DNA from: Bradyrhizobiaceae bacterium
Lineage (GTDB): Bacteria > Pseudomonadota > Alphaproteobacteria > Rhizobiales > Xanthobacteraceae
Length of the DNA stretch: 64,000 nucleotides
Direction: 5' to 3'
Assembly (NCBI GenBank): GCA_003963145.1
Contig: RXJJ01000012.1
Span: 225,778-289,777 of the forward strand
Shown here: positions 1 to 64,000 of the stretch, one piece after another
How the letters are laid out: the number at the start of each line of letters is the position of its first letter
Numbering within the stretch: position 1 is the stretch's first letter
Translations under genes and position numbers: made by a program
The notes under the pieces: generated by a model
The model's database searches: none
Told to the model about the DNA's origin: nothing
The model's input: only the letters and a program-made list of their open reading frames with translations

Positions 1-254
1 CGGAAGTTCTGGAAGTGGCGCGCGATTCGATCTGGACCATTGTGATCGTGTCGTCGCCGATGCTGGTGGTCGGTCTCGTGGTCGGCGTGGTGATATCGCT
101 GGTGCAGGCGCTGACGCAAATTCAGGAGCAGACACTCGCCTTTGTGCCGAAAATCCTCGCGATTTTCGTCACGCTGCTGCTGGCCTTACCGTTCATGGCC
201 GACGCGATGCATAGCCACATGATGCGGATCTCGTCGCGAATCATCGGCGGATAA
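1..254 (+). CDS. fliQ: Flagellar biosynthesis protein FliQ (5' end truncated by window edge)
   Basis: Two-TM protein with ARDSIWTIVIVSSPML..GLVVGVVISLVQALTQIQEQTLAFVPKI, typical of FliQ; followed directly by fliR and flhB; frame open to position 1. Confidence 0.93.
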   Translation, partial: EVLEVARDSIWTIVIVSSPMLVVGLVVGVVISLVQALTQIQEQTLAFVPKILAIFVTLLLALPFMADAMHSHMMRISSRIIGG

Positions 255-270
255 GCCACATTATACTTGC

Positions 271-1047
271 ATGCGCATCGACATCTCGTTTCTTCCCGTT
301 CTTGCCGCAACCTTCATGCTGGCCTTCGCCCGCATCGGCGCGATGGTGATGCTGTTGCCGGGCTTCGGGGAAACCAATATCCCGGTGCGAATTCGTCTCG
401 GTATCGCCCTGATGCTGACGCTGATCCTGCTGCCGCTGCACCGGAACGCCTACCACGTCGATCTGAGTTCGGTCTCGTCGCTGCTTGTGATGATGGTGCA
501 CGAGATCATCGTCGGCGTGGTACTCGGCGCGACCGCGCGGGTGACTCTGGCGGCGCTGTCGGTCGCGGGTTCGGTAATCGCGCAGCAACTCGGGCTCGGT
601 TTCGTGACCACCGTCGATCCGACACAGGGCCAGCAGGGCGCCATCATCGGTAATTTCCTCACCATGCTCGGCTTGACGCTGCTGTTCGCCACCGACACGC
701 ACTATCTCATCATTGCCGCGCTCAACGACAGTTACAGGATTTTCGCACCGGGCGAATTGATGCCGAGCGGCGATGTCGCCGCGCTCGCCACCCGCGCCTT
801 CACCGAAGCCTTCAAGATCGGCATCCAGCTGTCGGCGCCGTTCATCGTGTTCGGCCTGGTGTTCAACCTCGGGCTTGGCATTCTGGCGCGGCTGATGCCG
901 CAGATGCAGGTCTATTTCGTCGGCGTGCCGCTTTCGATCCTCGCCGGTTTCCTGATTCTTGCCGCCATCCTGTCCACCATGATGGCGACGTTCCTCGATT
1001 ATTTCGGCGGCGTCATGCACGCGCTCGCCCCGGCCGGCGGAGGCTAA
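271..1047 (+). CDS. fliR: Flagellar biosynthetic protein FliR
   Basis: 258 aa hydrophobic protein with FliR-like motifs (FARIGAMVMLLPGFGE, RIRLGIALMLTLIL) between fliQ and flhB. Confidence 0.93.
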   Translation: MRIDISFLPVLAATFMLAFARIGAMVMLLPGFGETNIPVRIRLGIALMLTLILLPLHRNAYHVDLSSVSSLLVMMVHEIIVGVVLGATARVTLAALSVAGSVIAQQLGLGFVTTVDPTQGQQGAIIGNFLTMLGLTLLFATDTHYLIIAALNDSYRIFAPGELMPSGDVAALATRAFTEAFKIGIQLSAPFIVFGLVFNLGLGILARLMPQMQVYFVGVPLSILAGFLILAAILSTMMATFLDYFGGVMHALAPAGGG

Positions 1048-1051
1048 TTCC

Positions 1052-2128
1052 ATGGCCGAGGAGGGCGATACCTCAGACAAGACACAGGACCCGACGCAAA
1101 AACGTCTCGACGACGCCCACGACCGGGGCGACGTCGCCAAGAGTCAGGAGGTCAACACCTGGTTCGTGATGGCGGGCGCGACGCTGCTGCTGTCGTCGTT
1201 CTCCGGCTCGGTGGGTGAGAGCATTCAGACCCCGATGCGCAATCTTCTGATGAACGCGCATCAGATCCGTGTCGACGGTCCGGGAATTCTGGCGCTGGCG
1301 GGACGGCTCGAATGGCTGCTTCTGGCCGCGCTCGGCACGCCGCTGCTGCTGCTTTTGATCGCGGCGGTCGGCAGTCATCTCATACAGCACCGGCCGGTCT
1401 GGTCGGCCGAGCCCCTGATTCCGAAACTCAGCAAGCTCTCGCCGATGGCTGGCGCCAAGCGCCTGTTCGGCAAGCAGGCGGCTGCGAATTTCGCCAAGGG
1501 TCTTTTCAAGCTCGTCATTCTCGGCGTGGTCATGTGCATGGTGCTTTGGCCGGAGCGTCACCGGCTCGATGCCATGGTGCGCATCGACCCGATGATGCTG
1601 ATGGACATCACCCGCGGCCTGTCGCTGCATCTGATGACGGCTGTGGTGGCGATGCTCGCCATCGTGGCGACGCTGGATTACCTGTTCCAGTACCGGCAGT
1701 GGTTCGAGCGGCAGAAGATGTCGCTTCAGGAGGTCAAGGAAGAATACAAGCAGTCCGAGGGCGATCCCCACATCAAGGGCCGTATCCGCGCCATCCGCCA
1801 TGCCCGCATGAAGAAGCGCATGATGACGGCGGTGCCGACCGCCTCGGTCATCATCACCAACCCGACCCATTATGCGGTGGCGCTGAAATACGAGCGCGGC
1901 ATGCCCGCGCCGGTCTGCGTCGCCAAGGGCGTCGATGTGCTCGCCCTCAAGATCAGGGAAATCGCGGCCAAGCACGATATTCCGGTCGTCGAGAACGTGC
2001 CGCTCGCCCGCGCGCTGCATGCGGCTGTGGAGGTCGACGACGAAATCCCGGTCGAGCATTATCATGCTGTCGCGGAGGTCATCAGCTACGTCATGAAGCT
2101 GCGGCGCGGGGTACGCGGCCTGAACTGA
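1052..2128 (+). CDS. flhB: Flagellar type III export switch protein FlhB
   Basis: 358 aa; N-terminal EEGDTSDKTQDPTQKRLDDAHDRGDVAKSQE and the autocleavage motif NPTH (VIITNPTHYAVAL). Confidence 0.96.
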   Translation: MAEEGDTSDKTQDPTQKRLDDAHDRGDVAKSQEVNTWFVMAGATLLLSSFSGSVGESIQTPMRNLLMNAHQIRVDGPGILALAGRLEWLLLAALGTPLLLLLIAAVGSHLIQHRPVWSAEPLIPKLSKLSPMAGAKRLFGKQAAANFAKGLFKLVILGVVMCMVLWPERHRLDAMVRIDPMMLMDITRGLSLHLMTAVVAMLAIVATLDYLFQYRQWFERQKMSLQEVKEEYKQSEGDPHIKGRIRAIRHARMKKRMMTAVPTASVIITNPTHYAVALKYERGMPAPVCVAKGVDVLALKIREIAAKHDIPVVENVPLARALHAAVEVDDEIPVEHYHAVAEVISYVMKLRRGVRGLN

Positions 2129-2295
2129 CCCGGCGTGGCATGGTTGTGTTGTACGATCGCACTTGGCGGACGCGCCCGATTCAGGCAATGAACGATGCAG
2201 GGTGATTTGCAGACCGGCGATTTCCGGATTGGTTTGGCCCGCGAGAACAGGCATCCTGTGCTAGAAATTCTTCTCAGCCGCATGCACGGTGTCCG

Positions 2296-4863
2296 ATGAA
2301 GGCGGATCGGGACCCATCCCTGAACGATCCATTTGCGGCGGTTCCCGAGCCGCCGCGGCGCGGCAGCATTTTCTTCGTTCTCCTGATCGCGGGCGCCGTC
2401 GTCGCCGCCGCCGTGGCCTTCATGACGCTCGGCCGCTCGGCGGCGCAGCCCTACATCATGGCGCTTCTGGCGCTGCTCGCCATGGTGGGCCTGTTCACCC
2501 TGTTCGCCTTCGCGGCCGGCATCGTCCGCTTCGCGGACAAGGCCTCCGAAAATCCGATCATGCGCGCGATGGCCGATCATGCCTTCGACGGTCTGGCCGT
2601 CACCGATCCGCGCGGCCATGTGGTCTATGCCAACACCGCCTATCTCGCGCTGACCGGCGCGGCGAGCGTGCAGGATGCGCGGCCGGTGGAGCGCGTGTTC
2701 ATCGGCGATCCCGATGTGTCCGAAGCGGTCTTTCGCCTGCTGAAGGCCGCCCGCGAGGGCAAGCGCCAGCAGGAGGAGGTTCGTGTCGCCGGTGTGGGCG
2801 ATGGTGTCGGGCGCTGGCTGCGGATGCGGGTGCGGCCGCTCGGTTTCACGAGGCGCGACGCGAAATATGCCGTGTGGTCGATCGCCGACATCACGCGCGA
2901 CCGCGAACGGCAGGAAGACGTATTTCAGGAACTGCAGCACGCCATTGAATATCTCGACCACGCCCCTTGCGGCTTCTTCTCGGCCGCGCCGGCCGGCGAA
3001 CTGGTCTATGTCAACGCCACGCTGGCGAACTGGCTCGATTACGATCTGGCCGAGGTCGGCTCGGGCGGGCTGAAACTCTCGGATATCGTGTCGGGCGACG
3101 GCGCGGCGCTCTTGACCTCGATCGTGCCGGAGCCGGGCGAGGTCAAGACCGAGGTCTTCGACGTCGATCTGCGCATGCGCGGCGGCAAGACCATGCCGGT
3201 GCGGCTCTATCACAAGCTCGCCTTCGGCGTCGATGGCGCGCCCGGCGCGTCGCGCACGCTGGTCATCAACCGCGCCCGCGATGAGCATGCCGATCCGCAA
3301 CGCGCCGCCGAAGTGCGCTTCATGCGCTTCTTCGATCATACGCCGATGGCGATCGCCACCGTCGACAGCATTGGTCAGATCGTGCGCGCCAACGCGCGCT
3401 TCGCCAAGCTGGCGCAAAGCCTGTCGCCGTCAGTGAGCGCGAGCAAGTCGATCTTCTCCGTCGTGATCGAGCGCGAGCGGGGCGAATTGATGTCCGCCAT
3501 CGCCAAGGCGGCGGAGGGCCATGGCGATATTCCGCCGGTCGAGGCGATGCTCGACGGGCCAAAGGAGCGGTGGGGGCAGTTCTTCGTTACATCGGTGGAG
3601 ACCGGAACCGGCGGGCAGCGCGACGATGCGGAGGCCGCGATCGTCTATCTGCTGGAGACGACCGAAAAGCGTACGCTGGAAAACCATTTCGCGCAGTCGC
3701 AGAAGATGCAGGCAGTCGGCCAGCTGGCCGGCGGCATCGCGCACGATTTCAACAACGTGCTCTCGGCCATTATGATGGCGAACGACTTCCTGCTCAACGC
3801 GCACAAGCCGACCGATCCGTCCTTCCAGGACATCATGCAGATCAAGCAGAACGCCACCCGCGCCGCCGCGCTGGTGCGGCAGCTCCTGGCGTTCTCGCGC
3901 AAGCAGACGCTGCGTCCGCAGGTGCTCGATCTCAACGAGGTGCTCTCGGACATCAGCGTGCTGTTGAAGCGTCTGCTGGGCGAGAAGGCAAAGCCGGAAA
4001 TTCTCTACGGCCGCGATCTGTGGCCGGTGAAGGCAGACCTCTCGCAGTTCGAGCAGGTGATCGTCAACCTCGTCGTCAACGCGCGCGACGCGATGCCGGA
4101 CGGCGGCACGCTGACCATCCGCCTGCTCAATATGCCTGCCGGGGAGGTGGATCCGGCGCGGCAAAACGGCATGCCGGTGGCCGACTATGTGCGGATCGAT
4201 GTCGGCGACACCGGCACCGGCATTCCAGCCGAGATCGTGGACAAGATATTCGAGCCGTTCTTCTCGACCAAGGAGGTCGGCAAGGGCACTGGCCTCGGAC
4301 TGTCCACGGTGTACGGCATCGTCAAGCAGACCGGCGGCTATATCTACGTTGAGTCCGAACCCGGCCAGGGCACGGTGTTCAGCATTTTCCTGCCGCGCCA
4401 TGTGCAGGAAAAGGAAATCGCGCTCGAGGCTCCGCCCATCGTGCCGGATGGCGCCGCGCCGCTGCCGAAACCGAAGGCTCCGGACCTCACGGGGCACGGT
4501 ACCATTCTTCTTGTCGAGGACGAGGACGGGCTGCGCTCGCTCAACGCACGCGGGCTTCGCTCGCGCGGCTACACCGTGATCGAAGCCGCCAACGGTCTCG
4601 AGGCGATCAAGTCGCTCGATGCCGAGGAGGGCGAGATCGATCTTGTGGTGTCAGACGTGGTGATGCCGGAGATGGACGGCCCGACGCTGCTGACGCAAAT
4701 GCGCAAGCGCAATCCAGAACTGAAGATCATCTTCGTTTCGGGCTACGCCGAAGAGGCCTTCGAGAAAAGCCTGCCCGCCAACGAGCAGTTCGCGTTCCTG
4801 CCGAAACCCTTCACGCTCAGCCAGCTGGTCGCGGCGGTGAAGGAGACCATGAACGCCTCGTAA
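2296..4863 (+). CDS. cckA: Hybrid histidine kinase, CckA family (TM, PAS domains, HisKA, HATPase, receiver)
   Basis: 855 aa; two N-terminal TMs, H-box GGIAHDFNNVLSAI, HATPase GTGLGLSTVYGIVKQ, C-terminal receiver ILLVEDEDGLR...VVSDVVMPEMDG. Architecture and motifs match alphaproteobacterial CckA. Confidence 0.88.
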   Translation: MKADRDPSLNDPFAAVPEPPRRGSIFFVLLIAGAVVAAAVAFMTLGRSAAQPYIMALLALLAMVGLFTLFAFAAGIVRFADKASENPIMRAMADHAFDGLAVTDPRGHVVYANTAYLALTGAASVQDARPVERVFIGDPDVSEAVFRLLKAAREGKRQQEEVRVAGVGDGVGRWLRMRVRPLGFTRRDAKYAVWSIADITRDRERQEDVFQELQHAIEYLDHAPCGFFSAAPAGELVYVNATLANWLDYDLAEVGSGGLKLSDIVSGDGAALLTSIVPEPGEVKTEVFDVDLRMRGGKTMPVRLYHKLAFGVDGAPGASRTLVINRARDEHADPQRAAEVRFMRFFDHTPMAIATVDSIGQIVRANARFAKLAQSLSPSVSASKSIFSVVIERERGELMSAIAKAAEGHGDIPPVEAMLDGPKERWGQFFVTSVETGTGGQRDDAEAAIVYLLETTEKRTLENHFAQSQKMQAVGQLAGGIAHDFNNVLSAIMMANDFLLNAHKPTDPSFQDIMQIKQNATRAAALVRQLLAFSRKQTLRPQVLDLNEVLSDISVLLKRLLGEKAKPEILYGRDLWPVKADLSQFEQVIVNLVVNARDAMPDGGTLTIRLLNMPAGEVDPARQNGMPVADYVRIDVGDTGTGIPAEIVDKIFEPFFSTKEVGKGTGLGLSTVYGIVKQTGGYIYVESEPGQGTVFSIFLPRHVQEKEIALEAPPIVPDGAAPLPKPKAPDLTGHGTILLVEDEDGLRSLNARGLRSRGYTVIEAANGLEAIKSLDAEEGEIDLVVSDVVMPEMDGPTLLTQMRKRNPELKIIFVSGYAEEAFEKSLPANEQFAFLPKPFTLSQLVAAVKETMNAS

Positions 4864-4985
4864 CAATTTCTTCGCACGCCGCTCCGCGACGCAGAGCCGC
4901 AGTCCCCGTTCGCGAACAGGACTTTCTTTTCCCGCCGGAACCACCATGTTGTGTGCGCTCCCCATGCCGGGGGTGGAGGAACAAC

Positions 4986-5957
4986 ATGAATTTCCCGCAG
5001 CACATGCGCGCTTCGTTCAAGGTTCTCGCGGTGGCCCTGTCGCTGGCGATGCCGCTCGCGCTGGCCGTGTCGTCGGCCGACGCCCGTATCGGCGGCGGCA
5101 AGAGCATGGGTTCGCGCGGCATGAATACATGGTCCGCGCCGCCTTCGACCCCGACCGCGCCTAACACGGCTTCACCGTTCCAGCGCAGTATGACGCCGAA
5201 CAACGGGTTCAATAATCCGGGCGCGAGTGCCGGAATGGCGCAGCAGCGCGGCGGCTTGTTCAACCGTCCGGGGCTGCTCGGTGGTCTCGCCGCCGGTTTT
5301 CTCGGTGCGGGCCTGCTCGGCATGCTGTTTGGCGGCGGCCTGTTCGGCGGGCTTGGCAGCCTGTCGTCGATTTTCGGCCTGATTATCCAGCTCGCGCTGA
5401 TCTATTTCATCGCGCGTCTTGCGATGAACTGGTGGGCGCGCCGCAACGGCAATCCGGCCTACGCCAATATGGCGCCGCAGGTCGGTCCGCAGCCTTACGG
5501 CACGCAGAACAATCCCAACGCCGCGTTCGGCTTCGGCAAGGGTGCCAACACGCCGCCGCTCGAGATCACGCCGAAGGACTATGACACCTTCGAGCGCCGG
5601 CTGAGCGAAATCCAGACCGCGTGGTCGAACGAGGATGTCGATGCGCTGCACAGGCTCGCGACCCCCGAGATGGTGTCATACTTCAGCGAGGACCTTGCCT
5701 CGAACAAGTCGCGCGGCGTGGTCAACAAGGTCACCGACGTGAAGCTGCTGCAGGGCGATCTCGCGGAGGCCTGGCGCGAGGGCCCGACCGACTATGCAAC
5801 CCTCGGCCTGCGCTACGCGCTGGTGGACAAGACGTTCGAGCGTGCCAGCGGCCGCATCGTCGATGGCAGCGATACGCCGCAGCAGGTGACGGAGGTGTGG
5901 ACTTTCGCGCGCCGCCCCGGCGGCGACTGGGAATTGTCCGCGATCCAGCAAGCCTGA
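4986..5957 (+). CDS. Tim44 domain-containing (Tim44-like) exported/membrane protein
   Basis: Start MNFPQHMRASFKV chosen over ORF-track start; signal peptide, Gly-rich segment with hydrophobic stretch, C-terminal Tim44-like region DYDTFERRLSEIQTAWSNEDVDALHRLATPEM. Confidence 0.8.
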   Translation: MNFPQHMRASFKVLAVALSLAMPLALAVSSADARIGGGKSMGSRGMNTWSAPPSTPTAPNTASPFQRSMTPNNGFNNPGASAGMAQQRGGLFNRPGLLGGLAAGFLGAGLLGMLFGGGLFGGLGSLSSIFGLIIQLALIYFIARLAMNWWARRNGNPAYANMAPQVGPQPYGTQNNPNAAFGFGKGANTPPLEITPKDYDTFERRLSEIQTAWSNEDVDALHRLATPEMVSYFSEDLASNKSRGVVNKVTDVKLLQGDLAEAWREGPTDYATLGLRYALVDKTFERASGRIVDGSDTPQQVTEVWTFARRPGGDWELSAIQQA

Positions 5958-5975
5958 TCGCTTCTACTTTCAGAC

Positions 5976-6010
5976 AACAAGGCGCCGCCGCAAGCGGCGC
6001 CTTTTGTTTT
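5976..6010 (+). terminator. Rho-independent terminator
   Basis: AAGGCGCCGC-CGCAA-GCGGCGCCTT followed by TTGTTTT, just after the Tim44-like gene. Confidence 0.8.
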
Positions 6011-6074
6011 GGCGTTTGCGCGCAACCTTCCCCGGCAGTAACGGTTGGAACCGTCTGCAACGCGGGGTCCGATC

Positions 6075-6782
6075 ATGCCATACGAACTCTATTACTGGCC
6101 GACCATTCAGGGGCGCGGTGAATATATCCGCCTCGCGCTGGAGGAGGCCGGCGCCAGCTATGTCGATGTCGCGCGGCGCTCCGGCGGCGAAAATAAAATG
6201 ATGGCGATGATGGACAGCAGGCGGCTCAAGACGCCGCCTTTCGCGCCGCCGTTTCTCAAGGCGGGCAATGTCGTCATCGCGCAGGTGGCCAACATCCTGC
6301 TTTATCTCGGTGCGCGGCACGGCCTTGCACCGAAGAGCGAAGCGGCGCGGCTGTGGATTCACCAGCTGCAGCTCACGGTCACGGATTTCGTGGTGGAGGT
6401 TCACGATACCCACCATCCGCTCGGGCCGACGCTGTATTACGAAGACCAGATTGGCGAGGCGAAAAAACGCTCGCGGGAATTCTGGAAGGAGCGGGTGCCG
6501 AAATTCCTCGGTTATTTCGAGGACCTGATCGCGCGCGGCGGTCCTTACGTCCATGGGCGGCGCATCACCTATGTCGACCTGTCGCTGTTTCAGCTTGTCG
6601 AGGGCCTGCGTTACGCCTTTCCGCATTCCATGAAGGCGTTCGAGGGCGACGTGCCGCGCCTGATCGAACTGCGCGAGCGCGTCGCCGCGCGGCCGAACAT
6701 CAAGGCGTATCTGCAGAGCGATCGGCGCATCGCGTTCAATACCGACGGCATTTTCCGCCATTATCCGGCGCTGGACAAATAG
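6075..6782 (+). CDS. Glutathione S-transferase family protein
   Basis: MPYELYYWPTIQGRGEYIRLALEEAGASYVDV is a typical GST N-domain; start moved to ATG 6075. Confidence 0.85.
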   Translation: MPYELYYWPTIQGRGEYIRLALEEAGASYVDVARRSGGENKMMAMMDSRRLKTPPFAPPFLKAGNVVIAQVANILLYLGARHGLAPKSEAARLWIHQLQLTVTDFVVEVHDTHHPLGPTLYYEDQIGEAKKRSREFWKERVPKFLGYFEDLIARGGPYVHGRRITYVDLSLFQLVEGLRYAFPHSMKAFEGDVPRLIELRERVAARPNIKAYLQSDRRIAFNTDGIFRHYPALDK

Positions 6783-6873
6783 GACAGCGCGCCTGCGCGC
6801 TTTTGCATATTCATTCGGACATGCGGCGCTGCTAGAACAGCTGAAACATGCAGAATGCTTCTGGAGACGTCCC

Positions 6874-7278
6874 ATGAAAATCACTTCGCCCGGCGAAATC
6901 CCCACGCGCCCCGCGCCCGCCGACTATTTCACCGGCACGGTCTGGCAGGATCCGCTGGTCCAGACGCCGGCGCCGGCGCGGTTGCAGGTGGTGCGGGTGG
7001 CTTTCGATCCGGGCGCACGGACGGCGTGGCACACGCATCCGTTCGGCCAGACGCTCTATGTGCTTTCAGGTTTCGGCCGCGTGCAGAGCGAAGGCGGTCC
7101 GATCCGGGAAATCCGGCCTGGCGATGTGGTGTGGATTCCGCCGGGTGAAAAGCACTGGCACGGCGCGTCGCCGAACAACGGCATGGTGCATCTGGCCATG
7201 CAGGAAATGGACAATGGCAGCGCCGCGGTCTGGATGGAAAAGGTCACCGACGCCCAATACGGCGCCGCGCCGGGCTGA
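6874..7278 (+). CDS. Cupin domain protein
   Basis: [52 protein letters not shown] cupin motifs 1 and 2. Confidence 0.88.
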
Positions 7279-7475
7279 GATTGCCGCCTGCCGATAACCA
7301 AGTCGTGACGGGAGAAGGGCGGGAACCGGGCTTGTGCCCGGCCCCAATGATGACTCATTCTGCCCGTCAGGTGACTGGTGACCCTGTTCCGATATTCGTA
7401 CAGTTACGGAACGCCAGAATCACCAAGAGCCGCCGTAATTTGTAAAACGGCCGGCTCATAGAACCCGGAGGAAAG

Positions 7476-7841
7476 ATGCGCATCATCACCCCCGTGATCT
7501 ACGCGGTGCTGTTCGGAACCGCGATCTACGCCGCGATCGCCCAGACGTCGCTGCCATTCACGTCGGCCGCGACCGACGACAGCAAGCCGGCCGTGCTGGC
7601 CTATGCCGAACCTTCGGATGGCACGTCGTCTCCCGCAGTCTCCAAACCTCTTCGCCTCGGCAAGCGCGAGATGTGCCGCCAGACCGTGTCGGCCAAAAAG
7701 CTCGGTCGGCGGGAAGCCCGCGACCAGTTGCAGCTTTGCGTGGCGCAGGCCCGCGTCGAATGTCTGCAGCAGGCCATCGAGCAGAAGGTCCGCGCCGGAA
7801 CCCAGCGCCGCGTATTCGTGAAGGGCTGTCTCGCGGGATAA
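7476..7841 (+). CDS. Hypothetical exported protein
   Basis: 121 aa with N-terminal hydrophobic segment and RBS (GGAGGAAAG) upstream; followed by a terminator. Confidence 0.55.
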   Translation: MRIITPVIYAVLFGTAIYAAIAQTSLPFTSAATDDSKPAVLAYAEPSDGTSSPAVSKPLRLGKREMCRQTVSAKKLGRREARDQLQLCVAQARVECLQQAIEQKVRAGTQRRVFVKGCLAG

Positions 7842-7884
7842 TCTGCAAGGGCAGAGCCTGATTTTAAATCAGAGTCTGAATTTT

Positions 7885-7921
7885 AAAACCGCGCCGAAAT
7901 ATCCGGCGCGGTTTTTTTTTA
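7885..7921. terminator. Strong (bidirectional-looking) Rho-independent terminator
   Basis: AAAACCGCGCCG-AAATATC-CGGCGCGGTTTT followed by T-run, between convergent genes. Confidence 0.88.
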
Positions 7922-7935
7922 TATCAGCGTGACAG

Positions 7936-8190
7936 CTACTTGTTGCTGTTCATGCTGCCGGCGCCGCCGGTGGTGTTGGTCGACGCACCGGCGCTGCCGG
8001 TCGTCGTGCCACTCTTGGCTTTGCTCATTTTCTTCTTCTTGGTCATCTTGTTCTGCGCGTTCATCGGGCTGTTCGATTTCATCGCGGCATCCTGTCCTCC
8101 GGCAGCTCCGGTGGACTGAGCCAGAACAGGGCCAAGTGAAACGGCACTCATCAGCGCCGCGGCGCAGGTCGCAATCACAAGCTTCTTCAT
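7936..8190 (-). CDS. Small exported low-complexity protein
   Basis: MKKLVIATCAAALMSAVSLGPVLAQ signal peptide followed by Gly/Ser/Thr/Lys-rich tail; start at internal ATG. Confidence 0.6.
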   Translation of the reverse strand: MKKLVIATCAAALMSAVSLGPVLAQSTGAAGGQDAAMKSNSPMNAQNKMTKKKKMSKAKSGTTTGSAGASTNTTGGAGSMNSNK

Positions 8191-8431
8191 GGGCGGTCTC
8201 CGGGTTAAACGATGTGAAACACGCCGCTTCAACAGCGCCTGCGACAACTCGTTCCGGTCCGGCTGGCGCATATTCGCGCCGGCGTTTAACCCGCCATAAC
8301 CCTGCCATCAGGCGACCACGGACCCGCCGCGCCGCCGGCGGAATTGAAAAAATCCTCTGAATATCGTTTCGATCACAAATCACGCAGTTGCGAACACGGC
8401 GGATCGGTTCAATCTGAAAGGAAGCCCGGAG

Positions 8432-8842
8432 ATGACCATGCACGAGCAGTCCCCGCCGAACGCGCCGCTGGTGACGACATGGGATCACGTTCACCTGCGC
8501 ACCCCGGATCCCGAGACGACGGCGCGCTGGTATGAGGACATGCTCGGCGCGGAGGTGGTGCATTCGCCCGGCCGCATCGATCTCATTCTCGGCGGGCAGA
8601 AGGTGTTCATTCTCAAATCGCCGGACGGGGATTTTACCGCGCCCCGGCACCCCCATCTCGGTCTCGATCATTTCGGCCTGCAGGTGAAGGACATCGACCG
8701 CGTCGCCGCCGCGCTGAAGGCCAAGGGCGTCGAATTCACCACCGAGCCGTTCACCATCCGGCCCGGCCAGCGCATCTGTTTTCTGCGCGGTCCCGACAAT
8801 GTCTCGATCGAGCTTCTGGAGCGCGACAGCAAATATCTGTGA
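8432..8842 (+). CDS. VOC (glyoxalase/bleomycin resistance-type) family protein
   Basis: WDHVHLRTPDPETTARWYEDMLGAEVV ... LDHFGLQVKDIDRVAAALKAKGVEF. Confidence 0.85.
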   Translation: MTMHEQSPPNAPLVTTWDHVHLRTPDPETTARWYEDMLGAEVVHSPGRIDLILGGQKVFILKSPDGDFTAPRHPHLGLDHFGLQVKDIDRVAAALKAKGVEFTTEPFTIRPGQRICFLRGPDNVSIELLERDSKYL

Positions 8843-8903
8843 CGGAAACGCCCCAAACCGATCTGCCGCGGCATTGACGTTGCAGGACGGGCCTTTTATA
8901 CAC

Positions 8904-8920
8904 TTTAGAACCATTCTAAA
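8904..8920. promoter_or_regulatory. Iron control element (ICE / Irr box) upstream of mbfA
   Basis: Perfect 7-3-7 inverted repeat TTTAGAA-CCA-TTCTAAA, 20 bp before the mbfA ATG (8941). Confidence 0.85.
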
Positions 8921-8940
8921 CTGTATTGAAGGCATCAAAC

Positions 8941-9909
8941 ATGAAGAAGTTCGCCGACCTGTCGGAGCGCGAGGTGCTCGCGGTCGCGATTTCCGCCGAG
9001 GAAGAGGACAGCCGCATCTACATGAGCTTCGCGGAGGATCTGGCGGAGCGTTATCCGGATTCGGCGAAGATTTTCGAAAAGATGGCCGGGGAGGAGCGCG
9101 GCCACCGCCACATGTTGCTGGACATGTACCGGCAGCGTTTCGGCGAAAATCTGCCGCCGATCCGGCGCGAGGACGTGAAGGGCTTTCTGAAACGCCGCCC
9201 GATCTGGCTGACGAAGAACCTGCCACTGGAGCGCATCCGCAAGCAGGCGGAGGCGATGGAGTTCGAGGCGCGGCGTTTTTACACCCGCGCCGCCGAGCAG
9301 ACGCAGGATGTCGGCGTGCGCCGGCTGCTCGGCGATCTCGCCGAACTGGAGAAGGGGCACCAGTACCTCGCCGAGCAGCTGACCAGCAATCTCAGCCCCG
9401 GCGCGCGCGAGGCCGAGGAGCGCACCAGCCAGCGCATGTTTGTGCTGCAATATGTCCAGCCGGGCCTTGCCGGGCTGATGGACGGTTCGGTTTCGACGCT
9501 GGCGCCGCTGTTCGCCGCCGCCTTCGCCACGCATCAGAACTGGCAGACCTTCCTCGTCGGCCTCGCCGCCTCGATCGGCGCGGGCATCAGCATGGGATTT
9601 GCCGAGGCGCTGTCCGACGACGGCTCGATGACGGGACGCGGCTCGCCCTGGCTGCGCGGCGGCATCTGCGGCCTGATGACGACGCTCGGAGGTCTCGGCC
9701 ACACCATGCCGTATCTCGTGCCGGACTCATGGCCGAACGCGTTCTGGATCGCGACCTCCATCGCGGCGATGGTCGTGTTCGTCGAATTGTGGGCGATCGC
9801 CTTCATCCGCACGCGCTACATGGACACGCCGTTCCTGCAGGCGGTGTTTCAGATCGTGCTCGGCGGCGCGATCGTGCTGGCCGTGGGGATTCTCATTGGG
9901 GCGGCGTAG
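8941..9909 (+). CDS. mbfA: Membrane-bound ferritin-like iron exporter MbfA (rubrerythrin domain + VIT1-like domain)
   Basis: N-terminal ferritin-like EEEDSRIYMSF...EERGHRHMLLDMY and C-terminal VIT-like QYVQPGLAGLMDGSVSTLAPLFAAAFAT; ICE upstream. Confidence 0.92.
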   Translation: MKKFADLSEREVLAVAISAEEEDSRIYMSFAEDLAERYPDSAKIFEKMAGEERGHRHMLLDMYRQRFGENLPPIRREDVKGFLKRRPIWLTKNLPLERIRKQAEAMEFEARRFYTRAAEQTQDVGVRRLLGDLAELEKGHQYLAEQLTSNLSPGAREAEERTSQRMFVLQYVQPGLAGLMDGSVSTLAPLFAAAFATHQNWQTFLVGLAASIGAGISMGFAEALSDDGSMTGRGSPWLRGGICGLMTTLGGLGHTMPYLVPDSWPNAFWIATSIAAMVVFVELWAIAFIRTRYMDTPFLQAVFQIVLGGAIVLAVGILIGAA

Positions 9910-9925
9910 AAGTCGAGAAAAACAT

Positions 9926-10933
9926 ATGACTGCATTAGAAAGGTTCTTGGACGAATTTGGCAATTCTTTCGATGTTTCGCAAATTTTGGATTCTGACGTC
10001 GAAGTGATTGAGAGCATCCGCTATCCGAATCCCGTTATATATAAATACTATTCATCTGCTCGCTCCGGCTTTTTTAGCCGGCCTCAAATTCGGTTTAGCC
10101 CTAGAGAAGCTTTGAACGATCCTTTCGAAATGAGCCGGAAGTGGAAAAATATAAGTGCTGATAAAATCAGAGACGGTCTAAAAGTATCTCTGGCCGAAAG
10201 CCTGTCGGCAACGTTTTCTAACCCGGTTCTCTTGGCCGAAATGTTTAACGAGGAGCAAGCAGTCCAAGGTTCGCCTCTTTCAGAATCTCAGGTGTCGTTG
10301 GTAAGAAGCTTCTTAGAAAGCGAACAAGGAAAGGCATTTCTTGAAAGACAATTTAAGCTTGCTGCTCCATTGGTGGAGCCTATGCTCGAACATGTATTCG
10401 CTAAAATCGAATCGCAGCTCGAGCAGTTGTTGGATGGCACGGTTTCAAAGATTGGAGTGTTGTCGCTTTCAGAAGATGGATTGAGCGATTTAATGTGGGC
10501 TCACTATGGCGAATGCGGAAAAGGATTTGTAGTTGGTTTAAAGTACACTGATGCTTTTTTTCATCCAAGTGACGGCGGTTTGTTGCCCGCATTGAAAAAA
10601 GTGATTTACACGGATCAGTGGATCGAAAATTTTTGGAAAAATCCATACTACTTGTTCTTAGTCAAGCCAACGCGCTGGTCGTATGAAAAGGAGTGGCGAA
10701 TTTTTAAGAAATTTTCAACCAGCGACAAAGAGGTAATAGTGGGTAAGGATTCAATCCATTTATGGAATCTGTCGCCAGAGATTATTTCCTCGATTCATTT
10801 CGGATATAATTATCCAGACCATGAAATAGAAAAAAATAAAAATGAAATAAGATCGTTTGGTTCCGACCCCGTCTTTTATAAGATAAAAGTAAATCGTGAT
10901 GCTGGTGTTCTAGAGGCGCACGAATTGTCTTAA
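9926..10933 (+). CDS. DUF2971 domain-containing protein
   Basis: VIYKYYSSARSGFFSRPQIRFSPREALNDPFEMS ... GVLSLSEDGLSDLMWAHYGECGKGFVVGLKY; strongly AT-rich relative to flanks. Confidence 0.78.
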   Translation: MTALERFLDEFGNSFDVSQILDSDVEVIESIRYPNPVIYKYYSSARSGFFSRPQIRFSPREALNDPFEMSRKWKNISADKIRDGLKVSLAESLSATFSNPVLLAEMFNEEQAVQGSPLSESQVSLVRSFLESEQGKAFLERQFKLAAPLVEPMLEHVFAKIESQLEQLLDGTVSKIGVLSLSEDGLSDLMWAHYGECGKGFVVGLKYTDAFFHPSDGGLLPALKKVIYTDQWIENFWKNPYYLFLVKPTRWSYEKEWRIFKKFSTSDKEVIVGKDSIHLWNLSPEIISSIHFGYNYPDHEIEKNKNEIRSFGSDPVFYKIKVNRDAGVLEAHELS

Positions 10934-10935
10934 TC

Positions 10936-11406
10936 TCACTCATCCTTCTCCCGCGAAATCGTGACATTCGCGCTGGTCGTGCTGCGTGAGCAGTGCACGT
11001 CGAGCTTGCGGTAGCGGGTCTGGATGTCGTTGCCGCGGATCAGGCCGATGCGGTTGAGGCAGCGCTTGACGCCGTTGAGCGCGTCGTCCTTCGGGATGGT
11101 GAACACCACCGCCGCCGCGGTCGCCACCATCTCGATGAAGGCGGGCGAAGGCTTGCGCTGCGGCGAGGCGGCGTAGAATTCCGCCAGCTTGTTGCGGCTC
11201 TGGCAGCCGAGCGAGGCGCTCGCCGCCAGCGGATGCTGCAGATAGATGATGCCGCCGCGCGTCGCGCCGACCTTCATGTTGTCGATGCGCGAGGCGAGAT
11301 CCTTCGCCAGATCGTCGCAGCGGTCGGCGCGCGCGGGTGCTACTGAAAATCCGAGTGCGCCGAAGAGAGCGGCGCAAAAAGCAAGATGCGGTAATCGTTT
11401 TATCAT
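10936..11406 (-). CDS. Hypothetical exported protein
   Basis: MIKRLPHLAFCAALFGALGFSVAPARADRCDDLAKDLASRI: signal peptide; start trimmed to 11406. Confidence 0.65.
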   Translation of the reverse strand: MIKRLPHLAFCAALFGALGFSVAPARADRCDDLAKDLASRIDNMKVGATRGGIIYLQHPLAASASLGCQSRNKLAEFYAASPQRKPSPAFIEMVATAAAVVFTIPKDDALNGVKRCLNRIGLIRGNDIQTRYRKLDVHCSRSTTSANVTISREKDE

Positions 11407-11467
11407 CTGAGGCCCCATGCGCATTGAAGCGCGGCAGGAGATTTTCCGCAAGGGCGAACCCCGGCAA

Positions 11468-11989
11468 TCAAAATCCGTAGATAGAAACGGCAAGGATGAA
11501 CAGCGCCATCTCGTAATTGCTGTAGATCACCGGCACGGATACCAGCAGCACTGCCAGTCCCGGATGCTGGTTGCGCCTGGCGAGCACCAGCGCAAACGCC
11601 GCCAGCACCGGCGGAATGACCAGCAGCATGATCGTGGGCTGCGCCAGAACATAGAGGTCTTTCGACGCCAGCGATCCGTTCGGCCCCGGCAGATACCAGA
11701 GCCATCGTCCCAGCACCACGCCGGCCATGGCCGCCACCGCCCAGCGAACGCGCCCGGCCAGCGCGCAGATGAGAGCCGCGAGCGCAAAGACGGGATGGGT
11801 CAGGATATAAATCTTTTTCAGCGCGCCGCTCAAACCGGAGCCGGTGTCCGACAGGCCGTCCAGCGCGACGAAGAACATCGAACTGTCCCATGTCTCGAAC
11901 AGCGCAAGCGGCACTAATATCGCCGAGAGTCCAAATCGCTTCCAGCCGCTCATTGGCGCCGGTGACGTCTCCAGGGCGGTGGAATTCAT
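11468..11989 (-). CDS. Hypothetical integral membrane protein (paralogue of 12063-12587)
   Basis: Multiple TM segments; shares FETWD, GRVR and terminal IYGF with the neighbouring ORF. Confidence 0.65.
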   Translation of the reverse strand: MNSTALETSPAPMSGWKRFGLSAILVPLALFETWDSSMFFVALDGLSDTGSGLSGALKKIYILTHPVFALAALICALAGRVRWAVAAMAGVVLGRWLWYLPGPNGSLASKDLYVLAQPTIMLLVIPPVLAAFALVLARRNQHPGLAVLLVSVPVIYSNYEMALFILAVSIYGF

Positions 11990-12062
11990 CGGTCAATCCT
12001 GTCTTGTTGAAGAACGAAATGGATGGCGGCCGCAGCTCCGCGCTTGAGTTCTGCTCGCGGTA

Positions 12063-12587
12063 TCAAAATCCGTAAATCATGACGCCGATGAAAAAGCCGA
12101 CCATCATGACGATCAAATAAAGCGTCGGCAGGCAGACCAGAAACCTCGCAAGGCCAAGGCGAATGCCGCGTGCGGCGAGGCTGCCCGCAACGAGACCGGC
12201 AATGGGCATGACGACCAGATTCATGATCGTCTCCTGTGCCGAGAAGAAGCCCGTGATTTTCCAGTTCGCTGGGTCGAACAGATCGGCCGTCAGCCAGCGC
12301 AGGACGATGTTGGCGGCCAGCACGATGATGGCCTCGCGCACCCGGCCGATGCAGGCGAGCACCAGCGCCGCCGCGCCGAGCACGGGCTGGCTGAGAATGT
12401 GCGCGATGAGGAAAATTCCGCCGATGGCCGAGCGCTGATTGATGCTGTCCGGGATGGCGAGATTGGTCCAGCCGTCCCACGTCTCGAACGCGGCAATCGC
12501 GACGAGCGGCACAATGATGGCCAGCTTCTTCCATATCGATGGTTTGGCTGGGAGGGTGGCTGTGTCGGCGGGCATGGCGGCAATCAT
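12063..12587 (-). CDS. Hypothetical integral membrane protein (paralogue of 11468-11989)
   Basis: Multiple TM segments; FETWD, GRVR, terminal IYGF. Confidence 0.65.
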   Translation of the reverse strand: MIAAMPADTATLPAKPSIWKKLAIIVPLVAIAAFETWDGWTNLAIPDSINQRSAIGGIFLIAHILSQPVLGAAALVLACIGRVREAIIVLAANIVLRWLTADLFDPANWKITGFFSAQETIMNLVVMPIAGLVAGSLAARGIRLGLARFLVCLPTLYLIVMMVGFFIGVMIYGF

Positions 12588-12791
12588 CGCCTCTGGGTTT
12601 GAAATGCGGAGTTCTCAATGGGTCTCAAATGGATGTGACAATACGCCGGCCGGCAGTTTTGCAAAGCGGGCCGACGTTCGGACGCCTATGCCTTGGTCGC
12701 CAAAGGGTCTAGAACGGTTCGAAATTCTCCCCGGCGATCCGCTTGCCGCTGAAAAGGCAGGGGTTTTCGCCGCACACCCGCGAGGCCATCC

Positions 12792-14447
12792 ATGAACGCC
12801 CCCTTCGCCACGCCCACCGTCCCGCCCTACAGGCACACCCCGCTGTTTCCGCTCGGCAAGGACGAGACGCCCTACAGGAAGATTTCGTCCGAGGGCGTGC
12901 GCGTCGAGAAGGTGATGGGCAGGGACATGCTGGTGGTGTCGCGCGAGGCGCTGAAGGCGCTGGCGGAGGCCGCCTTCGTCGACATCAACCATTATCTGCG
13001 CCCCGGCCATCTCGCGCAGCTCCGCAAGATCCTCGACGACCCGGAGGCGAGCGACAACGACAAGTTCGTCGCCTTCGACTTTCTGAAGAACGCCAATATC
13101 GCCGCCGGCGGCGTGCTGCCGATGTGCCAGGACACCGGCACCGCGATCATCATGGGCAAGAAGGGCAACAACGTTCTCACCGAAGGCGACGACGAGGCGG
13201 CCCTGAGCGAAGGCGCGCGCGACGCGTATCTCAAGCGCAACCTGCGCTATTCGCAGCTCGCGCCGCTGTCGATGTTCGAGGAAAAGAACACCCGCAACAA
13301 CATGCCCGCGCAATGCGAAATCTACGCGGAAGGCCAGGATTCGAATCCCGACGCCTACAAGTTCATGTTCATGGCCAAGGGCGGCGGCTCGGCCAACAAG
13401 AGTTTCCTGTTTCAGGGCACGCCCTCGCTGCTGACGCGTGACCGGCTGCTGGCGTTCCTGAAAGAAAAAATTCTCACGCTCGGCACCGCCGCGTGCCCGC
13501 CTTATCACCTCGCTATCGTCATTGGCGGCACCTCCGCCGAACTCACCATGAAGACGGTGAAGCTTGCCTCCGCGCGCTATCTCGACGCGCTGCCGACCAA
13601 GGGCAGCGAGGACGCGCATGCGTTCCGCGATCTGGAGATGGAGCAGGAAATCTGGAAGATGACGCAGAGCCTCGGCGTCGGCGCGCAGTTCGGTGGAAAG
13701 TATTTCTGCCATGACGTGCGCGTGATCCGTCTGCCGCGTCACGGCGCGTCGCTGCCGATTGGTTTGGGCGTGTCGTGCTCGGCGGACCGTCAGGTGCTCG
13801 GCAAGATCACGAAAGACGGCGTCTATCTGGAGGAGCTGGAGCACAATCCGGCGAAATATCTGCCCGACATCGAAGGCACGCTCGGCGGCGATCCGGTGAA
13901 GATCGATCTCAACCGGCCGATGAAGGATATTCTTAGCCACCTGTCGCAGTACCCGGTGAAGACGCGTCTCGCGCTGACCGGCACCATCATCGTCGCGCGC
14001 GATCTGGCCCATTCCAAATTGCGCGAGCGGCTGGAGAAGGGCGAGGCGCTGCCGGATTATTTCAAGAACCATCCGATCTATTACGCGGGTCCCGCGAAGA
14101 CGCCGGAGGGCTATACGTCGGGCTCGTTTGGGCCGACCACGGCGGGCCGCATGGATTCGTTTGTCGATCAGTTCCAGGCGGCGGGCGGTTCGATGGTGAT
14201 GCTTGCCAAGGGCAACCGTGCCAGCGCAGTGCGCGATGCGTGCGAGACGCATGGCGGCTTCTATCTCGGCTCGGTCGGCGGCTCGGCCGCGAACCTCGCC
14301 GAACATTGCATCAAGAAGGTCGAGGTCGTGGAATATCCAGAACTCGGCATGGAAGCGATCTGGCGCATCGAGGTCGTCGATTTTCCGGCCTTCATCATCA
14401 TCGATGACAAGGGCAACGACTTTTTCAAGGAACTGAATCTCGGTTGA
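12792..14447 (+). CDS. fumA: Fumarate hydratase class I (iron-sulfur)
   Basis: 551 aa; [63 protein letters not shown]. Confidence 0.95.
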
Positions 14448-14460
14448 TATCTTGACCGAG

Positions 14461-14661
14461 ATGCCTTCGAAAACGCGCAAGCCGCCCTGGAAAAAACCCA
14501 ACCCGCGCAAGAGCGGTGGCGGAAAAGCCTCGAAGCTCTCGCCGCAGTTGCGCGAGATGGCGCGCGAGCGCGCGGCGAAAGCCGGGCGTCGCTATCCGAA
14601 TCTTATCGACAACATGTGGGCGGCCCAGCACGCGAAGGCCTCACGTAGCAACTCCGACTAA
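14461..14661 (+). CDS. Small basic conserved-looking protein
   Basis: MPSKTRKPPWKKPNPRKSGGG...RRYPNLIDNMWAAQ; immediately downstream of fumarase. Confidence 0.55.
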   Translation: MPSKTRKPPWKKPNPRKSGGGKASKLSPQLREMARERAAKAGRRYPNLIDNMWAAQHAKASRSNSD

Positions 14662-14708
14662 ATTCCGTTTTTGGAAAAACGTTTCTTGACGGGACGAGCT
14701 GTATCCTG

Positions 14709-14730
14709 TATTTAACCAAATAGTTAAATA
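14709..14730. promoter_or_regulatory. Candidate ArsR-family operator
   Basis: Perfect inverted repeat TATTTAAC-CAAATA-GTTAAATA directly in front of the ArsR-type regulator gene. Confidence 0.65.
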
Positions 14731-14744
14731 TGAGACATGCCACA

Positions 14745-15140
14745 ATGGACCGTCTTTCCAGCACATTTTCAGCGTTGGCTGACCCGACAAGGCGGGCGAT
14801 CCTCGCGCGGCTGGCACTCGGTGAAACCAGCGTCAACGAGATCGCCAGGCCGTTCGACATGAGCCTGCCGGCGGTGTCGAAACATCTCAAGGTCCTCGAA
14901 GGGGCGGGGCTGATCTCGCGCGGGCGCGACGCACAGTGGCGGCCATGCAAGCTCGAAGCCGCGCCGCTGAAAGAGGCCGCGGGCTGGATCGAATATTATC
15001 GCCGCTTCTGGGAGATGAGTTTCGACCGCCTCGACGATTATCTGCAGCGCCTGCAGTCGCAGACGACGGAGAAGCCGAAAAAGCCTTCGCAATCGTCCAA
15101 GGCACCAAAACCGAAAGGGCCGAAAAATGAGCGCAAGTAA
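14745..15140 (+). CDS. ArsR/SmtB-family HTH transcriptional regulator
   Basis: MDRLSSTFSALADPTRRAILARLALGETSVNEIARPFDMSLPAVSKHLKVLEGAGLI. Confidence 0.9.
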   Translation: MDRLSSTFSALADPTRRAILARLALGETSVNEIARPFDMSLPAVSKHLKVLEGAGLISRGRDAQWRPCKLEAAPLKEAAGWIEYYRRFWEMSFDRLDDYLQRLQSQTTEKPKKPSQSSKAPKPKGPKNERK

Positions 15141-15633
15141 CACCGTCGCCGGAAGCTTTGTCATCAGCCGCACCTTCAACGCGCCGCGCGAAACCGTATG
15201 GCAGGCATGGACCGAACGCGACGCGATGGCCCAATGGTGGGGACCGAAAGGGTGTCCCGTTTCGGTGAAGACGTTCGATCCGAAGCCGGGCGGGATGTTT
15301 CACTACAGCATGGCATTGCCGAACTGCGATCCGTGGTGGGGCCGCTTCGTCTATCGCGAGATCGAAAAGCCGTCGCGCCTTGTCTTCGTCAGTTCGTTTT
15401 CAGATGAAAAGGGCGGTGTGACCCGCGCGCCGTTCAGTCCGCACTGGCCGCTTGAAGTGCTGAACGAAGTGACATTGACCGAGAGCGGCGGCAAGACAAC
15501 CATCCGGCTTGAGGGCAGACCCGTGAAACCGACGTCCGAAGAGGCCGCAGCGTTTGAAGGGATGTTCCCGTCCATGGAGCAGGGCTTCGGCGGAACCTTC
15601 GATCAGCTCGCCGACTATCTTGCATCGCGTTGA
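15127..15633 (+). CDS. SRPBCC / AHSA1-domain protein
   Basis: FVISRTFNAPRETVWQAWTERDAMAQWWGPKGCPV; overlaps the end of the ArsR ORF. Confidence 0.88.
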   Translation: MSASNTVAGSFVISRTFNAPRETVWQAWTERDAMAQWWGPKGCPVSVKTFDPKPGGMFHYSMALPNCDPWWGRFVYREIEKPSRLVFVSSFSDEKGGVTRAPFSPHWPLEVLNEVTLTESGGKTTIRLEGRPVKPTSEEAAAFEGMFPSMEQGFGGTFDQLADYLASR

Positions 15634-15650
15634 AAACTGCGGAGCCGGAA

Positions 15651-16160
15651 ATGAGCGCGACCAATGCGACCGCCAGAACTTTTCTCTTCACCCGCACGTT
15701 CAATGCGCCGCGTGAAACGGTGTGGAACGCATGGGCCGATATCGGCAAGCGGTCGCAGTGGTGGAAGCCGATGGGCACGCCCATCACGGTCAAGGCCTAC
15801 GACCTGAAGCCCGGCGGCGTGATGCATTACGGCATGGATACGCCGGACGGCGCCAAATGGTGGGGCCTGTTTGCTTATCGCGAGGTCGAGGCGCCGTCAC
15901 GGGTGGTTTACGTCAATTCGTTCTCGGACGAAGACGGCAACATCGTCCGCGCATCGATGCATCCGCACTGGCCGCTTGAAGTTCTCACTACGGTGACCTT
16001 TACCGAGGATGGCGACAGGACCGTTATGAAATTCGAGGGCGTCCCGATTAACGCGACGGGTGAGGAGCGCGCTCTGTTCGAAGACAGGATCGAACAGATG
16101 CAGCAGGCTTTTGGCGGCACGACCGGTCAGCTTGCGGCCTATCTCGCGGAACATCGATAG
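15651..16160 (+). CDS. SRPBCC / AHSA1-domain protein
   Basis: FLFTRTFNAPRETVWNAWADIGKRSQWWKPMGTPI. Confidence 0.86.
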   Translation: MSATNATARTFLFTRTFNAPRETVWNAWADIGKRSQWWKPMGTPITVKAYDLKPGGVMHYGMDTPDGAKWWGLFAYREVEAPSRVVYVNSFSDEDGNIVRASMHPHWPLEVLTTVTFTEDGDRTVMKFEGVPINATGEERALFEDRIEQMQQAFGGTTGQLAAYLAEHR

Positions 16161-16235
16161 TCGCCATTAGTAATGCCGCTGTCATCGTTTCGATGTTAGC
16201 AGCAATGCCAAAGACCAGAACAACAGGAGGAACAC

Positions 16236-16649
16236 ATGAAGGTCACCCCATATCTGTTTTTCAACGGCACCTGCGAAGAAGCAGTCAAGTTTTACGAAAA
16301 AGTCCTCGGCGCGAAGGTCGCCTTCATGATGCGCTACAAGGACATGCCGGCAGAGGCAACGCATTCAGCAGAGGATGACCCAAAAATCGCGCATGTGCGC
16401 TTTACGATTGGCGACAGCGTCGTCATGGCGTCGGATGCTCCGCCGCAGCGCTTCAACAAGCCGCAAGGCTTCGACATGAGCCTTGGCATCGATAAGCCGG
16501 AAGAGGCCGATCGCATTTTCGCTGCTCTGTCCGAGGGCGGAACGGTCACGATGCCCATCGCGGAAACATTCTGGGCGCATCGCTTCGGCGCGCTGGTCGA
16601 CAAGTTCGGCACGCCCTGGATGGTGAACTGCGAAAAGCCGATGGCGTAA
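16236..16649 (+). CDS. VOC family protein (PhnB-like)
   Basis: MKVTPYLFFNGTCEEAVKFYEKVLGAKVAFMMRYKDMP. Confidence 0.88.
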   Translation: MKVTPYLFFNGTCEEAVKFYEKVLGAKVAFMMRYKDMPAEATHSAEDDPKIAHVRFTIGDSVVMASDAPPQRFNKPQGFDMSLGIDKPEEADRIFAALSEGGTVTMPIAETFWAHRFGALVDKFGTPWMVNCEKPMA

Positions 16650-16672
16650 TCGCCGCAGTTCGGAGCCAGTCC

Positions 16673-17191
16673 ATGCCATCAAGACCATCGGCATCAGCCA
16701 GTCCGCTGTCCGTTGAGGAAGACGAACTCATTGTCTCGCGCAAATTCAACGCGCCGCGCGAGCTTGTCTGGAAGGCATGGACCGATCCGAAGCATGCCAT
16801 CCACTGGTGGGGCCCTCCGTTCTGTCCCGCGGTCGAGATGAACATGGACGTCCGGGTCGGCGGCAAATGGCGCAACTGCCTGAAGTCCGGAGAAGACGGC
16901 ACGCTGCTGTGGCAGCACGGTGAGTTCAGGGAAATCTCGCCGCCCAGCCGCCTCGTCTTCACCTTCACCTGGGACAACAACCCGTATCTCGAATTTCCCA
17001 ATGTTCCGATGCTGGTGGAATTGACGTTTGAGGAGAAGGACGGCGGCACGCTGCTGACGCTGCGCCAGACCGGATTCCATTCCATCGCCGACCGTGACGG
17101 TCATGGCATGGGCTGGAACGGCACATTCGATCGCTTTGAAAATTACGCCTTGCAGAATGCAAGCGGCGCCAAATCCGAAAGACCCCAATAA
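16673..17191 (+). CDS. SRPBCC / AHSA1-domain protein
   Basis: IVSRKFNAPRELVWKAWTDPKHAIHWWGPPFCPAVEMNMDVRVGGKW. Confidence 0.87.
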   Translation: MPSRPSASASPLSVEEDELIVSRKFNAPRELVWKAWTDPKHAIHWWGPPFCPAVEMNMDVRVGGKWRNCLKSGEDGTLLWQHGEFREISPPSRLVFTFTWDNNPYLEFPNVPMLVELTFEEKDGGTLLTLRQTGFHSIADRDGHGMGWNGTFDRFENYALQNASGAKSERPQ

Positions 17192-17202
17192 GGAGATTGC
17201 CG

Positions 17203-17673
17203 ATGGCGAACGTTTTCCCTTGCCTGTGGTTCAAGTCCGAAGCCGAAGAGGCGCTGCGCTATTATGTCTCGATCATCAAGAATTCGAGTCTGGAAAGCGT
17301 CAACCGCGTCGGCGATGTGCAGCCATTGCCCAAAAGCAGCGTGATTTCCGCCACCGCGATTCTTGACGGGGAGCGGGTTCTGGCGATCAACGGCAATCCG
17401 CAGTTCCCGTTCACGATGGCGATGTCGATGGTCTTGTTATGCGACACGCAAAAGGACATCGATACGTATTGGGATAAGCTCAGCGCCGGCGGCCAGACCA
17501 TCCAGTGCGGCTGGCTCACCGACAAATACGGAGTTGCCTGGCAGGTGGTGCCGCGCATCTTTCCGGAGCTTCTCAAGGGCGATCAGGCATCCGTCGACCG
17601 GATGATGACAGCGATGATGACCATGACCAAGCTCGACATCGCAGCGTTGCAAAAGGCTTATGACGGTCAATAG
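17203..17673 (+). CDS. VOC family protein (PhnB-like, 3-demethylubiquinone-9 3-methyltransferase-like fold)
   Basis: MANVFPCLWFKSEAEEALRYYVSIIKNSSLESVNRV ... GWLTDKYGVAWQVVPRIFPELL. Confidence 0.87.
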   Translation: MANVFPCLWFKSEAEEALRYYVSIIKNSSLESVNRVGDVQPLPKSSVISATAILDGERVLAINGNPQFPFTMAMSMVLLCDTQKDIDTYWDKLSAGGQTIQCGWLTDKYGVAWQVVPRIFPELLKGDQASVDRMMTAMMTMTKLDIAALQKAYDGQ

Positions 17674-17735
17674 TTTGTGACGCCGCGCATAAAGGTTGGT
17701 CTTGGGTGAGTGCGCGATGCGCGCTACATCGTGAT

Positions 17736-17821
17736 CGTCGTCCCCGCGAAAGCGGGCACGCGCATTCATACAATCAAGTTGATGCTCCTTCGTTCTGGAT
17801 TCCCGCTGTCGCGGGCGTGAC
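17736..17821. repeat. REP-like intergenic palindromic element
   Basis: CGTCCCCGCGAAAGCGGGCACGCG ... TTCCCGCTGTCGCGGGCGTGAC: two G+C hairpins of the type common in this family. Confidence 0.55.
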
Positions 17822-17857
17822 CAAGAAGGAATTTGGACGACAAGGAGAATCGTTGCC

Positions 17858-19063
17858 GTGTCTTCAAGCTACGTCAAAAACGCCGTCGTTCTCGGATTGC
17901 TTTCCGCTGTCGGCCCCTTTGCGATCGACATGTATCTTCCGGCGCTGCCGGCGATCTCCGCCGATCTGAAGGCGTCGACGGCCGCGACGCAGATGACGCT
18001 GATGGCGTTTTTCGTCACACTCGGTCTGTGTCAGATTTTCTACGGTCCCGTCTCCGACACCATGGGCCGCAAGCCGCCGCTTTATTTCGGGCTCGGGCTG
18101 TTCATCATTGGTTCGATCGGATGCGCGATGGCTTCGAACATCCAATGGCTGATCGCGCTGCGGGTGGTGCAGGGCATCGGCGCGGCGTCGGTGATGGTGA
18201 TTCCGCGCGCGATCATCCGCGACCTTCACACCGGCATCGAGGCGACGCGGCTGATGGCGCTGGTGATGCTGGTGTTCAGCGTGTCGCCGATCCTGGCGCC
18301 GCTGTTCGGCAGCGCGCTGATCGTGCCGTTCGGCTGGCGCGCGGTGTTCCTCGCCGTCACCGTGGCGGCGGTGCTCGCGGCCATTCTCATCGCGGCGTTC
18401 CTGCCGGAAACCCGCCTGCCGGAAGACCGGGTCAAGGCCAGCCTCGGAAACATCCTGCGCCATTTCTGGAATCTGCTTCGCAATCCCCGTTTTCTCGGGC
18501 TGGTTTTTATCGGCGGGTTCGGCATGGCGAGCTTTTTCGCATTCCTCGCGAGTTCCTCGTTCATCTATATCGACCATTTCGGCCTGACGCCGACGCAGTA
18601 CAGTCTCGCCTTTTCGGTGAACGCGGTCGGCTTCATCGGGGCGTCGCAATTCGCCGCCGCGCTTGGCGCGCGCTTCGGCATGGCGCGGATGGTGAAGATC
18701 GCCGCCTTTTCCTATGCATTCTTCGCCGTCGTTCTGTTTGCGGTGACAAGCATGGGGGCCAGCAGCCTGCCGGTGCTGATGGTGCTGTTGTTTCTCAGCT
18801 TCGCCTCCCTCGGCCTCGTCATCCCCTCCAGCATGGTGCTGGCGCTGGACGATCACGGCCCGATCGCGGGCATGGCGTCCTCGCTGGCCGGAACCCTGCA
18901 GATGCTGTCAGGCGGCGTGGTGGTGGCGGTCGCCAGCTTCTTCTTCGACGGCACGGCCTATCCGATGGTCACCATCATCGCCCTGTGCGCCTGCTGTGCG
19001 CTTGGGCTCAGCCTTGTGACGTTACGTGGACGCCCAGAAGCGGCGGTCCAACTGGCCGAGTGA
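17858..19063 (+). CDS. Bcr/CflA-family MFS multidrug transporter
   Basis: 401 aa, 12 TM; PFAIDMYLPALPAISADL ... GPVSDTMGRKPPLYFGLGLF. Confidence 0.9.
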   Translation: MSSSYVKNAVVLGLLSAVGPFAIDMYLPALPAISADLKASTAATQMTLMAFFVTLGLCQIFYGPVSDTMGRKPPLYFGLGLFIIGSIGCAMASNIQWLIALRVVQGIGAASVMVIPRAIIRDLHTGIEATRLMALVMLVFSVSPILAPLFGSALIVPFGWRAVFLAVTVAAVLAAILIAAFLPETRLPEDRVKASLGNILRHFWNLLRNPRFLGLVFIGGFGMASFFAFLASSSFIYIDHFGLTPTQYSLAFSVNAVGFIGASQFAAALGARFGMARMVKIAAFSYAFFAVVLFAVTSMGASSLPVLMVLLFLSFASLGLVIPSSMVLALDDHGPIAGMASSLAGTLQMLSGGVVVAVASFFFDGTAYPMVTIIALCACCALGLSLVTLRGRPEAAVQLAE

Positions 19064-19227
19064 TCGCATAAATAATCGTCACGTTCGGGATCGAAGCGCC
19101 GTTATTCCGGTTTAGATGGGGATGACGCGCGGCTGGCCGCGTCATCCGGCGCGAAAGACATGACATTGTCGCCGGAATCGTTCAAAGAGAATGAGCCGGT
19201 TTCTTTTTGGTTCCTGTATCGTCAGTC

Positions 19228-19908
19228 ATGCCTGTCATTTCGTCGAAAAAACCCTATCGCATCGGGCGATCCAAGACCGGCCTCGGCCTGTTCGCCACCC
19301 GGCCGATCAAGAAGGGCAGCAAGATCATCCGCTATTTCGGTCCGCTGCTGGATTCGAAGAAGAAGGAAGACGAGGCGGTCGACAACAAATATCTGTTCGA
19401 GATCAACGGCCGCTGGACCATTGACGGTTCGATCCGCAAGAACATCGCCCGCTACATCAATCACGCCTGCAAGCCGAACGCGGAATCCGACGTGAATGCG
19501 CGCAAGCGCAAGGTCGTGATCCGCGCCATCAAGAACATCGCGCCGGGCGAAGAGATCAATTACGATTACGGCACCGATTATTTCAAGATTTTCCTCAAAC
19601 CCATCGGTTGCAAGTGCGACGCCTGCGAGAAGAAGCGCAGGAAAGAGCGCGTCGAGGCGCGGGCCGAAAAGCAGCGGCTGAAGCTCAAGGCCGAAAAGAA
19701 GGCTGCCAAGAAACTCGCCAAGGCGGAGCAGCCGAAGAAAGTGGCGGCGAAATCGAAAGGCAAGACCGCGAAGGCGCTCCCCGGGGCCCATGCGCGCGGA
19801 ACCGGCAAGCCGACCAAAACCAAGGCCGGGCGGACCAGATCCCTCATCCCGCGTTCGAGCGAGGCAAAAAGCCCGGCTCAGGCGAGCCAGGCTTTTTCGG
19901 GCCAGTAA
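19228..19908 (+). CDS. SET domain protein (putative protein-lysine methyltransferase) with Lys/Ala-rich tail
   Basis: SKTGLGLFATRPIKKGSKIIRYFG ... ARYINHACKPNAESD ... GEEINYDYGTDYF ... GCKCDAC; C-terminal about 85 aa very rich in K/A/R. Confidence 0.88.
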   Translation: MPVISSKKPYRIGRSKTGLGLFATRPIKKGSKIIRYFGPLLDSKKKEDEAVDNKYLFEINGRWTIDGSIRKNIARYINHACKPNAESDVNARKRKVVIRAIKNIAPGEEINYDYGTDYFKIFLKPIGCKCDACEKKRRKERVEARAEKQRLKLKAEKKAAKKLAKAEQPKKVAAKSKGKTAKALPGAHARGTGKPTKTKAGRTRSLIPRSSEAKSPAQASQAFSGQ

Positions 19909-19941
19909 GCTGTCCGGTTAAGCGGCTGTCGAGCGGCTCGC

Positions 19942-20118
19942 TCAGACGCCCTTGAACAGATTCCCCGCCAGCAGCACGACATAGGCGATCAGCAGCGTGA
20001 TGAACGCGTGGCCGCTGATGAGCGGAATCTTGACGCCGGCAAAGACGACAAGCACGGTCAGAACCGCGAGAATGACCGAGATCAGAAAAACCGGAAGTGT
20101 CGGCGCGCTGAGATTCAT
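19942..20118 (-). CDS. Small membrane protein (58 aa)
   Basis: MNLSAPTLPVFLISVILAVLTVLVVFAGVKIPLISGHAFITLLIAYVVLLAGNLFKGV, two predicted TMs. Confidence 0.6.
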   Translation of the reverse strand: MNLSAPTLPVFLISVILAVLTVLVVFAGVKIPLISGHAFITLLIAYVVLLAGNLFKGV

Positions 20119-20321
20119 GACATGCCCCCAAAAGCTGAATAGACTCCGCGTGATCGCGGCAGCTGAATCAACCCTTTGAGGGGCCGTGTGGCAAGAGCCC
20201 GGGAACCCGAAAAAGCCGCGGCTGTGGATGATTGCGGGGCGGTCATCGCATCCGGTGGCGGGTGTCTTGTTCTGTCTCCGTGCGTCAATATCTTCTGCGG
20301 ACCCGACCTGGAGAATAGCCG

Positions 20322-20981
20322 ATGAGCGCCAAGCCGCTTCAAATCGACGTCGTGTCCGATGTGGTCTGCCCGTGGTGCTATATCGGCAAGCACCGCCTCG
20401 AGCGCGCACTGGAGCTTGTCAAGGACGTGCCGCTCGAGGTGCGCTGGCGGCCGTTCTTCCTCAATCCCTGGGTGCCGCGCGAAGGCATTTCGCGCGAGGA
20501 GTATCTCACTACCAAGTTCGGTTCGGTGGAGGCCTATGAGCGGATCGCGGGACGCGTCGCGCAGGCCGCCGCCGAAGAGGGGCTGGAATACAACAACGCG
20601 CGCGTGAAGCGCCAGCCCAACACCATCGACAGCCATCGTCTGATTCACTGGGCGAGCAAAATCGGCAAGGCCGCGCAGATGAAGCAGAAGCTGATGGAGC
20701 TGTATTTCCGCGATGGCGGCGATCTGACCGACCCGAATGTTCTGGTTCAGGCCGCTGCGGATGTCGGTCTCGACGCCGAGGACGTGCGCCGGCGCCTTGC
20801 AACCGACGAGGACGTGGACCTCATCACCGAGGAGGCCGTCGGCGCGTCCGAAAAAGGCATCAGCGGCGTGCCGACCTTCGTGCTGGCGAACAAATACGCG
20901 CTGTCAGGCGCGCAGCCGCCCGAGCAGCTCGCCGACGCAATCCGGCAGGTGGCCGCGGAGATCAACGGCGTGACGGCTTAG
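20322..20981 (+). CDS. DsbA-family oxidoreductase (FrnE-like)
   Basis: DVVSDVVCPWCYIGKHRLERAL (CPWC) and C-terminal GISGVPTFVLANKYALSGAQPPEQL. Confidence 0.92.
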   Translation: MSAKPLQIDVVSDVVCPWCYIGKHRLERALELVKDVPLEVRWRPFFLNPWVPREGISREEYLTTKFGSVEAYERIAGRVAQAAAEEGLEYNNARVKRQPNTIDSHRLIHWASKIGKAAQMKQKLMELYFRDGGDLTDPNVLVQAAADVGLDAEDVRRRLATDEDVDLITEEAVGASEKGISGVPTFVLANKYALSGAQPPEQLADAIRQVAAEINGVTA

Positions 20982-20983
20982 AA

Positions 20984-21190
20984 CTATGCGTCGATATATT
21001 CGGCAAGGCTGGTTGGGGCGGGGACATCCTCACCATCAGCCTTTAGCCCATCGATATGAAAACGGATAGCTTGGCGAATCTCGCGTTCAACATCGGCAAC
21101 GCTTTTACCGGTCGCGACGCAGCCAGGAAGGTCGGGCACGAACGCCGAATAGTTGTCGCCCGCTTTTTCGATCACAACGGCATAGCGCAT
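20984..21190 (-). CDS. hicB: HicB-family antitoxin
   Basis: MRYAVVIEKAGDNYSAFVPDLPGCVATGKSVADVEREIRQAIRFHIDGL; start overlaps the hicA stop (TGATG). Confidence 0.88.
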   Translation of the reverse strand: MRYAVVIEKAGDNYSAFVPDLPGCVATGKSVADVEREIRQAIRFHIDGLKADGEDVPAPTSLAEYIDA

Positions 21191-21384
21191 CAGCGGATAT
21201 CCTTCAGACCCGATTGTTTCAAGATACTATTCAGGGTACCGGGCGCAAGGTCATCCGATGGTTTTCCGGCAACGGTGACCCGTCCGCGCTTTATCGCATG
21301 CTTGTATTGACGATGCGAGCCGCGGGTGGCGACGAGAACCCACCCGTCCCGTTCCAGCATAATGATGGCGTCCCTGACCTTCAT
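21190..21384 (-). CDS. hicA: HicA-family mRNA interferase toxin
   Basis: MKVRDAIIMLERDGWVLVATRGSHRQYKHAIKRGRVTVAGKPSDDLAPGTLNSILKQSGL: HicA dsRBD-like fold with GSH motif; paired with HicB. Confidence 0.88.
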   Translation of the reverse strand: MKVRDAIIMLERDGWVLVATRGSHRQYKHAIKRGRVTVAGKPSDDLAPGTLNSILKQSGLKDIR

Positions 21385-21440
21385 CCCGATCCCTAAGGCG
21401 AGGCTGACGGAATGAATCTTCACTCATAAGGTAACGTCTG

Positions 21441-22382
21441 TCACGCCTTCAAATAATAATTCGCGTTCTTGCCGAGCGCGATACGACGGAGAATCCGGCG
21501 CATGCTTTCGGACGAGCGCAGGGGCTCCACCACGCCTCGGCCGGCGCGGAAGAAGGCAAGCTTGGCGCCATCCCACGCGGGGTTCCTGCCGGGCGCGGCC
21601 TGCGGCAGCTTGAGGCCGCGCAGCATCGAATTGAAGACGTGAAGATCGTTCTGGCGCTTGACCTCCTCGGTCTTCCAGGTGATCGCCAGCGAGATCGAAT
21701 AGGAGCCGGTGGTCTTCACCCAGTGCGGCCATTGATAGGGCACGTAGCAGCCGTCGCCGTCGAACAGGCGGAATTCGACGCCGCGTGTCTTGAAGTCGTC
21801 GCGAAAGGGCACGTTGCGATGCTTGGTCGTGCAGTGTTCGACTTGCTCGTCGTCGGCGATGCCGCCATCGCGGTTGTCGTAGATCGCGAAAATCTTCTCG
21901 CCGTGGATCTGCACGAAAAAATTGTCCTCGGCGTCCATGTGGAACGGCGTCGTCGAATTCGGCGAGGAGACGAACAGGAAGCCTTCGACCTGCGAGAAGC
22001 CGGCATCTTCGAGGCTCTTGAAGCCGCGCGCGCGGGCGACCGAGAGCAGCGCATCTTCGAGCAGCGCGCGGTATTCGGGCGATGTCTCGACCCGCTTGAG
22101 CACCATCCAGGCGCCCGCCGTTTCGATGCGGTTGACCACCTCGACCGGATCGAGCGCGACGCTCTTGACCTTGTCGGGGTCCTGGCTGATTGCGGCGTCG
22201 CCGGAATTATATTCGATCAGGTCGCGCGGCAGTTCTGCCGCAAGCCGAGCGATGCGCGGCAGGGTCAGGAGGGGATGGCCGGCGAGCTTGTGCCTGATGG
22301 CGAACGGACGCAGCGGAAAATCCCTGGTCAGCGATTCATTGCTGGCGGTGATGACCGGCGCGACATTGGACGGGGCGTTCAT
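21441..22382 (-). CDS. Cupin-like (JmjC-like) domain protein
   Basis: 313 aa; VEGFLFVSSPNSTTPFHMDAEDNFFVQIHGEKIFAIYDNRDG ... YVPYQWPHWVKTTGSYSISLAITWKTEE (HxD and distal H). Confidence 0.75.
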   Translation of the reverse strand: MNAPSNVAPVITASNESLTRDFPLRPFAIRHKLAGHPLLTLPRIARLAAELPRDLIEYNSGDAAISQDPDKVKSVALDPVEVVNRIETAGAWMVLKRVETSPEYRALLEDALLSVARARGFKSLEDAGFSQVEGFLFVSSPNSTTPFHMDAEDNFFVQIHGEKIFAIYDNRDGGIADDEQVEHCTTKHRNVPFRDDFKTRGVEFRLFDGDGCYVPYQWPHWVKTTGSYSISLAITWKTEEVKRQNDLHVFNSMLRGLKLPQAAPGRNPAWDGAKLAFFRAGRGVVEPLRSSESMRRILRRIALGKNANYYLKA

Positions 22383-23653
22383 GGGCGCGTCTCCTTAAAT
22401 TTTCGGATCAAATGGACAAGGCGGCGAGCGGGTTCGCGGATCGCCCGGCGTGCGGCGAGGCTCGCGCGGATGGCGGCGATGAGCGGATCGCGGCGATAGA
22501 GCGGGATCAGCACGTCGCCGACGGCAAGACGCCCGCGCCAGATCGGATCGATCATCGGGTGGTTCGGGATTGCGGTTGAATCGGCGAGGGCGATCGTTTC
22601 GTCCGCGCACAGATGCCGCGTCAAATCGAGGGTCAGTTGCACGCCGGGAGAAAGTCTGGCGAAGCGTTCGTCGACACCGAGCTTGAAATAGAAGGCGCGG
22701 TCCTGGTGGCGCAGCACGATGCCCGCGGCGACCGGCGTCTCGCCCGCATAAAGCGAGACGATCTCGCACTGGCCGCGCGCGGCCATGTCGTGGACCGCGC
22801 GGCGGATGAAGGCGGCATCGTCGTCGTCCTGAATGAGCGCCGTGCCGCGCCTTGCCTTCCAGCCGCTGGCTTCGAGGCGAAGGAATATATCGAGCGCCGG
22901 GATGGCGTCTTCGGGCGTCGCGGCGATGGAGAAGATCACCTCGCCCATGTCGCCGAGGCGGTTGCGCTGGCGGCGCAGCTCTTTCTGTTTTTTCGCTCCG
23001 AGCGCCTCGCGCAAGAGATCGTCCGCCTCGCGCGTGGCGTCGAGCGCCGCGCGCTCATGGGCGTGCAGAATATCCGGATGTTGCCCGGTCCGGCTCAGCA
23101 CGCGGGTGAAGCTGTCGATTACCGCGCCCTTGAGTGGCGTGTCGCGCAGGATCAGCGCATGCGCGCCGGCCTTGCGTGCGCGCTGCATCAGCATGGCGGC
23201 GGCTTCGTCCGCCTTGTCGCGGTCGAGCAGGATGGTGCCGAGCGGCGGCCATGCGTCGGCGGTGACAAACGCGGGCAGCGGCAATTTGTAGGCGCGCCAG
23301 GCCGAAACCGCCGGCATCAGCCCGATCAGATCTCGTCCGGTGTCGTCGTAAGCCGTCAGCGTGGCGGCGTCCCTGCGTCCGCGCGACAAGGCGTTCACGG
23401 CGAGCGCCCATTCGGGCAGGTAATAGCCGTTCGGCTCGGCGGCGCGGTCCGCGAGTGCCCGCCATTTATTCCGGTCGACAGAGGCGAGCGGGGGCAGGGC
23501 CGTTGTTGGAGATGACGGCGCAATGCGGTGCCGCGCGCGCAAGGCCGCGTCCTGCGCGAGACCTTGTGTGATGTCCTGCGTTACGTTCTGCGTCATGTCT
23601 CGCGCCATGTTTCCGGCGCGCGCTGCTCGCGCAGCATTGACGGTCTCGGCCAC
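22379..23653 (-). CDS. GNAT-fold acetyltransferase (BioF2/CelD-like)
   Basis: 424 aa; KKQKELRRQRNRLGDMGEVIFSIAATPEDAIPALDIFLRLEASGWKARRGTAL ... ETPVAAGIVLRHQDRAFYFKLGVDERFARLSPGVQL; 4-nt overlap with the cupin-like ORF. Confidence 0.8.
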   Translation of the reverse strand: MAETVNAARAARAGNMARDMTQNVTQDITQGLAQDAALRARHRIAPSSPTTALPPLASVDRNKWRALADRAAEPNGYYLPEWALAVNALSRGRRDAATLTAYDDTGRDLIGLMPAVSAWRAYKLPLPAFVTADAWPPLGTILLDRDKADEAAAMLMQRARKAGAHALILRDTPLKGAVIDSFTRVLSRTGQHPDILHAHERAALDATREADDLLREALGAKKQKELRRQRNRLGDMGEVIFSIAATPEDAIPALDIFLRLEASGWKARRGTALIQDDDDAAFIRRAVHDMAARGQCEIVSLYAGETPVAAGIVLRHQDRAFYFKLGVDERFARLSPGVQLTLDLTRHLCADETIALADSTAIPNHPMIDPIWRGRLAVGDVLIPLYRRDPLIAAIRASLAARRAIREPARRLVHLIRKFKETRP

Positions 23654-23953
23654 GTCCCAATCCCCGTTGGTGGCGCGTTGACAACAAGCCGTCCTGGCAT
23701 TGCCGCATGCCGCGCTTTCGTTGGCGCGACCCTACGCGGCAGACTTCAAAATTGGATTGGACTGGTTCGCTAAATCCGAGGGGTCGCGTTAGCCGCCCCT
23801 TAACCAAGTCCGCCCGGTTCCATTCGCAAAGGCGCGGCGCCCGGCTCGCGCGATTGTGCGATATGCCCCCACGGTGCGGGCCGAAATGCCGCTTTGAGCT
23901 GAGTGTGGCGGTTTGATATAACCCGTCTCGTTTCGGGAACCGGGAGCCGATCA

Positions 23954-24244
23954 ATGAATCACAAGGCCTTCACATTCGCCCTTGCCGCAGTCTCTGGTGC
24001 GCTGCTCGCGTTGACGGCGGCACCGGCACAGCTTCACGCTCAAAATCTGATGCCCGGTTTTCAGCTCGGCGCTCAACCGGAATTGACGCCCGAGGAAAAG
24101 GCGCGCAACGAAGCCAACGAAAAGGCGGCCAAGGACGCGATGAAATCGGTCAAGGCGCCGAAGGTGAGCAACGACCCATGGGGCGACATGCGCTCCAGCG
24201 ACGCGACGGCGGCCAAACCGGCGAAATCGAAAAAGGTTCAGTAA
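23954..24244 (+). CDS. Hypothetical exported protein
   Basis: Signal peptide MNHKAFTFALAAVSGALLALTAAPAQLHA; charged C-terminus. Confidence 0.6.
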   Translation: MNHKAFTFALAAVSGALLALTAAPAQLHAQNLMPGFQLGAQPELTPEEKARNEANEKAAKDAMKSVKAPKVSNDPWGDMRSSDATAAKPAKSKKVQ

Positions 24245-24413
24245 AAGCCCGCTTGCGGCCGTCCGGCTCGGGATCCTCCGGCTTCGTTCGGGACACCGGG
24301 GTTTTCAAAAGGCGCGTGTTTGCATGCGGCGTGCCGCCCGTGCTTGAGTGCGCGCTCGGGAGTGCCGTTTGGGACTGAACGCCCTGAAGCGCCGGGGCAG
24401 GCTGGGGTCATTT

Positions 24414-24731
24414 ATGCTGCGTCTGGTCGGTTCGATGGTGGTGGCCGCCGTCATCATCGTTTTCGGATATTATTCTTACCTGCAGCCGCGGCCCGAGCAG
24501 CTGGCGTGCGACGACGCGATCAAGGCCTCGGGCAATTTCGGCCCGACATTCACGGCGCGATCGCACACCAGCAAGCCATCCGCCGACGGTGTCGTTGTCA
24601 ACGTCGTGTTCAGCACCACCAGCGCCAATGGCGACATGCTTGGCAACTTCTACAGCTGCGATCTGGCCAAACAGGCCGACGGCAGCCTGAAGGTGACGAA
24701 GGTCTATCCGACACCGGGAGAGGCGAAATAG
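24414..24731 (+). CDS. Hypothetical membrane-anchored protein
   Basis: MLRLVGSMVVAAVIIVFGYYSYLQPRPEQLACDDAI, single N-terminal TM. Confidence 0.55.
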   Translation: MLRLVGSMVVAAVIIVFGYYSYLQPRPEQLACDDAIKASGNFGPTFTARSHTSKPSADGVVVNVVFSTTSANGDMLGNFYSCDLAKQADGSLKVTKVYPTPGEAK

Positions 24732-24774
24732 CGGGCGCGAGCCGGCCGGTTGTCCGGCTTCGGCCGCCGGGTGC

Positions 24775-25017
24775 CTAGTCGTCGAAAGCGACGCCGATCC
24801 GCTTCTCCTTGCGCCAGACCACGCGGCAGTGATGCCTGCGCTGCTCGGAGGGAACGACCAGGGTCATGTCCTTGGGAATGCCGAACGGACTGGCGACATC
24901 CAGCGCCGCGCCGGTGGCGGACAGATTGCGCACGGTGCAATCGAAAGCGCCGCCGCCGAACTCGATGGTTCCGGCCTTGAATACCCTGTGCCGCTGCGTG
25001 GTGCGCTTGTCGTCCAT
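24775..25017 (-). CDS. PilZ domain protein
   Basis: MDDKRTTQRHRVFKAGTIEFGGGAFDCTVRNLSATGAALDVASPFGIP..RVVWRKEKRIGVAFDD. Confidence 0.82.
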   Translation of the reverse strand: MDDKRTTQRHRVFKAGTIEFGGGAFDCTVRNLSATGAALDVASPFGIPKDMTLVVPSEQRRHHCRVVWRKEKRIGVAFDD

Positions 25018-25207
25018 GACGACGAAGGATGCGCGCCAAATCATACATTTTCGTAAAAACGGTTGCGGCAGAGGGCTATTTTGAGCCTCAGATCCGTCAA
25101 AACCGGCCGCGAGGGCTCTTCTGATGTTGCCGAGGCATCGGAACCCGTTTACGCCGGGCGCTTTCGGTCCCGCGTCGTGATAGGCTCGGGCGGCACGGGG
25201 GAGCACA

Positions 25208-25444
25208 ATGCAGGATCCGATTCAGAAGGGCGAGGGCGTTCACGCCAGGGGCACGGTAACCAGGGGCGCCGATGGCCGCTGGGAGGCGCATCTCGAGGTC
25301 AAGGACCCCGCACGCGGTTTCCGGCAGGAGCGCGGCCCCGAATTCTTCGCCACCGAGGCCAAGGCGCGCGACTGGATCCTCCTGCAGGCCGGCCATCATG
25401 GCTTCGCCGACGAGGATTTCGATATCGAGATCGCGCGCGAATAG
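25208..25444 (+). CDS. Hypothetical small protein
   Basis: 78 aa ORF with RBS-like GGGGGAG upstream; no recognised domain. Confidence 0.45.
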   Translation: MQDPIQKGEGVHARGTVTRGADGRWEAHLEVKDPARGFRQERGPEFFATEAKARDWILLQAGHHGFADEDFDIEIARE

Positions 25445-25451
25445 CTGCCCC

Positions 25452-25634
25452 TCAAGCGTAGGCGGCCTGAACGAGCCTTTCCCGGCTGCGAAGCTGCACG
25501 TCCCGCGAAGCCATCGCATGCCACTCGATGGCGATCTGCTCCCATTCCGAGCGGACAGCCGGGTCGGTGGCCTCGTGCGCCCATTGTTCGGCGGCGATGG
25601 CTCTGAGACGGAAAAAATCTGATCGGTATGTCAT
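25452..25634 (-). CDS. Hypothetical small protein
   Basis: MTYRSDFFRLRAIAAEQWAHEATDPAVRSEWEQIAIEWHAMASRDVQLRSRERLVQAAYA; looks like the short conserved helical proteins common in Bradyrhizobiaceae. Confidence 0.5.
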   Translation of the reverse strand: MTYRSDFFRLRAIAAEQWAHEATDPAVRSEWEQIAIEWHAMASRDVQLRSRERLVQAAYA

Positions 25635-25821
25635 GCGTTCAGCATGCGCCGTTTTCGAACCGCGAATATGATTTAGGTCAACCACGGCGGGCGGGCCGCG
25701 CGGATGGTTGCCGCGCGGTTAACGGATTTGAGAGAATGGAATTGGTCGTCGGCGTGGAACGGCGGCCTGTGTGCAGAATAAGGCGCCGTACCTGATCCCA
25801 AGCCAGCCAGCTAAAGCGGCG

Positions 25822-25932
25822 TTACTTCATGAGAAATAAAACGGCGACTCCGCCCACAAGCATAATGCCGCCAATGCTGGCGATGGCGAGCAGGCACTTT
25901 TCGGTAAAATCTGTTTGCTGGAATGCCGGCAT
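25822..25932 (-). CDS. Very small membrane protein (36 aa)
   Basis: MPAFQQTDFTEKCLLAIASIGGIMLVGGVAVLFLMK with AGGAGG-type RBS on the minus strand. Confidence 0.4.
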   Translation of the reverse strand: MPAFQQTDFTEKCLLAIASIGGIMLVGGVAVLFLMK

Positions 25933-26260
25933 GGGCCGCCTCCTGTTAAATGGGGGCGGGTTCGTAACCGGCGAACTCATCACAGATAAAAGCCGCGGAT
26001 CGGACTGTGATAATGAGAGCTTGCGCTTAATCGGCGGCTTCGACAGTCCAGAAGTGAACATAGCGCAGGGTTTATTCACGTCCGAAATTTGGGGCATCCT
26101 GCCGATCCGGCTCGTCCGCCGGGCTTGAACCAGGGCAGGGCCCAAATCAACATACGCCACATGGCCGAAGGCAGCCGGCTTCAAGTGAACTCATCGGAAC
26201 GCGGTATCAGCGCGACCGGATGTGCCGGCGGGCATTGTCTGAAAAGAGGGAGCGGCGAAC

Positions 26261-26653
26261 ATGAATTTGATCGGATCGGTCATCGGCAGGGGGATGCTTG
26301 TGGCTGGCTTGCTGCTATCGGCGGGATCGGTGCTGGCGGCTGGGAGCGATGACGATTTCGCAACGTTCTGGACGCAATTCAGTGCTGCCGTCGGCAAGGG
26401 CGACCAGAACGCCGTATCGCAGATGGTCAAATATCCGGTCTTTTATATCGATCCGCGCAAAGAGGCTGATTTCCCTGTCGTCTGGAAGGGTGCTTTCAAA
26501 CCGGCGCAGCGGACGTGTCTTGCCAAGCAGAAGCCCGTCAAGGACACCCACGACGGCAAGGTCAGCTATGCTGCTGGTTGCGGTCACCTCATCTACAGTT
26601 TCGAAAAAGATGATGGCGGCTGGAAATTGACCAGTATTGACGAAAACGATTGA
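26261..26653 (+). CDS. Hypothetical exported protein
   Basis: MNLIGSVIGRGMLVAGLLLSAGSVLAAGSDDDFATFWTQFSAAV; signal peptide. Confidence 0.6.
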   Translation: MNLIGSVIGRGMLVAGLLLSAGSVLAAGSDDDFATFWTQFSAAVGKGDQNAVSQMVKYPVFYIDPRKEADFPVVWKGAFKPAQRTCLAKQKPVKDTHDGKVSYAAGCGHLIYSFEKDDGGWKLTSIDEND

Positions 26654-26718
26654 TCGGACCGGCCTCAGTTGGCGTATCGGCGGCAGCCGGAGAAGGCTGA
26701 GGACTCCTCGGAATGAAA

Positions 26719-26741
26719 AGGCCGCCAACTAAGGCGGCCTC
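26719..26741. terminator. Candidate terminator hairpin
   Basis: AGGCCGCC-AACTA-AGGCGGCCT followed by short T-containing tract. Confidence 0.5.
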
Positions 26742-26748
26742 TTAATTC

Positions 26749-27003
26749 TTATCCAACTTTCCTTTTCATAACTCGGTCGACTATTGCTGGCGCAATGTCT
26801 TTGTCGATTTCCTGAAGAACGTTTTGTGTCTGTTGTTTTATACGGCCCAGTTGGGCTTCCAATTCGTCGATCTTAGCTCGCGAAAACCTTAGAGCGCGTC
26901 TTGTGGTCATATGTTCTTTGCGCTCGTTCCAGAGATCGCGCTTAAGTCCTGCAATCTCTTTGCGAAGTTCATCCTTGAACGGCTGTCCATAAAGCTCAGG
27001 CAT
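26749..27003 (-). CDS. Hypothetical coiled-coil protein
   Basis: MPELYGQPFKDELRKEIAGLKRDLWNERKEHMTTRRALRFSRAKIDELEAQLGRIKQQTQNVLQEI; heptad-like helix; relatively AT-rich. Confidence 0.5.
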   Translation of the reverse strand: MPELYGQPFKDELRKEIAGLKRDLWNERKEHMTTRRALRFSRAKIDELEAQLGRIKQQTQNVLQEIDKDIAPAIVDRVMKRKVG

Positions 27004-27076
27004 CGTCAGTCCTCCAGTTAAGCGGCGGCACTCAGGATGTAATTTCAATTCGGTCCCGAATTAAGAGTTCGGTAAC

Positions 27077-27116
27077 AAATCAAATTAGGCCACTCCCAAA
27101 ATCAAATTAGGCCACT
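27077..27116. repeat. Pair of 18-bp direct repeats, 22-bp period
   Basis: AAATCAAATTAGGCCACT at 27077-27094 and 27099-27116. Confidence 0.85.
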
Positions 27117-27152
27117 AGGGGATAAAACAGGCCAGTACCCCAGCCCCAAAAA

Positions 27153-27167
27153 GAACATATTGCGAAC
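27153..27167 (+). promoter_or_regulatory. LexA box (alphaproteobacterial type) upstream of recA
   Basis: GAAC-ATATTGC-GAAC = GAAC-N7-GAAC; third GAAC at 27171. Confidence 0.85.
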
Positions 27168-27281
27168 GAGGAACAAATAGGGTACGGTTTGTCCATCGGA
27201 GGTCCTTCGCGATTCCGGTCCGCCGCTTCTGGGAAGCCCGTTTGTCCGGCCGGCGAATCCCGTACATAAGGAGTGACACCT

Positions 27282-28370
<1,089 letters not shown>

Positions 28371-28540
28371 GACAACGAAAACTTCCGGGCCTTGAGGCTT
28401 TTGGGCGTCAGGGCTGCGGCATGACCGGAAAGACGGGAATCCTTTCCGGACCCCTCATGCTTCGGAAGACAGACGGGTGCTGCGGATGTTGAGTTGCCGA
28501 CATCCTCAGCGCCCGTTCTGGTTTTGAAGTAAGCCGCCGC

Positions 28541-28828
28541 TCAGGGGGCTGGCGAACGGATCTGATCCCGCAACAGGGGTTTCCGCGCCAGGACGTCGCC
28601 CAGCCACCGCACCGAATGTTCGGCGGCGCCCAGCGACTGTGCGGGCGAGGAATAGGCCGCGCCGGAAAAATGCTGCGTCGGCGTCCATCGGCCGCCATCC
28701 TCGCTGTCGCGCCGGAATTCCTCGAAGCCGAAGGTTCCGTCCGGCCGCGCGAAGAAATCGACGCACCTGTTGTCGTCATCCTCGACGCTGGCGAATACGA
28801 CCCAGGACTTGTCGATACGTTGGGACAT
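28541..28828 (-). CDS. Hypothetical protein
   Basis: MSQRIDKSWVVFASVEDDDNRCVDFFARPDGTFGFEEFRRDSEDGGRWTP; ends just upstream of gcvP orientation block. Confidence 0.55.
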   Translation of the reverse strand: MSQRIDKSWVVFASVEDDDNRCVDFFARPDGTFGFEEFRRDSEDGGRWTPTQHFSGAAYSSPAQSLGAAEHSVRWLGDVLARKPLLRDQIRSPAP

Positions 28829-28842
28829 GGCTGGCTGGCGTC

Positions 28843-31710
28843 TTATTCGGCGGCCTGCGCGTAATCGCCGACCGGCGGGCACGAGCAAACAAGGTTGCGG
28901 TCGCCATGGACATTATCGACGCGCCCGACCGGCGGCCAGTATTTGTCGGTGCGGGGCGAACCCGCCGGAAAGCAGCCTTCGCTGCGCGAATAGGGCCGCT
29001 GCCAGTCGTCCTCGGCGATGTCGTGCACCGTGTGCGGCGCGTGGCGCAGCGGCGAGGCCTCGATAGGCCAGCGTCCCGCCTCGACTTCGGAAATCTCGCG
29101 GCGGATCGCGATCATCGCCTCGCAAAAACGATCCAGCTCGGCTTTGCATTCAGACTCCGTCGGCTCGATCATCAGCGTGCCCGGCACCGGGAAGCTCATG
29201 GTCGGCGCGTGGAAGCCGTAATCGATCAGGCGTTTTGCGATGTCATCGACAGTGACGCCCGATGTTGTCTTCAGCCCGCGCGGATCGACGATGCATTCAT
29301 GCGCGACGCGGCCATTATGGTTGCGATACAGCACGGGAAAATGCGCATCGAGACGCTGCGCGATGTAGTTGGCGTTGAGGATCGCGACTTCGGTGGCGCG
29401 CTTCAGCCCGTTCTCCCCCATCATCAGGATATAGAGATAGGAGATGACAAGGATCGAGGCCGAGCCATGGGGCGCGGCGCTCACCGGTCCCGCGGCATGG
29501 GTGCCTCCATCGGTGATGTCGCCCGGCAGAAACGGCGCGAGGTGCTTCTTCACGCCGATCGGGCCGACGCCGGGTCCGCCGCCGCCATGGGGAATGCAGA
29601 AGGTCTTGTGCAGATTGAGGTGGCTGACGTCCGCGCCGTAATCGCCCGGCCGCGCCAGCGCGACCTGCGCGTTCATGTTGGCGCCGTCGAGATAGACCTG
29701 CCCGCCATTCGCATGCACGATGTCGCAGATCTCGCGGATCCGTTCCTCGAACACGCCATGCGTCGAGGGATAGGTGATCATGATCGCGGCGAGCGTGCCC
29801 CTGTGCTGCGCCGCCTTGGCGCGCAGATCGTCGACATCGACATTGCCCTTGGCGTCGCAGGCCACCACCACGACCTCCATGCCCGCCATGCTGGCGGAGG
29901 CCGGGTTGGTGCCGTGCGCGGAGGAGGGAATAAGACAAACATTGCGGCGCGCCTCGCCGCGTGCGGCATGATACGCGCGGATCGCGAGCAGCCCGGCATA
30001 TTCGCCCTGCGCGCCTGAATTCGGCTGCAGCGACACCGCGTCGTAACCGGTGATGTCCGCGAGCCATTTCTCCAGCGTCGCGAAGATCGCGGCATAGCCC
30101 GCCGTCTGCTCCTTCGGCGCGAAGGGATGCAGCGCGCCGAATGCGGGCCAGGTCACCGGGATCATCTCGGTGGTGGCGTTGAGCTTCATGGTGCAGGAGC
30201 CGAGCGGGATCATCGCGCGGTCGAGCGCGAGATCGCGATCGCAGAGTTTTCGCATATAGCGTAGAAGCTCGGTTTCCGAGCGATAGGCGTGAAACACCGG
30301 GTGGGTGAGAAAATCGCCGGTGCGTCTCAGTTCGCCCGGCAACGCGTCGCGCGTTCCCGCCTCAATGTCTGCATAGGACAGGCCGCCGCCGAAGGCGCGC
30401 CACACCGCTTCCACGATCGCGGGCGTCGTCGTCTCGTCCAGTGCGATGGAGAGATGCTCCTTGCCGAGGCGCAGGTTGATGCCCTCCTTCAGCGCGCGAG
30501 CGACAATTTCCTTCTGCGCGGCGGGCGCGGCGCGCACCGTCACGGTGTCGAAAAACGTCTCGCTCATCGGCGCGAAGCCGAGCTTGCGCAGTCCCGCCGC
30601 CAGCACCGCTGTGCGGCGATGGATGGCGCTGGCGATGGCGCGCAATCCCTCCGGTCCGTGATAGATGGCGTACATCGAGGCGATCACCGCCAGCAGAACC
30701 TGCGCGGTGCAGATGTTGGAGGTCGCCTTCTCGCGGCGGATATGCTGCTCGCGCGTCTGCAGCGCGAGCCGATAGGCAGGCTGGCCTCGCGAGTCCACCG
30801 AGAGGCCGACAAGCCGTCCGGGGATCGCGCGCTTCAGCGCATCCTTCACCGCCATGTAGGCGGCATGCGGACCGCCATAGCCCATCGGCACGCCGAAGCG
30901 CTGCGTCGAGCCGACGGCGATGTCCGCGCCAAGTTCGCCGGGCGAGGCGAGCAGGGTCAGCGCCAGAATGTCGGCGGCGATGATCGCAAGGCCGCCTCTG
31001 GCGTGAACCGCCGCAATGGCCGCGCGCGGATCGCGCAGCGCGCCGTCGGTGCCCGGATATTGCAGCAGCGCGCCGAAGACCTCGGCGCCGGCAAGGTCCC
31101 GCGCGGGATCGCCGACGATCAGCGTCCAGCCCAGCGGCTCGGCGCGGGTACGCAGCACGGCGAGCGTCTGCGGATGCACCTTCTCATCGACAAAGAACGA
31201 TTTTGCTTTCACCGGGGACGTGCGCTCGGCCAAGGCCATTGCCTCGGCCGCCGCCGTCGCCTCGTCGAGCAGCGAAGCGTTGGCGACATCGAGCCCGGTG
31301 AGGTCGCAGATCATGGTCTGGAAATTGAACAGGGCTTCCAGCCGCCCCTGGCTGATCTCCGGCTGATAGGGCGTATAGGCCGTGTACCACGCCGGATTTT
31401 CCAGGATGTTGCGCTGGATGACGGGCGGCAGGATGGTGCCGGAATAGCCCTGGCCGATCAGCGAGGTGAACACCTGATTTTTCGCCGCCAGTTCGCCGAT
31501 ATGCGCCAGAGCCTCGCTCTCGCTCATCGCCTCGGGAAGTCCGAGAGGCTTTGTATGGCGGATATTCGCCGGCAGCGTCTCGTCCATCAGCGCGTGCAGG
31601 CTTTTCGCGCCGACAATGTCCAGCATCGTTTCGACATCGCGCGGCGAGGGGCCGATATGGCGGCGGGCGAAGGTTTCGGCGATGTCGGCGGTGTTTTTCG
31701 AGGCGGTCAT
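28843..31710 (-). CDS. gcvP: Glycine dehydrogenase (decarboxylating), P protein
   Basis: 955 aa; [17 protein letters not shown] ... [24 protein letters not shown] ... [22 protein letters not shown]. Confidence 0.98.
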
Positions 31711-31731
31711 AACAAGTGTCCTGCGAAGAGG

Positions 31732-32097
31732 TCAGGCGGTGTGGGCCTTGTAGGCGGCTTCATCCATCAGGCCGGCGAGTTCGCTCTTGTCAGCGATCTT
31801 CAGCTTGAAGAACCACGCGCCCTTGCCGGGATCGGAATTCACCAGCGAGGGATCGGCGACAACGGCGTCGTTTACCGCGACGACTTCGCCCGCGATCGGC
31901 GCATAGACATCGGACGCCGCCTTGACGCTTTCGACGGTGGCGGCGGTCTCCGCCTTCTTCAGCGCGCGGCCGATTTTCGGCAGTTCGACGAACACCACAT
32001 CGCCGAGTTGGGTTTGCGCGAAATCGGTGATGCCGATGGTGGCGGTATCGCCGTCGATCTCAAGCCATTCGTGATCTGGGGTAAACAGCGTGGTCAT
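31732..32097 (-). CDS. gcvH: Glycine cleavage system H protein
   Basis: [38 protein letters not shown] ... [27 protein letters not shown]. Confidence 0.97.
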
Positions 32098-32105
32098 GAA
32101 ATGCC

Positions 32106-33287
32106 TCAGCGTTGATAGGTGGGAGCGACGAAGGGAAGTCTGGCGACGCGCAGCGGCAGGCGCTGGCCGCGCACTTCCGCAAACACCAGCGTATCCACGG
32201 CGGACAACGGGGTCGGTACGTAACCCATGGCGACAGGGCCGCCGACGCTGGGACCGAATCCGCCGGAGGTCACCGTGCCGATCCGCTCGGGCGATGTTTC
32301 ATCGGCGAACAGCGATGCGCCCTCGCGCACCGGCGCGCGGCCCTCCGCTTTCAGGCCGACACGGCGGCGCGTCGCGCCGCTTTCAAGCTGCGTGAAAATA
32401 ATGTCCGCGCCGGGAAAGCCGCCCTCGCGCGCGCCGCCCTTGCGGCGTGCTTTTTGAATCGACCATTCCAGCGCCGCTTCCACCGGCGTTGTCCCGGTGT
32501 CAATGTCGTGGCCGTAAAGGCAAAGCCCGGCCTCCAGCCGCAGACTGTCACGCGCGCCAAGCCCGATCGGCAGCACGTCCGGATCGGCGAGCAGCGTCGT
32601 GACAAGACGCTCGGCGGATGGCGCCGGCACCGAGATTTCAAAGCCGTCCTCGCCGGTATAGCCCGAGCGCGAGACGAAGCAGTCGATATCGAGCAGGGCG
32701 CGCGGCCCCGCGTCCATGAACTTCATCGCGGTGATGTCCGGCGCGAATTCCGAAAGCACGGTGACGGCCTTCGGTCCCTGCAGCGCGATCAGCGCGCGAT
32801 CGGGCAGCGCCTCGATCTCGCAAACATCGGACAGATGCTTGCGCAGGTGCGCCTCGTCGGCGTTCCTGCAGGCGGCGTTGACCACCACAAACAGGTGATC
32901 GCCGAAATTGGCCACCATCAGATCGTCGAGAATGCCGCCGCGCTCATTGGTGAACAGCGCATAGCGTTGCCGTCCCGGCGCGATGCCGAGAATGTCCTGC
33001 GGCACCAGCCGCTCCAGCGCGCGCGCGGCATCTTCGCAGCGGCCCGATTTCGCCCGCAGCACGATCTGGCCCATATGCGACACGTCGAACAGGCCGGCGG
33101 CGGCGCGAGTGTGAAGATGTTCCTTGAGCACGCCCGCGGCGTATTGCACCGGCATGTCGTAACCGGCGAACGGCACCATCCTGCCGCCGCGCGCGACATG
33201 GAGTTCATGCAGCGGCACGCGTTTCAGCGGCTCGGAAGCAGAATGATCGGGTTTTTGAACGGCAGCAGACGCTAAACTTGCGGACAT
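32106..33287 (-). CDS. gcvT: Glycine cleavage system T protein (aminomethyltransferase)
   Basis: [50 protein letters not shown]; start set to ATG 33287. Confidence 0.97.
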
Positions 33288-33331
33288 GGCCGGGCTCCTG
33301 AGTGCCTCGCGATCGTGCGAAGCCTGCAAAA

Positions 33332-33500
33332 GCCCCATCTGTCCTTGTGCCTGAGAGTATTATCCCGTCGGCGGATACCGCGCCGGAAACCCGGCCGTAT
33401 CTCTTTCCAGATTGCAGTCCATCGCGCGGTCCGTTTGCCTGAGAGTTTCCGGGGCGGTTGCTCCTTCGGCGCTGGTAAAAATACCAGTCTCTCCCGACGC
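33332..33500 (-). ncRNA. Tandem glycine riboswitch upstream of gcvT
   Basis: Minus strand: GGGAGAGACUGG..CGCCGAAGGAGCAACC..CUCUCAGGCAAACGGACCGC (aptamer 1), UCUGGAAAGAGA..CGCCGACGGGAUAAUACUCUCAGGCACAAGGACAGA (aptamer 2). Confidence 0.92.
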
Positions 33501-33694
33501 GACGTCTTGCTGCGAAACAACACCTGTTCGCTTGCGATGTCAACGCGGCGCCCTGCTGCTTTCAACGGCATGTTTGTCGCGCCCGTACCAAATTTGTCCA
33601 AAATCCATCCGGCGCCGGGTGTGTCACATCAGTGTAATGAGAGCCTTGCAAATGGTCTGCGGCACATCCGTCCATCACGCGAGGAGAGGCTCTC

Positions 33695-34621
33695 ATGAGC
33701 GACACCATCCAGACCGACGAAGCTGCGCTGCGCGCGCGCATCCATCAGGAGATGGCCGACAACCTCGACGAGGAACTGGAACTGGAGCTCGACGATCAGC
33801 GCCTCGACGCGCTTGTAAACGAAACGCCCGGGCATTCCCGGCATCCCTCGATCGACCGCAAGGTTTATTTCAAGGAGCTGCTGCGCCTGCAGACCGAACT
33901 GGTCAAGCTGCAGGACTGGGTCCAGCAGGAAAAGAAGAAGGTCGTGGTTCTGTTCGAGGGCCGCGACTCGGCGGGCAAGGGCGGCGTCATCAAGCGCATC
34001 ACCCAGCGGCTCAATCCGCGCATCTGCCGTGTCGCCGCGCTGCCGGCGCCGAACGAGCGCGAACGCACCCAGTGGTATTTCCAGCGCTACGCGGCGCATT
34101 TGCCGGCCGGCGGCGAGATCGTGCTGTTCGACCGCTCCTGGTACAACCGCGCCGGCGTCGAACGCGTGATGGGATTCTGCAACGAGACGCAATATCAGGA
34201 ATTCTTCCAGTCGGTGCCCGAATTCGAGCGCATGCTGATCCGCTCCGACACCATCCTGCTGAAATACTGGTTTTCGATCACCGACGAGGAGCAGGAATTC
34301 CGCTTCAACATGCGCATTCACGATCCGCTCAAGCAGTGGAAGCTGAGCCCGATGGACGTCGAGGCCCGCACCCGCTGGGAGGCTTACACCAAGGCCAAGG
34401 AGACCATGCTGGAGCGGACCAGCCTGCCGGATTCGCCCTGGTGGATCGTGGATGCGGTGGACAAGAAGCGCGCCCGGCTCAACTGCATTTCGCATCTCCT
34501 GAGCCAGATTCCCTACAGTGAGGTGTCCCACCAGCCGGTGGTGCTGCCGGCTCGGGTGCGCAACCCGGATTATCTGCGCGGCCCGATTCCCCCGGAAATG
34601 TACGTTCCGGCGGTTTTCTAG
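33695..34621 (+). CDS. ppk2: Polyphosphate kinase 2 family protein
   Basis: VVVLFEGRDSAGKGGVIKRITQRLNPRICRVAALPAPNERERTQWYFQRYAAHLPAGGEIVLFDRSWYNRAGVERVMGFC. Confidence 0.95.
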   Translation: MSDTIQTDEAALRARIHQEMADNLDEELELELDDQRLDALVNETPGHSRHPSIDRKVYFKELLRLQTELVKLQDWVQQEKKKVVVLFEGRDSAGKGGVIKRITQRLNPRICRVAALPAPNERERTQWYFQRYAAHLPAGGEIVLFDRSWYNRAGVERVMGFCNETQYQEFFQSVPEFERMLIRSDTILLKYWFSITDEEQEFRFNMRIHDPLKQWKLSPMDVEARTRWEAYTKAKETMLERTSLPDSPWWIVDAVDKKRARLNCISHLLSQIPYSEVSHQPVVLPARVRNPDYLRGPIPPEMYVPAVF

Positions 34622-34642
34622 CCCTTTTGCTTGAAGCGATGT

Positions 34643-34672
34643 CCGGCGCGGGCCTGCGGCCCGCGCTTTTTG
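34643..34672 (+). terminator. Rho-independent terminator after ppk2
   Basis: GCGCGGGCC-TGC-GGCCCGCGC-TTTTT. Confidence 0.8.
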
Positions 34673-34790
34673 GGCTTTCTGGACAGCGCCGGACCGCCTA
34701 GATACAAGGGCACGGACACCCCCTTGCATTCAGCCGGTGTCGCCGCGCGGCCACCGGCCGTGCCGGGCGTGCGGCTGCGGATACATCATA

Positions 34791-37450
<2,660 letters not shown>

Positions 37451-37451
<1 letters not shown>

Positions 37452-38218
37452 TGCTTTCCTTGCCGTGGCGCGCGGAGGCAGCCTTTCTCAAGGCGTGGCC
37501 CGCGCTCACGACGGTGGTTTATGACGACTGGCAGGCGCGGCTTGCGGGTGGTCTCAGCCGCCGCGCCAATTCGGTCAATCCGCTGACGGCGAATGCCGTG
37601 CTCACCGATACCGGCCTCGGTTTCTTCGAACATGTTTTCCGCAACCAGAACCTGCCGCTGATCGTGCGCGTGCCGACATTGCTCGGCGGCGATCCCGACG
37701 CAGCGCTGGACCGCTCGGGCTTCACCCGCGAGGGCGATTGCCTCGTGCTGCACAGCGCGCTGGAGGCCATCGCAACACAATCAGAGTCAGCCGTGACGAT
37801 TGCGGACGAAGCATCCCGCGCGTGGTTCGACGCCATCCATGCCGCGCAGGATCGCCCGGCGGTGCAGCGGGCAACCTATGAGGTCATGATCGGCGCGATC
37901 GCATTGCCGTCGGGTTTTGCCATGTTGTGCGAGAACGATGAGCCGGTCGCGCTGGCCTATGTCGCTATCGACGGCGATCTGATGTGTCTGGAATCGGTGG
38001 TGACGGCCGCATCCCATCGTGGCAAGGGCTATGCGCGGCGACTGACGATCGCGCTGCTGCACTGGGCGAAGGCGAAAGGCGCGGCGCAGGTTTGTCTCCA
38101 GGTGGAAGCAACGAACAATCCTGCGCTGACGCTTTATCGCAAGCTTGGAATCGGGCAGGAGCTTTATCGCTACCACTACCGGCGCCAGCATGGCGCTTTA
38201 AGGACTGGCGATGCATAA
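37451..38218 (+). CDS. GNAT family N-acetyltransferase
   Basis: ESVVTAASHRGKGYARRLTIALLHWAKAKGAAQVCLQVEATNNPALTLYRKLGI; start overlaps alaS stop (TAATG). Confidence 0.88.
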
Positions 38219-39125
38219 TCGGACGCCCGCACATCAGGCCGGAGTGACGGGCTTTCTTTTTCTGGTCTGCACCGCGCTCGGCTGGGGCCTGAACTGGCCG
38301 GCCATGAGGATCATCCTGCGCGACTGGCCGCCGCTGTTCGCACGCGGGGTGACCGGAGTGCTGGCGGCGATCATACTTTTCGCGATCGCGGCGGCGAACC
38401 GCGAGCGGCTGAGCGTGCCGCGAAAGACGTGGGGCTCCCTGTTTCTCGCCACGTTCACCAACGTTTTCGCCTGGATGGGTTTTACCACCATCGCGATGAC
38501 GACGCTGTCGATTAGCGAAGCCGCGCTGCTGGTTTACACCATGCCGATCTGGGCGACATTGCTGGCGTGGCCGGTTCTCGGCTCCCGGCCGAAGCCGCGC
38601 GACATCGTCGGGCTCGTTCTGGGATTTGCGGGATTGTTCGTCCTGTTTTCCGGCCACCCGCTGGGATTCGGCTCCGGCAAAATCGTGGGCATCGGGCTGG
38701 CGCTTGCCGGCGCCATTCTGTTTGCGCTGGGCAGCCTTCTGATCGCCCGCTCGTTGCCGGTTTCGCCGATCTCATTCGTCGCCTGGCAGATCTTTCTGGG
38801 CTGCGTGCCGATGGTTGTGTTCGGGCTTGCATTCGAACACCCGGACCTCGGCGGACTGAAGCCCGACAGTGCGTTCGCACTGGCCTACATGACGCTGGTG
38901 CCGATGGGCACGTGTTATCTGACCTGGTACGCGGCCATCCGCCGCCTTTCTGCGGCGACGGCAGCGATCGGGATGCTGTCGGTCCCCGTGATCGGCATTC
39001 TGAGCGGGGCGTGGTTTGTCGGTGAAAGTGTCGGCTGGCGCGAAATCGGCGCGGTCGTTCTGACGCTCGCGGGCGTGGCGCTGGCGTTGTGGAAACCGAG
39101 GCCGGCGATGGAGCAGGGCGTCTAG
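38211..39125 (+). CDS. EamA/DMT-family transporter
   Basis: 304 aa, 10 TM; LGWGLNWPAMRIILRDWPPLFARGVTGVLAA. Confidence 0.88.
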   Translation: MHNRTPAHQAGVTGFLFLVCTALGWGLNWPAMRIILRDWPPLFARGVTGVLAAIILFAIAAANRERLSVPRKTWGSLFLATFTNVFAWMGFTTIAMTTLSISEAALLVYTMPIWATLLAWPVLGSRPKPRDIVGLVLGFAGLFVLFSGHPLGFGSGKIVGIGLALAGAILFALGSLLIARSLPVSPISFVAWQIFLGCVPMVVFGLAFEHPDLGGLKPDSAFALAYMTLVPMGTCYLTWYAAIRRLSAATAAIGMLSVPVIGILSGAWFVGESVGWREIGAVVLTLAGVALALWKPRPAMEQGV

Positions 39126-39195
39126 GCGCGTGCGGCCGGGAACGAGAACAAAAGCGGGAACCCGGAGCCAATATGCGCCCGGGCTCCCTTGATCG

Positions 39196-40407
39196 TCAGG
39201 CCATCGCCTTGGTCATGTTCTCGGCGACCTTGTCGAGGAAGCCGGTGGTCGAGAGCCAGCGCTGATCCGCGCCGACCAGCAAAGCGAGGTCCTTGGTCAT
39301 GAAGCCGCTCTCGACGGTGTCGACGCAGACCTTCTCCAGTGTCGCGGCGAATTTCGCCAGTTCCGGATTGTTGTCGAGCTTGGCGCGGTGGGACAGGCCC
39401 TGCGTCCAGGCGAAGATCGAGGCGACGGAGTTGGTCGAGGTCTCCTTGCCCTTCTGATGTTCGCGGTAATGGCGGGTCACGGTGCCGTGCGCGGCTTCGG
39501 CTTCCATAGTCTTGCCGTCCGGGGTCAGCAGCACCGAGGTCATCAGGCCGAGCGAGCCGAAGCCCTGCGCCACGGTGTCGGACTGCACGTCGCCGTCGTA
39601 GTTCTTGCAGGCCCACACATAGCCGCCGGACCATTTCAGCGCCGAGGCCACCATGTCGTCGATCAGGCGGTGCTCGTAGGTGATGCCCTTGGCCTCGAAC
39701 TTCGTCTTGAACTCGGCGTCGTAGATTTCCTGGAAGATGTCCTTGAAGCGGCCGTCATAGACCTTGAGGATGGTGTTCTTGGTGGACAGATACACCGGAT
39801 AGCCGCGCGACAGGCCGTAGTTCAGCGAGGCGCGGGCGAAGTCGCGGATCGAATCGTCGAGGTTGTACATCTCCATCGCGACGCCCGCGCCCGGCGCCTT
39901 GAAGACTTCCTTCTCGATCACGGTGCCGTCCTCGCCGACGAATTTCAGCGACAGCGTGCCCTTGCCGGGGAACTTGATGTCGGTGGCGCGATACTGGTCG
40001 CCATAGGCATGGCGACCGATGATGATCGGCTTGGTCCAGCCGGGGACGAGGCGCGGCACGTTCTTGCAGATGATCGGCTCGCGGAAGATCACGCCGCCCA
40101 GAATGTTGCGGATGGTGCCGTTCGGCGACTTCCACATTTCCTTGAGATTGAATTCCTTCACGCGGGCTTCGTCCGGGGTGATGGTCGCGCACTTCACGCC
40201 GACGCCGTACTGCTTGATGGCGTTGGCGGCGTCGATGGTCACCTGGTCGTTGGTGGCGTCGCGGTGCTCGACCCCGAGGTCGTAATATTTCAGGTCGATG
40301 TCGAGGAAGGGATGGATCAGCTTGTCCTTGATGTACTTCCAGATGATCCTTGTCATCTCGTCGCCATCGAGTTCGACAACGGGGTTGGTCACCTTGATTT
40401 TGGCCAT
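39196..40407 (-). CDS. icd: NADP-dependent isocitrate dehydrogenase
   Basis: [64 protein letters not shown]; start trimmed to 40407. Confidence 0.96.
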
Positions 40408-40667
40408 GGCTGATCGTGCCTTCTTGAGGGGGGAATGTTGGGGAAAGAGTTTGTCGAGCGGGCTATAGCACCCCGCTCGCAGGCGCGAAAGGCAGCCCAA
40501 AGCAGTAGGGGGTTGTGGCGCGGGCCTCGGCCTGCGGCGCGGGCGGGCGTGCCTGTTTTTTGGCCTGTTTTTCGGTGGAATCGCCGATTCAACACGATTC
40601 CGTAACCTATTCATTTTATTATGGATTTACGGACGGCGCGGCGGCTTTCTCACGCCGTTTTCGGGCG

Positions 40668-40814
40668 TTGATTCTGTTTCTTCAGAACTTGAATCAACGC
40701 CTTAAGTGCTTGAATCAACGCGTTCGCGGCTTGATTCAAAATCTTCGGTCCCTGATTCAAAAACTTCGCGATCCGATTCAATCCCTTCGCGGCTTGAATC
40801 AGAACGCGCGATGG
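40668..40814. repeat. Seven-unit 21-bp degenerate tandem array with one GANTC site per unit at constant phase
   Basis: Units start at 40668, 40689, 40710, 40731, 40752, 40773, 40794; core (T/C)(T/C)GAWTC(A)(A) in every unit. Confidence 0.9.
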
Positions 40815-40857
40815 GTGAAGGACGCCCTTCGATTCACAGCTTAAGGTCCTCCATCCC

Positions 40858-42051
40858 GTGTCAGGTACGGACAGAACCAAAACGCCGGTGACGCCGGACG
40901 GCCCCATCGTCATCCTCGTCGAGCCGCAGCTTGGCGAGAACATCGGCATGGCGGCGCGGGCGATGGGCAATTTCGGGCTGACGCGTTTAAGGCTGGTGAA
41001 GCCGCGCGACGGCTGGCCGAGCATGAGCGCGCAGCGCGCCGCGGCCGGCGCCGATCACATCCTGACCGCAGTCGAACTGTTCGACAGCGTGGAGGCCGCG
41101 GTCGCCGACTGCTCGCTGCTGTTCGCGACCTCCGCCCGCGCGCACGATCAGGCCAAGCCCGTGGTCGGGCCGGAAGCGGCGGCGCGCGAGACGATCGGTG
41201 AAACCGCCAAGGGCGGCACGGTGGGAATCCTGTTCGGCCGCGAACGCTGGGGTTTGCAGAACGAGGAGGTCGCGCTCGCGGGCCGCATCGTCACCTTTCC
41301 GGTCAACCCCGCTTTCGCCTCGCTCAATCTGGCGCAGGCCGTGCTGCTGATGGGCTATGAATGGTTCAAGCATGCGACCGGCGGCGCGCTCCCGCACGCG
41401 ATGCCCGAGCGCTCCGAGCGCGCCTCCAGCTATCAGATGCAGACATTCTTCGACAATCTCGTCGCCGAGCTCGACAAGGTCGAATTTTTGCGCCCGCCCG
41501 AGAAGCGCGACGTGATGCTGGTCAACCTGCGCAACATCTTCAGCCGCATGGAGCCGACCAAGCAGGACATGCACACCCTGCACGGCGTGGTCATGGCGAT
41601 TGCCGAGGGCCGCAAGGGGCCGGCCAATGGTGGCGTGCTGGATGGCGAGGGCGCGACGCGGCTGCGCGCGCTGCTCGCCGAGCACAGCGATGGCCGCGCA
41701 CAGAGCGATTCAGGCGGTTCCGTGCGCGGGCTGGCGCGGCTGCTGCGGCGTAACCCGACCGATGCCGAGCGTCTGTTGTGGCAGGCGCTCAAAACCGACC
41801 GACGCTTCGCCGCGCAGTTCAAGCGCCAGACCCCGGTCGGGCGGCATATTCCCGATTTCGTATCGTTCGTTCGCCGCATCGCTGTCGAGATCGTCCATGA
41901 AGGTGAAAACGAGTCGGTCGCGCGCGACCGTATCGCGCGCAAGGCATGGCTCGAGGCGCGCGGCTACCGCGTCTGTTTCCTGCATGCGGGCGATATCGAG
42001 CAGGATCTGGCGCCGCAGCTCGACAGGATCGCCGCGCCGGGAAGCGATTAA
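40858..42051 (+). CDS. trmJ: TrmJ-type tRNA 2'-O-methyltransferase (SPOUT) fused to C-terminal DUF559 endonuclease-fold domain
   Basis: N-term IVILVEPQLGENIGMAARAMGNFGLTRLRLVKPRDGWP ... FGRERWGLQNEEVALA; C-term RLLRRNPTDAERLLWQALKTDRRFAAQFKRQTPVGRHIPDFVSFVRRIAVEIV..GENESVARDRIARKAWLEARGYRVCFLHAGDI (DUF559 pattern); GTG start. Confidence 0.88.
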   Translation: MSGTDRTKTPVTPDGPIVILVEPQLGENIGMAARAMGNFGLTRLRLVKPRDGWPSMSAQRAAAGADHILTAVELFDSVEAAVADCSLLFATSARAHDQAKPVVGPEAAARETIGETAKGGTVGILFGRERWGLQNEEVALAGRIVTFPVNPAFASLNLAQAVLLMGYEWFKHATGGALPHAMPERSERASSYQMQTFFDNLVAELDKVEFLRPPEKRDVMLVNLRNIFSRMEPTKQDMHTLHGVVMAIAEGRKGPANGGVLDGEGATRLRALLAEHSDGRAQSDSGGSVRGLARLLRRNPTDAERLLWQALKTDRRFAAQFKRQTPVGRHIPDFVSFVRRIAVEIVHEGENESVARDRIARKAWLEARGYRVCFLHAGDIEQDLAPQLDRIAAPGSD

Positions 42052-43952
42052 CCCAGCCCCAGCGCCTTGATGCGCGAGGCCAGCGTGGTCGGCTTCATCG
42101 CCAGTAATTCCGCCGCGCCGCCGGCGCCCGAGACCTTGTTGTTGCAGGCCTTGAGCGCGGCGGCGATGTTGGCGCGCTCGCGTGCGCGCAATTCCCCGTC
42201 GGTCAGGATCACCGGCCGCGCCTCGCCCTTGCGGCTCTCGGACGTGGCTGAAGAGTGAGGCTCGGGCAAGTCGAGCCTAAGCCGACCGTTCTGCGCCAGA
42301 ATGGCGGCGCGTTCGATCACGTTCTGCAATTCGCGCACATTGCCGGGCCAGTCGTAGCGCGACAGTTTGCGAACATCGGCCTCCGAGAGCCGCAAATCCG
42401 AATTCAGCGCCTTGCTCTCGCTCATCAGAAAGTGCTGCGCCAGAAGGGGAATGTCCTCGCGCCGCTCGCGCAGCGAGGCCGACTGGATCGGAAACACGTT
42501 GAGGCGGAAGTAGAGGTCTTCCCGAAACCGTCCGCGCTGCACTTCCTGCCTGAGGTCGCGGTTGGTCGCGGCGATGACGCGGACATCGACGGTGCGGGTC
42601 CGCTCCTCGCCGACGCGCTCGAAATTGCCCTCCTGCAGCACGCGCAGCAGCTTGCCCTGCAGTTCCAGCGGGATTTCGCCGACCTCGTCGAGAAACAGCG
42701 TGCCGCCATCGGCCAGCTCGAAACGTCCGACGCGGTCGCGCAGCGCGCCGGTGAACGCGCCCCTGACATGGCCGAAGAATTCGCTTTCGAACAATTCGTG
42801 CGGGATCGCGGCGCAGTTGACCCGGATCAGGGGGCGGTCATGCCGTCCGCTGGCTTCATGGATCGCGCGCGCAATCAGTTCCTTGCCGGTGCCGGATTCG
42901 CCGGTGATCAGCACCGACGCGCTGGTCGGGGCGACGAGGCTGACCTGCCGCAGCACGTTCTGGATCGCGTCCGAGCGGCCGATGATGCCGCGCGGATTGG
43001 TCTCGATGCGGATTTCCTCCTGCAAATAGGCGTTTTCCTGCTGCAGCTTTTCGCGAAGCTGATCGACTTCGGCGAGCGCGGAGCGCAGCTTTTCGTCGGC
43101 CTCGCGGCGCTGGCTGACATCGCGGAACACAACGACGGCGCCGACCACGAGGTTGCGGTCGCGGATCGGGGTGGACGTGTATTCCACCCAGACCTTCGAG
43201 CCGTCCTTGCGCCAGAACACCTCATTGTCGATCTTGTGGACCGCGCCGTCGCGGAAAGCCGCGTAGATCGGGCAGTCCTCGTGCGGATAGTGCCGTCCGT
43301 CGTGATGCGTGTGGTGCACGATGGAATGAATGTCGTGGCCGACGAGTTCGTCCGCCGACCAGCCGAGCATGCGCTCGGCCGCCGGATTGACGAAGGTGGT
43401 TTTCCCCTCCGCATTGACGCCATAGATGCCTTCGCCCGCCGCGCCCAGGATCAGCTGGTTCTCGCGCTCGATGTCGCGGAACACCCGCTCGACGCGCTTC
43501 CAGGCCGGAATGCCGCCGCGCATGTAATCGTCCGCCGCGGCATCGACCGCCCGTCGCTCACGCTCCTTGAGGTCGGTGATGGTGATCAGGATCATCGGGC
43601 CATCATCCGGGCGCGGCACCAGCGAGCCTGCATATTCGAGATGCAGTTCCTTGCCTGCGGCGTGGCGCGGGGAGAGCGAGCGCGTCCAGTAGCTGCCCTT
43701 GGCGATCACGGCCTGGGTGAACACGACCAGTTCCGGAACCTGTCCGGCGTGCAGGGCGCTGATTTTCATCTGGCGCAGCAATGCGCGGTCATAGCCGAGC
43801 AGGGTGCAAGCGGCCGGATTGGCTTCGGCGATCTGGTCGGTCTTGGGATCGAGCAAAAGCAGTGGTGCGGCTGCGAAATCGAACATGCCTTCCACAAGAC
43901 CCGCGAGAGAAGGTCTTCCAGGGGGAACGGGCGCGTCGGTCAGGACAGGCAT
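42048..43952 (-). CDS. PAS-domain sigma-54-dependent transcriptional activator (bacterial enhancer-binding protein)
   Basis: 634 aa; PAS-like sensors, AAA+ [31 protein letters not shown] (GAFTGA), C-terminal Fis-like HTH. Confidence 0.93.
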
Positions 43953-43953
43953 G

Positions 43954-44008
43954 TTACGAAATCTCGTAAATCAACATACGAATTTTCGTTTATAACGAAT
44001 TCTCGTAA
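43954..44008. promoter_or_regulatory. Three candidate upstream activating sites (ACGA-N4-TCGT)
   Basis: TTACGA-AATC-TCGTAA, ATACGA-ATTT-TCGTTT, TAACGA-ATTC-TCGTAA; centres about 43961.5, 43983.5, 44000.5. Confidence 0.75.
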
Positions 44009-44064
44009 ATGACAAGATGTCGCATTTTCACTGGGGTTATTGGCATTTTCAGCCACCCCCGGAG

Positions 44065-44079
44065 TGGCACGCCCCTTGC
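44065..44079 (+). promoter_or_regulatory. Sigma-54 (RpoN) -24/-12 promoter for cyn operon
   Basis: TGGCACGCCCCTTGC matches TGGCACG-N4-TTGC, about 40 bp before the first cyn ATG. Confidence 0.88.
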
Positions 44080-44118
44080 GTAGAACACGGATAACACAGG
44101 CCAAGAGGGGAGCCATCA

Positions 44119-45498
44119 ATGTCCATGTTCGACAATCCGTTTGATGCCGACACCACGCTTCAATCCTCCGGTTGCGGCTGCGGCCGTCACCGTTCGCAGG
44201 CGGAGCATGACCGCGATGCCACGCTCCAGTGCATCGGGGAATCGGAAGACAAGAAGTTCGAGAATGTCGTCGCCTCCGCCGTGCTGCGCGCGATGTTTCC
44301 GCAGGATGTCGCCCGCCGCGCCTTTCTGAAATCGGTCGGCGCCGCGACCGCGCTGGCCGCCGTCTCGCAATTCTTCCCGCTCAAGACCGCGACCGAGGTG
44401 TTCGCCGCGGGCGGCGCGCTCGAAAAGACCGACCTCAAGATCGGCTTCATTCCGATCACCTGCGCCACGCCGATCATCATGGCGGCGCCGATGGGCTTCT
44501 ATTCCAAGAACGGGCTCAACGTCGAAGTCATCAAGACGGCGGGCTGGGCGGTGATCCGCGACAAGACCGTGAACAAGGAATACGACGCCGCCCACATGCT
44601 CTCGCCGATGCCGCTCGCGCTGACGCTTGGCGTCGGCTCCAACCCCGTGCCCTACACCATGCCGGCGGTGGAGAACATCAACGGACAGGCGATCACGCTG
44701 TCGCTCAAGCACAAGGACAATCGCGATCCGAAGAACTGGAAGGGATTCAAGTTCGCGGTGCCCTTCGACTATTCGATGCACAACTACCTGCTGCGCTATT
44801 ATCTCGCGGAAAACGGCATCGATCCCGACACCGACGTTCAGATTCGCGCCGTGCCGCCGCCGGAAATGGTGGCCAATCTGCGCGCCGACAACATCGACGG
44901 CTATCTCGGGCCAGACCCGATGAACCAGCGCGCGGTGTACGACAATGTCGGCTTCATCCACATTCTGTCGAAGGACATCTGGGAGGGACATCCGTGCTGC
45001 GCCTTCGCCGCGTCGAAGGAGTTCGTCACCACGATGCCGAATACCTATGCGGCGCTGCTGAAGTCGATCATCGACGCCACGGCCTACGCGCACAAGGCGG
45101 AGAACCGCAAGCAGATCGCCGAAGCGATCGCGCCGGCCAATTATCTCAACCAGCCGCCGATCGTGCTGGAGCAGATTCTCACCGGCACCTTCGCAGATGG
45201 TCTCGGCAACATCGTCAAGCAGCCTGAGCGGGTCGATTTCAATCCGTTCCCCTGGCAATCCTTCGCAGTCTGGATTCTCACCCAGATGAAGCGGTGGGGG
45301 CAGATCAAGGGCGATGTGGACTACAAGAATGTCGCCCAGCAGGTGTTCCTCGCCACCGACACCGCCAAGCTGATGAAGGATGTCGGCATGACCCCGCCCT
45401 CGACGACCACCAAGTCGTTCGCCGTGATGGGCAAGACCTTCGATCCATCGAAGCCCGAGGAGTATCTCAACAGCTTCAAGATCAAGAAGGCGTCGTGA
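44119..45498 (+). CDS. cynA: ABC transporter substrate-binding protein, CmpA/NrtA family, likely cyanate
   Basis: Tat-like RRAFLKSVGAATALAAVSQFFP; DLKIGFIPITCATPIIMAAPMGFYSKNGLNVEVIKTAGWAVIRDKTVNKEYDAAHMLSPMPLALTLG; adjacent to cyanase. Confidence 0.88.
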   Translation: MSMFDNPFDADTTLQSSGCGCGRHRSQAEHDRDATLQCIGESEDKKFENVVASAVLRAMFPQDVARRAFLKSVGAATALAAVSQFFPLKTATEVFAAGGALEKTDLKIGFIPITCATPIIMAAPMGFYSKNGLNVEVIKTAGWAVIRDKTVNKEYDAAHMLSPMPLALTLGVGSNPVPYTMPAVENINGQAITLSLKHKDNRDPKNWKGFKFAVPFDYSMHNYLLRYYLAENGIDPDTDVQIRAVPPPEMVANLRADNIDGYLGPDPMNQRAVYDNVGFIHILSKDIWEGHPCCAFAASKEFVTTMPNTYAALLKSIIDATAYAHKAENRKQIAEAIAPANYLNQPPIVLEQILTGTFADGLGNIVKQPERVDFNPFPWQSFAVWILTQMKRWGQIKGDVDYKNVAQQVFLATDTAKLMKDVGMTPPSTTTKSFAVMGKTFDPSKPEEYLNSFKIKKAS

Positions 45499-45669
45499 TG
45501 CATTCCTGCACGCTCTCTTGCGTGGATTTGCAATCCATCACGCCTCGCGGCGCCGCTAACGTTTCCGCATGGAGGGTCTGATCATGCATGGAAACGGACG
45601 GTGGTATCGGCAAGCGCGACGCGCGGGCCGGGTTGGGAGCGTTTGCTGCGGCGCGCGGGGAGAAATGTC

Positions 45670-46509
45670 ATGACATCATCCCTTCGCCTGCGGGCGGCGC
45701 TTGTGTCGATCCTGATTCTCGTAACCTTCCTCGGCGCCTGGCACCTCGCCACGCGCAGCACGGGCGCGGTCGCGAACATGGATCCCGAATACGCCAAGCT
45801 GATGGGCCTCAACGCCACGCAGGGCAAGTCGGCGATGCCGGGGCCGCTCGATGTCGGCGCGAAACTGTGGGAGCACATCAAGCGGCCGTTCTACGATAAC
45901 GGCCCGAACGACAAGGGGCTCGGCATCCAGCTCGCTTATTCGATCGCGCGCGTGCTGACCGGCTATGTCTTCGCGGTCATCGTCGCCATTCCGCTCGGCT
46001 TCCTGATCGGTATGTCGCCGCTCATGAGCAAGGCGCTCGATCCTTTCATCCAGGTGCTCAAGCCGATCTCGCCGCTCGCCTGGATGCCGCTCGCGCTCTA
46101 CACCATCAAGGATTCCGGTATCTCCGCGATTTTCGTGATCTTCATCTGCGCGATCTGGCCGATGCTGCTCAATACGGCCTTCGGTGTCGCGACGGTTCGC
46201 AAGGAGTGGGTCAACGTCGCGCGCACCCTCGAGGTCGGCCCCATTCGCCGCGCCTTCACGATCATTCTTCCCGCCGCCGCGCCGACCATTTTGACCGGCA
46301 TGCGGATTTCCATCGGCATCGCGTGGCTGGTGATCGTGGCCGCCGAGATGCTGGTCGGCGGCACCGGCATCGGCTACTTCGTCTGGAACGAGTGGAACAA
46401 CCTGTCGATCACCAACGTCATCATCGCCATTCTCGTGATCGGCGTGGTCGGCATGATCTTCGATCAGATCCTTGCGCAGTTCACGCGCATGGTCACGTTT
46501 CCGGAGTAA
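45670..46509 (+). CDS. cynB: ABC transporter permease (NrtB/SsuC-like), likely cyanate
   Basis: BPD-type permease; WVNVARTLEVGPIRRAFTIILPAAAPTILTGMRISIGIAWLVIVAAEML; start trimmed to ATG 45670. Confidence 0.88.
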   Translation: MTSSLRLRAALVSILILVTFLGAWHLATRSTGAVANMDPEYAKLMGLNATQGKSAMPGPLDVGAKLWEHIKRPFYDNGPNDKGLGIQLAYSIARVLTGYVFAVIVAIPLGFLIGMSPLMSKALDPFIQVLKPISPLAWMPLALYTIKDSGISAIFVIFICAIWPMLLNTAFGVATVRKEWVNVARTLEVGPIRRAFTIILPAAAPTILTGMRISIGIAWLVIVAAEMLVGGTGIGYFVWNEWNNLSITNVIIAILVIGVVGMIFDQILAQFTRMVTFPE

Positions 46510-46512
46510 CGC

Positions 46513-47427
46513 ATGCCCGGATTCATCTCCATCGAAGACATCGCCAAGCGCTATCCCGCGCCCGGCGGCAAAAGCACCACCATTTTCGAGCATCTGTGGA
46601 TGTCGATGGAGCGCGGCGAGTTCGCCTGCATCATCGGCCATTCCGGCTGCGGCAAGACCACGGTGCTGAACATCCTCTCCGGGCTCGACCAGCCGAGCGA
46701 GGGCACGGTGATCGTCGACGGCCAGGCCATCGACGGCACCAGCCTCGATCGCGCGGTGATCTTCCAGAGCCACGCGCTTTTGCCCTGGCGTACCGTGATG
46801 GGCAACGTCGCTTATGCCGTGACGTCGAAATGGCCGAAATGGGACAAGGCGAAGGTCAAGGCGCATGCGCAGACCTTCATCGATCTGGTCGGCCTGACCG
46901 GATCGGAGCAGAAGCGCCCGTCCGAACTCTCCGGCGGCATGAAGCAGCGTGTCGGCATTGCGCGCGCGCTGTCGATCACGCCGAAGATTTTGCTGATGGA
47001 CGAGCCGTTCTCGGCGCTCGACGCGCTCACGCGCGGCACGCTGCAGGACGAGGTGCGGCGTATCTGCCTTGAAACCGGCCAGACCACGTTCATGATCACC
47101 CATGACGTGGACGAGGCGATCTATCTGGCCGATAAAATCTTTCTGATGACCAACGGCCCCGGCGCGGTGCTGGCGGAGGTCGTCGAAAATCCGCTGCCGA
47201 AGGATCGCGTGCGCACCGATCTGCACCGCCATCCCCTGTATTACGCGACGCGCAATCACGTCATCGATTTTCTGGTCAGCCGCTCGAAGACGTTCGTGTC
47301 CGAAACGCCGGATTTCAATCCGCGCAACGTGCCGGTGGTGCGTCCCGGCCGCGCCGAGCCGTCGATCGTCGCCGGCGCACTCGAAGCCATTCCCAATGTC
47401 GGTCAAAAAAACAGGAGTCTGCCATGA
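46513..47427 (+). CDS. cynD: ABC transporter ATP-binding protein, likely cyanate
   Basis: Walker A GHSGCGKTTVLN, signature LSGGMKQRVGIARAL, Walker B ILLMDEPFSALD. Confidence 0.9.
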   Translation: MPGFISIEDIAKRYPAPGGKSTTIFEHLWMSMERGEFACIIGHSGCGKTTVLNILSGLDQPSEGTVIVDGQAIDGTSLDRAVIFQSHALLPWRTVMGNVAYAVTSKWPKWDKAKVKAHAQTFIDLVGLTGSEQKRPSELSGGMKQRVGIARALSITPKILLMDEPFSALDALTRGTLQDEVRRICLETGQTTFMITHDVDEAIYLADKIFLMTNGPGAVLAEVVENPLPKDRVRTDLHRHPLYYATRNHVIDFLVSRSKTFVSETPDFNPRNVPVVRPGRAEPSIVAGALEAIPNVGQKNRSLP

Positions 47428-47912
47428 AACGATCCGACCTCACCGAAAAGCTGCTCGACATCAAGCGCGAGAATGGCTGGACGTGGAAGAAGATCTGCGA
47501 GGAGATCGGCGGCATGTCGCCGGTGCTCGTCGTTGGCGCCATTCTCGGCCAGCACAAGATGACCAAGCCCATGGCGGCGAACGCGGCTAAGCTGTTCGGT
47601 CTCTCCAAGATCGAGGAGACGATGCTGAATGAAGTGCCGATGCGCGGCACCGCGACGCCGATGCCGCCGACCGATCCGCTGATCTATCGCCTCTACGAAC
47701 TGGTGCTCGTCAATGGGCCGGCGATGAAACTTCTGATCGAGGAGGAATTCGGCGACGGCATCATGTCGGCGATCGATTTCGACATGACGATCGACCGGCA
47801 GGCCGATCCGAAGGGCGACCGCGTCAAGCTCGGCATGACGGGCAAATTCCTTCCGTTCAAATACTACGGCGCGAAGGGCAACGAGCAACTGCTCGGCTAC
47901 AAGGAGGAGTGA
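47424..47912 (+). CDS. cynS: Cyanate hydratase (cyanase)
   Basis: LLDIKRENGWTWKKICEEIGGMSPVLVVGAILGQHKM ... LYELVLVNGPAMKLLIEEEFGDGIMSAIDFDMTIDR: cyanase catalytic R/E/S region. Confidence 0.96.
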   Translation: MKRSDLTEKLLDIKRENGWTWKKICEEIGGMSPVLVVGAILGQHKMTKPMAANAAKLFGLSKIEETMLNEVPMRGTATPMPPTDPLIYRLYELVLVNGPAMKLLIEEEFGDGIMSAIDFDMTIDRQADPKGDRVKLGMTGKFLPFKYYGAKGNEQLLGYKEE

Positions 47913-47926
47913 GAGGAGAACAACAG

Positions 47927-50900
47927 TTACCGCTTTTCTGCTCGCATCGCTTCTATGATCTTGACCGTTTCGACGCTGACGCGGGTTACGCGGGCTATGA
48001 GGTCAATGACCTTTTCCTTGTAATCGGCGAAGCGATAGGTGTTGAACTTTTCGCGGATGGTCGGGTCTTTCGGCGTCTTCTCCCTATACTGTTCGAGAAT
48101 CCAGTCGATGCCGGAGCGGTTACCGAGCCGGTAGGTCCAGGCCTCGGGCGGAATGCCGGACAGCCGGGTTTCGGTGTCGAGCTGGATCGCGCCGTTCTCG
48201 CGGTCGGCGCGCAACATCGCCTTCGGCGCGACGCCCGCCGCCCGCGCCCTTTCATCCGGCGTGTCGATGCGTGTCAGCGGCCACGGTTCGACCTTCTCAT
48301 AGGCGATGTGTAGCGCCATCAAGGTCTCGCCCCAGACCGCCCATCTCCAGAAATCCGGATAGAACGGGATGCGCGGAAACTCGCGTTTGAGGTTGAGGGC
48401 GTATGTCTCGCGATAGACGGGGTCGTGTAGGACGGCGTAGACGTAGTGGAAGATGGCGTCCTTGGTGATCGGCTTTGCTTTCGCGGTCTTGCCGTCCTTG
48501 GGATAGGCTTTCTGGAACTGCTTGAGCGCCCAGTCGGTGACGTTATCGATGCGTTCCCCAGACGAGTAGGAAAAGAGCGGGGCTTGCTGGTAAGCATCGA
48601 TGGCAGCACCAAAGTGAAGATCGGCGGGTCCATTTGTGGCTAGTAAGCAAGGGTGCGTGCGGGCACCGGTGTCATTAAAGCAGATTGCTAAATTGTGCGA
48701 GTCCTTATCCGGAAAGAACAGGTTCGAAAGGCCGGGTCGATCAATGTAAAGATCGGAGCGGTAAACATACAGTCGGAAGAAAGGTCGGTAGTTTGCTTCG
48801 ATAATCCGTTGTTTATCGAAGTGCTCGACGCTGCCTGAGTTTTTCCGGCGCGTTAGCGTTTCAGACCATTTCAACCTTGTGCGCTCTTCTTGACTGTCAG
48901 GGCTTCCGTCGTTGTAGCGCAAACTGAGGAGTTTGGCTTTCGCCTCAACTTGGTCGCGAGAATGACCGTACAGCCATTCGTCCCGATTTGTAGATACGCC
49001 TAAAGAGTAAAGCTTGAAAATGGCCCTTTCTTTTGACTTCGACTTTGAAGATTTCGTCTTCTTGTCGACAATTGGAAGAAGGCCGTCCCAGTCGTTCTCT
49101 GCCTGGCGTATCCAATTGCCGTTCTTGTCCGGCTCGATTTGTTCGAATGGAATTGCCGATGCCTGCGTGCTGCTGAGGAAGGTTAGCTTTTCTTCCGCCG
49201 TATCCATCTCGGGTCGTCGAGCATAGAATATCTTGCAACCCTTCTGCTTGCGGCGTTTGACAAGAAACGAGATGGCAACGCCGGTCTGGATACCGAAGAC
49301 ATTGTGCTTGGTGCCAGACAATTTCGGATTGGCGCGTACGTCGCCGCCAAGATCGACAACGAATATCTCATTGAAATCCTGCGTTACAGATTTTCGGAAT
49401 CCATCGAAAGTTCGGGTTTCGATGAAGCTGCGATTGGTGATGAAGGCCAACACACCATCGTCATGAAGCCGGTCGCTCGCCCAGCGGAAGAAGCGGGCAT
49501 ACATATCGTAGACCTTGGTCTTCTGCGCGATCGACAGCTTGATGTAGGTGTCCTTGATCAATTTGTCGATGTGCGGATATTCGCGGTTCTTGTTGTTGTC
49601 GTTTTCGTTCGCTTGGTTGGCATTGTAGGGTGGGTTGCCGATGATGACGGAAATCTTGCGCTTGTTCTGGCGCCGAACGCGCTCGACGTTTTCTTCCGAC
49701 AGGGCGCCGAACAGGTCGCCGACATGCTGGCCGGTGCGGATGCCGAGACCCGTGACGTTGTCGAGCGTATCGACAAAGCAGAGGTTCGGAAACTCCGCGA
49801 ACTGGCCCGAGATCGCTGCGTAGGTCGCTTCGATATTCAAGTTGGCGACATAGTAGGGCAGGATGGCGACTTCGTTGGCATGCAGCTCGTTCTTGTATTT
49901 GTGCGCGAGCTTCTTTGGCTGGCCGCGAAAGTGCTCTAGCAATTCACAGATGAAGGTGCCGGTGCCGGTGGCCGGATCGAGAATCTCCACATCCCGGTCG
50001 ATGAGGCTTTTGCCGAAGTGCTTCTGGGTCAGCCAGTCCGCGCCCTCGATCATGAATTTCACGATCTCGTTCGGGGTGTAGACGACGCCGAGTCGGTCGG
50101 CGGCCTTCGGATTGTAGACCTTGTAGAAATTCTCGTAGATGACCTTGAGAAAGGTCTGCTTCTCGGCGTGGCTGGTGATCAGCGCGGCGTTGGCACGGAT
50201 GGTCGCGTAATAGGGTTCGAGGCCCTTGAGCGTTTCACGCTTGACCTGGCCGGTGAAGAACTTGTCTTCCAGCGCGTAGAGCTCCTTGGCGATGTTGTTC
50301 TCGCGGTGGAAGTCGCCGCTGTCGAAGACCTTGGCGAAAATTTCCTCGGTCAGGATGTGCTGGATGAGCATCTCGCGCACATCGGCTTCGCCGATCGCGG
50401 GATTGATGGTTTCCTTGGCGTGCTTGAGGAAGTCGGCGGCAATCCTTCCGAAGGCCGCGTTCTTCTTGTAGGCGTCGTCGATGCGGGCGCGCAGCGCCTC
50501 CAGTACGGCGGGCAGGTCGGTTTTGAACTGCTGAACGGCGGCGCGGAAGTCGCGAATTTCCTCGCGCTCATAGCTGAAGAACAAGGTCACCAGCTTTTGC
50601 AGCGCCGCCTCGTCGGTCATCGAGCAGCGCAGCACTTCCTGCCTGTTCTGGATCAGGACCGCCGTGTCGGAATTTTCGAAGATGATATTGTCTTGCGGAT
50701 AACCCTTGGCAAGCTTCTTGCGGATTTCCTCGTCGAGGTCGTCCGCGGTGTCCTTCGCTTCCCAATACCCCAGCGGCACGCGCAGATCATGCAGGATGGT
50801 GCCGTCCGGCCTGATCCGGTTCTTCTGAGGGGAGACGAACTCATACTGGCTGATGAAGTGGAGGTTATTCTGGCGGGACCAATCTTTCAGGAGGTCCTTG

Positions 50901-50995
50901 AACGCCTCGGAAATCACGCCCTCGGTGAGGGAGCCAGAGAATTTCTTCAGACTTGCCAGTTCGTTGAAGTATTTTTGGATTAACAGCCGGCTCAT
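47927..50995 (-). CDS. Type ISP/IIG-like single-chain restriction-modification enzyme (N-terminal nuclease-like region, N6-adenine methylase, C-terminal specificity region)
   Basis: 1022 aa; motif I DPATGTGTFICELLEHF, motif IV NPPYNANQ, N-terminal RPDGTILHDLRVPLGYWEAKDT (PD-ExK-like), C-terminal ISP-type specificity region; no helicase motifs seen. Confidence 0.85.
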   Translation of the reverse strand: MSRLLIQKYFNELASLKKFSGSLTEGVISEAFKDLLKDWSRQNNLHFISQYEFVSPQKNRIRPDGTILHDLRVPLGYWEAKDTADDLDEEIRKKLAKGYPQDNIIFENSDTAVLIQNRQEVLRCSMTDEAALQKLVTLFFSYEREEIRDFRAAVQQFKTDLPAVLEALRARIDDAYKKNAAFGRIAADFLKHAKETINPAIGEADVREMLIQHILTEEIFAKVFDSGDFHRENNIAKELYALEDKFFTGQVKRETLKGLEPYYATIRANAALITSHAEKQTFLKVIYENFYKVYNPKAADRLGVVYTPNEIVKFMIEGADWLTQKHFGKSLIDRDVEILDPATGTGTFICELLEHFRGQPKKLAHKYKNELHANEVAILPYYVANLNIEATYAAISGQFAEFPNLCFVDTLDNVTGLGIRTGQHVGDLFGALSEENVERVRRQNKRKISVIIGNPPYNANQANENDNNKNREYPHIDKLIKDTYIKLSIAQKTKVYDMYARFFRWASDRLHDDGVLAFITNRSFIETRTFDGFRKSVTQDFNEIFVVDLGGDVRANPKLSGTKHNVFGIQTGVAISFLVKRRKQKGCKIFYARRPEMDTAEEKLTFLSSTQASAIPFEQIEPDKNGNWIRQAENDWDGLLPIVDKKTKSSKSKSKERAIFKLYSLGVSTNRDEWLYGHSRDQVEAKAKLLSLRYNDGSPDSQEERTRLKWSETLTRRKNSGSVEHFDKQRIIEANYRPFFRLYVYRSDLYIDRPGLSNLFFPDKDSHNLAICFNDTGARTHPCLLATNGPADLHFGAAIDAYQQAPLFSYSSGERIDNVTDWALKQFQKAYPKDGKTAKAKPITKDAIFHYVYAVLHDPVYRETYALNLKREFPRIPFYPDFWRWAVWGETLMALHIAYEKVEPWPLTRIDTPDERARAAGVAPKAMLRADRENGAIQLDTETRLSGIPPEAWTYRLGNRSGIDWILEQYREKTPKDPTIREKFNTYRFADYKEKVIDLIARVTRVSVETVKIIEAMRAEKR

Positions 50996-51103
50996 GGAAT
51001 CCCCTTTCGACCAATAAAGCCGGACGCGCGTAAAGGACGCAAGGCTTGGATGCCCGGGACAAGTCCGGCAATGACGTGTTGAGGGTGTAGCAGCGACTTG
51101 CGG

Positions 51104-51784
51104 TTAGCGCCTTTCCCTCAGATACTTTTCCCGCCGCTGCTTCCGCGTTAGGTTTTTCGGTATTGGCGTGCGGCTGGCTATGAAATCCATCACCGCTTCT
51201 TCCGGAGCGAGCAGGGTGTCGATACCGGCGGCGCGAAGGCCACGCAGCAACTCGCGCGGCGCGGCGTCGAATAGCTGCGGGGCGTCGGCGTTGTTCGCGG
51301 CGTCATCGATGAGCCTGCGACGCCGCTTGCGCGGACCGTGCCTCCCGATGACCGCGAGTTTCGCCAGCTTTAAAAGCTCCAGCGCCTCAGCGAGCTTTGT
51401 AAGATCGACGCTCTCTTGCTCCTCCAGTTCGCGAATGGCGCGCTCGGCAATCGCCCGGAGCCGTTCGGCCAGCAAGCGCAATTTCAGTTTCTGCCCGGCG
51501 CGGATGGTCGGTACTGTGTCAGTCGCGCGCGGCGCGAACAGCGGCCGCTGCCATTTCTGATCGCGCGTCCAGCGGCAGATCGAGGCGCGGCCGACGCCGG
51601 TCCTCAGCGCGATCTCGGAATAGCTCAGCGTGGTTTGTTCGATCAGGCGGCGCACGACGGCCACCTTGGCCTCCGTGTGCGGCGACCGCGTGCCGCGTGC
51701 GCGGACGGCCGCCTGCGATCCTTCCATCACCTCATTCGGCTGAACGCGGAGTCTGGTGATGACGGGAAGGCGCGTGCGGATCAT
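51104..51784 (-). CDS. HTH-containing hypothetical protein
   Basis: LIEQTTLSYSEIALRTGVGRASICRWTRDQKWQRP (HTH) followed by basic helical region. Confidence 0.65.
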   Translation of the reverse strand: MIRTRLPVITRLRVQPNEVMEGSQAAVRARGTRSPHTEAKVAVVRRLIEQTTLSYSEIALRTGVGRASICRWTRDQKWQRPLFAPRATDTVPTIRAGQKLKLRLLAERLRAIAERAIRELEEQESVDLTKLAEALELLKLAKLAVIGRHGPRKRRRRLIDDAANNADAPQLFDAAPRELLRGLRAAGIDTLLAPEEAVMDFIASRTPIPKNLTRKQRREKYLRERR

Positions 51785-51848
51785 GCGAGGAATATAATCC
51801 TGTTGCCGCCAAAAGCAAGGTCCGCGCCGCCGGTGCGCCGCTCTCGCG

Positions 51849-52601
51849 CTAGCCGCGAGACAGGTAATGCGACAGCGCCGAGGCGAGCAGGGCGACGCCC
51901 GATGCGGTGAGAAGGCCGAGAACGATCCTGCGGAACGTGGCTTCGCTGATGCCGATATAGAGCCGCGTTCCCAAAAACGCCGGGATCAGCATGGCCGGAA
52001 TGAGCACGGCGAAAACCGGCAGCATCTGGACCGTGATGAGGCCGGTCGCGATGTAGACCAGCAGCGTGACGCTGAGAATCCCCAGATTGAAATTCTGGAT
52101 GATCGCGCGCTGGGTGTCCTTTTCGAGACCGCGCAGCGTGCACCATAAAGTGGGGATGGCGCCGGTGTAGCCGCCGATCCCGCCCAGTATGCCGCCGAGG
52201 AAGCCGACCGCGCCATCAGCGGCGGGCCCGGCGTGGACGCGCGGCAACTGCGAGGACATCAGCATGGCGGGACACCACAGAACCAGCAGCAGCCCGAGCA
52301 GAAGCTTGAACAGATCGATATCGAGATAGGGCAGGAGCAGCGTTCCGACCGGCACGCCGGCCAGCCCGCCGATCAGGAACGGCAGCAGCAGGCGAAGATT
52401 GAAGCCCCGGCGCACCGAAAACACCGCGAGCAGTTGACCGGCGAACGATCCCAGAACCACCATGGCGGCGGCGAGGCGGGGCTCGATGAACCAGGCCCAG
52501 AGCGACATCGCGACCAGCCCGAAGGCAAAGCCCGACAGGCCCTGAACGAAGCCGGCGACCACCGCGCCGGCGGCCACAATGATGAAAAGGCTCGAGGTCA
52601 T
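51849..52601 (-). CDS. TauE/SafE family sulfite exporter-like permease
   Basis: GFVQGLSGFAFGLVAMSLWAWFIEPRLAAAMVVLGSFAGQLLAV, 8 TM; start trimmed to 52601. Confidence 0.88.
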   Translation of the reverse strand: MTSSLFIIVAAGAVVAGFVQGLSGFAFGLVAMSLWAWFIEPRLAAAMVVLGSFAGQLLAVFSVRRGFNLRLLLPFLIGGLAGVPVGTLLLPYLDIDLFKLLLGLLLVLWCPAMLMSSQLPRVHAGPAADGAVGFLGGILGGIGGYTGAIPTLWCTLRGLEKDTQRAIIQNFNLGILSVTLLVYIATGLITVQMLPVFAVLIPAMLIPAFLGTRLYIGISEATFRRIVLGLLTASGVALLASALSHYLSRG

Positions 52602-52684
52602 GGAACCGCGAGCCTTACAGGCAAATGCAAGGCGCGTCATCCCTCGCGGCTCGCCGGTGCTCGCAAATCAAGATGAGGGGCGAG

Positions 52685-53002
52685 CTAGGTGCCCGCTTTC
52701 ACCTGTGCAATGGCGGTCGCCATCAGCTCGTCCATTTTGACGCGCACCTGCTGCTCGGAAACGCCCTTGCCCGCGAGGTCGGCCGCGACCTTGCGCAGCA
52801 CGTCGGCATCTCCGGCTTCCTCGAAATCCGCCGCCACGACGTCCTTGGCATAGGCTGCCGCGTCGTCGCCGGATTTACCCAGTTGTTCCGCCGCCCACAG
52901 GCCCAGAAGCTTGTTGCGCCGCGCTTCGGCCTTGAACCGCAGCTCCTCGTCGATGGCGAACTTCTTCTCGAAGCCTTCCTCGCGTTTGTCGAAAGAGGTC
53001 AT
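52685..53002 (-). CDS. DUF1476 protein, F1-ATPase inhibitor zeta-subunit family
   Basis: MTSFDKREEGFEKKFAIDEELRFKAEARRNKLLGLWAAEQLG. Confidence 0.92.
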   Translation of the reverse strand: MTSFDKREEGFEKKFAIDEELRFKAEARRNKLLGLWAAEQLGKSGDDAAAYAKDVVAADFEEAGDADVLRKVAADLAGKGVSEQQVRVKMDELMATAIAQVKAGT

Positions 53003-53280
53003 ATATCCGTTCCGTCAGTTGTTTGGGCGATTGTGGCCGGCCCCGAATACAGGTTCCGGGGCCTCTTGGGCAACATGTTTAAGGTCGCAGGATAACCGAC
53101 AAACACCCCGGTAAAACGCCTCTGCTTGCGTTGTATCGGGTGGCCCGATCGGTTAGGTTGCCGATGAGTCCGGTTCTCGCTTTGTTTCGCGGTTCCGGGC
53201 TTCGCGGCAGCTCCGCCGCGTATCGCGTAAACTCCGGAGCATCCCGATCCATGGATTTCAACAACACACGGTACATCCCT

Positions 53281-54048
53281 ATGAGCCGTCGGCGTCGTAT
53301 TTATGAAGGCAAGGGCAAGGTTCTGTACGAAGGACCCGAGCCCGGAACCCTGATCCAGCATTTCAAGGACGACGCCACCGCGTTCAATGCCAAGAAACAC
53401 CAGATCATCGAGGGCAAGGGCGTCCTCAACAACCGGATCTCGGAATACATCTTCCAGCATCTGAACGACATCGGGGTGCCGACGCACTTCATCAAGCGCC
53501 TCAACATGCGCGAGCAGCTGATCCGCGAGGTCGAGATCGTGCCGCTGGAGGTCGTGGTGCGCAACGTCGCCGCCGGCTCGCTGTCGCAGCGTCTCGGCAT
53601 CGAGGAGGGCACGCAGCTGCCGCGCTCGATCATCGAGTTCTATTACAAGAACGACCAGCTCGGCGACCCGATGGTGTCCGAAGAACACATCACCGCGTTC
53701 GGCTGGGCGACTCCGCAGGAGATCGACGACATCATGGCGCTGGCGATCCGCGTCAATGACTTCCTCTCCGGCCTGTTCCTCGGCGTCGGCATCCGCCTCG
53801 TCGATTTCAAGATGGAGTGCGGCCGCCTGTTCGAGAACGAGATGATGCGCATCATCGTCGCCGACGAGATTTCGCCGGACTCGTGCCGGCTGTGGGACAT
53901 CAAGTCGAACGAGAAGATGGACAAGGACCGCTTCCGCCGCGATCTCGGCGGCCTGCTCGAGGCCTATACCGAAGTCGCCAAGCGTCTCGGCATCCTGATC
54001 GAGAACGAGCGTCCGGCCGGCTCCGGACCGGTGCTGGTGAAGAGCTGA
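53281..54048 (+). CDS. purC: Phosphoribosylaminoimidazole-succinocarboxamide synthase
   Basis: [51 protein letters not shown]; start set to ATG 53281. Confidence 0.96.
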
Positions 54049-54065
54049 ACGCACGCCTCTCAGGC

Positions 54066-54151
54066 GTCATGCCCGCGCCTGTCGCGGGCATCCACGTCTT
54101 GGCGGCTTCAAATTGGAATAGACGTGGATGGCCGGGACGAGCCCGGCCATG
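54066..54151. repeat. REP-like palindromic element between purC and purS
   Basis: CATCCACGTCT (54089-54099) / AGACGTGGATG (54120-54130) plus GCCCGCGCCTGTCGCGGGC and GGCCGGGACGAGCCCGGCC hairpins. Confidence 0.7.
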
Positions 54152-54170
54152 ATGAGGCAATGAGTGTAAA

Positions 54171-54413
54171 ATGAAAGCCCGCGTTACGGTCACTTTGAAA
54201 AACGGCGTTCTCGATCCGCAGGGCAAGGCGATCGAGGGCGCGCTGAAGTCGCTCGGGGTCGATGGCATTGCCAGCGTGCGGCAGGGCAAGGTGTTCGACA
54301 TCGAACTCGCCGGCACCGACAAGGCCAGGGCGGAAGCCGCATTGAAAGCGGCCGCCGACAGGCTGCTCGCCAATACCGTCATCGAGAATTACCGCGTCGA
54401 GATCGTTCAGTAA
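54171..54413 (+). CDS. purS: Phosphoribosylformylglycinamidine synthase subunit PurS
   Basis: MKARVTVTLKNGVLDPQGKAIEGALKSLGVDGIASVRQGKVFDIEL. Confidence 0.95.
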   Translation: MKARVTVTLKNGVLDPQGKAIEGALKSLGVDGIASVRQGKVFDIELAGTDKARAEAALKAAADRLLANTVIENYRVEIVQ

Positions 54414-54433
54414 AAGCGCCTGACAGGACGCCG

Positions 54434-55393
54434 ATGACAGACGCCGATCCCAGCCGTTTCGTCATCTACCTTTGTCATGGCGGAAAGAAATTCTTCGACC
54501 AGACGATTTTTTCCGCGCTGACGCTGCTTGACCTGTTGCTGAAGCAGGGACGCCGCGACTACCGGATCGTCATTTACACCGACAGGCCGGACGCGTTCCC
54601 GCGTCACGATCTGATCCGCGCGATCGGGCTGACGCCGGAGGAGATCGTGGCCTACAAGGGGCCGCTGGATTACGTCCATCGTACCAAGCTCAAGGTCCTG
54701 CAGCGCGCCTGCGCCGACATCGGACCGGCGTTACATATCTACGTCGATTGCGACACGCGCTGGCTGAAACTTCCCGATGCCGCGTTCGACGCGCTGAAGG
54801 ACCCGCTGCGGGATGCGCCCGCCGCCTATTTCTATGAAAACGAAGGCGAGATCAGGCGGGATTTCTACCCGCATTATTTCAGGGCTCTGCAAAAAAGCGG
54901 CGATTTGCTTCGCAGCTTCGGCCTGCGGCCCGGCCCGCCATGGTCGATCTGGAATTCGGGCGTTGTCGCCTTCTCGGAAAACGAAATCCGCGCCGGGATC
55001 ATGAATGACATCGTCGCGCTGAACGACGAACTGGTGTTCTTCTTCACGCCGCGCAACATGGTCGAGCAGCTCGCCTTATCGCTCGTTGCGGAAAACCGTT
55101 GCCAGATGCATTCCTTCGGGGAGTTTCTGGTGCACTACTGGCGGCAGACGCTGGCCTTGCCGATCGTGCTCGAGCGTTTCTTTCGTTCGCTGGGCAGCAA
55201 CATGCCGGTCGAGCAGATGGCGCAGGCGTGCGCCGCGTTTGCGATCGACGAAAAGGATTTGCAGCGCATCCAAAACGAGGTTGCGCCGCGCGGCATCAGG
55301 AAGGTTGCCGGCAAGCTGCGCAATTCGATCAGGAAGCGGCGCATCGATCTTCGCGCCTGGCGCCTCTGGCACTCGCGCTCCGCCCATTCGTGA
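54434..55393 (+). CDS. Glycosyltransferase-like (GT-A fold) hypothetical protein
   Basis: FVIYLCHGGKKFFDQTIFSALTLLDLLLKQGRRDYRIVIYTDRPDAF ... IYVDCDTRWLKLPDAAFDAL (DxD-like DCDT). Confidence 0.55.
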   Translation: MTDADPSRFVIYLCHGGKKFFDQTIFSALTLLDLLLKQGRRDYRIVIYTDRPDAFPRHDLIRAIGLTPEEIVAYKGPLDYVHRTKLKVLQRACADIGPALHIYVDCDTRWLKLPDAAFDALKDPLRDAPAAYFYENEGEIRRDFYPHYFRALQKSGDLLRSFGLRPGPPWSIWNSGVVAFSENEIRAGIMNDIVALNDELVFFFTPRNMVEQLALSLVAENRCQMHSFGEFLVHYWRQTLALPIVLERFFRSLGSNMPVEQMAQACAAFAIDEKDLQRIQNEVAPRGIRKVAGKLRNSIRKRRIDLRAWRLWHSRSAHS

Positions 55394-55444
55394 AATGCCT
55401 GCGGCCGCCAGAAGCGGCCACAGGCATGCTGCAGGTCCTGAACT

Positions 55445-56470
55445 TCAGGTGAGCGTGAAATGCAGCTCGCCGATCTTGTCGATGCTCGAGACGATCTTGT
55501 CGCCGGCCTTCAGCCACACCTGCTTGTCCTTCGGGTAGCCGAGGATCACGCCTGACGGCGTGCCGGTGAAGATGATGTCGCCGGGCTCCAGCGTGAAGTA
55601 TTTCGACGCGAAGGAGACGATCTTGCGGACATTGAAGATCATGTCGCTTGTGTGCGCGTTCTGCCGCTCCTCGCCGTTGACGAAGGTCTTCAGGACGAGA
55701 TCGTCAGGATCGATCTGGTCGGCGGTTTTCAGCCACGGGCCGATCGGCCCCCAGCCGTCGCCGGTCTTGCCGAGCATCCACTGGCCGTCCCGCAATTGCT
55801 GATCGCGCTCGGAGAAATCCTGTCCGACGGTGTAGCCGAACACGTAGTCCAGTGAATCGGCTTCGCTGACGTTGCGCGCCTCCTTGCCGATCACCGCCAC
55901 CAGTTCGGTTTCGTAGTCGAACTGATGCCCCGGCTCCTTCGATACCGCGATGGTGCCGTTATGGTTGTTGAGGGCGGAATTATATTTGTTGAACAATATC
56001 GGCTCGGACGGAATTTTCATGGCCGCTTCGTTGGCGTGATCCCGGTAGTTGAGCCCGACGCAGATGATCTTGCTGGGGCTCGTCACCACGGGCGCGAATT
56101 TCGCGGTTTTCTCGGAAACGAGATATTTGCCGCCGGCGGCCACAGCCTTGTCGATCGTGCTTTTGAGGGCAGCGGGATCGTAGTCGCCCGCGATGATCTC
56201 GTCGGTCGAGGCCGGCGCGCCGAGCTTGAACGCATCTTCGGCGGCGGCAATATCGATGATGCCCTTGTCGGTACGGACCCCGAGCGAGGCGCCGGTCTCG
56301 CCTTGCAGCATCGTGAAAGTCATGTTCTTTGGCGAAGCCGTCATTTGTGGTGGGCCTTTCGCGCCGCCGGCCGCCTGCGCGAAGGCGCTGCGAGCCATGC
56401 CCGGCAGCAACCCTCCGGCGACAGCACCGGCCGCGGTCGATTTGAGGAAATTTCTGCGATTATCGTCCAT
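55445..56470 (-). CDS. Fumarylacetoacetate hydrolase family protein with Tat signal
   Basis: MDDNRRNFLKSTAAGAVAGGLLPGMARSAFA (Tat) and KIICVGLNYRDHANEAAMKIPSEPILFNKYNSALN ... GDIIFTGTPSGV. Confidence 0.92.
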   Translation of the reverse strand: MDDNRRNFLKSTAAGAVAGGLLPGMARSAFAQAAGGAKGPPQMTASPKNMTFTMLQGETGASLGVRTDKGIIDIAAAEDAFKLGAPASTDEIIAGDYDPAALKSTIDKAVAAGGKYLVSEKTAKFAPVVTSPSKIICVGLNYRDHANEAAMKIPSEPILFNKYNSALNNHNGTIAVSKEPGHQFDYETELVAVIGKEARNVSEADSLDYVFGYTVGQDFSERDQQLRDGQWMLGKTGDGWGPIGPWLKTADQIDPDDLVLKTFVNGEERQNAHTSDMIFNVRKIVSFASKYFTLEPGDIIFTGTPSGVILGYPKDKQVWLKAGDKIVSSIDKIGELHFTLT

Positions 56471-56547
56471 CGTTTCGCTCCCGGATTCTTGTTAATCAGC
56501 GTTCTTGTTGATCAGCGATGTTGCAACGCTGCGTGCCCAAGCCAGGG

Positions 56548-56703
56548 TCCCGAATCCGAAGTTCGCCTTATTGTTCTGCTGGCTTCGTAGCGAACTTCGG
56601 ATTCGAAGGGACACTAGCCATAATTCTAGTGTGGCTTTGGTTCAGACGTTCGCTTGAAGAGGTCGCAGGAAATCGGTGAAGCGAACGTCTGAACCGCCAC
56701 ACT
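56548..56703. repeat. Composite palindromic (MITE/REP-like) element: three successive inverted repeats
   Basis: IR1 GAATCCGAAGTTCGC/GCGAACTTCGGATTC (56552-56604); IR2 ACACTAG/CTAGTGT (56611-56632); IR3 AGTGTGGC-ttt-GGTTCAGACGTTCGCTT / AAGCGAACGTCTGAACCGCCACACT (56628-56703). Confidence 0.88.
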
Positions 56704-56778
56704 AACACTGGAAAGACCGGGCTCAAGCGGCTACATGATGTCAATTCACTGTGACTCGCCGGAACCCCGACAAATCCC

Positions 56779-57480
56779 ATGAACTCGGCCATTCTCGTCT
56801 TTCCGGGCATCAATCGCGAGCGCGACATGGCGCGCGCGCTCGAGCTCATATCCGGGCGCGAGCCGGCGATGGTCTGGCATGCCGAGACCAGCCTGCCGAA
56901 GGGCACCGACCTTGTCGTGGTGCCGGGCGGGTTTTCCTACGGCGACTATCTGCGCTGCGGAGCGATTGCGGCCCGCGCGCCGGTCATGGATGCGGTTCGT
57001 GCCCACGCGGCGAAGGGCGGCCTCGTGCTCGGTGTTTGCAACGGTTTCCAGATCCTGTGCGAGTCGGGTCTTCTGCCCGGTGTGCTGATGCGCAACGCGA
57101 AGCTGAAATTCATCTGCCGCGACGTGCATCTGCGGGTCGAGCGCTCCGATACGCCGTTCACGCGCGGCTACAATGCCGGGCAGGTGATCCGCGTGCCGGT
57201 GGCGCATGGCGAGGGCAACTATGCCGCCGACGCCGAGACGCTCAAGCGGCTCGAGGGTGATGGGCGCGTGCTCTATCGCTATTGCTCGGCGTCGGGCGAG
57301 GTCGGCGATACGCACAACATCAACGGCGCGGCGGCCTCCATCGCCGGCATCGTCAGCGACAAGGGCAATGTGCTCGGCATGATGCCGCATCCCGAAAATC
57401 ACGTCGAGGAAATCATGGGCTGCACCGACGGCCGCGGCCTGTTCGCGGGCCTCGCCGCGCATCTGGAGAGCGCGGCTTAA
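56779..57480 (+). CDS. purQ: Phosphoribosylformylglycinamidine synthase subunit PurQ
   Basis: [18 protein letters not shown] ... [16 protein letters not shown] ... [17 protein letters not shown] ... [12 protein letters not shown]. Confidence 0.96.
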
Positions 57481-57496
57481 CTTGTTAGCGCCGTCA

Positions 57497-58273
57497 TTAC
57501 GGGATCGAGAGCGGCTTGCCCCGTTCGAACCGCGTCAGGCGTGACGAGAGACTGAACTTGTCGAACACATCCGCAAGCTGGTCCTGCGTTTCCCGGAAAT
57601 GGACCCAGCCTTCGTTATGGGCCGCGACGAGAGTTGCGTTGGGAAAGGCATGAGCCGCTTCCAGTGCATCTTCGCTTCCCATGGTGACGTGAAAACGGCC
57701 GCGCGGCTCCGCTGCGCCGGTGAACAGCACGACAACCCTTGGCGAGAAACGCTGCGCAACGTCCGCCGTGCCTGCGTACCATACGGTGTCGCCGGTGATA
57801 TAGGCGAGATCGCCCGGCTTCTCAGCGCCCAGTGCAAATCCCACGACATCGCCTGAAAACGGTTCGATGCCAACCGGACCGTGACGAGCCGGAGTGGCGG
57901 TGACGAACAGCGTCTTGCCGTTGCGTCCCTTCAACGTCCGCGTTTCGAAAGGATCGAGGCCGACGGCGTTGCCGCCGAGCCGGCCTGCGCCCGCCACTGT
58001 CGTGTAGACCGTATCGACGCCGGGCAGCATCGCGCGCCCGGCATTGTCCAGATTGTCGAAATGCTGGTCGTGACTGAGCAGCACGGCATCGAGATGGCCG
58101 ATTTCGTTCACTGACAGGGCAGGGCCCGACGTCTTTTCAAAGCGGACGGGAGGCCCCTCGCGATAAAGGCCGGGCGGATCGAAGGTCGGATCCGTGAGCA
58201 GGCGGATGCCGTCATATTCGATCAGGACCGTCGGGCCGCCGATGAGCGTGAGATTGAGTTCTGAAGCCGACAT
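57497..58273 (-). CDS. MBL-fold metallo-hydrolase (UlaG-like)
   Basis: LIGGPTVLIEYDGIRLLTDPTFDPPG ... VLLSHDQHFDNLD ... YITGDTVWYAG. Confidence 0.87.
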   Translation of the reverse strand: MSASELNLTLIGGPTVLIEYDGIRLLTDPTFDPPGLYREGPPVRFEKTSGPALSVNEIGHLDAVLLSHDQHFDNLDNAGRAMLPGVDTVYTTVAGAGRLGGNAVGLDPFETRTLKGRNGKTLFVTATPARHGPVGIEPFSGDVVGFALGAEKPGDLAYITGDTVWYAGTADVAQRFSPRVVVLFTGAAEPRGRFHVTMGSEDALEAAHAFPNATLVAAHNEGWVHFRETQDQLADVFDKFSLSSRLTRFERGKPLSIP

Positions 58274-58345
58274 TGCTGTTTCCTCTTTGTGCTTTGGGGA
58301 AACTAGGCCGCTGCCATCTGTGAGAAAATCGGCTATTATCGATCA

Positions 58346-59236
58346 ATGGCTGATCAAATTCGCACAGACCTCGACTGGGAGGATATCCGGGTGTTCGCCG
58401 CGCTGGCGCGTCACGGCAGCCTGTCGGCCGCGGCGCGTGCGCTCGGCGTCAATCATGCGACGGTGTCGCGGCGTGTGAAGTCCCTTGAGCGGGCCACAGG
58501 CGCAAGGCTGGCGGAACGGCGCACGGACGGCTACGTCCTCACGCCGGCCGGAACGCGTGTGCTCGGTCTTGCCGGCGATATGGAGCGGGCTGCGTCGGCG
58601 CTGCGCAGGGGAGGCGGCGACGAGCAGCCGACGGGCCTCGTGCGGATCAATGCGCCGCCGACCCTGTCTCACGGCTTCCTGATCGAACGTCTGGCCAGAC
58701 TCGTGCAGCGAAACCCGGCGCTGGATATCGACCTTGCGCCGGACGTGCGTCTTGTCAGCCTCGAGCGTCGTGAGACGGATATAGCGCTGCGCTATGGCCG
58801 CCGCCCCCAGGATGGCCATGTGGTTGCAAAACCGCTCCTGACTGTGGGATTCGGCTTTTACGGAACTCCGGCGCTTTGCCGCCGCGCCGAGACGGGCGGC
58901 GAGCCGCCCTTTGTCGGGTTTGACGAGGCGAACGCTCATCTGCCCGAGGCGGTGTGGCTGGCGCGCCATTTCCCGCGCCGGCGTGTGTCGTTGCGGACCA
59001 GCAGCCAGGTGTCGCAGGCGCTGGCGGCGCGCGCGGGCGCGGGACTTGCGTTATTGCCGCATTTTCTGGGGAGACGGTCCGCGGGACTGCGCCCCTGTCC
59101 TCTGGCTCATGATCCGCCGGGCCGCGAACTCTGGCTGATCATGCGGGCGCAGGACCGCAAGGATGTCGCGATCCGGGCAGCCGCCGATCATCTGACCGGC
59201 ATTTTCACCGAGGAACGCGCGTTATTCACGACCTGA
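58346..59236 (+). CDS. LysR-family transcriptional regulator
   Basis: LDWEDIRVFAALARHGSLSAAARALGVNHATVSRRVKSLERATGARLAER. Confidence 0.92.
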   Translation: MADQIRTDLDWEDIRVFAALARHGSLSAAARALGVNHATVSRRVKSLERATGARLAERRTDGYVLTPAGTRVLGLAGDMERAASALRRGGGDEQPTGLVRINAPPTLSHGFLIERLARLVQRNPALDIDLAPDVRLVSLERRETDIALRYGRRPQDGHVVAKPLLTVGFGFYGTPALCRRAETGGEPPFVGFDEANAHLPEAVWLARHFPRRRVSLRTSSQVSQALAARAGAGLALLPHFLGRRSAGLRPCPLAHDPPGRELWLIMRAQDRKDVAIRAAADHLTGIFTEERALFTT

Positions 59237-59422
59237 GCGGTTTCACGCAGGGCAGTCCACCGTTCGCTCATTTGAGCTTTTTTACGCGGGATTTCTACCT
59301 ACCTTAGGCTTGCCGGGGCGGGAGCCGCCGTGCACAAAGAGCCGAAATCACAAACAATCTGCGTCGCAGAGCTTTCTGATCGCGCAAAAGCCGCAGAACT
59401 GTAGTCCCGGAGCGCCGTCGCC

Positions 59423-61636
59423 TTGACGATCACGAACGAACCCGCCATCACCCCCGAACTCGTCGCCCAGCACGGCCTCAAGCCCGACGAGTACGAGCGC
59501 ATCCTGAAACTGATCGGACGCGTGCCGTCATTCACCGAGCTCGGCATCTTCTCGGCGATGTGGAACGAGCACTGCTCGTACAAATCCTCGCGCATCCATC
59601 TGCGCGGCCTGCCGACAAAGGCGCCGTGGGTCATTCAGGGTCCGGGCGAGAACGCCGGCGTGATCGACATCGGCGACGGACTGGCGGTCGTGTTCAAGAT
59701 GGAGAGCCACAACCATCCGAGTTTCATCGAGCCGTATCAGGGCGCGACCACGGGCGTCGGCGGCATCCTGCGCGACGTGTTCACCATGGGCGCGCGGCCG
59801 ATCGCGTGCCTCAACGCACTGTCCTTCGGCGATCCGAACCATTCCAAGACCCGCCATCTCGTGTCCGGGGTGGTCGCGGGCATCGGCGGCTACGGCAATT
59901 CGTTCGGCGTGCCGACGGTGGGCGGCCAGATGCGTTTTCATACGCGCTATGACGGCAACATCCTCGTCAACGCGATGGCGGTGGGTCTGGCGGAAGCCGA
60001 CAAGATTTTCTACGCGGCGGCGAGCGGCGTGAACATGCCGATCGTCTATCTCGGATCGAAGACGGGCCGCGACGGCATTCACGGCGCGACCATGGCTTCG
60101 GCGGAGTTCGACGACGCCAGCGAGGAGAAGCGGCCGACCGTGCAGGTCGGCGATCCGTTCGCGGAGAAGCTGCTGCTCGAGGCGTGCCTCGAGATCATGG
60201 AGAAGGGTTGCGTCATCGCGATTCAGGACATGGGCGCGGCGGGCCTCACCTGTTCGGCGGTCGAGATGGGCGCGAAGGGCGATCTCGGAGTCGATCTTGA
60301 TCTCAACGCGGTGCCGACGCGCGAGCTAGGGATGAGCGCCTACGAGATGATGCTCTCCGAATCGCAGGAGCGCATGCTGATGGTGCTCAAGCCCGAGAAG
60401 GAAAAGGAAGCCGAGGCGATCTTCAAAAAGTGGGGCCTCGATTTCGCGGTGGTCGGCCATACCACGCCGACCAAACGCTTCGTGGTCAAGCACGGCGGCG
60501 ACGTGATGGCGGACCTGCCGATCAAGGAGCTGGGCGACGAGGCGCCGCTCTACGATCGTCCGCATGTGCCCTCGCCACAGCTCCCGATGATCCACGCGCG
60601 AGACGTGCACGCGCCGATGGCTGTGCCGCAGGCGCTGGCCAAATTGCTGGCGACGCCGGACCTCTGCTCGAAGCGCTGGGTCTGGGAGCAATACGATCAC
60701 GTCATCGGCGGCAACACCATGCAGCGTCCGGGCGGCGACGCCGCCGTGGTGCGCGTGCAGGACGGGCCGAAGGGTCTCGCGCTGACCGTCGACGTCACGC
60801 CGCGTTATTGCGAAGCCGATCCGTTCGAAGGCGGCAAGCAGGCGGTGGCCGAGGCGTGGCGCAACATCACCGCAGTCGGCGGCAAGCCGCTTGCGATCAC
60901 GGATAATCTGAACTTCGGCAATCCCGAGCGGCCCGAGATCATGGGCCAGTTCGTCGGTTGCCTGAAGGGCATCTCGGAAGCCTGCAAGGCGCTGGATTTC
61001 CCGGTCGTGTCGGGCAACGTCTCGCTCTACAACGAAACCAACGGCCGCGGCATCCTGCCGACGCCCTCCATCGGCGGCGTGGGCCTGCTCGACGATTTCA
61101 CCAAATCCGCGACGCTCGCCTTCAAGGCCGCCGATGAGGCGATCCTGCTGATCGGCGATACGCAGGGCTGGCTCGGCCAGTCGGTCTATCTGCGCGACAT
61201 CTGCGGTCGCGAGGAGGGCGCGCCGCCGCCGGTCGATCTTGCGGTGGAGCGGCGCAACGGCGACGTGGTGCGCGGCATGATCAAGGGCGGCACCGCCAGC
61301 GCGGTGCATGACGTGTCGGACGGCGGCCTGCTGGTCGCGCTCGCCGAGATGGCGATGGCGAGCGGCATCGGCGCGATTCTCGACGCGCCGCCGGAAGACC
61401 TTGTGCCGCATGCCTACTGGTTCGGCGAGGATCAGGGACGCTATGTCGTCACCGTGCCCGAAACGCATCTGCTCACGGTGCTGAGCAAGCTCAAGGCGGT
61501 GAATGTGCCGTGCCACGTCATCGGCAAGACCGGCGGCCACGCCATCGCCATTGAGGGCGAGTCGCCGGTGACGATCGCCAAGCTCAGGAACGGTTTCGAG
61601 AGCTGGCTGCCGGATTACATGAGCGGAAAGACCTGA
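59423..61636 (+). CDS. purL: Phosphoribosylformylglycinamidine synthase subunit PurL
   Basis: [26 protein letters not shown] ... [40 protein letters not shown]; 737 aa. Confidence 0.97.
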
Positions 61637-61645
61637 CCCGCGCCG

Positions 61646-62293
61646 TTACGATGAGCGCGTCCCGGGCGGCTTGACGCCGTAGCGCAGTCCGTCGGCGAAC
61701 AGACTAACCATGCGCCGCGCATTATCGGGGTCCTTGTTGTAAGCGGACATGCACAGGCTCGCCACCGCGCCCAGAATATCTTTGGCGTTGGCATCCGTGC
61801 GAATTTCGCCGGCGGCCATTGCGGTGTCGAACAGTTTCCGAAACGCGGGCCGCAGTCTCTGTTCGAAATGCGCGGGCAGGGCGTCGTAGGCCGGATCGCC
61901 CGAGTGGAGGGCATTGGCGAGCCCGCGTTTGGTCCCCACGAAAACCGCATAACGCTGCAGCCAGTTCGCCAGCGCCTCGAAGGGGCGATGCTCGGCAGCG
62001 ATGGTCTCGGCTGCATCCGCGCATGCATCCATCTCCCGACGGAAGACGGCGGCGATCAGGTCGGCTCTCTGAGGGAAGTGGCGGTACAGCGTGCCGATAC
62101 CCACCCCCGCCTGATCGGCGATCTCGCGGACCGGAGCATCCACGCCCGATGTAGCGAACACGGTTTTGGCCGCCTGAAGCAGCGCTTCGAGGTTGCGCTG
62201 AACGTCACTGCGCACACGCTTGTCCTGTTCGGTGTCAGGCGGCGTCTTGCTGTCCTGGAACCCGGCACGCGGCTTTTTCGGTTCTTTGTCCAT
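61646..62293 (-). CDS. TetR-family transcriptional regulator
   Basis: RNLEALLQAAKTVFATSGVDAPVREIADQAGVGIGTLYRHFPQRADLIAAVFRREMD. Confidence 0.92.
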   Translation of the reverse strand: MDKEPKKPRAGFQDSKTPPDTEQDKRVRSDVQRNLEALLQAAKTVFATSGVDAPVREIADQAGVGIGTLYRHFPQRADLIAAVFRREMDACADAAETIAAEHRPFEALANWLQRYAVFVGTKRGLANALHSGDPAYDALPAHFEQRLRPAFRKLFDTAMAAGEIRTDANAKDILGAVASLCMSAYNKDPDNARRMVSLFADGLRYGVKPPGTRSS

Positions 62294-62312
62294 GGAATGT
62301 ATCTTGAAAAAC

Positions 62313-62349
62313 GGAACATCGTTCCATATTAATACGGAATGCTGTTCCG
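62313..62349. promoter_or_regulatory. Two candidate TetR operators in the divergent promoter
   Basis: GGAAC-ATC-GTTCC (62313-62325) and CGGAA-TGCTG-TTCCG (62335-62349), centres 23 bp apart. Confidence 0.7.
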
Positions 62350-62411
62350 GTTTATTAATCTAGTGCCGGACGCCTCCGCTGACAACACGAATACAACTCA
62401 GGGAAAGTGCC

Positions 62412-63167
62412 GTGCATAACAAACCCGTCGCTTTGGTTACAGGAGCCAATCAAGGTATCGGCCTCCAGATCGCAAAGGAACTGGCCGCGAAGAATATCAC
62501 CGTGCTGGCCGGTTCACGTAACCTCGGGCGCGGGGAGGAGGCCGTCAAAACCATCGAGGGCGAAGTTCACGCGCTTCAGCTTGACGTTACCGATGCCGGT
62601 TCCATCACCGCCGCTGCGAAGCACATCCGCGAGGCCTACGGCCGTCTCGATCTGCTGATCCAGAACGCGGCGATTTCCAACATGAACAGGCCGCCGGGCC
62701 AGTCTGTCGAGGATTACGCCAAGGCCACGCGGCCCAGCAACGTCTCTCTCGAGGAAATGCGTGCGGTTTGGGAGACCAATGTGTTCGGCGTTCTCATGGT
62801 CTATCAGGCGATGCTCCCGTTGCTCCGCGAAGCGCCGGACGCACGGATCGTCAACATCTCGAGCGGCCTCGGATCGCTGACCGCGAGCTCCGATCATTCT
62901 TACGCCTATCGCGGCATTTTCGGGCCCGTTTATCCCGCGTCCAAGACGGCCCTCAACGCCTTGACGGTTGCGATGGCGATCGAGCTCGAGAACGAAGGCA
63001 TCAAGGTCAACGCCGTCTCGCCGGGCTACACCAGCACCAGTCTGAATAACTACACAGGCACCGATACGGTGGAGCAGGGCGCACGCGAGGCGGTGCGCGT
63101 TGCGCTCAGCCAGGACGGCGCGACGGGACGTTTCACGCGCTGGGAAAACGAAACCATTCCGTGGTGA
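62412..63167 (+). CDS. SDR family oxidoreductase
   Basis: ALVTGANQGIGLQIAKELAAKNITVLAGSR ... YPASKTALNALTVAMAIE (YxxxK). Confidence 0.92.
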   Translation: MHNKPVALVTGANQGIGLQIAKELAAKNITVLAGSRNLGRGEEAVKTIEGEVHALQLDVTDAGSITAAAKHIREAYGRLDLLIQNAAISNMNRPPGQSVEDYAKATRPSNVSLEEMRAVWETNVFGVLMVYQAMLPLLREAPDARIVNISSGLGSLTASSDHSYAYRGIFGPVYPASKTALNALTVAMAIELENEGIKVNAVSPGYTSTSLNNYTGTDTVEQGAREAVRVALSQDGATGRFTRWENETIPW

Positions 63168-63217
63168 GACGAACCACGCCATTGCACGCTCGCGCGCCGT
63201 CAGAGAAAGGAAGAAGC

Positions 63218-64000
63218 ATGAAGTACCGCACCTTGGGTAAAACCGGCATCAAGGTCAGCCCTTATTGCCTTGGCGCGATGATGTTCGGTGGAATTGGCAA
63301 TCCCGACCACGATGAGTGCATCCGCATCGTCCACAAGGCTTTGGATCATGGCATCAATTTCATCGATACAGCCGACAGGTACAGCCGCGGCGAGTCGGAG
63401 GAGGTCGTTGGCAAAGCGCTGAAGGGCCGGCGCGACAACATCGTGCTTGCCACCAAGGTGCATGGGCCGATGGGGGACGATCCGAACCAGCAGGGCAACT
63501 CGCGCCGCTGGATCATGCAGGCGGTCGATGCGTCGCTCCGCCGTCTTCAGACCGACTATATCGATCTTTATCAGATTCACCGTCCTGCGCCCGACACCGA
63601 CATCGAGGAGACGCTATCGGCGCTGACGGACCTGATGCGGGCGGGCAAGGTCCGCGCGATCGGATCGTCGACCTTTCCGGCCTCGGAGATTGTCGAGGCG
63701 CAATGGGTGGCCGAGCGCCGGGGGTTGGCGCGCTTTCGTACCGAGCAGCCGCCTTATTCGATTCTTAACCGGAGCATCGAACGCGAGGTGCTTCCCGTCT
63801 GTCAGAGCTACGGAATGGGCGCGCTGGTCTGGAGTCCGCTGGCGAAAGGCATGCTTACCGGCCGTTATCGCAAGGGTCAGCCATTGCCCGATAGCCTGCG
63901 CGTCAAGGCATTTCCCGATCAAATGGCCGACGACCGCAATCTCGAGGCGGTCGAACGGCTCATTCCCCTTGCAAGGGCGGCGGGCCTGTCTCTGACCCAC
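63218..64000 (+). CDS. Aldo/keto reductase (3' end beyond window)
   Basis: Translated by hand: MKYRTLGKTGIKVSPYCLGAMMFGGIGNPDHDECIRIVHKALDHGINFIDTADRYSRGESEEVVGKALKGRRDNIVLATKVHGPMG; missing from the ORF track because it is open at the window edge. Confidence 0.9.
   Translation, partial: MKYRTLGKTGIKVSPYCLGAMMFGGIGNPDHDECIRIVHKALDHGINFIDTADRYSRGESEEVVGKALKGRRDNIVLATKVHGPMGDDPNQQGNSRRWIMQAVDASLRRLQTDYIDLYQIHRPAPDTDIEETLSALTDLMRAGKVRAIGSSTFPASEIVEAQWVAERRGLARFRTEQPPYSILNRSIEREVLPVCQSYGMGALVWSPLAKGMLTGRYRKGQPLPDSLRVKAFPDQMADDRNLEAVERLIPLARAAGLSLTH

Follow-up and report, generated by a model that had tools for sequence, protein, structure and literature searches.

The array studied here, from an Afipia-like soil bacterium, lies between icd, encoding isocitrate dehydrogenase (39196-40407, minus strand, start MAKIK at 40407), and a gene for a trmJ-like SpoU methylase with a C-terminal DUF559 domain (PF04480; 40858-42051, plus strand), and is located upstream of both neighbours in the window, that is, the whole stretch of 64,000 nucleotides that was analysed. 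The fusion of a TrmJ-like SpoU domain with DUF559 (PF04480) is also present in Bradyrhizobium and in other Afipia. Seven contiguous 21-bp units occupy positions 40668-40814, each with a GANTC at its positions 3-7, and the listing of sites in the window recovered the phased starts 40670, 40691, 40712, 40733, 40754, 40775 and 40796 at exact 21-bp steps, as the original prediction had described. The sense of the units, judged by the YSAAS block discussed below, is that of the minus (icd) strand. On the plus strand they read TTGATTCTGTTTCTTCAGAAC (unit 1, 40668-40688, GANTC at 40670), TTGAATCAACGCCTTAAGTGC (unit 2, 40689-40709), TTGAATCAACGCGTTCGCGGC (unit 3, 40710-40730), TTGATTCAAAATCTTCGGTCC (unit 4, 40731-40751), CTGATTCAAAAACTTCGCGAT (unit 5, 40752-40772), CCGATTCAATCCCTTCGCGGC (unit 6, 40773-40793) and TTGAATCAGAACGCGCGATGG (unit 7, 40794-40814, with a degenerate second block). 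Two details of the earlier description have to be revised. The statement that the GANTC sites are mostly inside TTGAWTCAA was too strong, as the full 9-mer occurs in only three of the seven units (40689, 40710 and 40731), and divergence does not describe the whole remainder of the unit, since a second block, CTTCR on the plus strand and YGAAG on the minus strand, is also conserved about one helical turn from the core.

Four further GANTC sites, at 40578, 40586, 40596 and 40831, bring the total to 11 in 258 bp, for which base composition predicts about 0.9, in keeping with the value of about one given originally. The last of them (40831-40835) lies 35 bp past the preceding GANTC and off the 21-bp phase. 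The other three form a block that continues into CGTAACCTATTCATTTTATTATGGATTT (40578-40630), homologous to GATTCAAACGATTCYGTAACCYYATTGATTTATAAGGATAATTT, the sequence that precedes the array in relatives. A block of the form GATTCAAACGATTC...GTAACCYYATTGATTTATAAGGATAATTT (40578-40630 in the window) stands ahead of the array in many Afipia, and in a weaker form in Bradyrhizobium. To call it a promoter would be a guess, and a scan of this block with the sigma-70 consensus gave no match.

Such a cluster is not expected by chance. GANTC is depleted in the 64-kb window, with 133 sites present versus 221 expected from composition and 343 in dinucleotide shuffles, and elsewhere in the window at most five fall within 258 bp. 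When the 133 sites were placed at random 2000 times, the longest 21-bp chain had four sites, and chains of seven are expected at about 1e-14. Genome-wide statistics are based on pattern searches, by which the array is the sole occurrence of the three-in-a-row 21-bp pattern in its 3.86-Mb genome. The predicted intrinsic curvature of the array is mildly raised (2.5th percentile within the window, 4.6th when compared with GC-matched segments), a signal too weak to support further conclusions.

Conservation of the array and constraint on its unit

Orthologous regions were collected by trmJ and not by spacing, giving 28 loci in Afipia, the genus of the window according to the named scans (27 relatives plus the window genome). 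At these loci 148 pairs of GANTC are 21 bp apart, 118 are 42 bp and 88 are 63 bp apart, whereas other distances average 3.6 pairs. At least two pairs spaced by exactly 21 bp are found in 25 of the 28 loci, and most icd-trmJ arrays of the genus have four to nine units. Thus, in the orthologous regions where the original prediction had proposed to compare spacing with sequence, both the spacing and the core turned out to be conserved across the genus.

The array tracks neither gene alone. In about ten Afipia species trmJ is some 3 kb away and the array is still beside icd; in those that were checked it directly follows the stop codon (3') of an MFS transporter gene. The form found in Bradyrhizobium and Tardiphaga has three units, of which the last enters the ribosome-binding region of trmJ and ends at its start codon, while the gene on the other flank is different from icd. 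The proposal that the array specifically controls icd and/or trmJ is therefore not upheld, as it parts from either gene and is found elsewhere beside unrelated genes with a preference for 3' ends. A 5' regulatory role is possible for the Afipia and Bradyrhizobium arrays, which lie upstream of trmJ and icd.

The plus-strand consensus of 175 Afipia units is [TC]TGAWTCARnnYCTTCRSnnS. Between closely related Afipia, TGAWTC (positions 2-7, including the central W) shows 1-5% substitution, compared with 7-41% at the other positions of the unit and 23.6% beyond the units. The core is GAATC or GATTC in 173 of the 175 units, GAGTC in two and GACTC in none, which, together with the conservation of TGAWTC, indicates a constraint stricter than the CcrM site GANTC. 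A similar pattern was observed in a comparison across species at three other loci of the genus g115, one behind an acetyl-CoA hydrolase gene, one behind an HpcH/HpaI gene and a third group. There GAATC changes at 2.5-10% versus 51%, the A of the second block at 12% and most other positions at 30-60%, and the array persists from species to species in intergenic regions whose other sequence has fallen to about 50% identity. Several arrays (L266, L335, L343, L344 and L345, genus g115, and also L105) have a conserved word, TTAAAGTG(G), close by; in the g115 loci it lies downstream of the array, and in Bradyrhizobium sp. NFR13 it is found upstream of the three-unit array.

A tandem layout with a variable number of units (2 to 9) could also be produced by a neutral minisatellite or a degraded mobile repeat devoid of function. 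However, substitutions are 5 to 20 times fewer in the core than around it, and the unit is restricted to a single order and a single exact spacing. Moreover, units of the same array are no more alike (similarity 0.48) than units of different species (0.47), indicating that the array is old and maintained and not freshly duplicated. A neutral origin is contradicted by this substitution pattern and can be given very little credence.

Since 21 bp correspond to seven codons, the units might instead encode heptads (L-N/I-Q-x-L-x-x), which would form an amphipathic helix on both strands. Both LxQ frames are indeed open in most loci, and the LNQ frame in unit sense has somewhat longer stop-free stretches. 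However, second positions of the LxQ frame are the most variable in Afipia (mean of about 0.20 vs 0.14 and 0.15), the codon-position rates in g115 (0.34, 0.35 and 0.38) show no excess at the third position, the frame is lost at steps of 41, 43, 44 or 22 bp, and the open reading frames have no Pfam match. On the codon-position rates and the frame-breaking steps, heptad coding was rejected as highly improbable despite the open LxQ frames.

Recurrence and orientation in the Hyphomicrobiales

The unit is not restricted to Afipia. Of 150 genomes of the order, 32 contain pairs of the form TGAWTCA-N14-TGAWTCA; the reversed control is found in none, and the same search returned three pairs at 20 bp and five at 26 bp. 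In the 56 pairs listed, 49 have co-oriented cores, i.e. are direct repeats, and the spacers share the consensus YSAAS at unit positions 13-17. Afipia spacers did not contribute to the definition of this consensus; 98 of 146 Afipia unit pairs fit it in the icd sense and only 2 of 146 in the opposite sense. The oriented pattern TGAATCA-N5-YSAAS-N4-TGAATCA was present in 42 of 398 genomes (control, 0). In the family-level search the reversed control was zero except for one genome, and among sampled members of the class from outside Hyphomicrobiales the only matches, mostly in small genomes, did not have the spacer motif. Broader scans for three units also matched Bacteroidales, Bacillus and Geomonas, which we tentatively read as coding repeats or AT-rich chance matches. 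A viral origin was discarded, as only 5 of 2.9 million viral contigs carry the oriented pair. The search for GANTC in 21-bp phase among relatives, suggested in the original prediction, thus showed an oriented unit recurring across the order with clean controls. Together with the conservation of spacing and core in the genus, this lends good support to the proposal, also made there, of a binding array for a putative protein.

Outside the trmJ loci, 42 intergenic arrays were located between 18 convergent, 20 tandem and 4 divergent gene pairs, counts that carry some error because the genes of the relatives were called by a simple ORF picker. In related DNA about 19-23% of the regions are convergent, 50% tandem and 27-30% divergent, and the excess of convergent regions has a p of about 0.003-0.0005. 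Gene ends facing the arrays are 3' ends 56 times (median distance 80 bp) and 5' ends 28 times (210 bp). Among the neighbours are a FemAB-like gene and genes that encode domains of gyrase/topoisomerase IV subunit A, class II tRNA synthetases (one alanyl), Hsp20, phosphomannomutase, an RsmE-type methyltransferase and FliP. The direction of the units relative to the neighbouring genes is mixed, and this, with the location bias, points to an element acting at the DNA level rather than to a feature of a transcript.

Two further observations concern the neighbours. Three arrays lie beside genes for SPOUT-type RNA methyltransferases (L135:1180-2007, L264:675-1445 and window 40858-42051); the genes are trmJ, a SpoU gene that may start within the array, and an RsmE-like gene. 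In several genera of the family the arrays lie inside the first codons of open reading frames of about 420 amino acids (L047, L048, L052-L054, L059, L094, L098 and others); those tested (L054, L094 and L098) are of the FemAB-like type (PF04339), and their domain begins close to the array or past it.

The central base of the Afipia cores alternates between A and T, being complementary in 101 of 131 neighbouring unit pairs (49% expected). This alternation is not accounted for by a simple head-to-tail model, and recent duplication in 42-bp modules was discarded as its source, because units at lag 2 show no added similarity. It does make neighbouring units complementary, and transcribed units could then pair into hairpins with UUCR-type loops and act as a leader, an attenuator or a sponge RNA. 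In agreement with this, Afipia arrays fold better than shuffled sequences (z from -2.4 to -5.7), and the three-unit form sits in the trmJ leader. However, the fold excess appears on both strands, the pairing partners differ between species with little covariation at spacer positions, and the one long array of another family that was tested does not fold (z of -0.1 and -1.3). Arrays of other families are direct repeats (the 49 of 56 pairs mentioned above), and the mixed orientation relative to genes also argues against a role in RNA. A search of the array against Rfam gave no match. A hairpin common to the arrays is not supported, and we consider an RNA-level element quite unlikely.

A putative binding platform and its relation to known systems

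According to these data, it is on balance probable that the window array is a member of an order-wide family of non-coding cis-elements, serving as a head-to-tail platform for a putative DNA-binding protein of the Hyphomicrobiales whose role would probably be architectural. From the exact two-turn spacing, the oriented two-block unit, the tandem layout and the strong selection acting on the contacts, we infer cooperative head-to-tail binding. The 21-bp unit would present GAWTCA followed, one helical turn on, by an (S)AA block, and each head-to-tail unit could be read by one protomer or one dimer. Cooperative binding of adjoining units may then line one face of the helix with protein over about 150 bp and act on the local architecture of the chromosome, through bending or as a supercoil or transcription boundary, in the manner of E. 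coli BIMEs. An architectural role is preferred to that of a classical promoter operator because the arrays favour 3' ends and convergent regions.

As every unit in the window has a CcrM site, methylation could tune this binding through the cell cycle or, alternatively, the bound protein might shield the sites from CcrM. A different view is that the phased row of GANTC is itself what is selected, with a SeqA-like or GcrA-like reader, or CcrM itself, acting at sites along one DNA face, whether hemimethylated or fully methylated, and timing a cell-cycle event. The presence of GANTC in every unit in spite of its depletion in the window is in line with this, the genome of the window encodes homologues of CcrM (with a RAMA domain) and GcrA, and shielding of GANTC from CcrM by MucR has been documented (PMC5172544). 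However, 173 of 175 cores have W for N, and the flanking T and A and the second block are conserved, none of which CcrM requires. Moreover, some in-register units that do not have GANTC persist, and units across the order are asymmetric, unlike the symmetric GANTC. We therefore regard selection for methylation reading as unlikely, and a putative methylation layer on the array as plausible. A combination of the two ideas, in which a Hyphomicrobiales-specific protein would polymerise on phased GAATCA units and read their CcrM methylation as a SeqA-like, cell-cycle-coupled element at selected intergenic sites, seems to us a rather speculative possibility.

The arrays represent an order-wide and strongly conserved DNA element of the well-studied rhizobia and their relatives, built on a defined 21-bp code. 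The 147-bp array is a ready bait for its putative binding protein, and offers a direct test of whether anything beyond GcrA-type promoters reads CcrM methylation. Should the binder be a nucleoid protein, site-specific chromosome architecture would become defined in Alphaproteobacteria. Searching the literature for the motif and for GANTC arrays did not bring up any report on tandem GAWTCA units of 21 bp, an absence that is uncertain given partial coverage of subscription journals.

Among known systems, iterons and tandem operators consist of direct units placed head-to-tail and phased with the helix, as is typical of cooperative binding, and the arrays resemble them in this layout and in the two-turn spacing of about 21 bp. 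However, neither a replication gene nor a dedicated regulator adjoins the array, the neighbours being housekeeping genes. REP/BIME elements are biased towards gene 3' ends and are bound by gyrase and IHF. The arrays share with them the extragenic location and the bias to 3' ends and convergent regions, which holds for the order-wide set, the window array being upstream of both neighbours. REP/BIME are short repeats of enterobacterial intergenic DNA (PMC3733652), inverted palindromes of 20-40 bp with hairpin potential and hundreds of copies, whereas the arrays are direct, AT-richer and rare, with exact 21-bp phase and a CcrM site per unit.

We know of no SeqA-like reader of GANTC. MucR prefers AT-rich DNA, and the array differs from its targets in keeping a precise GAWTCA core. 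The likeness to MucR (PMC5172544) and to SeqA, which acts on hemimethylated GATC in E. coli, would be that the state of a methylation site is read by, or depends on, a bound protein.

The CcrM-associated intergenic repeats (CIR) of Caulobacter and Brucella are described, in a summary (PMC2229807) of the work of Chen and Shapiro (2003), as elements of unknown function of about 110 bp, with two inverted-repeat arms and a linker, a GANTC at the loop of one arm, and several similar copies per genome. The array has no such inverted-arm architecture, and its inverted pairs result simply from the core being palindromic. As far as that description goes, CIR and the arrays have in common an intergenic location in Alphaproteobacteria and a conserved GANTC inside the repeat, and differ in that the arrays are made of diverged 21-bp direct units with two to nine GANTC, one array being found in the window genome. 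CIR are the closest known elements, with a different architecture.
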